Positions 1-32,940 of a DNA stretch of 32,940 nucleotides are shown here, piece after piece. The stretch is from NCBI GenBank assembly GCA_905182905.1, contig CAJJDH010000073.1, forward strand, positions 1 to 32,940. The letters are read 5' to 3'. The notes under the pieces are model-generated. The model saw nothing but the letters and a program-made list of their open reading frames with translations, did not search any database and was not told the DNA's origin. The position numbers and the translations under genes were made by a program. Positions within the stretch are counted from its first letter, which is position 1; every line of letters starts with the position of its first letter. Source of the DNA: a marine gamma proteobacterium HTCC2089 (GTDB lineage Bacteria; Pseudomonadota; Gammaproteobacteria; Pseudomonadales; Azotimanducaceae).

Positions 1-573
1 TAAGCTCAATCCTTAGTTGGTAAAATGGTAGCTGCCAGCGCCTAATAACTCGCTGGCGACGATATACGAATTGCCCGTTTGTTTCCGCTGAGGTACAAGA
101 AATGCGATCCCAGTGCGCGGCAAAATACCTCACTTCCTATTTGGACGGTTGAGAGAGCGATTTCTTTAGTCTTGAGTCAGAAAAAAATGCACCTTACTGC
201 TTCCATAGCAAGGGTGCTAACAACATCTAATCGGCTGTAAAAAGCGGGTCTCTAGTTCTTCATCAAACGGTCAGGTCTGCAACTCCGTCAAAATAGTTTC
301 GCTGCTCTGCTTAATCTTTGTTCGGCAGTAAACGCAGCCCTTACTGGCCGACGCTTTGCTATTTATCGTCAAGGCTTTGCTTTTACAGCTAAGGCTCCGC
401 CTAGAGGTTTATCGAAAAGAAAAGTACGCTAAGGTATTTCGCCAATGTATCTTCTTTAGATGTCGCCAGAAGCAACAGATTGCGAAAAGTAAATTTCCAC
501 AAAGTCGCAATAGTGATGATATAAGTAGCAATCAAACAAAAGCGCAGCAAAAGAGTAATAGGAGGCAACAGAA
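1..573. other. Gene-poor lead region
   Basis: I find no convincing gene here. The short open frames near 356-595 on both strands have no recognisable domain, no good ribosome binding site and an unnatural composition. The window opens with TAA, which could be the stop codon of a gene lying to the left, but this cannot be tested. The end of the region carries a strong Shine-Dalgarno (AGGAGG at 560-565) for the next gene. Confidence 0.5.
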
Positions 574-870
574 ATGTCCGGATATCTAATAGCAAATTAC
601 AAGATCACCAACCCCCAGGCTTATAAGGCCTACGGAGCTGCTGTGGGACCTACGATCCTCGCTCACGGTGGCGAGATTTTGGTGGCAGGTCCGGGTAGTG
701 AAATTGTTGAAGGCAGCCCGGAGCCGGTTAGCGTGATAGTCAAGTTCCCAAGTGTTCAGGCGTTACGAGAATGGTATGACTCGCCAGAATATCGAGCCAT
801 TATTCATCACCGTTTAGATAATACAGAAGGCACGATGGTCTTTGCTGGTGCATTCAGGAGTCCGGCTTAG
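574..870 (+). CDS. DUF1330 family protein
   Basis: A 98-residue cytoplasmic protein of the DUF1330 family, a small dimeric alpha/beta-barrel (ferredoxin-like) fold of unknown biochemical role. The family pattern is clear: an N-terminal beta strand and 'Y..Y' helix (YLIANYKI, YKAYGAAV), a glycine-rich turn (HGGEILVAGPG), a central strand (VSVIVKFPS) and the helix with REWYDSPEYRAI. Full length for the family. The start is fixed by AGGAGG eight bases upstream. It lies 44 bp before the Rieske oxygenase gene on the same strand, so the two probably share a transcript and it may assist a catabolic step. No catalytic role can be assigned. Confidence 0.88.
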   Translation: MSGYLIANYKITNPQAYKAYGAAVGPTILAHGGEILVAGPGSEIVEGSPEPVSVIVKFPSVQALREWYDSPEYRAIIHHRLDNTEGTMVFAGAFRSPA

Positions 871-914
871 CAAAGGTTAGGGTTAATCAATTATGATGAA
901 GGGGGAAACGGTCG

Positions 915-2102
915 ATGCATGCGGATAAACAAAAAGAACTGTTGGAGCGTCTACGTCAACACTTGGCTAGTAACTCCACTGATCAGGCCCCTCATAGTTT
1001 ACAGGTACCAGCTTCTCATTACGTAAGCGACGAGCAAACAGAACTTGAGGTTGAAGTGATGTTTAAGCGTCGTCCGTTGCTAGTGGCGCTCACGCCGCAT
1101 ATTCCCAATGTGGGGGATTACCTGACTCATGAAGCCATAGATACAAGTCTACTGTTGGTGCGCGACAAAGCAGGTGTTGCGCGGGCCTATATCAATGCTT
1201 GCAGGCACCGTGGCGCTCGGATTGCAGAGGGTAAAGGCAGCAAGGCGACTTTCTCTTGTCCATTTCACGCGTGGAATTGGGGCTTGGACGGCAAGATTAT
1301 TGCTCGACCGAATAGTCACGATGGTTTTGCTGCGGCAGATGATCGATATGACAGTTTGCTTGATGTGCCCTGTTATGAGACAGCTGGGTTGATTTTTGTT
1401 TTGTTAGAAGGCGAGGAGATAAAGTCTCAGGTGGACAAGATGATGGCATCCGCTCTAACAGATATAGCTCATTTGAATATTGGCAACACACAGTACATAG
1501 ATAGTCGGGTCACCGAATTGGACTGTAACTATAAGTTTTTTCTCGACGGCTTCGCAGAGACATATCACATTGCGCCATTGCATAAAAATAGTATTAGCCC
1601 ATTTTATTATTCTAACTCAACGGCGGTAGATGAATTAGGTGAGGTGGTACGCCTGGTGTCGCCGCGCAAAACCATCGATAAAGAATTCAGCAAACCCGAT
1701 GCCAAACAAAATGCGCTACTACCCTATTGCACAACTGAATATTTGATAGCGCCAAATGTGTTGCTTACTCACCAAGTTGATCACATTCAATTCTGGCGGG
1801 TATACCCCTTGGATGGTGCCAGTCGCTGTCGAGTGGAACTCAACTTGTTCTGGCCTTTGCCTATGGACGAAGAAGCTGAACGCAAAGCCAGGCTCAATGT
1901 GGATCTGGTTTGGCAAGTCACTACTGACGAAGATTTCCCTCAAAGTCTTGCTATTCATCGCAATTTGGCGAGTGGTGTATTGCCTGATCTGGTTTTTGGC
2001 AGTAATGAACCGGCACTGATCTACTATCACCAGAATATCGCCAAAGCCATTGGCAGCGAGCGGCTAATACCGCTGGTTGAGGTTGAGAAAAATGCCGAAT
2101 AA
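915..2102 (+). CDS. Rieske-type ring-hydroxylating oxygenase, alpha subunit
   Basis: A 395-residue Rieske non-heme iron oxygenase alpha subunit, the terminal component that activates O2 to hydroxylate or demethylate a substrate. The N-terminal Rieske domain binds [2Fe-2S] through C96-x-H98 and C115-x2-H118 (CRHRG...CPFHAW). The C-terminal catalytic domain has the mononuclear iron motif with H218 and H223 in DGFAETYHIAPLH; D340 is a candidate third ligand. The end (GSNEPALIYYHQNI) is typical of the family. A Shine-Dalgarno-like AGGGGG run at 900-905 supports the start. No ferredoxin, reductase or beta subunit is adjacent, so electrons must come from elsewhere in the genome. The substrate cannot be predicted. 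Clearly family-level; specific function unknown. Confidence 0.93.
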   Translation: MHADKQKELLERLRQHLASNSTDQAPHSLQVPASHYVSDEQTELEVEVMFKRRPLLVALTPHIPNVGDYLTHEAIDTSLLLVRDKAGVARAYINACRHRGARIAEGKGSKATFSCPFHAWNWGLDGKIIARPNSHDGFAAADDRYDSLLDVPCYETAGLIFVLLEGEEIKSQVDKMMASALTDIAHLNIGNTQYIDSRVTELDCNYKFFLDGFAETYHIAPLHKNSISPFYYSNSTAVDELGEVVRLVSPRKTIDKEFSKPDAKQNALLPYCTTEYLIAPNVLLTHQVDHIQFWRVYPLDGASRCRVELNLFWPLPMDEEAERKARLNVDLVWQVTTDEDFPQSLAIHRNLASGVLPDLVFGSNEPALIYYHQNIAKAIGSERLIPLVEVEKNAE

Positions 2103-2242
2103 GTATTTGGGTTTCTGAGGGTTTAGGATCGATTGTAATTACTAGTAGTTACCTAGGCCGAGTAATCTGCCAGCAAAGCCTTTATAGCGACTGTTCTAGG
2201 AAAATGCTGCGGGATTGCCGCTGATGTTTAGGTTCGAAATCA

Positions 2243-3565
2243 ATGGAGAGTGGAGTGGGCAATAATAATAAGCGCGTAATAAAGGGTACGGTTGCCCCAG
2301 GATTTGAATCTGTTCAGGTGCTCTACGAGCGCAATATGAATAACCTTGCTGAGGAGTATTCGCAACTCTGTGTTTATCACAAGGGCGAAAAGGTCGTAGA
2401 TCTATGGGCGCAAGGCGAAGATACAAATGAATTCTCCGCCGATAGTTTGATCAACGTCTTCAGTAGCGGAAAGAGCCTTGAATCCATTGCTCTGGCGACC
2501 CTCGTTGATAAGGGCCTGCTACGTTTTGACGAAAAGATTGCCCGCTATTGGCCAGAGTTCGGCGCCCACGGAAAGGCAGAACTGACTATTGCAGATTTAA
2601 TGCGGCACGAGGCTGGGTTAGCGAACTTTACTACCTCAATTGAGCCAGCAGATTTGCAAACCGAAAACCTTAAGCAGAACAAGGTCGGCAGTATTGTTGA
2701 AAGGCAGCCTCTAGGTTATCCGGGTGACGGCACCCAGAGCCGTGAATACCATGCCGTTAGTCGTGGTTGGGTGGTGAACGAAATATTCCGCAGAGTAGAT
2801 CCGTTTGGACGCACTTTGGGAGAGTTCTTGCAGCAAGACATTAACGAGCCTTTGGGTGTTGAGGCGAGAGTAGGTCTTGGTAAGGATGAATTGTCACGGG
2901 TACATAAGGTGCGTCATCGTGGCTTTGCATTTGAGTTATTGGAAAGTTTAAAACCGAAGTTTCTTGGTAGGCGTGTACCGCACAGTATGTTCAGGTTGCT
3001 GTCCCGAATTCTGCGCATACTTCCCAAGGCGCGCAAGCGAATGACTCGTGGCGCTCCAGTACCTTACACGGGTATGGATGGCATTTTGTTTTTCAACGAG
3101 GAAAGTGTGGCGTTGGGCGAGACCCCGTCAGCAAATACCAAGAGCAGCGCACGTACCTTGGCAAAGATTGCGGCAATGATGTCCGCGGGCGGGCACTTTT
3201 CGGGTCATGAATATTTGGGGCAAGGGGCTTGGGATGCAATGCATGCGCACCCAACTGAGGAGTTAATGGGTGGTGCGATACCTACGCGATTCACCCAAGG
3301 CGGCGTGAATCAATTTTTAGAAAGTTCAGACAGTAGCAGTGTGCTTGAGCAGGATTTTAACACTGGTAGAGAGGGGTTCTTTGGCTGGATGGGGCTGGGA
3401 GGCTCAATTTTTCAATGGAACCCCAAGCTCGACATCGGCTTTGGTTTTACAGTGACGGAACTGCATGTGCTGGATTTCCTTAATGAGCGTGGCAAGGTCT
3501 ATCAGGCGCAAGTCATGGGTTGTATCCGAGAGATGGAAAAGCAGCAACACGCTCCGAGAGGTTAG
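2243..3565 (+). CDS. Serine hydrolase, beta-lactamase/esterase (class C-like) fold
   Basis: A 440-residue protein of the beta-lactamase-related serine hydrolase family (Pfam Beta-lactamase; EstB and LACTB relatives), which are usually esterases rather than true beta-lactamases. The nucleophile motif S-x-x-K is S74-S-G-K77 in VFSSGKSLES. The tyrosine motif is Y169 in EYHAVSRGW, followed by the usual GW..NEI.RR helix. A C-terminal GWMGLGGSIFQW segment takes the place of the KTG/HxG strand. No signal peptide is evident, so it is probably cytoplasmic. The start codon lacks a strong Shine-Dalgarno sequence, so the true start is a little uncertain. It sits between the Rieske gene and the molybdenum hydroxylase, all on the plus strand, and may cleave an ester in the same pathway (inference). 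Confidence 0.88.
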   Translation: MESGVGNNNKRVIKGTVAPGFESVQVLYERNMNNLAEEYSQLCVYHKGEKVVDLWAQGEDTNEFSADSLINVFSSGKSLESIALATLVDKGLLRFDEKIARYWPEFGAHGKAELTIADLMRHEAGLANFTTSIEPADLQTENLKQNKVGSIVERQPLGYPGDGTQSREYHAVSRGWVVNEIFRRVDPFGRTLGEFLQQDINEPLGVEARVGLGKDELSRVHKVRHRGFAFELLESLKPKFLGRRVPHSMFRLLSRILRILPKARKRMTRGAPVPYTGMDGILFFNEESVALGETPSANTKSSARTLAKIAAMMSAGGHFSGHEYLGQGAWDAMHAHPTEELMGGAIPTRFTQGGVNQFLESSDSSSVLEQDFNTGREGFFGWMGLGGSIFQWNPKLDIGFGFTVTELHVLDFLNERGKVYQAQVMGCIREMEKQQHAPRG

Positions 3566-3802
3566 GTGGACGGGGTGTTGGCGGGTCGGTGGGTTGATTT
3601 GGCGGGTAGGTGCACCTTATAAACCGCTAAAGATCTAAGCCATTAGTCCAACCATGCCCATCCACATGACCGCCTGCCACGGTAAAGTCTTTACAAGTAG
3701 CGAGTTGGATGTCCCTTGCCTTGCTTGATATTGGTCGTCGGACAAATATTTCAAAGCGTTAGATGAACTGGCAGAGTCTTATTGAAGCGTGGGCAGTAAT
3801 CT

Positions 3803-3828
3803 AGACAATACGAATCGTCTCGTATAAT
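3803..3828 (+). promoter_or_regulatory. Promoter with overlapping inverted repeat (candidate operator)
   Basis: A perfect -10 hexamer TATAAT lies at 3823-3828, with a weak -35 (TAGACA or CTAGAC) 15-16 bp upstream. The inverted repeat ATACGA (3808-3813) / TCGTAT (3820-3825) runs into the -10 box, and an outer AGAC (3803-3806) / GTCT (3817-3820) overlaps it. A protein bound here would block polymerase. Because the -10 covers the ATG at 3827, translation must start downstream, at 3851 or 3857. The cognate regulator is not in the immediate neighbourhood. Confidence 0.5.
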
Positions 3829-3850
3829 GTTTTCACAATTACAAAGCAGA

Positions 3851-4327
3851 ATGACTATGAAACTGAAAGTTAATGGTGTCGAGCGTGAGGTGGAAGCGGA
3901 TTGGCGTGATGAAAGCCTTCTCACTGTTTTACGTGAGCATTTAGATCTGCCGGGCACTCGCTTTAGCTGCGGTATTGGTCAATGTGGCACGTGTGTAGTT
4001 CATATCAACGGCGCACCGATTAGCAGTTGCCTGGTGCCCATTAAAGACGTTGCTGGTAAAGATATTTTGACTATCGAAGGACTTGTTGCGCAGGACGGTT
4101 CTTTGCACCCACTGCAGCAGGCATGGATTGACGAAAGCGTTCCCCAATGTGGCTACTGTCAGTCTGGTCAGATCATGCAGGCGCTGGCGCTGTTAAAAGA
4201 AAATACTAATCCAAACGATGCTGATATAGACAATGCTATGAAAGGTAATCTATGTCGTTGTGGCACTTACGATCGAATCAGAAAATCTATCAAAAGAGCG
4301 GCAATTGTTATGGGTCAGGTGCGCTAA
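3851..4327 (+). CDS. [2Fe-2S] subunit of molybdenum hydroxylase (isoquinoline 1-oxidoreductase alpha type)
   Basis: A small iron-sulfur subunit of the xanthine dehydrogenase/aldehyde oxidase family, about 158 residues from this start and close to the usual ~150. It carries the plant-type cluster motif (SCGIGQCGTC followed by SSC) and the second cluster motif CGYCQSGQIM...GNLCRCGTY, and so passes electrons away from the molybdenum centre of its partner. I chose the start at 3851 (3857 is equally possible, giving MKLKVNG) because an upstream ATG at 3827 lies inside the -10 promoter box. The stop codon overlaps the start of the large-subunit gene (TAATG), indicating translational coupling. No FAD-binding medium subunit is present, which points to the two-subunit, cytochrome-linked type. 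Confidence 0.93.
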   Translation: MTMKLKVNGVEREVEADWRDESLLTVLREHLDLPGTRFSCGIGQCGTCVVHINGAPISSCLVPIKDVAGKDILTIEGLVAQDGSLHPLQQAWIDESVPQCGYCQSGQIMQALALLKENTNPNDADIDNAMKGNLCRCGTYDRIRKSIKRAAIVMGQVR

Positions 4328-6513
4328 TGCCTCAGTTTTCTAGACGTAAATTTTTGCTCTCTACAGGTTGGGTCGCCGGTGGGGTAACTGCGCTTTATGC
4401 TCTGCGCAATAAGGCTGTGGCGGTAGCGCCGACTATTATTTTTCCGGACGCTGAGTCTGGAGCGGCGTGGATACAAATTAAGGCTAACGGCACTTGTCAC
4501 ATGTTTTTTCCGAGGGTAGACATGGGCCAAAATGCCAACACCGGCCTCGCTCAGATTGTTGCTGAGGAACTAAATGTCGAGGTAGAAGACATTGATGCTG
4601 CGCGCCCGAGCACCAGTGATGTCCCACCTTTAGCAGTTACAGCGGGCAGTATGTCTTTAACCGCCTACTCGCGCCCTATTGCAATTGCTGCGGCTACATT
4701 GCGCGAAACTATGCGAGAACGTGCTGCGAGCAAACTTGGTTTACCACTTGCTGATATCTTAGATGACATAGGCGGCTTTCGGGCGGCGGAGGGACCTAGG
4801 CTCAGTTATGCTGAGTTGGTAGATAACACCAGTTCCATGGTTGAATTTGACGGCAATAGACCTGCACCTCTCCTTTATACTTTTGATGCCCAGCGTGACA
4901 AGCGACAAGTAGGGCGTGCGGTAAAACCATTGGGTATTCGTGATCTTGTGACCGGAGCCCCTGTCTATACTGCGGATATTCCTGTTGCCGGCATTTTGTA
5001 TGGCCGCGCTATTCAGCCTCCGGTTCGTAACGCGCGTATTTCTAGCCTCGAGACAGGTGATGTGGCGAATGTTGCTGGCTTTATTCAATTGGTGCGAGAA
5101 GACGAATTCGTTGGTGTGGTGTGCAAAACACCGGGCGCAGTAGACGCAGCAATGACCCAAATCAAAGTCACATGGGACCTTCAACAACCTATAGCCCAGG
5201 AAGAAATCGATAGGTTAGTTGATGTCGATGCAGCAATGGCCAAAGGTGATTTGGAGCATATTCTGCAAGATGAGGCTCACCGCAAAGACATTGATTGGGA
5301 TATTGATCTACGTTTTGACGTTCAGGTGCAAAGTCATGCTGCTCAAGAACCGCGTGCAGCAATTGCCCGTTTTGATCAATTCAGCCGGCTAGAAATTTGG
5401 ACCGGGACACAAGACCCATTTGGCATGAAACGTTTTGCCGCTATGGATACTGGGTTGTCCGAAGACGCGGTAGTAGTTTACCCCCAACGCCTCGGCGGCG
5501 GATTTGGTGGTCGCGAGCATTACGAGGTTGAACGCGACGCCGTACGACTTGCGCGGGCGGTAAAGCAACCAGTGAAAGTACAGTGGACTCGCAAGGATGA
5601 ATTTACCGCGAGCCGCAGTCGACCTGCCTCTGCGCATAGGTTACGTATAGCAGTTGATGAGGTAGGTAATTTGTCTGATTGGTGGTATGGCTATATTTCT
5701 GGTCACGTTGTTTTTGCCCGTGAAAGATTGCCTGGTTGGTTGTTGCCAGTGGCGCGCTTGGCGGATGATATGGGAGTGGTTAAAGGCGCAATTTCACCCT
5801 ATGGTGCGCCTCATCAACGTGTGGAATACAACGATGTTGATCTTCCTATTGATCTTGGTGTGTGGCGCTCCTTAAATGGCGCACCGGCTATTTTTGCCAT
5901 TGAATCTGCCATGGATGAGCTAGCTGTGCGGCAAGGTATAGATGCAGTTGATTTTAAGATTGCTCAAATGCACAGCGCACATCCACGTTTGCAGAATTGT
6001 TTAGAACGTGTGCGTGCCTTGAGTGCACTGAAAGCTTTGCCTGAAGGGGCGGGTTATGGTCGTGGCTTTGCCAGCGGTATATATGATGGCCGTTGTTATG
6101 TAGCAATTAGTGCTGATGTTTATGTCGATGCACAGGCCAAACAAATCAAGATACTGCATATGTGCTGTGCCCAGGATGTGGGGATGGCTGTCAATCCTGG
6201 CCAATTACGTGCGCAGGTGGAAAGCAACTTGGTATGGAGTATTGGCATGGCGCTGCTTGAACGCTTTGAGGTTGCTGATAATGCAATTCGAAGCTCGAAT
6301 TTTGATAACTACAAGATTCCACGTATGGATGATATGCCAAGCTTGGATATTGAAATTATTGATCAGCCTACCATGCCACCGACTGGTGCCGGCGAAGTGG
6401 CGTTGGTAGCGGGGCCTGCGGCCATAGCTAATGCCATTCGCCGCGCTAGCGGTTTTCGTGCTCTGCGCCTGCCAATTTCCTTCGCGGATATCACGGCTAA
6501 TTCTGCTGAGTAA
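4327..6513 (+). CDS. Molybdopterin-binding large subunit, IorB-like, Tat-exported
   Basis: A 728-residue molybdopterin cytosine dinucleotide subunit of the isoquinoline 1-oxidoreductase beta / aldehyde dehydrogenase family. It hydroxylates N-heterocycles or aldehydes with water-derived oxygen. The N-terminus SRRKFLLSTG...AGG is a twin-arginine signal, so the complex is folded in the cytoplasm and exported to the periplasm, carrying its small subunit along. Molybdopterin motif GGGFGGR is at 390-396. The expected catalytic glutamate is E690 in PPTGAGE, followed by PAAIANAI. The frame is open 75 bp further upstream, but the start at 4327 overlaps the previous stop and begins just before the Tat signal. 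The substrate is unknown, and family members often have wide specificity. Confidence 0.93.
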   Translation: MPQFSRRKFLLSTGWVAGGVTALYALRNKAVAVAPTIIFPDAESGAAWIQIKANGTCHMFFPRVDMGQNANTGLAQIVAEELNVEVEDIDAARPSTSDVPPLAVTAGSMSLTAYSRPIAIAAATLRETMRERAASKLGLPLADILDDIGGFRAAEGPRLSYAELVDNTSSMVEFDGNRPAPLLYTFDAQRDKRQVGRAVKPLGIRDLVTGAPVYTADIPVAGILYGRAIQPPVRNARISSLETGDVANVAGFIQLVREDEFVGVVCKTPGAVDAAMTQIKVTWDLQQPIAQEEIDRLVDVDAAMAKGDLEHILQDEAHRKDIDWDIDLRFDVQVQSHAAQEPRAAIARFDQFSRLEIWTGTQDPFGMKRFAAMDTGLSEDAVVVYPQRLGGGFGGREHYEVERDAVRLARAVKQPVKVQWTRKDEFTASRSRPASAHRLRIAVDEVGNLSDWWYGYISGHVVFARERLPGWLLPVARLADDMGVVKGAISPYGAPHQRVEYNDVDLPIDLGVWRSLNGAPAIFAIESAMDELAVRQGIDAVDFKIAQMHSAHPRLQNCLERVRALSALKALPEGAGYGRGFASGIYDGRCYVAISADVYVDAQAKQIKILHMCCAQDVGMAVNPGQLRAQVESNLVWSIGMALLERFEVADNAIRSSNFDNYKIPRMDDMPSLDIEIIDQPTMPPTGAGEVALVAGPAAIANAIRRASGFRALRLPISFADITANSAE

Positions 6514-6547
6514 GACGAAAATCTAAACTACCTTAAAGGTTTGATTG

Positions 6548-6682
6548 GCGGTTAACTTGCTGGCATTCGCAGCAATTATGGCGGCACCTGTTAACACCCA
6601 GACGCCTGAAACGGCATCAGCTAATGTATCTCATAGGATCGTTTTTTGGCTAAAACCTAATACCCCCTGCTGCTACGACTGA
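6548..6682 (+). pseudogene. Possible remnant of an exported Dabb-type (stress-responsive barrel) protein
   Basis: The frame reads a short hydrophobic leader (LLAFAAIMAAP) and then SHRIVFWLKPNTP, which resembles the opening strand of Dabb (dimeric A/B barrel) proteins. It then stops at 6680-6682. A one-base shift after the C-run at 6663-6667 restores a plausible continuation (AATTDEITSST), which also stops soon. No good ribosome binding site is visible. I read it as a decayed gene in the 537-bp gap before the TonB-dependent receptor; chance similarity is quite possible. The rest of 6683-6900 holds nothing I can name. Confidence 0.28.
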
Positions 6683-6908
6683 TGAAATTACTAGTTCTAC
6701 CTAAGCCTTCGCAAACCCGCCAATGGTCGATGACTCAAGCCAGCAGCCAGCCCTCCAAGCCGGTGAAGATATTCCTGCCTGTGCCATTGGTTTTAAGGCT
6801 CTCGGAATGAATTTATACCCTTAAAGTTGACGGTCTGTTTTTTGAGTTTTATCGGTAATTTTGGATATGGGCCGTAAAATGGGGTATCTGGCGAAGTTGT
6901 CCTGAGAA

Positions 6909-6960
6909 TTGTTACAAAAATGTGACAAAATTAATGCTATTTGTAACAAAAAAGTATACA
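6909..6960 (+). promoter_or_regulatory. Inverted repeat and probable promoter upstream of TonB-dependent receptor
   Basis: A perfect 10-bp inverted repeat, TTGTTACAAA (6909-6918) and TTTGTAACAA (6940-6949), is separated by 21 bp. A third related half-site, TGTGACAAAA, sits between the arms at 6921-6930. The two outer arms are about three helical turns apart, consistent with a regulator binding one face of the DNA. TATACA at 6955-6960 is a possible -10 element, about 90 bp before the receptor start. The regulator is unknown. Confidence 0.45.
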
Positions 6961-7050
6961 ACGGCGGTTGCGAAAACAGCTGTTAAGGGTCCGACGTTAT
7001 TCCTTATTGTTTGAAGCAACAAATACATTTGCTTTTTTGGAGAAAAAACA

Positions 7051-9900
7051 ATGATTTACAAAAAAAGTAGTCTTGCGGCTGCAGTCAAGCTTGCGCTTGC
7101 TGTAAACGTTAGTGCAGTGGGTGTAGGCCTTCCTATACTCGCAGGCGCCGAGGTAGAAGTAGTAGAAGAAGTAGTAGTAACAGGTTCAAGAATTCCACGG
7201 AATGACTTGAATGGCCCAAGCCCAGTTGCCGTGTACGATAGAAGTACTATTGCTAGAAGTGGTGCCACATCTATTGGTCAGTTTTTGCGTGAAGCGCCAG
7301 CTATTGCTGGTGGTGCTCAGACAACTACTATCAATAACGGCGGTTCAGGTTCGCAGAATATTTCCTTACGGGGACTTGGTTCTTCGCGCACATTGGTTTT
7401 GATCAATGGTCGTCGTGGTCCTGATTCGTCGGGTGGTAATGGTGGTGTAGTCGATTTGAATACTATCCCAGTTGCTATGGTTGAGCGTATTGAAATGCTC
7501 AAAGACGGCGCTTCTGCGATCTATGGTTCTGACGCTATTGCTGGTGTTGTTAACATCATTTTGCGTGATGACCTTGATGGCGTTTCTTTTGCCTATCAAA
7601 CTGGTCAGTCAAGTGAGTCTGATGGCGAAAAGACTGAATGGTCACTAACCGTTGGTGATTCAGGGGAAGACAGCAACTACATGATGAGTATTACTCGTGT
7701 AGAAGAAGATGCGACTCGCGCGGGTAATCGCGATTGGTCCAAGCAAGCTAAATATCTGCTGTTCGGCGAATGGGTTAACGGTGGTTCATCTGCTCCGCCT
7801 TGGGGTCGTTATGACGGTCAAACTTTAGGGCCAGACTATAATGGTGATGGCGCCGGCGGACTGCGTCCATATAGCGGTGCAACCGATGCATATAACTATG
7901 CTCCAGTAAACTTCCAAAGACAGCCTAATGAGCGTTGGATTTTGAATGCAACTGGCGATAGCGTAGTTGAAGGCCTGTCTAATATTGGCATTTTTGGCGA
8001 AACTCGTGTTTTTGGTGAGATTCAATATGTTGACAGAGAAAGTTCTTACGCACTTGCAGAGCAGCCTCTAGCGCCATTGGCTTTCTATGGTTTTGATGCG
8101 CCTTATTCGGCGGACAATGCCTACAACACTACAGGCGCTGAAATAAGCGACTGGCGTCGTCGTTTGGTAGAAGATGGCCCTAGAACTGGCTTTAGTGAAG
8201 TCCAAACCGTACGTGCGGTTGGTGGGTTCGAAGGCGAGTTGAATAACGGCATCGTTTGGGAAGCCTATTTTAACTATGGCGAATCAGACTTCTCAAATAG
8301 CTACGGACCGCTTTTTAACCTGAACAAGGTTAAGAACGCAGTAGGTCCAACTGTGCTCGACGGTACTACTTTGCGTTGTGATACCAATGCAGATGGCGCA
8401 TTCAGCTCAGCTGATGACAGTGCTTGTGTGCCGTTGAATACTTTTGGTCAAAACTCGATCACAAGTGACATGGTGGATTACATTTCGTTCAGAGAAAACC
8501 AGTCAAACAAGTACACCCAAAAGGTTTACGCGTTGAACTTAACTAAGGCTGATTTATTTGAACTACCTGGCGGTAATGCTGGTATTTCTGGTGGTTACTT
8601 ACATCGTGAAGAAAAGGGTAAGTTCACTCCAGATGGTCTTGTTGCAGAACTTGCTGTAACAGGCGCTGTAACTGGTACGCCTACCAACGCAACTGTTGGT
8701 GGCTACGAAGTAGACGAATTCTATTTAGAAACTCGTTTACCGTTGCTTGAGACATTGGAAGTTGACTTGGGTTATCGCTACTCAGATTACGATTCCTTTG
8801 GTAGCACTTCAAACTGGAAAGCCGGTGTACAGTACCGCCCTATTGATGATCTATTGATTCGTGGTAGCGCATCAACTTCGTTCCGTGCTCCAACTGTTGG
8901 AGACCTCTACGGTGGTTCTGGCATAAGCTTCCCAGCAGTTACTGACCCATGTGCAAGCAACCCTACAGCCAGCTGTATTGCTGACGGTGTACCTGCTGCA
9001 GGTTTCACTCAGATCTCTACACAGGTTCGTACCAAGGTTGGTGGTTCATTGTTAGTGCAGCCCGAAGAAGCTGATACATTCACCATGGGCATGGTATATC
9101 AGCCTAGCGCACTTGAAGGTGTAGCGTTCTCTATTGATTACTACGACATCGAAGTGACAGATCCTATCTCGTCAATTGGTGCTTCTGTAATTCTTACACA
9201 GTGTGCTGCTACAGGCGATTTCTGTGACAAGATCACTCGCTTCGGCCCTGGACAAAACGAAGGTGCTCCGCTGTTAATTGACAACGGTACATCTAACGTT
9301 GGTGCAGTAGAGACTGCTGGTATCGATTTACTTGCTGAATGGCAGGGTATCGAAACACAAGTCGGCATGTTCGGTATTCGTTGGGAAGCTACTATGCTGT
9401 TGGAATACGACAAGACCCAAGCGAACGGTGTGGTTACACCACATGACGGATTTTTCCGTGATGACGAAGATGGCCACTTTGCTGAATGGCGTTACATTCT
9501 ATCTGCAACCTACGCTTACGGGCCTTGGAATGCACAGATAGATTATCGCTTCATCGACGAAGTAACAGAGTTTGGTCAGGATCTAGTTGGTAGCTGTGTT
9601 GACGCAGCTGGCGCTACATCTCAGGCTGGCCTTAACGTTGGCCTTACTTGTGTTAACTCTGCAAGCTCGTACGCAACTACCAATCTTGGTGACTTTGTAC
9701 GTACTGTAGACAGCGCGACTTATGTCGACGTATACGGCAGCTATGACTTCTCAGAAGGCAAGCTTATCTATGCAGGCATTGATAACTTGTTTGATGAAGA
9801 GCCACCTCTGTCAGTAGACGGCTTTAACGACAATACCGATGTTCGTACATTCGATACTATTGGTAGATACTTCTACATCGGCGTAAAGGCTGAGTTCTAG
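7051..9900 (+). CDS. TonB-dependent outer-membrane receptor
   Basis: A 949-residue outer-membrane active transporter energised by TonB-ExbB-ExbD. An N-terminal signal peptide (KKSSLAAAVKLALAV...ILAGA) precedes a TonB-box-like stretch VEEVVVTGSRI near residues 38-48. The plug domain follows, with SLRGLGSSRTLVLINGRR and DGASAIYGSDAIAGVVNIIL. The remainder is a 22-strand-type beta barrel with a FRAPTVGDLYGG segment, ending in a C-terminal aromatic (YFYIGVKAEF) used for barrel insertion. GGAG about eight bases upstream supports the start. The length and the RIPR-type opening resemble carbohydrate or organic-compound receptors rather than classic siderophore receptors, but the ligand cannot be assigned. 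Transcribed alone, with a strong terminator just behind it. Confidence 0.95.
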   Translation: MIYKKSSLAAAVKLALAVNVSAVGVGLPILAGAEVEVVEEVVVTGSRIPRNDLNGPSPVAVYDRSTIARSGATSIGQFLREAPAIAGGAQTTTINNGGSGSQNISLRGLGSSRTLVLINGRRGPDSSGGNGGVVDLNTIPVAMVERIEMLKDGASAIYGSDAIAGVVNIILRDDLDGVSFAYQTGQSSESDGEKTEWSLTVGDSGEDSNYMMSITRVEEDATRAGNRDWSKQAKYLLFGEWVNGGSSAPPWGRYDGQTLGPDYNGDGAGGLRPYSGATDAYNYAPVNFQRQPNERWILNATGDSVVEGLSNIGIFGETRVFGEIQYVDRESSYALAEQPLAPLAFYGFDAPYSADNAYNTTGAEISDWRRRLVEDGPRTGFSEVQTVRAVGGFEGELNNGIVWEAYFNYGESDFSNSYGPLFNLNKVKNAVGPTVLDGTTLRCDTNADGAFSSADDSACVPLNTFGQNSITSDMVDYISFRENQSNKYTQKVYALNLTKADLFELPGGNAGISGGYLHREEKGKFTPDGLVAELAVTGAVTGTPTNATVGGYEVDEFYLETRLPLLETLEVDLGYRYSDYDSFGSTSNWKAGVQYRPIDDLLIRGSASTSFRAPTVGDLYGGSGISFPAVTDPCASNPTASCIADGVPAAGFTQISTQVRTKVGGSLLVQPEEADTFTMGMVYQPSALEGVAFSIDYYDIEVTDPISSIGASVILTQCAATGDFCDKITRFGPGQNEGAPLLIDNGTSNVGAVETAGIDLLAEWQGIETQVGMFGIRWEATMLLEYDKTQANGVVTPHDGFFRDDEDGHFAEWRYILSATYAYGPWNAQIDYRFIDEVTEFGQDLVGSCVDAAGATSQAGLNVGLTCVNSASSYATTNLGDFVRTVDSATYVDVYGSYDFSEGKLIYAGIDNLFDEEPPLSVDGFNDNTDVRTFDTIGRYFYIGVKAEF

Positions 9901-9914
9901 AAGTCGCTCTAAGG

Positions 9915-9943
9915 AAAAGCCGCGCTTTGCGCGGCTTTTTTTT
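9915..9943 (+). terminator. Rho-independent terminator of the TonB-dependent receptor gene
   Basis: An 11-bp stem, AAAAGCCGCGC / GCGCGGCTTTT, closes on a TTT loop (9926-9928) and runs into a stretch of eight T residues ending at 9943. It begins 15 bp after the receptor stop codon. A near-ideal intrinsic terminator. Confidence 0.95.
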
Positions 9944-9984
9944 GCGTGTAAATTCATGCACTCAGTGCATTTTCTTGGACACTT

Positions 9985-10947
9985 ATGCCAGATAAAAAGA
10001 CTCATCAACCCTCGGCTAAGTCAATGTCTTGGACCCGTTACTGGCGTTCTGGATTTCGTGATACCTGTTTTTTTGCGGATAAGACTTTTTCAGTAGCAGC
10101 AGATTGGCGCAATTTTTTCAGCTCTGCCGGTAAAGGTGCAAAGATAGTTGATCTGGCGACAGGTAATGGCGCTGTGGCTATGATCGCCGCGCAGGTTAAT
10201 AGAGACCTCCACCTAGAGGCTTCTATAGTGGGTGTAGATTTTGCGGATATTGCTCCGCAGGAACTGCCTGCTACGACTGAGGAGCCCTTGCAAAACATTA
10301 CGTTTATTGGGAACACTGATCTTGCTGACCTACCTTTCCAAGATGCTCAATTTGATCTGGCAAGTTCACAGTTTGGCTTTGAGTACGCTGAGCAATCAGG
10401 ATCATTGTCAGAGCTAAAGCGCGTTTTGAAACCTGGTGGTCAGGTGCGACTGCTAATTCATGCCACCGAAGGTGCTGTGCATGAGGCAAGTGTGCAACGG
10501 CTAAGGCGTGCACGTTCAATGCTTGAGAGTGGCCAAATACTTCCCTTATTGGAAGAGTTGGCGAAGGCGGTGAATAGTTCTGCAAAAACACGTATCCCAA
10601 AGATACAAAAACGTATCACGACAAAAGTAGGACAAGTGCAGCGAAAGTTCGGACAGTTGCCGAAAGATGACCTAGTGCTTGAGCTGTGTAGTGAAGCTCA
10701 AATGTTTGTTAATGCTGCAGGTAAAGTACCCGCCAGCGAATTTGTGGCTAAGATCCGCCACCTTTCTGAAGAAGTTAGAGCCTACACCCTGAGGCTGCAT
10801 GCAATGCAGTCGGCGGCAAGAACTAGTGTCCAGATGCAGGCCTTATGTGAGGCTGCAAATACCATTGGCTTTCAGCAATCTAGATTTACCGCGTATAACG
10901 TTGAGGATCAGCAAGTTGGTTGGGTTTTTCATACACAGGTGATCTAA
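9985..10947 (+). CDS. SAM-dependent class I methyltransferase
   Basis: A 320-residue cytoplasmic methyltransferase. The Rossmann motif I is VDLATGNGAVA (residues 55-65), the acidic ribose-binding end of strand 2 is VGVDFAD (82-88), and motifs in the FDLASSQFGFEYA and LKRVLKPGGQVRLLIH segments match the Methyltransf_11/25 pattern. After about residue 155 it has a long helical C-terminal half of its own, probably forming the substrate pocket. The acceptor substrate cannot be read. The ribosome binding site is weak (TTGGA). It stands alone, 42 bp after the receptor terminator, so it must have its own promoter. Confidence 0.88.
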   Translation: MPDKKTHQPSAKSMSWTRYWRSGFRDTCFFADKTFSVAADWRNFFSSAGKGAKIVDLATGNGAVAMIAAQVNRDLHLEASIVGVDFADIAPQELPATTEEPLQNITFIGNTDLADLPFQDAQFDLASSQFGFEYAEQSGSLSELKRVLKPGGQVRLLIHATEGAVHEASVQRLRRARSMLESGQILPLLEELAKAVNSSAKTRIPKIQKRITTKVGQVQRKFGQLPKDDLVLELCSEAQMFVNAAGKVPASEFVAKIRHLSEEVRAYTLRLHAMQSAARTSVQMQALCEAANTIGFQQSRFTAYNVEDQQVGWVFHTQVI

Positions 10948-10999
10948 AAAATAAGTAGTACCCGTGACCACTCAAAAAAATGTGCCTAAATAGCCCCCG

Positions 11000-11026
11000 G
11001 CCTTACCTTTTTTAAGGCTGATTTTT
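11000..11026 (+). terminator. Probable intrinsic terminator after the methyltransferase gene
   Basis: Stem GCCTTA (11000-11005) / TAAGGC (11013-11018) with a 7-base loop, followed by a short T run (11022-11026). It is weaker than the receptor terminator and lies about 50 bp behind the methyltransferase stop. Confidence 0.5.
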
Positions 11027-11137
11027 GCGACATATTTCCGTACCCCGCATAAATATTGGCGGTTTTTATTGCTTCAGCGCACCTAATTCCCTGCTCCTAC
11101 AGCGGCTAATTCTTGTCAAAATTCGGTAAATATCTTG

Positions 11138-11165
11138 TTGACATAGAATTTTTTAGGAATATGGT
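11138..11165 (+). promoter_or_regulatory. Sigma-70-like promoter of the helicase-associated-domain gene
   Basis: Consensus -35 TTGACA at 11138-11143 and TATGGT at 11160-11165, separated by 16 bp, about 50 bp before the start codon at 11217. The surrounding sequence is AT-rich. Confidence 0.5.
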
Positions 11166-11216
11166 AAAAATCTGTAACTCTATGTTTCTATTAGCAATTT
11201 CTGGAGGGGAGCGGCT

Positions 11217-11426
11217 ATGAGTAAGAGCGACTCGGAATGGAATGAAGGTTACGCAAATCTAAAAAAATATGTCTCGGCAAATCGGGATGCAAACGTCCCG
11301 GCAGCTTATGTGAGCTCCAATAGTTTTAAGCTTGGTATATGGTTGTTAACTCAAAAACGCATTGGTACTCGTCTGCCACCAAAACGCTTACGGCTTTTGC
11401 AAGATCAGGGTGTTGTCTTTAACTAG
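11217..11426 (+). CDS. Stand-alone helicase-associated (HA) domain protein
   Basis: A 69-residue protein made of one helicase-associated domain (PF03457), a small three-helix domain usually found in tandem behind DNA helicases and thought to bind nucleic acid. The signature is W8...GYANLKKYV, ANVPAAYV, LGIWLLTQKR, and a final L..LQDQGVVF. It is complete: strong GGAGGGGA ribosome binding site, a promoter upstream and a stop right after the domain. No helicase is nearby. A nucleic-acid-binding role is inferred from the family; a specific function is unknown. Confidence 0.75.
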   Translation: MSKSDSEWNEGYANLKKYVSANRDANVPAAYVSSNSFKLGIWLLTQKRIGTRLPPKRLRLLQDQGVVFN

Positions 11427-11684
11427 TGCAAGCGCCAATTTCTATACGCGCTCGGTGTTTAGCGTCTGGATGATTTGTTGAGGCAGGTTCGGACACTTCG
11501 GATCCATACAAATTTTCTCAGACAATTGAAATAATCGACTTGTTTTTAACTCGTTGCTTATGCAGGGTCTAGTCTTAATGATTTTAAACGGTCTCGGGTA
11601 GGAGGTGGGTCAACTACCACTCTGCAGTGTACTCAGAGGCAAAGGTAAGCGTGGCGAGAGAAAACAACTGGGCGATTAGAAGTT

Positions 11685-12164
11685 ATGGATAAGAATAATA
11701 AGCAAGAAGCTGGCGAATCGGCTTTGATCAAAATCACTGACAAGCTGTTGGAAAGAAATTCCCTGAACCGACGACTCCACTGGACGACCATAGCAAGTGA
11801 AAAAGTACTCCTAGCGGTTATTGGCGTGCTTACGTTGGTTGCGTGCTTACAAGCATTGATGGAAATGTATGCGAATGCCAAGGTGGGGTTACCTGATCTA
11901 TTCCTGCTCTTCATTTACGCCGAAATTATTGGCATGATCGGCGCATTCTATTCCACCAGCCGCATTCCGGTGACCCTTCCCATAATCATTGCCATTACTG
12001 CTCTTTGCAGGCTTATTATTATGCAGAGCAAAGACTCGGAGGCTTTAGTTTTGTTAGCGGAGGCAGGGGCTATTTTAATACTCGCTCTTGCCGCTTATTT
12101 GATGAGTATTAAAGACAAGAACAGCTTGGATAAGTTACGCGAGAACAATAAGGACAGCGATTAG
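11685..12164 (+). CDS. PsiE-like inner-membrane protein
   Basis: A 159-residue inner-membrane protein resembling the phosphate-starvation-inducible PsiE family (PF06146). Four hydrophobic segments are visible at about residues 41-62, 70-90, 95-113 and 121-141, including the typical LPDLFLLFIYAEIIGMIGAFY and IPVTLPIIIAITALCRLII stretches. Both ends are charged and cytoplasmic-looking, with a lysine/aspartate-rich C-terminal tail. The molecular function of the family is not known. The ribosome binding site is weak. It converges on the selenoprotein gene and shares a terminator with it. I see no Pho box. Confidence 0.8.
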   Translation: MDKNNKQEAGESALIKITDKLLERNSLNRRLHWTTIASEKVLLAVIGVLTLVACLQALMEMYANAKVGLPDLFLLFIYAEIIGMIGAFYSTSRIPVTLPIIIAITALCRLIIMQSKDSEALVLLAEAGAILILALAAYLMSIKDKNSLDKLRENNKDSD

Positions 12165-12182
12165 GAAGCTTGGAGACACTCG

Positions 12183-12226
12183 ACTAACGAGGCGGGCTTG
12201 ATGCCCGCCACATTTGTTAGTTTTTT
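12183..12226. terminator. Two-tier intrinsic terminator between convergent genes
   Basis: An inner GC-rich stem GGCGGGC (12191-12197) / GCCCGCC (12203-12209) with loop TTGAT is flanked by an outer repeat ACTAAC (12183-12188) / GTTAGT (12216-12221), followed by a T run to 12226. It terminates the PsiE-like gene on the plus strand and overlaps the stop codon of the minus-strand selenoprotein gene, so it may act in both directions. Confidence 0.85.
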
Positions 12227-13356
12227 ATATCCAATGGCCGATAGTAGTCAGTGCCTGTGCGCTCAAAATTGCTGCGCATAGCTCTGAACTGTTCGCCTGC
12301 TGAACCTTCTTCCGTCAGTGTTAGGTTCTGTCGAATAAAGTTAACACTATCGGGGTTTAGTGCCCTTGCAACCTCCCAGTACTGATCGGCCTTTACATCT
12401 TGGCCGTGCCTGCGGAATAAGTTACCCAGACAAAAAGCCGCATCAGCTTGCTCTTGCTCTTTGGAGTGTTGGCGGATGTTGCCAGCTACTGTTGCGGCAG
12501 ATTGCACATGCACGCTGTCCGCGCCGTTGGCTACCCAGTCTTTTAGTGCCGGTTCGTACACATCATTACCAAAGGTAATGGCTTGCTCACCTTCACCAAT
12601 CGCATGAATTTTTGCATAGGTGCCTTCATCTATTCTGACGATACGTCCTTCTTCATCGATCCATGCCGCTGAAGGCACATTGACGAAGTTAAAGGCGCTA
12701 CTGATTTGGTGATTTTCATCTACAACCTGAATATAGGTTGGATTTGCTGCATCAAAAATGGGCCCTGCAGCCGCTTCACCGCCAGTGTCTTGGGCGGCGC
12801 AAATGATGACAAAGTCAGGATCATTAATTTCTTCGTATATACGTTGCCACACGGGCACGTCAAGAAAACATCCTCACCACGATGACCAGGTAACGATTAA
12901 CGCTTTTTTACCTTTAAGGTCAGCCATGCGCACCACATTGCCTTGGCGATCTGTGACTTCAATGTCCGGTGCCATGGCGTTGAGCATCATGTTGTCACGT
13001 TTCACCGGAATTTCCGCAAAACTCCACACACCTGCTTCCTGATCAGCAACGTAGGTTTGCTCGAGTAAATCCGCAAAGCCAGTGAGGTTAAACCACTGTC
13101 GCCCATCTTGCTCAAGCAATAACTGTTCATTCAATGGAATGCAAAGATCGTCTAAGCAAGCACCTTCAGGCTTAATTACGAAGCCGTTGACCTGCTGGAG
13201 GTCTTTTGGGTTGATTAGCAATTCACTGCCGCCGCCTGTTTCTGACAAGGTTATGGTTTTGCCCTGATACAGTATTGTGGCACTGCCTTGGGGGTGAATT
13301 TCTTTGGCTTCAAAAGGGCTTCGAAGCTCTGGGTAGGCCATGAAGGCTTTTGCCAT
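12217..13356 (-). CDS. Redoxin-fold selenoprotein with in-frame TGA (Sec161)
   Basis: I read this as one 379-residue gene in which the TGA at 12876-12874 encodes selenocysteine at residue 161. The frame runs without shift through the TGA. Upstream is the beginning of an AhpC/TSA-type redoxin domain (APDIEVTDRQGN, then GKKALIVTWSSW). Downstream is its continuation (GCFLDVPVWQR), with strands such as FVIICAAQD and the cis-proline region FNVPSAAWIDEEG. The TGA sits exactly where the nucleophilic cysteine of a WxxWC motif belongs, giving W-Sec-G-C163. Residues 1-120 form an extra domain with C67-x4-C72 (NGFVIKPEGAC), and the last ~80 residues look TPR-like helical. A SECIS-type hairpin follows the TGA. 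Likely a thiol/peroxide redox enzyme. The alternatives are a TGC/TGT sequencing error or a pseudogene. Confidence 0.85.
12828..12867 (-). promoter_or_regulatory. Candidate bacterial SECIS hairpin
   Basis: On the minus strand, 20 nt after the UGA lies the apical loop CGUGU (12853-12849). It closes stem ACGUGCC (12860-12854) / GGC-A-ACGU (12848-12841), with one bulged A. A lower stem UUUCUU (12867-12862) / AAGAAA (12833-12828) can form across an internal loop. A G within the first two loop bases and a 16-37 nt distance from UGA are the known requirements for SelB-recognised bacterial SECIS elements, and both are met. The element lies inside the coding sequence, as is normal in bacteria. Confidence 0.7.
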
Positions 13357-13480
13357 TGGGTACTCCTCTTTCTTGTTCGAACTTGTCAGATAGTACGTTA
13401 TTCAACCCAGTTGTGCGCAGAAACTAGCAAGTATTGGGTTTTGCTTTCCTCACGAGGCTATCCCTCGTTAAACTAAAGAC

Positions 13481-13849
13481 ATGCGAATGAAGAAAGACAA
13501 ATCCAGCAAATCTAACTTGGTGTTTAGTACAGATAACCGAGTTTGTCCGGGTTGTCTGCGTGGGCAAACGGCCTGTGTGTGTAAGGAAAAGCACAATACG
13601 TTGGACGTTCAAGGAGACGGTATTGCGCGGCTGCATCGTGAAACTAAAGGTCGTAAAGGTAAGGGTGTTACTTTAATTAAGGGTCTAAGCGACGCAGACC
13701 TGAACCAAGTAGCGAAGAAATTGAAGAACGCCTGTGGTGTTGGTGGTTCGGTTAAAGCTGGTGTTATAGAGCTGCAAACAGCGGACCGTGACAGAATAAA
13801 AATACTGCTCGAGGAAATGGGCCACACGGTTAAGATTGCTGGCGGTTAA
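13481..13849 (+). CDS. yciH: SUI1/eIF1-like translation factor YciH
   Basis: A 122-residue YciH protein of the SUI1/eIF1 family, which binds the small ribosomal subunit and in bacteria is linked to initiation fidelity or stress inhibition of translation. The N-terminus carries a cysteine group (CPGCLRGQTACVC). The SUI1 core follows: HRETKGRKGKGVTLIKGL, LKNACGVGGSVKAGVIELQ and IKILLEEMGHTVKIAGG. Full length for the family. It is divergent from the selenoprotein gene; the 124-bp gap must hold both promoters. A second in-frame ATG follows two codons later (13487), so the exact start is uncertain by two residues. Confidence 0.92.
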   Translation: MRMKKDKSSKSNLVFSTDNRVCPGCLRGQTACVCKEKHNTLDVQGDGIARLHRETKGRKGKGVTLIKGLSDADLNQVAKKLKNACGVGGSVKAGVIELQTADRDRIKILLEEMGHTVKIAGG

Positions 13850-13912
13850 CTGGCCTCTACGATCTAAGCCGCTATAAACCTGACCGGCCTTGCCGATATC
13901 TCGGCGATGGGG

Positions 13913-13966
13913 TTCTCACCTTTCTCACCTTTCTCACCTTTCTCACCTTTCTCACCTTTCTCAACT
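13913..13966. repeat. 9-bp tandem repeat (TTCTCACCT), five perfect units plus a variant
   Basis: Five exact head-to-tail copies of TTCTCACCT at 13913-13957 are followed by TTCTCAACT and a degenerate TTCTCGCCG. Because the unit is 9 bp, all frames stay open across it and give artificial tripeptide-repeat reading frames. It lies between the convergent 3' ends of yciH and the acyl-CoA ligase gene, so I regard it as a non-coding minisatellite prone to slippage. Confidence 0.9.
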
Positions 13967-14045
13967 TTCTCGCCGTTCTACCGCTCTCGTGCTTTCTTCC
14001 GTTCTGGGCGATTCAGTGTGTGGGCTTTTGTACGTGTGTCAGAGC

Positions 14046-15584
14046 TTAACTACCAGATACTCTTCGATCAACACCGGCCCAAAACGGTTCGCGCAGATCT
14101 TTGCGCTTGATTTTGCCAACAGGACTTTTAGGTAACGGATCTGTCGTAATAGTTAAGCTGCTAGGTTTTTTGTAGGAGCCTAAATCGTCTACCACCATTT
14201 GCACCAATTCCTCCTCGCTGACCTGGGCGCCTTCTTCAATCACACAAAGTGCGTGAGGGGTTTCGCCCCATCGTTCGTGCGGTATGCCAAAGACCGCTAC
14301 TTCCAGAACATTGGGGTGACCGGCTAAAACGTTTTCAAGTTCTGCGGGCCAAATATTAAAGCCGCCTGAAATGATCATGTCGTCGGCACGGTCGACCACG
14401 TAGAGGTAGCCATTGCCGTCGATCTTGCCTAGATCACCGGTCTTTATCCAGCCATTGACCATGCGCTGAGCGGTAGCTTCCGGGTTATTCCAGAACTCAC
14501 TCATCATGCCGTCGGAGCGGGCAACTATTTCGCCGACCTCGTTAGCGGGTAGCGGGTTATTTTCTTCATCCCATATTTCTACTTCGGAGAATGGTAGGGC
14601 AAGGCCGCAAGCTCGGAGCGGGTTTGAACCCTCTATATCGCCAAACCACTGGGCTGAATTCATCATAGATACGGGTAATACTTCGGTCTGGCCGTAGCCT
14701 TGATATAGAACGTCGCCGAATACTTCCCGAGCAGCCAATGCTGTGGCATCTTGAATAGGAGCTGCGGCAATAAGTAGACACTTAAGCGATGAAAAGTTGC
14801 GGCCCCTAGAACTGTTGTCATGTACTACAGCGTTCATCATTGTTGGAACCATAAAGCCAAAATTTATCTGTTCGCGTTCAATTAGGTCTAATGTTTCGGT
14901 AGTTTCAAAATGATCTACCATGACATTGCAGCCACCGGACAGCCATATGGGTAAGTACTGATAACCCGAGCCATGGGAGATAGGGCCAAGGTGTAAGCAT
15001 TTATCGCCAGGTTCTACAGGCGGAAATGTATAAAACCAGTCACGCCCTGCCGCTAACCAAGCCTTGTGCGTGTAGGCGACGCCTTTGGATAAGCCCGTGG
15101 TGCCACCTGTATGGCGAATAATGAAATAGTCGTTGGGGCTGACTGACACTTCTGGATCTTGCGCAGACTGTGACGCGAGCCATGCTTCATAGCCATCGTC
15201 GCGAATAAAGATATGCTCAAGGTCGGGTAGTTCTTGATCTAGACCTGTGACCTCCTCAGCGTGCTGTTGGCTGACCAAAAGCGCACGGCAGTTCGTGTGT
15301 CCCAGCATATGCGTATGCGCGGGTCGCCCGTTACGCGGGTAGAGGGGAACGCGAACCAGGTTAGCTATTGCCGCGGCCTGAAACAAGTCTGCCGCCTCTA
15401 CCGAGTTGTCCTCCAATACACCAACTCGATCTCCAGGCTGCAAACCCATTGCAAGAAGGCCGTTGGCAAGTTTTACCCCGCGCTGCCATGCTTGGGCAAA
15501 GGTCAGGCGAGTATTGTTGTGAACTATCGCCTCGCGGTTACTGTAGTGCAGGGCCGCACGGCGCATCAGTGTTCTAACATCCAT
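14046..15584 (-). CDS. AMP-dependent acyl-CoA synthetase/ligase
   Basis: A 512-residue adenylate-forming ligase that activates a carboxylic acid with ATP and then loads it on CoA. The ATP loop is HTGGTTGLSKG (158-168). The A5-like motif is GYGQTE and the A7 motif is GWIKTGDLG. The hinge and A8 region is VDRADDMIISGGFNIWPAELE (aromatic-acid and fatty-acid ligase type), and the catalytic lysine motif is SPVGKIKRKDLR near the C-terminus. Start supported by GGGGAGA seven bases upstream. It lies 83 bp behind the secreted alpha/beta hydrolase gene on the same strand and may be co-transcribed with it. Chain or ring specificity cannot be told. Confidence 0.93.
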   Translation of the reverse strand: MDVRTLMRRAALHYSNREAIVHNNTRLTFAQAWQRGVKLANGLLAMGLQPGDRVGVLEDNSVEAADLFQAAAIANLVRVPLYPRNGRPAHTHMLGHTNCRALLVSQQHAEEVTGLDQELPDLEHIFIRDDGYEAWLASQSAQDPEVSVSPNDYFIIRHTGGTTGLSKGVAYTHKAWLAAGRDWFYTFPPVEPGDKCLHLGPISHGSGYQYLPIWLSGGCNVMVDHFETTETLDLIEREQINFGFMVPTMMNAVVHDNSSRGRNFSSLKCLLIAAAPIQDATALAAREVFGDVLYQGYGQTEVLPVSMMNSAQWFGDIEGSNPLRACGLALPFSEVEIWDEENNPLPANEVGEIVARSDGMMSEFWNNPEATAQRMVNGWIKTGDLGKIDGNGYLYVVDRADDMIISGGFNIWPAELENVLAGHPNVLEVAVFGIPHERWGETPHALCVIEEGAQVSEEELVQMVVDDLGSYKKPSSLTITTDPLPKSPVGKIKRKDLREPFWAGVDRRVSGS

Positions 15585-15667
15585 AACCTATCTCCCCAAT
15601 ATTAGATGTAGTGATAACTCTGACTTTGATCAATTCAAAGTCCAGGCTAAAAGGTGAAAATAGCAAC

Positions 15668-16597
15668 CTAGCGTTCATTCAGCGCATCAAGGTGAGCCAA
15701 CATGTCACGGACCATCACCGGAATAATTTGCTTCGGCATGTTATGTCCCATGTCCTCATAGACCTTAAAGGTTGAGCCTTTGATATTCTCTGCGGTGAAT
15801 TGGCCATGATCTATGGGTAGAAGTTGATCGTCCTCGCCATGCAGTACTAGGGTAGGTACCGCTATTTGTTTAACTTTTTCGGTGCGATCTCCTGCGTTGA
15901 AGATCGCTGTTAGCTGATTGGGGAGCGCGCTAGTGAAAATGCCCATGTTCTTCAGGCGCTCTGCCTGCTCTTCAGAGCTTTCATTCATGTCGGATATACC
16001 CTCGCTCTGTTGCTCCCCTGGTGGCGATAAATGGGGGGCGCCAGTAGTAGACATAATTGATATCAGTGAGTTTGTTCGTTGAGGGTAATCTACAGCAATA
16101 ATCTGCGCGATCATGCCGCCCATGGAGGCGCCAATAACGTGGGCTTTTTCAATATCTAGCGCGTCCAGTACTGTCACCGCATCTGCTGCCATGTCCGCAA
16201 GTGTGTAAGGCGAGTTAACACTGAGGCCCACCTGCCATTTCAGCAGTTGCCACCAAAGCCATATCTTGCCCCTACCTTGGATTTTCGATGATTCGCCGGT
16301 GTCTCGATTATCTAACAACACCACTCGATATCCGCCATTTAAAAGGCCGTTGATTAGGTCTGGGTCCCATAGTCGATGTGATGCGGAAAGCCCCATTACT
16401 ATAAGAATTGGGGGGGCGGTTACTTCTCCAACACTCAAGTAGGCGATCTCTATATCACCATTGCTGGTTTTTGACATGGGCGCATCGCGATCGTATTCGG
16501 CGTGGGCAACGCTGGTGATAAATACAAGTGCAGTGAGTACTGTCTTTATGAAAGCCAGAAAAGTTGGCTGGGTGTTGTGGACTTCTATTGCCTGCAT
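15668..16597 (-). CDS. Exported alpha/beta hydrolase
   Basis: A 309-residue alpha/beta-hydrolase fold protein, probably an esterase or lipase-like enzyme. Residues 13-33 (FLAFIKTVLTALVFITSVAHA) form a signal peptide ending in a typical A-x-A site, so it should be periplasmic. The catalytic triad is S158 in the nucleophile elbow GASMGG, D257 in LHGEDDQLLP, and H285 in DMGHNMP. The oxyanion strand reads LIVMGLSASH. Between residues 186 and 240 lies an acidic cap insert. Its gene is upstream of the acyl-CoA ligase: hydrolysis of an ester followed by activation of the released acid is a plausible joint role (inference). Confidence 0.9.
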   Translation of the reverse strand: MQAIEVHNTQPTFLAFIKTVLTALVFITSVAHAEYDRDAPMSKTSNGDIEIAYLSVGEVTAPPILIVMGLSASHRLWDPDLINGLLNGGYRVVLLDNRDTGESSKIQGRGKIWLWWQLLKWQVGLSVNSPYTLADMAADAVTVLDALDIEKAHVIGASMGGMIAQIIAVDYPQRTNSLISIMSTTGAPHLSPPGEQQSEGISDMNESSEEQAERLKNMGIFTSALPNQLTAIFNAGDRTEKVKQIAVPTLVLHGEDDQLLPIDHGQFTAENIKGSTFKVYEDMGHNMPKQIIPVMVRDMLAHLDALNER

Positions 16598-16918
16598 TGT
16601 TTTTATTCTGCGCTTTATTCGGATACCAAATGTAATACTGGCCTCTGAGAATGTCGAACGCGTTTTATGCCAAACAGCACCGCGCCCCTAACTTGTGCAA
16701 TTGCGGGCAGGATGCCTATTTCTTGGTTTGCTTAGCGATAGGCAAAGTGTTTGTTACCTGAGCGCATAGATCAAGCTGTAGACGGTGTAGCGAAATGCTG
16801 TAATCTGGGTGTTTCTAATTGAGATATATGTCTTGGCGCTGGGCAACCGCTGCTGTCGACCTATGTCTTTAAGTAATGATCATAAAGACAATAATTGCGC
16901 CTTTTTTGGAGAGAATAG
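16598..16918. other. Intergenic region between divergent genes
   Basis: A 321-bp gap between the hydrolase (minus) and the MDR reductase (plus). I see no gene, RNA or clear repeat. It must hold both promoters, and a GGAG ribosome binding site for the reductase lies at its right end. Confidence 0.6.
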
Positions 16919-17938
16919 ATGAATACTAATCGTCAGTGGGTGTTAGCAAAACGTCCTTCAGGCCTTGTTACCCAGGACAATTTTACTTACACAGAAACGC
17001 CAATTCCTGAACCCGGTGACGGCGAGGTATTAGTTAGAAATTTATATTTATCCTTTGATCCTACCCAAAGAGGTTGGATGGAAGATCGACCAAGTTACTT
17101 ACCACCTGTGGCTATTGGTGAACCTATGCGTGCAGGTTCGGTAGGCCAAGTAGTTGAATCTCGTCATGCCGACTTTGCGACAGGTGATCTTGTGCAAACT
17201 ACCGGCGGTTGGCAGGACTTTGTGGTTGTAGCACCGGGCCAAGGCCCAATGGGTTTGTCGAAAGTCCCAGAGGGTGTCTCTGCGCAAATGATGTTGTCAG
17301 TGTTAGGTATTACCGGTCTCACAGCCTATTTCGGTTTGTTGGATCTTGGTAACCCACAGCCTGGTGAGACAGTACTTGTCTCGGGTGCCGCGGGTGCTAC
17401 TGGCTCTGTGGCAGGCCAGATTGCTCGGATTAAAGGCTGTAACGTAGTGGGTATTGCAGGCGGCCCTGAGAAGTGTGCATGGCTTAAGGATGAAGCAGGT
17501 TTTCATGATGTTATTGATTATAAGAATGAAAACGTCAATGCACGTATTGGTGCTGCGTGTCCAAAAAAATTGGATGTCTATTTCGATAATGTAGGTGGCG
17601 ATATTTTGGAGGCCGCTCTGAATCACATAAACCTACGCGCTCGGGTGGTTTTGTGTGGCGGTATTTCAGGATATAACGCAACAGAGCCAGTACCTGGTCC
17701 CGCCAACTTAATGAACCTTGTGACCAATCGCGCGCGTATGGAAGGCTTTATTATTCTAGATTACCTGCCGCGCGCAGCTGAGGCAGTGCAAGATCTACTG
17801 GGTTGGATAGCCTCCGGTGAATTGAAATATCAGGTAGATTTGCAGGAAGGTTTTGACAATATTCCTAATACCCTGCAGCGGCTATTTACTGGTCAAAACT
17901 TGGGCAAGCAGTTATTGAAAATAGCCGACCCAAGCTAG
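16919..17938 (+). CDS. NADP-dependent MDR oxidoreductase (prostaglandin reductase / CurA type)
   Basis: A 339-residue zinc-free medium-chain reductase of the leukotriene B4 12-hydroxydehydrogenase / CurA family, which reduces the C=C bond of alpha,beta-unsaturated carbonyls with NADPH. The N-terminal GroES-like domain includes LSFDPTQRGWM (44-54) and GSVGQVVESRHADFATGD. The Rossmann loop is SGAAGATGS (155-163), with the NADPH phosphate contact in GGPEKC (181-186). YFDNVGGDILEAAL and VLCGGISGYN are standard family signatures. GGAGAG precedes the start at good distance. A single-gene unit; a detoxifying or catabolic role is likely. Confidence 0.93.
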   Translation: MNTNRQWVLAKRPSGLVTQDNFTYTETPIPEPGDGEVLVRNLYLSFDPTQRGWMEDRPSYLPPVAIGEPMRAGSVGQVVESRHADFATGDLVQTTGGWQDFVVVAPGQGPMGLSKVPEGVSAQMMLSVLGITGLTAYFGLLDLGNPQPGETVLVSGAAGATGSVAGQIARIKGCNVVGIAGGPEKCAWLKDEAGFHDVIDYKNENVNARIGAACPKKLDVYFDNVGGDILEAALNHINLRARVVLCGGISGYNATEPVPGPANLMNLVTNRARMEGFIILDYLPRAAEAVQDLLGWIASGELKYQVDLQEGFDNIPNTLQRLFTGQNLGKQLLKIADPS

Positions 17939-18072
17939 CACCTGAATTAACCCCCACTTTTGAGCGCTTCTTCAGCTGATCTGGCTGGAGGAGTCGCTAG
18001 TCCAGATTTTGCTTATCTAATCTTAGTATTTCTGCCCAGTTTCTTATTACTTGGGTTCTCCGCGTGCGCAAA

Positions 18073-18168
18073 ATGATGAAAAAGTGGCCGCACTCTAAAG
18101 TCACGAAAGCTATGTTGGATAGCCCGATTGTAGATCTCATAGAAGAGTACGGTATTCGCCTTGATTAG
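18073..18168 (+). other. Short open frame, possible gene remnant
   Basis: A 31-residue open frame (MMKKWPHSKV...SPIVDLIEEYGIRLD), in a frame open from 18001, has protein-like composition but no ribosome binding site, no promoter and no family I can name. It lies between the MDR reductase and the unknown minus-strand gene. It may be the 3' end of a deleted gene or simple chance. Confidence 0.2.
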
Positions 18169-18219
18169 CCGAGTATTTGTCAAACAGCTTAAACTCAGGT
18201 CCGCTAATCAATGGGCTGT

Positions 18220-18921
18220 TTAGGTTTTTGGAAAAAGTGCGAACCGTGTGCCGCGGGGCTTGGGTATCCGCTGATCATCCGGTAGCCGGCAAAGTCGATC
18301 CATAGCGGTGACGCTGCCGTCAGCGTACTCCCAAATGAGTTGCTCGCCTTTAAGGTATCGGCGCACCACAATTGGTCCCCATCCGAATACGCGAAACTCA
18401 AGTACTTTGTTATTCCAGAATTTGCCTGCGGATGTGCGAGGACAATATTCGGTATTACCAATTGTGAAGACGACATTGCCTTCGGTGTCGTTTGAATTGA
18501 AGCCGCCGGTGCTGTTTGGGCCGGAGTCGTGAATGATGCCGCTGGAGGTAATCACAGTTCTTGCGCCGCATTGTTCGACGCGTTCCACGTGTCCAACTTT
18601 GCCACTAACACCAATCCATAGGCCACGCATGTCAGCAGCATTTTCGGCTAACGGTTCTGTGCATTGCCTTAAAATTGGTAGCGGGAAGTGTGCATAGTTA
18701 CAGCCTGGTGTATTGCCTTTGGCTATATCTACTGCCATTAGACCCTTACCGTCTAATTCTGGCAGTTCGCAATAGTTAATACTGCTGCCGTCCCCGGCAA
18801 GAGTTGCAGGGTCTATGGTTAGCTCAGGGCGTGGCGAAAAGAAGGCAAAACAAAAAGCTGCGACCACGAATATGCCAAGAGCGACAAACGCTCTGATCAG
18901 TATTTTGCCGAAGGCTTTCAT
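18220..18921 (-). CDS. Membrane-anchored protein of unknown function
   Basis: A 233-residue protein I do not recognise. An N-terminal hydrophobic stretch (ILIRAFVALGIFVVAAFCFAFF) acts as anchor or uncleaved signal; the rest should face the periplasm. The soluble part has seven cysteines, enough for disulfides (for example INYCELP, PGCNYAH, LRQCTEP, VEQCGART, NTEYCPR and DRLCRLP), and a predicted beta-rich composition. The ATG at 18921 overlaps the stop of the GST-like gene (TAATG), so the two are translationally coupled; a GTG at 18930 is the only alternative. It is the last gene of the putatively Fur-controlled set. Confidence 0.7.
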   Translation of the reverse strand: MKAFGKILIRAFVALGIFVVAAFCFAFFSPRPELTIDPATLAGDGSSINYCELPELDGKGLMAVDIAKGNTPGCNYAHFPLPILRQCTEPLAENAADMRGLWIGVSGKVGHVERVEQCGARTVITSSGIIHDSGPNSTGGFNSNDTEGNVVFTIGNTEYCPRTSAGKFWNNKVLEFRVFGWGPIVVRRYLKGEQLIWEYADGSVTAMDRLCRLPDDQRIPKPRGTRFALFPKT

Positions 18922-20048
18922 TATGCCCACACTTCTAGGTTGTTGTGCCTGCCAATGTCGCGATTGAGTTTTATATCTAAGATCTCCGACATGTTACAGG
19001 CGCTAAGCATTGACTGAACTTCCAGTTTATCTGCTGCATAGAGTCCTGCGAACTCATCTTGTACGCGTTTGAGTAGATAGAAGCGGTAGGGTTGAGCTAA
19101 TGCGCTTATTTTGGAGCCACGCATTTCGAATTCACAGTTGCCTACACCGCGTGGTAGCTGGGTATTTGGCTCTAGGTCTGTGTGCTCGCTCAGCCACGTA
19201 TTTATCAAGTCTGCTGCGGCCCTGGTTTCTGGGATGAAATCAATGGCGATGTGTTTGAGCAATTCAATGAGCGTGCTGGCTACCTTATCGTCTGGGAGAT
19301 AGTCTGCTTCGCTGGATGCAAATTCTCCCATGTCTGCGTCTGGTCGATTCATGCGCTCAACCCAGCGGAATAGGCGAATAGCTTTTTGCTGCATCATTGC
19401 CAACGGTTTAGGGTCGCGGCCTAAATGACCATACAGTGGCGCCATCATACCGAAGTCTCCGATACAGGGCTTGCCACCCAATAAATAGGGTTGCTGCGCA
19501 AAGTGATTGTTAAGTTTTGTCATCAGTTCAGCGTATAGAGTTTCAACCAGCTGCATAGTAGACGGCACAACGCCAAAGCCGATGGCTGCTGAACGCATTC
19601 GATTAGCGGCAGCAAGGCCCCTTTCTTTGCGGTCAGGAGTATCAGGCATCATAGATTCAAAATGGAATTCCAGATATTTGAGGTTCTCTTCAGCGAAGTT
19701 CCAGCGGTAGTGCATGGCTGGGCGGAGCAAACCTTCAGCGCCAATAACATCAAATAGCAGGCTGAGTATTCTTTGCTTCGGTGAGCTCGGGGAAAAACCA
19801 TGGCCCGAGGTATTTTCAAAGTAATCAATAATTGCCGCGCCGTCGCGGACAACCGTGCCATCCGCCAATTCAATGGTCGGCATCGACTGACGCCCACCCG
19901 CTTTGGGTAGAACTGTTTTTGCATAGTAGGGTGTGTTGGGAATGACCTCGCTGTAGTCGATACCCGCTTTAATCAAATAGCTTCTGGCTCGTCCGGCGTA
20001 GAGCGACAGTGCCGACCCATAGAGTTTGATGGTATTTGTCTTGGTCAT
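18921..20048 (-). CDS. Glutathione S-transferase-like protein, extended
   Basis: A 375-residue protein with a GST N-terminal thioredoxin-like domain (IKLYGSALSLYAGRARSYL, then GRQSMPTIELADGTVVRDGAAIIDYFE, with the cis-proline in SMPTIEL). A GST C-terminal helical domain contains QQPYLLGGKPCIGDFGMMAPLYGHL. At 375 residues it is much longer than the ~210 of classic GSTs; the extra ~130 residues after about 245 are helical and not recognised. The first-domain catalytic position is serine-rich (SALS). The gene begins 36 bp behind the dehalogenase-like gene and its stop overlaps the next start, so all three form one operon. A glutathione-dependent step on a halogenated or electrophilic compound is a reasonable guess. 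Confidence 0.85.
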   Translation of the reverse strand: MTKTNTIKLYGSALSLYAGRARSYLIKAGIDYSEVIPNTPYYAKTVLPKAGGRQSMPTIELADGTVVRDGAAIIDYFENTSGHGFSPSSPKQRILSLLFDVIGAEGLLRPAMHYRWNFAEENLKYLEFHFESMMPDTPDRKERGLAAANRMRSAAIGFGVVPSTMQLVETLYAELMTKLNNHFAQQPYLLGGKPCIGDFGMMAPLYGHLGRDPKPLAMMQQKAIRLFRWVERMNRPDADMGEFASSEADYLPDDKVASTLIELLKHIAIDFIPETRAAADLINTWLSEHTDLEPNTQLPRGVGNCEFEMRGSKISALAQPYRFYLLKRVQDEFAGLYAADKLEVQSMLSACNMSEILDIKLNRDIGRHNNLEVWA

Positions 20049-20084
20049 CTGGGTGCCCTTAATCGTTGTAGTGATTTTATCAAG

Positions 20085-21146
20085 CTAAGTAGAGTGGATT
20101 AGATTGATAATCGCCTGTGAAACTTGCTCAGGAGCATTTTCTTGCACGAAGTGCCCGCCTTTTTTGATGGTGTCGTGAGGCAATCCTTTGGTGCCGGGTA
20201 TGCGGGCAAAAAATTGTTTTTCTATACCCGCTGTTACCGGGTCATTGTCTGCGAATGTACACAAGAATGGCTTGTCGAATTTATCAAAAAATTCCCAGGC
20301 CAAGCGTTGCTCCTCCAGAGACGGTGATGTAGGGAGCGTGGGTACTTGGCTTGGCATCGCTCGTGGCCCCATCTTAAAGCTGGGGTTTGGGAAGGGGGCT
20401 TCATATGCTTTGGCAATTTCCGTTGGGAAGGGCGATGTCATTCCAGCGCGGTGCAGCAAAAATTTCACGGCGCTGACCACGACCGAGGGTTGCTCCATCA
20501 TCATGGACATCATGAAACCTACAGGCAGATCCTCAGATTCCCAGCAGAACTTTTGCCAGTAAGCGAACATAGTGGCTTGGTTGCCTTCCATCTTGCTAAT
20601 TGCTTTTTGCATTTGTGGCAAAGTTGGAGTGGGTGCATTGGCACGAAAATTTTCTACTTCTTTAACAACGCTCTCTGCCACTTCGGGGTTGTAGGGTAAG
20701 CCCGTGTTGGCAACTACCACCCGTGCAAATCTGTGACTGTGGTTTACAACCAAACGTAGGCCTATTAAACCGCCCCAATCTTGACCGAAGAAAGTGATGT
20801 CCGAGAAGTCATTTTGCTCCAACCATTTGCCCATCCAGTCAACCTGGCGCTCATAGCTGTAGTCTTCGAGAGCTGCGGGTTTGTCAGATTTCCCGTAGCC
20901 GGGTAGGTCGGGTGCGATAACCCGCATACCCGCTGCAGTTAAATAGGGGATCATCTTTCGGTAGAGATAACTCCATACAGGCTGACCATGCATACACAGC
21001 ACAATGGGACCGTCCGCAGGGCCTTCATCTAGGTGATGAATACGCAAGTCGCTATTGTCGTGGGTTTTGATCACCGTGTAGTTAGGTGCAAACGGGTAAT
21101 CAGCGAGGTTTTCAAATCTAGAGTCTGGAGTGCGAAGAATTTTCAT
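20085..21146 (-). CDS. Haloalkane dehalogenase-like alpha/beta hydrolase (HLD-I type)
   Basis: A 353-residue alpha/beta hydrolase close to haloalkane dehalogenases, which replace halide by hydroxyl through an aspartyl ester. HGQPVWSYLYRKM (53-65) matches the HGEPTWSYLYR signature. The nucleophile is D123 in FGQDWGG, with W124 as first halide-stabilising residue. D302 (ADNDPVT) and H332 (KGGHFVQE) complete the Asp-Asp-His set of subfamily I. W197 or W202 in the cap (FAYWQKFCW) could be the second halide tryptophan. No signal peptide is visible. It is the first gene of a three-gene minus-strand operon directly behind a Fur box. True dehalogenase activity is probable but unproven; epoxide hydrolase-like activity is the main alternative. 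Confidence 0.88.
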   Translation of the reverse strand: MKILRTPDSRFENLADYPFAPNYTVIKTHDNSDLRIHHLDEGPADGPIVLCMHGQPVWSYLYRKMIPYLTAAGMRVIAPDLPGYGKSDKPAALEDYSYERQVDWMGKWLEQNDFSDITFFGQDWGGLIGLRLVVNHSHRFARVVVANTGLPYNPEVAESVVKEVENFRANAPTPTLPQMQKAISKMEGNQATMFAYWQKFCWESEDLPVGFMMSMMMEQPSVVVSAVKFLLHRAGMTSPFPTEIAKAYEAPFPNPSFKMGPRAMPSQVPTLPTSPSLEEQRLAWEFFDKFDKPFLCTFADNDPVTAGIEKQFFARIPGTKGLPHDTIKKGGHFVQENAPEQVSQAIINLIHST

Positions 21147-21161
21147 ATAACAAACCTATAA

Positions 21162-21178
21162 ATAATGATAATCATTAT
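21162..21178. promoter_or_regulatory. Fur box upstream of the dehalogenase operon
   Basis: ATAATGATAATCATTAT is a perfect 8-1-8 palindrome that matches 17 of the 19 positions of the classic Fur box GATAATGATAATCATTATC (only the outermost bases differ). It lies 15 bp before the start codon of the dehalogenase-like gene. On the minus strand it overlaps a TATAAT hexamer (21179-21174) suitable as -10. Bound Fe-Fur would cover the promoter, predicting repression when iron is plentiful. Confidence 0.8.
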
Positions 21179-21342
21179 AACTATTGGTCGGGTAAAAGAA
21201 AGGTGCTGTCATGAGACGGTACCGTGTAAATTGGTTTTCTCGTTTAGTAGAGCGACGTAGCTGTATTTTAAGGGGAGACTAAAAGGATGTTTCGACTAGA
21301 GCCTGACAGCTAATTTTAAAGACACAGATCGATACAGCGGAC

Positions 21343-22068
21343 TCACGAATTTGATTTGGCCTTATCGGTTAGTACTTGTGTTTCTGGAGAGACCGGTGCT
21401 GTGAAGACACCAACCAAAGCATCAACAAGACTGTGTAGAAACAGCTGGGCCTGATCGCCAATAAAAGCATTTTTTTGCCTAGCTTGGTGATACATGGACG
21501 CCGAGCTCAGTAGTACTGCTGCATCTAAGCGTTGTTGATAAATTTCCGCATCAAGGTGGGGCAAAGCATCTTTTAGCATTGCAGCAGTTTGCTTGCCGCT
21601 GGCGCCGCCACCGCCTTGAGCAGTTGCCTTCGCTGAGGGTGATGAGTTTGTTAACACTAGTTCGTGACCAAAGGCTTTTACATAACAGTGAAAATCCTTA
21701 TCTTCGCAGGCCAGTTCAAAAGCCGGTTGCACCATCAGTTTGCAAGCGTCCGCGACACTTGGTTGAGTGGTTGTTTGATGCAAAGCTTGTATCAGTTCCG
21801 CACGTTTTAGGTGGGTTTGATCTGAGCGCGCGAGTTTAATTTCTTCGATTAGTCCTGTTAAGTTCTTGAAGTGGTATTGCAGCGCAGACTCATTTTTTTG
21901 CCCAGCTGCGCTGACAATGTCGCGAATAGACACATTTTCAATGCCGCGATCTGCGATTAGCCGTTCAGCTGCGCGCATGATTGCGTTTTTGGTGTTATCG
22001 CTGCGAACGCGTCGATGGTCTGTGCTGGAGCTTAGCGCTTGAATCTGAGTTCTCCTTTGAAAGCGCAC
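21343..22068 (-). CDS. TetR-family transcriptional regulator
   Basis: A TetR repressor of up to 241 residues. The N-terminal helix-turn-helix reads AIMRAAERLIADRGIENVSIRDIVSAAG and then SALQYHFKNLTGLIEEI, the standard DNA-binding domain. The C-terminal ligand and dimer domain is less conserved. The start is unusual. The first possible codon, GTG at 22068, has no ribosome binding site, while a strong AAGGAG lies inside the frame at 22058-22053, seven bases before an ATT at 22044. The protein may therefore begin with AUU (233 residues). It lies between mccA and the dehalogenase operon; its targets are unknown, but either neighbour is a candidate. Confidence 0.9.
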   Translation of the reverse strand: MRFQRRTQIQALSSSTDHRRVRSDNTKNAIMRAAERLIADRGIENVSIRDIVSAAGQKNESALQYHFKNLTGLIEEIKLARSDQTHLKRAELIQALHQTTTQPSVADACKLMVQPAFELACEDKDFHCYVKAFGHELVLTNSSPSAKATAQGGGGASGKQTAAMLKDALPHLDAEIYQQRLDAAVLLSSASMYHQARQKNAFIGDQAQLFLHSLVDALVGVFTAPVSPETQVLTDKAKSNS

Positions 22069-22179
22069 TTATTGGCTCGCACGCTCGATTAGGTTAAGCG
22101 TGCAAGTATAATCGCAAGTGTCGATTCTGGCCAATCTCCACACCTTGCAGCGGTTTGGAGGGTTATCTAGTAACTGTAG

Positions 22180-24174
22180 TTAATCCTCACTGGCTTCGAA
22201 GTCCAAAAGACTGGCGCCGCCTTCTACTAAGTCACCTGGGGCAAAATGGAATTGCAACACCATGCCGTCAGCTTGAGCCTTAATAGTGTGTTCCATTTTC
22301 ATGGCTTCCATAACCACCAAGCCTGTGCCTTGGCTTACTGGTTCGTTTGGCTGCACCAATACCGAGACGATTTTACCATTCATGGGTGCTTGTAGGCCTG
22401 TGTCGTTGGCGGTGTTATCTGCACTGCCAATGTCTGGGGGCGTTAAGTGTCCTTGGGTATTGGCACCGTCAAAGAACAGCGTAAAGTCTGTGTCGTGGCG
22501 CGCAATGGCGAGGCTGTGTGAGCGACCATCCACATTGATTCTGATTTGCTCACCAGTCATAGAGCCTTGCACTTTTTGTCTACCTAGCTGTGAATGCAGC
22601 AGGTATTCGTTGTCACCCGTGTGCTCGGCTGCAATGTTAAAGCCTTTATCGCCCAGAGTTAGATTCAGGTTTTGCTGGTTGGCTTCGTTGCTGCGCCACG
22701 CATTGTTTTGGCTCCACGGGGAGTGAGGATCGTTTGCAGCACAAAGAGTTGCTTGTTGATTAGCTTGCAGTTGGGCAAACGCGGCAGCAGCCAACAGCAC
22801 CGGGGTATTTTCAGTATTGGGCGAGAACAGTACTTGGCTGTGGGTTTGGATAAAACTGGTGTCTAAATCAGCTTCAGCAAAACCGCTTGATTGGCTCAAG
22901 GCATGCAAAAAGCTGATGTTGGTGGTGACACCTGCGACATGATATTCGCTGAGGGCTTGGGTGAGCCTGCGTGATGCGCTGGCGCGATCGATATCCCAAA
23001 CAATGAGTTTAGAAATCATTGGGTCGTAATAAATGCTGATTTCATCGCCTTGATTAACGCCGGTATCAATCCGCACATGCTTGGATTCGTCTGGCGTTGC
23101 TAAGTAGCTTAAGCGACCTGTTTGCGGTAAAAACTCTTGTTCTGGATCTTCCGCATAAATGCGTGCCTCAATAGCATGACCCATCAGCGGTACCTGGGCT
23201 TGTTGCACGGGCAAGGGTAGACCGTTAGCCACAAGGATTTGCCATTCCACCAAATCAAATCCAGTGATCATTTCGGTTACCGGGTGTTCTACTTGCAGGC
23301 GAGTATTCATCTCCATGAAATAAAAGTCACCGTTGGCGTCAAGTAGAAATTCAACTGTGCCTGCACCAACATAGTTAATTGCTTGGGCGCACTCTAATGC
23401 GGCGGTACCCATTTTATCGCGCAGGCTCTGACTCATGCCTGGTGCTGGAGCTTCTTCGATAATCTTTTGGTGGCGGCGTTGGATAGAACAGTCACGCTCG
23501 TTCAGATAAACCCCGTTCCCTAGTTGGTCACAAAATACTTGTATTTCTATGTGCCTAGGCTTGAGTAGGTATTTTTCCACCAGCATCAGTTGGTCAGCGA
23601 ATGCGTTAGTGGCTTCGCGCTGAGCCGCAGCCAAGGCCTCATGGAACACTTCAGCACTTTCCACTATGCGCATACCCTTACCACCGCCACCGGCAGCGGC
23701 TTTAAGCAGCACGGGGTAGCCAATTTTAGCCGCTTGCGATTGCAGAAAGTCTGGTTCTTGATTGTCACCGTGATAGCCAGAAAGTAATGGTACGCCAGCA
23801 GATTGCATAATCTCTTTAGCCGCAGACTTGGACCCCATGGCCTCAATAGATTCTACCGGTGGGCCAATAAAGTTCAGGCCGTTGTCGCTGCAAGCTTTGG
23901 CAAATCCTGCATTTTCGCTGAGGAAACCATAACCGGGGTGAATGGCATCTGCGCCAGTTGCCAGTGCAGCTTGTATGACTTTGTTGAAATCTAGGTAAGA
24001 GGCGTTGGCCATAGATTCGCCAATATGCACTGCCTCATCTGCCATGTTGACATGCAGTGCGTTGGCGTCTGCATCTGAGTAGACGGCGACACTAGATAAG
24101 CCGAGTTTTTTTACCGTGCGAATAATACGACAGGCGATTTCGCCTCGGTTGGCGATAAGTATTTTGCTGATCAT
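22180..24174 (-). CDS. mccA: 3-Methylcrotonyl-CoA carboxylase, biotin-containing alpha subunit
   Basis: A 664-residue biotin carboxylase plus biotin carrier subunit. It carboxylates its own biotin with ATP and bicarbonate and hands it to the beta subunit. In order: an N-terminal biotin carboxylase domain starting ILIANRGEIACRIIRT; the ATP-grasp region with KAAAGGGGKGMR, ERDCSIQRRHQKIIEEAP and EMNTRLQVEHPVTE; a variable BT-type middle region; and a C-terminal biotinyl domain with the acceptor K626 in MEAMKMEH. Its start lies 4 bp after mccB. In leucine and isoprenoid catabolism this enzyme makes 3-methylglutaconyl-CoA. A geranyl-CoA carboxylase subunit is the closest alternative and cannot be fully excluded. 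Confidence 0.92.
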   Translation of the reverse strand: MISKILIANRGEIACRIIRTVKKLGLSSVAVYSDADANALHVNMADEAVHIGESMANASYLDFNKVIQAALATGADAIHPGYGFLSENAGFAKACSDNGLNFIGPPVESIEAMGSKSAAKEIMQSAGVPLLSGYHGDNQEPDFLQSQAAKIGYPVLLKAAAGGGGKGMRIVESAEVFHEALAAAQREATNAFADQLMLVEKYLLKPRHIEIQVFCDQLGNGVYLNERDCSIQRRHQKIIEEAPAPGMSQSLRDKMGTAALECAQAINYVGAGTVEFLLDANGDFYFMEMNTRLQVEHPVTEMITGFDLVEWQILVANGLPLPVQQAQVPLMGHAIEARIYAEDPEQEFLPQTGRLSYLATPDESKHVRIDTGVNQGDEISIYYDPMISKLIVWDIDRASASRRLTQALSEYHVAGVTTNISFLHALSQSSGFAEADLDTSFIQTHSQVLFSPNTENTPVLLAAAAFAQLQANQQATLCAANDPHSPWSQNNAWRSNEANQQNLNLTLGDKGFNIAAEHTGDNEYLLHSQLGRQKVQGSMTGEQIRINVDGRSHSLAIARHDTDFTLFFDGANTQGHLTPPDIGSADNTANDTGLQAPMNGKIVSVLVQPNEPVSQGTGLVVMEAMKMEHTIKAQADGMVLQFHFAPGDLVEGGASLLDFEASED

Positions 24175-24178
24175 TGGA

Positions 24179-25786
24179 TTACATCCTAAACACGCCGAAG
24201 CGTGTTGAATCTATTGGGCGGTTCAGAGAGGCGGATATTCCTAGGCCAAGGACCATGCGAGTATCTGCTGGATCGATAATTCCATCGTCCCAGAGTCGTG
24301 CTGATGCGTAATAGGGGTGACCTTGTTGGTCGTAGGTGTCGAGTACCGGTTGCTTGAAGGTAGCTTCGTCTGCCTCAGACCACTCCTCGCCTTGACCTTC
24401 TAACTGATCGCGTTTCAGTTGAGCCAGCACGCTAGCCGCCTGTTCGCCGCCCATAACTGAGATTCGGGCATTGGGCCACATGAATAAAAAGCGTGGGTCA
24501 TATGCACGGCCGCACATGCCGTAGTTACCCGCGCCAAATGACCCGCCAATAACAACTGTGAACTTAGGCACTTGGGCGCATGCTACAGCGGTAACCATTT
24601 TGGCACCGTGCTTGGCAATGCCACCTGCCTCATATTGCTGACCGACCATAAAGCCAGCAATGTTTTGCAGAAATACCAGAGGGATTTTCCGCTGGGCGCA
24701 CAGTTCAATAAAGTGCGCACCTTTCACTGCTGACTCGCCAAATAAAATGCCATTATTGGCAACGACGCCCACGGGGTAACCATAGATACGGGCAAAGCCT
24801 GTTACTAAGGTAGTGCCATACAAGGCTTTGAATTCGTCGAACTCAGAGTTGTCTACAATACGAGCAATGACATCGCGCACGTCGTAAGGCTGGCGCGAAT
24901 CGCTGGGCACAATGCCGTAGATTTCTTCAGGGTCATAGGCGGGTACTCTGGGTTCGCGCAGATCAACGCTGGCGGGCTTAGTACGGTTGAGGTTGCTAAT
25001 GGCTTGGCGCACCAGTTGCAGAGCATGAGTGTCATTTTGTGCATAGTGGTCGGTAACGCCGGAGGTGCGCGAGTGTAAGTCAGCGCCGCCCAGTTCTTCT
25101 GCACCGACTATTTCTCCAGTGGCTGCCTTCACTAACGGCGGTCCTGCAAGAAAAATGGTGCCTTGGTTTTTAACAATAATGGCTTCGTCTGCCATGGCGG
25201 GAACGTAAGCGCCGCCTGCAGTACAAGAACCCATGACCGCTGCAATTTGCGGAATGTTTTCCGCGGACATATTGGCTTGGTTGAAAAAGATCCGACCAAA
25301 GTGGTTGCTGTCTGGGAAGATGTCGTCTTGCAAGGGTAAGTTGGCACCGCCGGAATCTACTAAATAGATACAGGGCAGATTATTTTGCGCGGCAATGGCT
25401 TGAGCTCGCAGATGCTTTTTTACAGTGAGGGGGTAGTAGCTGCCGCCTTTAACAGTAGCGTCATTGGCGACAATAATGCATTCCTGACCTTCTACACGAC
25501 CGATGCCTGTGATGATGCCTGCACAAGGCACGTCTTCTGGGTAAATATCTAACGCAGCAAGTTGCGACAGCTCTAAAAACGGGCTGCCTGGGTCCAGTAG
25601 GTTCTGGACTCTGTCTCTGGGTAATAGCTTGCCTCGCTCTACGTGGCGCTGTTGATACTTTTCGCCGCCACCTTTTTTAGTTTCCGCTACCTTTATTGCA
25701 AGGTCTTGGACAAGGGTGCTCATGGCAACCTTGTTCGCCTTAAATTCAGCGCTACCCGTGTTCACGGTGCTGGGAAGTATTGGCAT
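24179..25786 (-). CDS. mccB: 3-Methylcrotonyl-CoA carboxylase, carboxyltransferase beta subunit
   Basis: A 535-residue carboxyltransferase that moves CO2 from biotin to 3-methylcrotonyl-CoA. Signatures are [23 protein letters not shown] at the N-terminus, then [31 protein letters not shown] and [14 protein letters not shown], typical of MCC rather than propionyl-CoA carboxylase. [19 protein letters not shown] follows in the C-terminal half. I start at 25786 because AGGAGA lies eight bases upstream and the resulting length is that of known MccB proteins; the frame is open to 25834. It heads an mccB-mccA operon. The isovaleryl-CoA dehydrogenase and methylglutaconyl-CoA hydratase genes that often flank it are absent here. 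Confidence 0.93.
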
Positions 25787-26079
25787 TGATCTAATCTCCT
25801 CGGTCTTCAATGCAGGCGTAAAACGCCTTGCCAAAATCTCAACAAACCGTGGTCGACCAGAGAGGCGATTTCCGGTTGAACGTAGTGATTTGCAGAGTTG
25901 GGCGGTCGCTTACAGGCAGCATCGAACGTGTTGTCTCTGCTCTCAACTATACCTGTAGAGGGGGGCGTGCGCCTATGGGTTGCGTTATTGGTTTTGTTGT
26001 TAAGGATTTTACCAGCAGCCGGTGCAAGCTTCGCCAATCAAGCAACACTGCCGTTATAGCTGAGTGTAGCTAAATGTCG

Positions 26080-27177
26080 CTAAAACTCCCGGGTTTCGCC
26101 TATTTCGAATACCCATGTCTTTTCTTCACCCAATGTCGTAGAAGCAGCCGCTTCTTTGAACAGTACTGGTGGTTCCGCTAAAGGCTCGTCGGATAAATCG
26201 AAGGTACCAAAATGAATGGCTAGTACGTTATCCGCCTTGATATCCAATGACGCCATCACTGCTTCTTTGGGGTCCATGTGTGAGGCTTTCATCATGGCGG
26301 TGGGTTCGTAGGCGCCAATGGGCATAGCTGCCACATCGAATGGCCCAAGCTTCTCACCAATTTCTTTAAAGCCCGGGAAGTAGCCGGTATCGCCTGCGAA
26401 ATAGAATCTCTTTTTAGGCCCTGTTACGGCCCAAGACGCCCATAGAGATTTTCGCGTGTCGCTGATGGAGCGCTTGCTCCAGTGTTGTGTCGGTAAGCAG
26501 TGAATGGTTAGGTTTTTGTAGGTTGCGGTATCGCCCCAATCCATCTCACTGACGTTGTTGATGCCTTGGCTGTTGAGTAATCTTGCATTGCCCAATGGTA
26601 CGAAAAATTGGGTATTTGCATCCCGCGCGGCCAATTTCTTTAAGGTTGGTAAGTCTAGGTGGTCGTAGTGATTGTGCGACACAACCACAAAATCAATAGC
26701 GGGTAAGTTGTCTATTTCAATGCCGGGTTCGACAAATCGGCGCGGCCCAATGTACGGCATAGGACTGGGCCAGTTTGACCATATTGGATCGGTAAGAAAT
26801 GTTACCCCGTGCATTTGTACAAGTACTGTTGCGTGACCTACCCAGGTGACTGTGGTGGTTAGCTCATCTGCGGCATTTGCACGCAGTATTGCGCCATCAT
26901 TTTTGCTCAACGTAGGCGCGCCGTCGCTACTACGAAAGTAGGTGCCGAAACGGCGTAGCAAAAAAGGTACGCGTACGTTTAAGCCACCTTGGGAAAGTTC
27001 GCCTTTAACGTTTGTGAACAGACCTTTGCTGTCGATGGGTGCTTTTGTAAAGTTTGCCATAGTGTCTTCGTTAGCCCTTGTACCTTGAATGAATGAAATG
27101 CAAATGAGGCCCAAAAGTAATGTAATTATTTTTATGCGGCGCAATGTGGTGATTCCGAGAAAAACAGTAGGGCGCAT
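26080..27177 (-). CDS. NAPE-PLD-like metallo-beta-lactamase-fold hydrolase
   Basis: A 365-residue protein of the metallo-beta-lactamase fold, close to N-acylphosphatidylethanolamine-hydrolysing phospholipase D and bacterial UlaG/RomA-type relatives. All seven metal ligands are present: H168, H170, D172 and H173 (SHNHYDH), H232 (PTQHW), D263 (AGDTGYF) and H322 (AIHFGTF). Their spacing matches the vertebrate enzyme closely. An N-terminal hydrophobic segment (IITLLLGLICISFIQGTRA) indicates export or membrane anchoring. The ribosome binding site is poor, so the start could lie elsewhere near the N-terminus. Divergent from the MTA phosphorylase gene. A phospholipid- or lipid-amide-directed activity is likely, but the substrate is not certain. 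Confidence 0.9.
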   Translation of the reverse strand: MRPTVFLGITTLRRIKIITLLLGLICISFIQGTRANEDTMANFTKAPIDSKGLFTNVKGELSQGGLNVRVPFLLRRFGTYFRSSDGAPTLSKNDGAILRANAADELTTTVTWVGHATVLVQMHGVTFLTDPIWSNWPSPMPYIGPRRFVEPGIEIDNLPAIDFVVVSHNHYDHLDLPTLKKLAARDANTQFFVPLGNARLLNSQGINNVSEMDWGDTATYKNLTIHCLPTQHWSKRSISDTRKSLWASWAVTGPKKRFYFAGDTGYFPGFKEIGEKLGPFDVAAMPIGAYEPTAMMKASHMDPKEAVMASLDIKADNVLAIHFGTFDLSDEPLAEPPVLFKEAAASTTLGEEKTWVFEIGETREF

Positions 27178-27305
27178 CCTAACAGCATGCAGCTTTATAG
27201 AAAATTCGAGTCAGTGGGTGGGGTGTAAGAGGAGAAGGGGCACTATCGAATTGATCAGAGTTTCCCTAGGATGCGTCCCTACAAACGCATAAATCGAGGG
27301 GTAGT

Positions 27306-28154
27306 ATGCTGGCAATTATTGGCGGCTCTGGGTTGTATCAGCTAGATGAGTTGAGTATTGAAAACGAGCATGTGATGGAAACACCATTTGGTCAGCCTTC
27401 GGGCCCGATTATTCAAGGCAGTTATCAGGGTCGGAGCGTTTTGTTCTTAGCCCGTCATGGTGTAAATCATCAGCTGCTGCCTCATGAAGTGAACTATAGG
27501 GCGAACATATTTGCGTTGAAGTCTCTGGGTGCTCGACGGGTATTGGGTATTTCCGCTGCCGGGAGTTTGCGCGAAGACTTAAAGCCCGGTGACTTGGCTA
27601 TTGCCACTCAGTACTTTGATCATACTCGAGGCAAGCGTGCCTATAGTTTCTTTGGCAATGGCGTTGCCGCTCATGTTTCCACAGCTCATCCGGTATGTGC
27701 GGTGTTGGCTGCTGACATTCAAAATGCTGCAGCGCGCATTGATCAGCCATTACACCAGAACAAGACCTACGCCTGTGTGGAAGGGCCAAGACTAGGTACG
27801 CGAGCCGAGAGTTTCTTTCTCCGTGACAGCGCAAAATGTGACTTGGTCGGTATGACTAACGTGCCAGAAGTGTTTTTGGCGCGTGAAGCGCAAATGGCCT
27901 ATTGCACCATTTGTTTGGTCACAGACTTTGATTGTTGGATGGATGATCCGTCACAGCATGTGAGCGTTGAAAAATTCTTTGCCACCTATCAAGGGGCGAT
28001 GACCAATGCCAAAGCTATATTGCCAGAGCTTTTGCGTGCGCCGTTTACTGATACCCCGACAGAAGTGCGTGAAGCATTAGCGGGGTCAGTCCTGACCCCC
28101 GATGAGGCGTTAACCGACGAGCAAAGACAATGGCTGAGTGTTCTGCGGGCTTAG
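27306..28154 (+). CDS. mtnP: S-methyl-5'-thioadenosine / thioinosine phosphorylase
   Basis: A 282-residue purine-nucleoside phosphorylase family II enzyme that cleaves 5'-methylthioadenosine (or methylthioinosine) with phosphate, the first step of methionine salvage after polyamine synthesis. Visible signatures: IIGGSGLY at the N-terminus (phosphate loop), FLARHGVNHQLLPHEVNYRANI, GISAAGSL, the purine-site YACVEGPRLGTRAES, and DLVGMTNVPEVFLAREAQMAYC. In some gammaproteobacteria such proteins prefer methylthioinosine; I cannot decide between the two from the sequence. GGGG lies shortly before the start. It converges on the radical SAM gene 22 bp downstream, leaving little room for a terminator. 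Confidence 0.9.
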   Translation: MLAIIGGSGLYQLDELSIENEHVMETPFGQPSGPIIQGSYQGRSVLFLARHGVNHQLLPHEVNYRANIFALKSLGARRVLGISAAGSLREDLKPGDLAIATQYFDHTRGKRAYSFFGNGVAAHVSTAHPVCAVLAADIQNAAARIDQPLHQNKTYACVEGPRLGTRAESFFLRDSAKCDLVGMTNVPEVFLAREAQMAYCTICLVTDFDCWMDDPSQHVSVEKFFATYQGAMTNAKAILPELLRAPFTDTPTEVREALAGSVLTPDEALTDEQRQWLSVLRA

Positions 28155-28176
28155 AATTGGTTAGCTTTTTTAAATC

Positions 28177-29097
28177 TTAGCCGCTGCAACTACCGCCACC
28201 CAAAACACAGAACTTGGCGCAGTGGGGGTGGTTGAGGTGGACGCTTTTGGCGGCTTGTTTAAGCGTGGTGCCCAAATTAAATTGCTCGTCGTAGGCCAGT
28301 AGCGTACACGCCATGACTGATGGCTGCTCCTGATCCTTGTGTTTGACCACCATGCGTGAGGTGGCACACATCATATCGTTGGCGGCAACACCCAGAATAT
28401 TCCAACAATCAGTGGTGATCTCTGGTACGTGGGTATGGTCATTCATTTCAGGGAACAAAGTCAGTTGCGTGGCATCCAGTGCGTCGACACAAATTTTTTG
28501 TTGCTGGAATAAGACGGCAAAACCTTTGCGCAGTTCATCTTCGCCCTCGCCCCAGCGGGTGCGCCCGGCAATATCTATTTGGAACTTGTTCCGAGACAGC
28601 CACCTTAACCCTTTGATCATGGGCGCCCATGAATCTGGCCCGCGTTCTTCTTCGTGCAGAGTTTGCTTGAAGTGGTCAACGGAGACCCTAATTGTCATAG
28701 CCTTGCCGTAGGTTTTTAGCAGATCTAAAAGCCCAGCTTGAATCCTAGGTCGCATCATAGGTCGCATGGCATTGGTCAGTACCAATAGCTTAAAGCCACG
28801 ACTCAGACACGCCTGCATAATGGCTAAGATCTCAGGATTCATAAATGGCTCACCGCCGGTAATGCCTATTTCCTGCGTGCCAAGGCCATTTTGCTGGATC
28901 TCATTTAAGTAGGGGAGCGCTTCTTCGAGAGTCAAATAAGACAAGCGATCATTGCTGGGTGTGGATTCGATATAACAGTTCTCGCACGCTAAATTGCACA
29001 GCGTGCCGGTGTTCAACCACAGGGTCTTCAGTTCGTGTAAATCCACATGAGCACGTTGGCTACCATCGTCAGTGATATAGGGGTCGGCAAATTTCAT
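28177..29097 (-). CDS. Radical SAM protein with cysteine-rich C-terminal region
   Basis: A 306-residue radical SAM enzyme. The [4Fe-4S]-SAM motif is C34-x3-C38-x2-C41 (CNLACENC) and the glycine motif is GITGGEPF (78-85). The C-terminal third has six more cysteines: C231, C244, C264, C293, C297 and C304. The last three lie in HCAKFCVLGGGSCSG at the very end. This pattern suggests one SPASM/twitch-type auxiliary iron-sulfur cluster. Such enzymes often modify peptides or maturate other enzymes, but no precursor peptide or partner is evident next to it. The neighbours are mtnP (convergent) and an unknown membrane protein. Family is certain, function unknown. Confidence 0.88.
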   Translation of the reverse strand: MKFADPYITDDGSQRAHVDLHELKTLWLNTGTLCNLACENCYIESTPSNDRLSYLTLEEALPYLNEIQQNGLGTQEIGITGGEPFMNPEILAIMQACLSRGFKLLVLTNAMRPMMRPRIQAGLLDLLKTYGKAMTIRVSVDHFKQTLHEEERGPDSWAPMIKGLRWLSRNKFQIDIAGRTRWGEGEDELRKGFAVLFQQQKICVDALDATQLTLFPEMNDHTHVPEITTDCWNILGVAANDMMCATSRMVVKHKDQEQPSVMACTLLAYDEQFNLGTTLKQAAKSVHLNHPHCAKFCVLGGGSCSG

Positions 29098-29415
29098 AGA
29101 TGCTGTAAATCGGTGCTCTTAATCAATTCTGGGTAACTGCTTACGCATGCGCATGGTAGCGGGTTTTGCACATATTGTTGATCACCTGAGCAAACAAAGT
29201 TACATAGAGTTAAAAAATTGGTGCAATGCCAAGTTTTGCTGTGAGGTGCTAAGTTACATTTTGTTGCAGTCTTAGCTGCGGTTATGGCTATTTCTCTCTG
29301 CGGTGTTTATGAGCGGCGCTGAAAATCTGATGAACGAAGTACGGAATGTCGTTTTTATCGTTGCGAATGCCCATTTAGTTAGTCTTCCGCGTTATATTGC
29401 GCAATCAAGCAAAGC
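29098..29415. other. Intergenic region between divergent genes
   Basis: A 318-bp gap between the radical SAM gene (minus) and the gene at 29416 (plus). I see no gene, RNA or clear repeat. It is AT-rich around 29190-29270, where promoters for either side could lie. Confidence 0.55.
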
Positions 29416-29991
29416 ATGGATTGGTTAATGAATATTTTAGTGAAAATAGTAGTAATTGTTTTGGGCATTTTGCTAGTGCCCACTGCTGCGGTGTTAACTG
29501 CGGCTGCAAAAATGAGTTCCGCAGATGGCCCAAACAGGGTTTTTTCTGGTGGGCCTTTAGTGTCCGGAGAGTTATACGCAGGTGCAGAGCCAGATTGGGG
29601 CTTTTTAGAGCAAGTGCCTACGGTGGAATTACAGCTACTCAACCCGCCTGAGTCGCGGCGTATATGGGTAGCCGAAGTGGAAGGTAAAATGTACGTGTGG
29701 TCAGGCTATATGAATTCATTTTTCGGCAAGATCTGGAAAACTTGGCCAGGGCAGGCGGTGGCTGACGGGCGCGCGGTTGTGCGTATAGAAGGGGTTCGTT
29801 ATGAACGCCAGCTCAAGCGTATTCAAACTGGAGATGTATTAGATGCAATAGCTGCCACCATTAGCGCTAAGTATCCTTCTCGAGCGACTCGCGCAGTTAT
29901 CGAGTCGGGTGATCTTTGGATATTTGAAGTTGCACCCCGCGACCCAGAAGTAGCAATTGAGGAAGTTAAGTCAGTAGGAGAAGCTTCGTGA
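29416..29991 (+). CDS. Membrane-anchored protein of unknown function
   Basis: A 191-residue protein with an N-terminal membrane anchor (ILVKIVVIVLGILLVPTAAVLTAAA) and a soluble domain outside the membrane. The central part (VELQLLNPPESRRIWVAEVEGKMYVWSGYM, then RAVVRIEGVRYERQL) recalls the strands of FMN-binding split-barrel (pyridoxamine oxidase-like) proteins, but I cannot assign a family with confidence and no flavin motif is clear. Its final codons overlap the start of the miniprotein gene (GTGA), and AGGAG inside the 3' end serves as that gene's ribosome binding site. Confidence 0.75.
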   Translation: MDWLMNILVKIVVIVLGILLVPTAAVLTAAAKMSSADGPNRVFSGGPLVSGELYAGAEPDWGFLEQVPTVELQLLNPPESRRIWVAEVEGKMYVWSGYMNSFFGKIWKTWPGQAVADGRAVVRIEGVRYERQLKRIQTGDVLDAIAATISAKYPSRATRAVIESGDLWIFEVAPRDPEVAIEEVKSVGEAS

Positions 29992-30116
29992 GCTTATTTA
30001 TTAAATGTATTGCCGCGGCAGTCGCTGCTACTGTTTTGAGTGTTTGGTTCATACCAGGTGTAGCTGATTCAGTTGAAGGTATCTTTCAATTATTTGTGTT
30101 AGTTATTTCCAGCTAA
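29988..30116 (+). CDS. 42-residue hydrophobic miniprotein, translationally coupled
   Basis: A short gene starting with GTG that overlaps the preceding stop codon by three bases (GTGA). AGGAG at 29976-29980 lies seven bases before the start, an ideal distance. The product (MSLFIKCIAAAVAATVLSVW, then IPGVADSVEGIFQLFVLVISS) has two hydrophobic stretches at about 6-24 and 31-41, so a small inner-membrane protein is likely. It is probably made in fixed ratio with its upstream neighbour, perhaps as its partner. I know no family for it. Confidence 0.6.
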   Translation: MSLFIKCIAAAVAATVLSVWFIPGVADSVEGIFQLFVLVISS

Positions 30117-30127
30117 GCCGTACACCT

Positions 30128-30174
30128 GTTACCCGTTTAAGCTGTTGCAAGACAACATTCCTTAAGCGGGTAAC
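30128..30174. repeat. Large inverted repeat between convergent genes, possible bidirectional terminator
   Basis: GTTACCCGTTTAAG (30128-30141) pairs with CTTAAGCGGGTAAC (30161-30174): 14 bp with one G-U type wobble, and a 19-base loop in which GTTG/CAAC can form a smaller stem. It lies 12 bp behind the miniprotein and about 50 bp from the crotonase stop. No T run follows, so it is either a weak bidirectional terminator, an mRNA-stabilising 3' hairpin or a protein-binding site. Confidence 0.6.
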
Positions 30175-30223
30175 CGCTCCTTTGATCGCTCCTTTCTAAT
30201 GCTTTTCGCAACTGCTGCAATGG

Positions 30224-31075
30224 CTAACCTTTACCAAATGGATTGGCATTGCGCTTACCAAAATCTGGTAGCTTGCTAGGATCTACGTCAACCCAGTTTG
30301 CGGGTCTTTTTGCGAAGAAAGCAGCGTTGCCTTCCGCTGCATCGGGACCATGAATTGCCCACGCGATGACGTCATCGTCCTCGTATATGGCTTTATACAA
30401 TTCGCCTTCATCCATCATTCTGCCCCAAGTCATCTGCTTGACTATGGACACTGCTGACGGTGAAGAACCTACGGCAATTTCTGTCGCCAAACGGCGTGCT
30501 TCATCCATCAATTCGGCTCTAGGTACCGCGCGTAGTACTAGCCCCATATCAGCGGCCTCGGTGCCTGATACTTTGCGGCCGGTTAAAAGTAGATCTGAGG
30601 TTTTTTCAATCCCAATCAATCTAGGTAGGGTCCAGGTGGTACCCATTTCAGGTATCAGGCCCCACTTTACAAATGAAAACGCAATGTTGGCTTCTGTGGC
30701 GGCTAATCTAATGTCGCAGGTCAAAGGGTAAGCGGCCCCAAACCCACCGGCTGAGCCGTTAATTGCGCAGATTACGGGTTTAGATATTTGAAATGGATAA
30801 GTTCTCAATACGCGCTGGGTTGGATGGTCCTCTAGCGTGTCGGTGGGTTTTGCATTTTCACCACGTTCGCGCACGTCGTTGAGATCTAGGCCCACACAAA
30901 ATGAGTCGCCGACACCAGTAATAATGACTACACGGACATTAGGGTCGCGGTCGCATTGGCGCAGGTACTGGGTCAATTTCACGGCCATTTCCGGGCTATA
31001 GGCATTGCGCTTTTCCGGATTGTTGAGGGTAAGGGTTGCGATGTGATCTTGTATATCTATCAGTAGGTGACTCAT
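30224..31075 (-). CDS. Enoyl-CoA hydratase/isomerase family protein (crotonase)
   Basis: A 283-residue crotonase-fold acyl-CoA enzyme. The oxyanion hole segments are GDSFCVGLDL (56-65) and NGSAGGFGAAY (106-116). Of the two usual hydratase glutamates, only the second is present, E143 in GLIPEMGTT. The first position (GFGAAYPLTCD) has alanine, so it is more likely an isomerase or another crotonase variant than a classic hydratase. The C-terminus has an extra ~25-residue proline-rich tail (PANWVDVDPSKLPDFGKR). GGGA lies before the start. It is divergent from the decayed MaoC-type gene, which may once have belonged to the same acyl-CoA pathway. Confidence 0.92.
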   Translation of the reverse strand: MSHLLIDIQDHIATLTLNNPEKRNAYSPEMAVKLTQYLRQCDRDPNVRVVIITGVGDSFCVGLDLNDVRERGENAKPTDTLEDHPTQRVLRTYPFQISKPVICAINGSAGGFGAAYPLTCDIRLAATEANIAFSFVKWGLIPEMGTTWTLPRLIGIEKTSDLLLTGRKVSGTEAADMGLVLRAVPRAELMDEARRLATEIAVGSSPSAVSIVKQMTWGRMMDEGELYKAIYEDDDVIAWAIHGPDAAEGNAAFFAKRPANWVDVDPSKLPDFGKRNANPFGKG

Positions 31076-31237
31076 GTACTTCCCCGTTTATGGTCATATG
31101 AATAGTGTTATTACCGCCTATATTTCAGCGTCCTTTTTTAGATTAACAGATAGCGATGACTATATTCATGTCGCAAACTTTCGTTGCGCAGGGTGGGTTG
31201 CTCTGAATCCTCAGAAAAAACGACAAAAGAGAATTTG

Positions 31238-31758
31238 ATGGGGCTGTTAACCCAAGAACACCTTGATTTAATTGGCATTGCTGAATTTAGTGTTGAAATA
31301 GAAGTTAGTCGGCGGGGCATCAAAAGCATGCCGCCACTACAGGGCAACAATAGGCCAAATATGTTTAGGGCGACAAAGCGCCGCCTATGCTAATTTTTAT
31401 TCTGTTTAGCCTCATCAACGTCTTAGCGGATATGCGGGTTGACGGCACTGCGCGGCGTAACGTTGCAGGCCCAAAGCTGCCGCTTAAACGTATCATAACT
31501 GCGGGAACTCAGATCATTGTGCACTGACCTGTTAAGGCTGGAGATTGTTCGACTGCTACTCATGTTGGTTTGTTCATGTACAACGCCGCGGTTTGGAGCG
31601 CCCACCGTATGCATTACGATGAGACCTATGCTAAGGAGGTAGACGACTACCCAACCGTGGTGATAAATGGCCCCTTGCAAGGTGATTTGCTTTCTCCGGT
31701 GGCGCTAGAACTTGGGTTCAACATTGTGCATCGCACAGTTCTAGCTTTTCGGCTTTAA
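31238..31758 (+). pseudogene. Decayed MaoC-like (FAS1-type) dehydratase gene
   Basis: Three pieces of one hot-dog-fold acyl-CoA dehydratase survive in order. The N-terminus is at 31238 (MGLLTQEHLDLIG...VEIEVSRRGIK). A middle piece in a second frame follows from 31432 (DGTARRN...KLPLKRIITAGTQI), interrupted by a TGA at 31525-31527 before PVKAGD. A C-terminal piece in that same frame (MYNAAVWSAHRMHYDETYAKEV, then YPTVVINGPLQGDLL) stops early at 31756-31758. Intact relatives are near 280 residues; about 100 residues between PVKAGD and MYNAAV and the last part are missing. The TGA here has no redox context and I see no SECIS, so it is a nonsense codon. Clearly non-functional. Confidence 0.75.
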
Positions 31759-31836
31759 GTGCAAAAAAGCTATTGCGCTGAGTAGACGGCACGTTAAGGT
31801 AACGCTCCTAATTTAAATCACAAGAGAACTACGCTT

Positions 31837-32214
31837 ATGTTCAGTCATATTATGATCGGTGCTTCTGACCTTCAGGCTTCGAAGGTTTTTTATGATGCGG
31901 TTTTGGGTGCCTTAGGCCACAAACCCGGTGTTATCGATGACAAAGGTCGATGTTTCTATATGACTGAAGCAGGTATCTTTGCTCTATCTACGCCCATAGA
32001 CGGTGAGCCGGCTTCACATGGCAACGGCAGTACAATTGGCTTTCACGCAGCCAGCACTGAAGCTGCAGACGCTTGGCATGCTGCGGGTGTAGCAAATGGT
32101 GGAGTCACTTGCGAGGACCTGCCGGGCTTCCGCGGCGGACCAAGTGGCATGTACTTGGCTTACCTGCGCGATCCTTCAGGTAATAAGATCTGTGCCTTGC
32201 ATCGTCCTGGCTAG
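31837..32214 (+). CDS. VOC-family (glyoxalase/bleomycin-resistance fold) protein
   Basis: A 125-residue single-domain VOC protein. It opens with FSHIMIGASDLQASKVFYDAVLGALGHKPG and ends with YLAYLRDPSGNKICALHRPG, the usual paired beta-alpha-beta-beta-beta modules. H4 and a C-terminal acid or histidine may bind a metal. Small VOC proteins include glyoxalases, dioxygenases and resistance proteins, so no reaction can be given. AAGAGA lies before the start at a somewhat long distance. It has its own terminator and appears to be a single-gene unit behind the MaoC pseudogene. Confidence 0.9.
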   Translation: MFSHIMIGASDLQASKVFYDAVLGALGHKPGVIDDKGRCFYMTEAGIFALSTPIDGEPASHGNGSTIGFHAASTEAADAWHAAGVANGGVTCEDLPGFRGGPSGMYLAYLRDPSGNKICALHRPG

Positions 32215-32230
32215 ACTACTCTATACATGC

Positions 32231-32268
32231 AACGCCAGCTGCAGTGCGCTGGCGTTGTCATCTTTTCG
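32231..32268 (+). terminator. Intrinsic terminator after the VOC gene
   Basis: A 9-bp stem AACGCCAGC (32231-32239) / GCTGGCGTT (32248-32256) with an 8-base loop, followed by a T-rich stretch ending near 32267. It lies 17 bp behind the VOC stop codon. Confidence 0.75.
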
Positions 32269-32414
32269 CCTTAATGCAGGCTTTTGTTGACCAACTATTG
32301 TGTCTTTTTCCGCTAGTGAACTTGGTAAATTGCAGTCCTATTTTTTTCTTTTTCAGTGCAGGTCTATCCAACTAAATAGGTGGTGTTGCAACCCGCCTTC
32401 TATGATGGTCAATC

Positions 32415-32789
32415 ATGCTTAGACCGCTAATGTTCATATTGGCATGGGCGAGTATTTGTCTGCGCTTGATTATCCCCATGGGTACTATGCCCACGGACGG
32501 TCACTGGTATTTAATACTTTGTCCGGACGGCATGAGCGTCAAGCAAATGCCGGATATGCTGGGCGAGCATCATCAACACCACAACTCAAGTGAAGTTGAA
32601 CCCATCAATTGCGACTTTGCAGTATTCTCGGCAAGTGATGAATTAAACCTGACGGCTTCGCCTGTACTACTCGCCACTACTTATTCTTTCGTCACCACTC
32701 CCACGTTAAGCGTTGCTGCGCATTCTGCAGGAACGTTCACCAACTACCATTCTCGCGCTCCACCAAGGGTTAGATTTTTCTACAGCTAA
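32415..32789 (+). CDS. DUF2946-like histidine-rich exported protein
   Basis: A 124-residue protein with an N-terminal hydrophobic segment (LRPLMFILAWASICLRLIIP) that should send it to the periplasm or membrane. It carries ILCPDGM, a GEHHQHH cluster, one cysteine at INCDF, and a C-terminal YHSRAPPRVRFF. These features resemble DUF2946-type proteins, which are often found beside copper-handling genes, so a metal-binding role is a fair guess. I see no strong ribosome binding site. The next gene starts 41 bp behind it on the same strand, suggesting an operon that continues beyond the window. Confidence 0.65.
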   Translation: MLRPLMFILAWASICLRLIIPMGTMPTDGHWYLILCPDGMSVKQMPDMLGEHHQHHNSSEVEPINCDFAVFSASDELNLTASPVLLATTYSFVTTPTLSVAAHSAGTFTNYHSRAPPRVRFFYS

Positions 32790-32830
32790 AATTTTAGTAA
32801 TGCAAAAATGTAACACTATGGAGAATTGTT

Positions 32831-32940
32831 ATGAGCAAGATATTTGCTTTGAGTTTTTTCTGCCTGTGCAGTATTGCTGCTTGGGCGGATACTAGGCCTG
32901 ACAGCCACGCACCTATTGGTGTAATGGGCGACCACACACA
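32831..32940 (+). CDS. 5' part of an exported protein gene, cut by the window end
   Basis: Only the first 36 codons are in the window. They encode a signal peptide (MSKIFALSFFCLCSIAAWAD) and then DSHAPIGVMGDHTH. This APIGVMGDH opening is typical, as I recall, of a family of outer-membrane or transporter-like proteins found with DUF2946 and copper-linked genes, but with so little sequence this is tentative. GGAG nine bases upstream supports the ATG at 32831. Probably in an operon with the gene at 32415. Confidence 0.65.
   Translation, partial: MSKIFALSFFCLCSIAAWADTRPDSHAPIGVMGDHT

Follow-up and report, generated by a model that had tools for sequence, protein, structure and literature searches.

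Does the TGA codon that separates two short open reading frames (ORFs) on the minus strand of this DNA end one gene, or is it read as selenocysteine (Sec) within a longer one? We analyzed the whole 32,940-nucleotide stretch (here called the window), in which ORFs 12874-13356 and 12217-12858 are both present on the minus strand in a common frame. The TGA at 12876-12874 is the sole stop between them and is followed by five codons and then a GTG at 12858, in agreement with the first-pass annotation, which had described two ORFs in one frame split by a TGA and five codons. The complete frame spans 380 codons, from the ATG at 13356 to the TAA at 12217, and a Shine-Dalgarno-like AGAGGAG is apparent by inspection 6 nt upstream of the ATG (13363-13369, minus strand). 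Translation through the TGA gives 379 residues in which position 161 (12874-12876, minus strand) falls within WSSW-x-GC, confirming the active site originally read as WSSW-TGA-GC.

A scan of public genome contigs recovered 19 relatives with 68-84% identity, and the codon aligned with position 161 is TGA in every one of them. The matched stretch is free of a second stop in 18 of the 19; in the exception (L025, 6001-7125), the stretch past residue 184 is scrambled and contains an in-frame TAG, in a gene that is otherwise intact. This scrambled segment is probably a local assembly fault, and because of it L025 was left out of the alignment (A1), the codon scan, and the tree. Among 19 rows, with the window's gene included and L025 left out, pairwise differences at codon positions 1, 2, and 3 are 0.226, 0.154, and 0.562 before the TGA and 0.184, 0.116, and 0.556 after it. 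This pattern indicates that both halves are translated and evolve as coding sequence, and that the half downstream of the TGA, judged by its substitutions, is under purifying selection.

When 390 genomes of the order were searched with a profile, 17 matches exceeded 100 bits, spread over 13 genomes that include the window's own. Twelve of these matches carry a single TGA; the other five are free of stops, and reading their loci revealed TGC at the active site in every case. A further TGA match (L094, 74 bits) has the active site WAPY-TGA-GC, and two others with WGSY-TGA-GC (L097 and L098) emerged when 369 genomes of the class were searched at E ≤ 1e-30. TGA is also present in paralogues as distant as 26% identity. 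In the long-form members whose active site was read, position 161 has only Cys or Sec codons (TGC or TGA). Two of the TGA loci are duplicates (L064 of L035 and L061 of L018), so that the 31 TGA rows of the hairpin comparison represent 30 distinct genes; L026 and L028 show 25 differences over 1,131 bases. In a tree of 27 rows, the window clade forms its own branch and the Cys forms make up two distinct branches, both of which join Sec forms; the starred branches force two changes of state. The Sec row joined to one of the Cys branches (L091) is long, and this join may be false. The clade is present in many Gammaproteobacteria, several of them from sea samples. One genome, given as 6% contaminated (G274), contains three different TGA members (L066, L091, and L092), each with the hairpin described below. 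Two genomes of the window's genus (G058 and G219) have selA and selB and gave no match to the gene itself in the profile search, which suggests an uneven distribution of the gene across the genus, with other selenoproteins presumably maintaining the machinery.

Just past the UGA, at 12841-12860 (minus strand), we predict a bacterial SECIS apical hairpin, ACGUGCC-CGUGU-GGC(A)ACGU, whose loop starts 20 nt past the UGA. The excess of synonymous-codon conservation peaks at codons 165-172, where the identical fraction is 0.858 observed versus 0.338 expected; this position ranks first of 367 scan windows (mean excess, 0.087; standard deviation, 0.073), and V167, P168, and V169 are each encoded by one codon only in every row retaining the residue. 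The window's hairpin has a 5-nt loop (CGUGU) with G in second position and 7 bp with one bulge, and a 23-nt piece folds at -7.5 kcal/mol. On all these points it agrees with the bacterial SECIS model as set out in the available text of a 2026 review, namely, a position 16-37 nt after the UGA, a loop of 3-9 nt with G in the first two positions, a stem of 4-16 bp, and a minimum free energy of -7.5 or lower (PMC13188914). The four top pairs form in all 31 TGA rows (30 distinct), compared with one of the five Cys rows, and by reading the hairpin is kept in L097 and L098 too. The sequence CCGTGTGG occurs in every TGA row read except L091, in which the loop differs (AGGUU), and in none of the five Cys rows. 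When the 3' partners are slid out of register, paired cells drop from 94.7% to 58.6% or less.

Even if Sec is inserted, this hairpin might not be the SECIS; the signal could lie elsewhere, or the codon constraint could have another cause. We consider this improbable, although the alternative draws on the weak folding z-scores of the hairpin (-1.32 in the window and -0.12 for a longer piece, neither exceptional against shuffles), on thin covariation (one pair is altered on both sides, and 176 of 500 shuffles reach the same), and on the one Cys row that keeps all four pairs. In four of eight rows tested, the 23-nt piece folds less stably than -7.5 kcal/mol, and the region also encodes a conserved peptide. 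Folding energy was dropped as an argument for a SECIS because the z-scores do not support it; the case was built on codon constraint and on the contrast between TGA and Cys rows. The alternative is countered by the coincidence of the constraint peak with the site that the published model predicts and by L091, which keeps the stem under its different loop. The hairpin thus stands as the candidate SECIS.

In the draft genome that contains the window (2.83 Mb in 125 contigs, with 94.4% completeness), selA and selB are adjacent on contig C113 and selD is on contig C61, all above curated cutoffs. Of the Sec genes that the first-pass annotation proposed to look for, selA, selB, and selD are thus present, and selC was not found in the draft with the Rfam tRNA-Sec model (150 of 202 candidates scored). 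Six Rfam matches lie below the cutoff and are ordinary tRNAs, assigned by ARAGORN to Trp, Cys, Ser, Arg, Ser, and Leu, and neither ARAGORN nor cmscan detected a tRNA-Sec on C113. In two relatives (L047 in G001, a genome also designated G198 and belonging to the window's genus, and L050 in G002), a dienelactone-hydrolase gene sits between selB and selC; of the 15 tRNA-Sec loci compared, the remaining 13, whose flanks span about 1.5 kb or less, showed no such gene next to selC. Contig C113 breaks off within the hydrolase gene adjoining selB (L037, 2-880, minus strand). By analogy with these two relatives, selC is expected just past the contig end, which suggests that it falls in an assembly gap. 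In G001, G005, and G019, selC starts 70 bases or fewer from a contig end.

Across genomes, selB was detected (E ≤ 1e-60) in 36 of 44 tested: in all eight TGA-form genomes from the order search, the window's own not counted; in all 13 genomes that lack a long-form match and belong to the same genus or family; and in 15 of the 19 genomes of the contig relatives, two of which are also among the TGA-form genomes of the order search. The four Cys-form (TGC) genomes show neither selB at this threshold nor selA (E ≤ 1e-20). The four relatives' genomes in which selB was not detected are G004, G007, G008, and G013, for which completeness is not given. We tested selA in 11 genomes; it is absent from the four Cys-form genomes and from G004, G007, and G013, and present in G003, G008, G058, and G219. 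A tRNA-Sec scores above the Rfam cutoff in 15 of the 19 relatives' genomes, and the sub-threshold matches in G007 and G008 were called tRNA-SeC with anticodon tca by ARAGORN, bringing the count to 17 of 19. No tRNA-Sec was found in G003 and G004, where the best matches are tRNA-Cys and tRNA-Ser. G004, whose completeness is not given, is the sole genome of the 19 without selA, selB, and tRNA-Sec, and it counts against a perfect pairing of the gene with the machinery. At one selD locus (L039, 304-2502, plus strand), SelD makes up the C-terminal portion of a protein of 732 residues, the other half of which resembles, by eye, a FAD/NAD oxidoreductase at the N-terminal end; a fusion of SelD with NADH dehydrogenase is mentioned in the available text of PMC2398784.

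Because the TGA is conserved, both halves are coding, the hairpin is constrained, selA, selB, and selD are present, and the Cys-form genomes were found without selA and selB, we predict that the gene at 12217-13356 (minus strand) very probably encodes a 379-residue selenoprotein with Sec at position 161. The Sec-Gly-Cys pair proposed by the first-pass annotation is accordingly supported, both by selB and by homologues with only TGA or TGC at this codon.

Three other accounts of the TGA fare far worse. One holds that translation stops there and restarts at GTG 12858, giving two genes or two proteins. The GTG does lie five codons past the TGA, and termination could compete with recoding, but a restart there would fall inside the thioredoxin fold and leave the product without the catalytic residue, the Cys relatives are single uninterrupted genes, and no well-placed Shine-Dalgarno sequence was seen by eye before this GTG; we regard two separate products as highly improbable. 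It is barely credible that TGA is reassigned genome-wide (to Trp, for example) or read through by a near-cognate tRNA. TGA is indeed rare as a terminator, ending one of the 20 window ORFs inspected, but reassignment is disfavored because it would scatter in-frame TGA over long frames, and the 18 of these ORFs with Pfam domains, all of them long, end in TAA or TAG and contain no in-frame TGA; moreover, the alternative residue at position 161 is Cys rather than Trp, selA and selB are present, and the hairpin is kept in TGA forms. The sole TGA-ending ORF (29416-29991) has no Pfam match, and the others end in TAA or TAG. There is, finally, a negligible chance that this is an ordinary WSSWCGC gene disrupted by a lone nonsense mutation or a sequencing error. 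A single substitution would turn TGC into TGA, and Cys relatives exist, but the TGA recurs in 19 of 19 relatives and in distant paralogues, the downstream half is under purifying selection, and the same TGA in other assemblies means that it is no base-call error of a single assembly; the first-pass annotation had already judged a lone nonsense mutation unlikely.

The predicted selenoprotein appears to have three parts. Its N-terminal domain (residues 1-118; 13003-13356, minus strand) has no Pfam match and no significant Foldseek match in the PDB. It contains a C67-x4-C72 motif found without variation in every row of A1 (19 rows) and of A3 (13 rows), and a C-x4-C is present by reading in L091, L092 to L095, L097, and L098. 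The middle of the protein, which includes Sec161-Gly-Cys163, is a ResA/TlpA-like redoxin domain (approximately residues 127-249; 12610-12978, minus strand), recognized by Pfam, NCBIfam, and structure matches; Redoxin scores 36.1 bits (cutoff, 26.6) and AhpC-TSA 32.2 bits (cutoff, 26). The C-terminal region (12217-12495, minus strand) is helical and TPR-like, with a weak TPR_2 match at residues 304-336 that lies below the Pfam cutoff. The view of the two halves as one continuous AhpC/TSA-like fold therefore stands with respect to the continuous frame but not the fold, which is redoxin-like only over approximately residues 127-249. A structure model has a mean pLDDT of 66.9 and falls below 50 around the active site (residues 158-172). 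By eye, no signal peptide was seen in the window protein, which is probably cytoplasmic on the evidence of its sequence. The N-termini of L067 and L068 look signal-peptide-like by eye and the window clade has no such N-terminus, so location probably differs between branches.

We also compared the C-terminal half and seven window neighbors with the available flanks of the 19 relatives, and no operon partner was found in this comparison. Matches to the SUI1 and AMP-binding neighbors, and a short match to an abhydrolase one, recur only in L019, and one ADH-like match, 38% identical, occurs in L034. In a plasmid search, no record among the 27 that match reaches 80% coverage of the query; the first plasmid match listed has 55% coverage and 26% identity. 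Elsewhere in the window are a radical SAM protein (28177-29097, minus strand) and a 2Fe-2S subunit adjacent to a molybdopterin-binding one (3827-6513, plus strand), neither with an evident link to the selenoprotein.

We propose that the UGA at codon 161 would be decoded as Sec by the ribosome with SelB and Sec-tRNA, directed by the hairpin just past the UGA and within the coding sequence. The product, combining the C-x4-C N-terminal domain, the ResA/TlpA-like thioredoxin domain with Sec161-Gly162-Cys163, and the TPR-like tail, would most likely act as a thiol-disulfide oxidoreductase or peroxide reductase. In this scheme, Sec161 would attack the substrate and Cys163 would resolve the bond as a selenenylsulfide, which may then be re-reduced by cellular thiols, possibly via the C-x4-C motif. 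Given the fold, the UxC pair, the Cys replacements, and general knowledge of thioredoxin folds, this chemistry, with attack by Sec161 and resolution by Cys163 in cytoplasmic thiol-disulfide or peroxide reduction, is a prediction that we somewhat favor. A more specific idea, that this is a separate selenoenzyme clade in which Sec-Gly-Cys exchanges electrons with the invariant C-x4-C of a domain that belongs to no described family, forming a self-contained redox relay and an activity new for thioredoxin-fold selenoproteins, is unlikely.

Standard annotation cuts this gene in two, and the catalytic residue is lost. Sec and Cys versions both exist, with Cys on two branches and selA and selB not found in the four Cys-form genomes; this makes the family a good natural series in which to examine what selenium contributes to a UxC site. 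The conserved C-x4-C domain, in turn, provides a concrete hypothesis for how the Sec-Cys pair may be recycled.

Among known systems, the best curated model is NF041054 (WAxxUGC_long, "ResA-like WAxxUGC motif-containing protein"; E = 1.7e-68), which residues 47-372 of the window protein match over positions 7-348 of its 354, the UGC site being shared. The model's motif is WAxx-UGC and the window's is WSSW-UGC, with Ser for Ala and agreement at W, U, G, and C. The window protein scores 231.5 bits against a cutoff of 300, and scores are 223-240 for L061 and L064 to L066, 229 for L067, 254 for L068, and 240 and 241 for the Cys forms L070 and L072. L071 (Cys) and L073 (WAPYUGC) score 546 and 479, respectively. 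With scores below the cutoff, the window clade falls outside this curated equivalog, and it is easily misannotated because it lies below the cutoff of the nearest NCBI model. The term "WAxxUGC" was not found in a literature search.

The thioredoxin fold is common to the window protein and the ResA/TlpA/DsbE proteins; ResA 2h19 is matched by Foldseek (E = 8.3e-8), and 3kcm (1.2e-11) and the ResA-type 4nmu (1e-9) are sequence relatives with solved structures (phmmer). ResA/TlpA proteins have a CxxC active site and carry a membrane anchor or signal peptide. Where ResA/TlpA/DsbE proteins have a CxxC pair, the window protein has UxC (UGC, 161-163), and it has extra N- and C-terminal regions. The peroxidatic motif of AhpC/TSA peroxiredoxins is TxxC. 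The window protein passes the Pfam cutoffs of this group without a TxxC-type peroxidatic motif, having WSSW-U-GC instead. In the available text of the 2026 review, the motif of Sec-containing peroxiredoxins is TxxU (PMC13188914). Considering the nearest curated models and structures, the protein is closer to ResA/TlpA than to AhpC, and the AhpC-like label of the first-pass annotation gives way to a ResA/TlpA-like one. The idea of a UGC-type selenoprotein is not new, given NF041054 and the UGC-containing selenoproteins already in print. In the text available from each source, a Global Ocean Sampling survey of 2008 reported 46 "Prx-like (UGC-containing)" sequences (PMC2398784), among which the window clade may or may not be represented, and the 2026 review lists a "UGC-containing TlpA disulfide reductase family protein" (PMC13188914). 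As far as these sources describe them, such UGC-containing Prx-like or TlpA-like selenoproteins, predicted in aquatic metagenomes, combine an AhpC-TSA/TlpA-type domain with UGC, a combination that the window protein shares.
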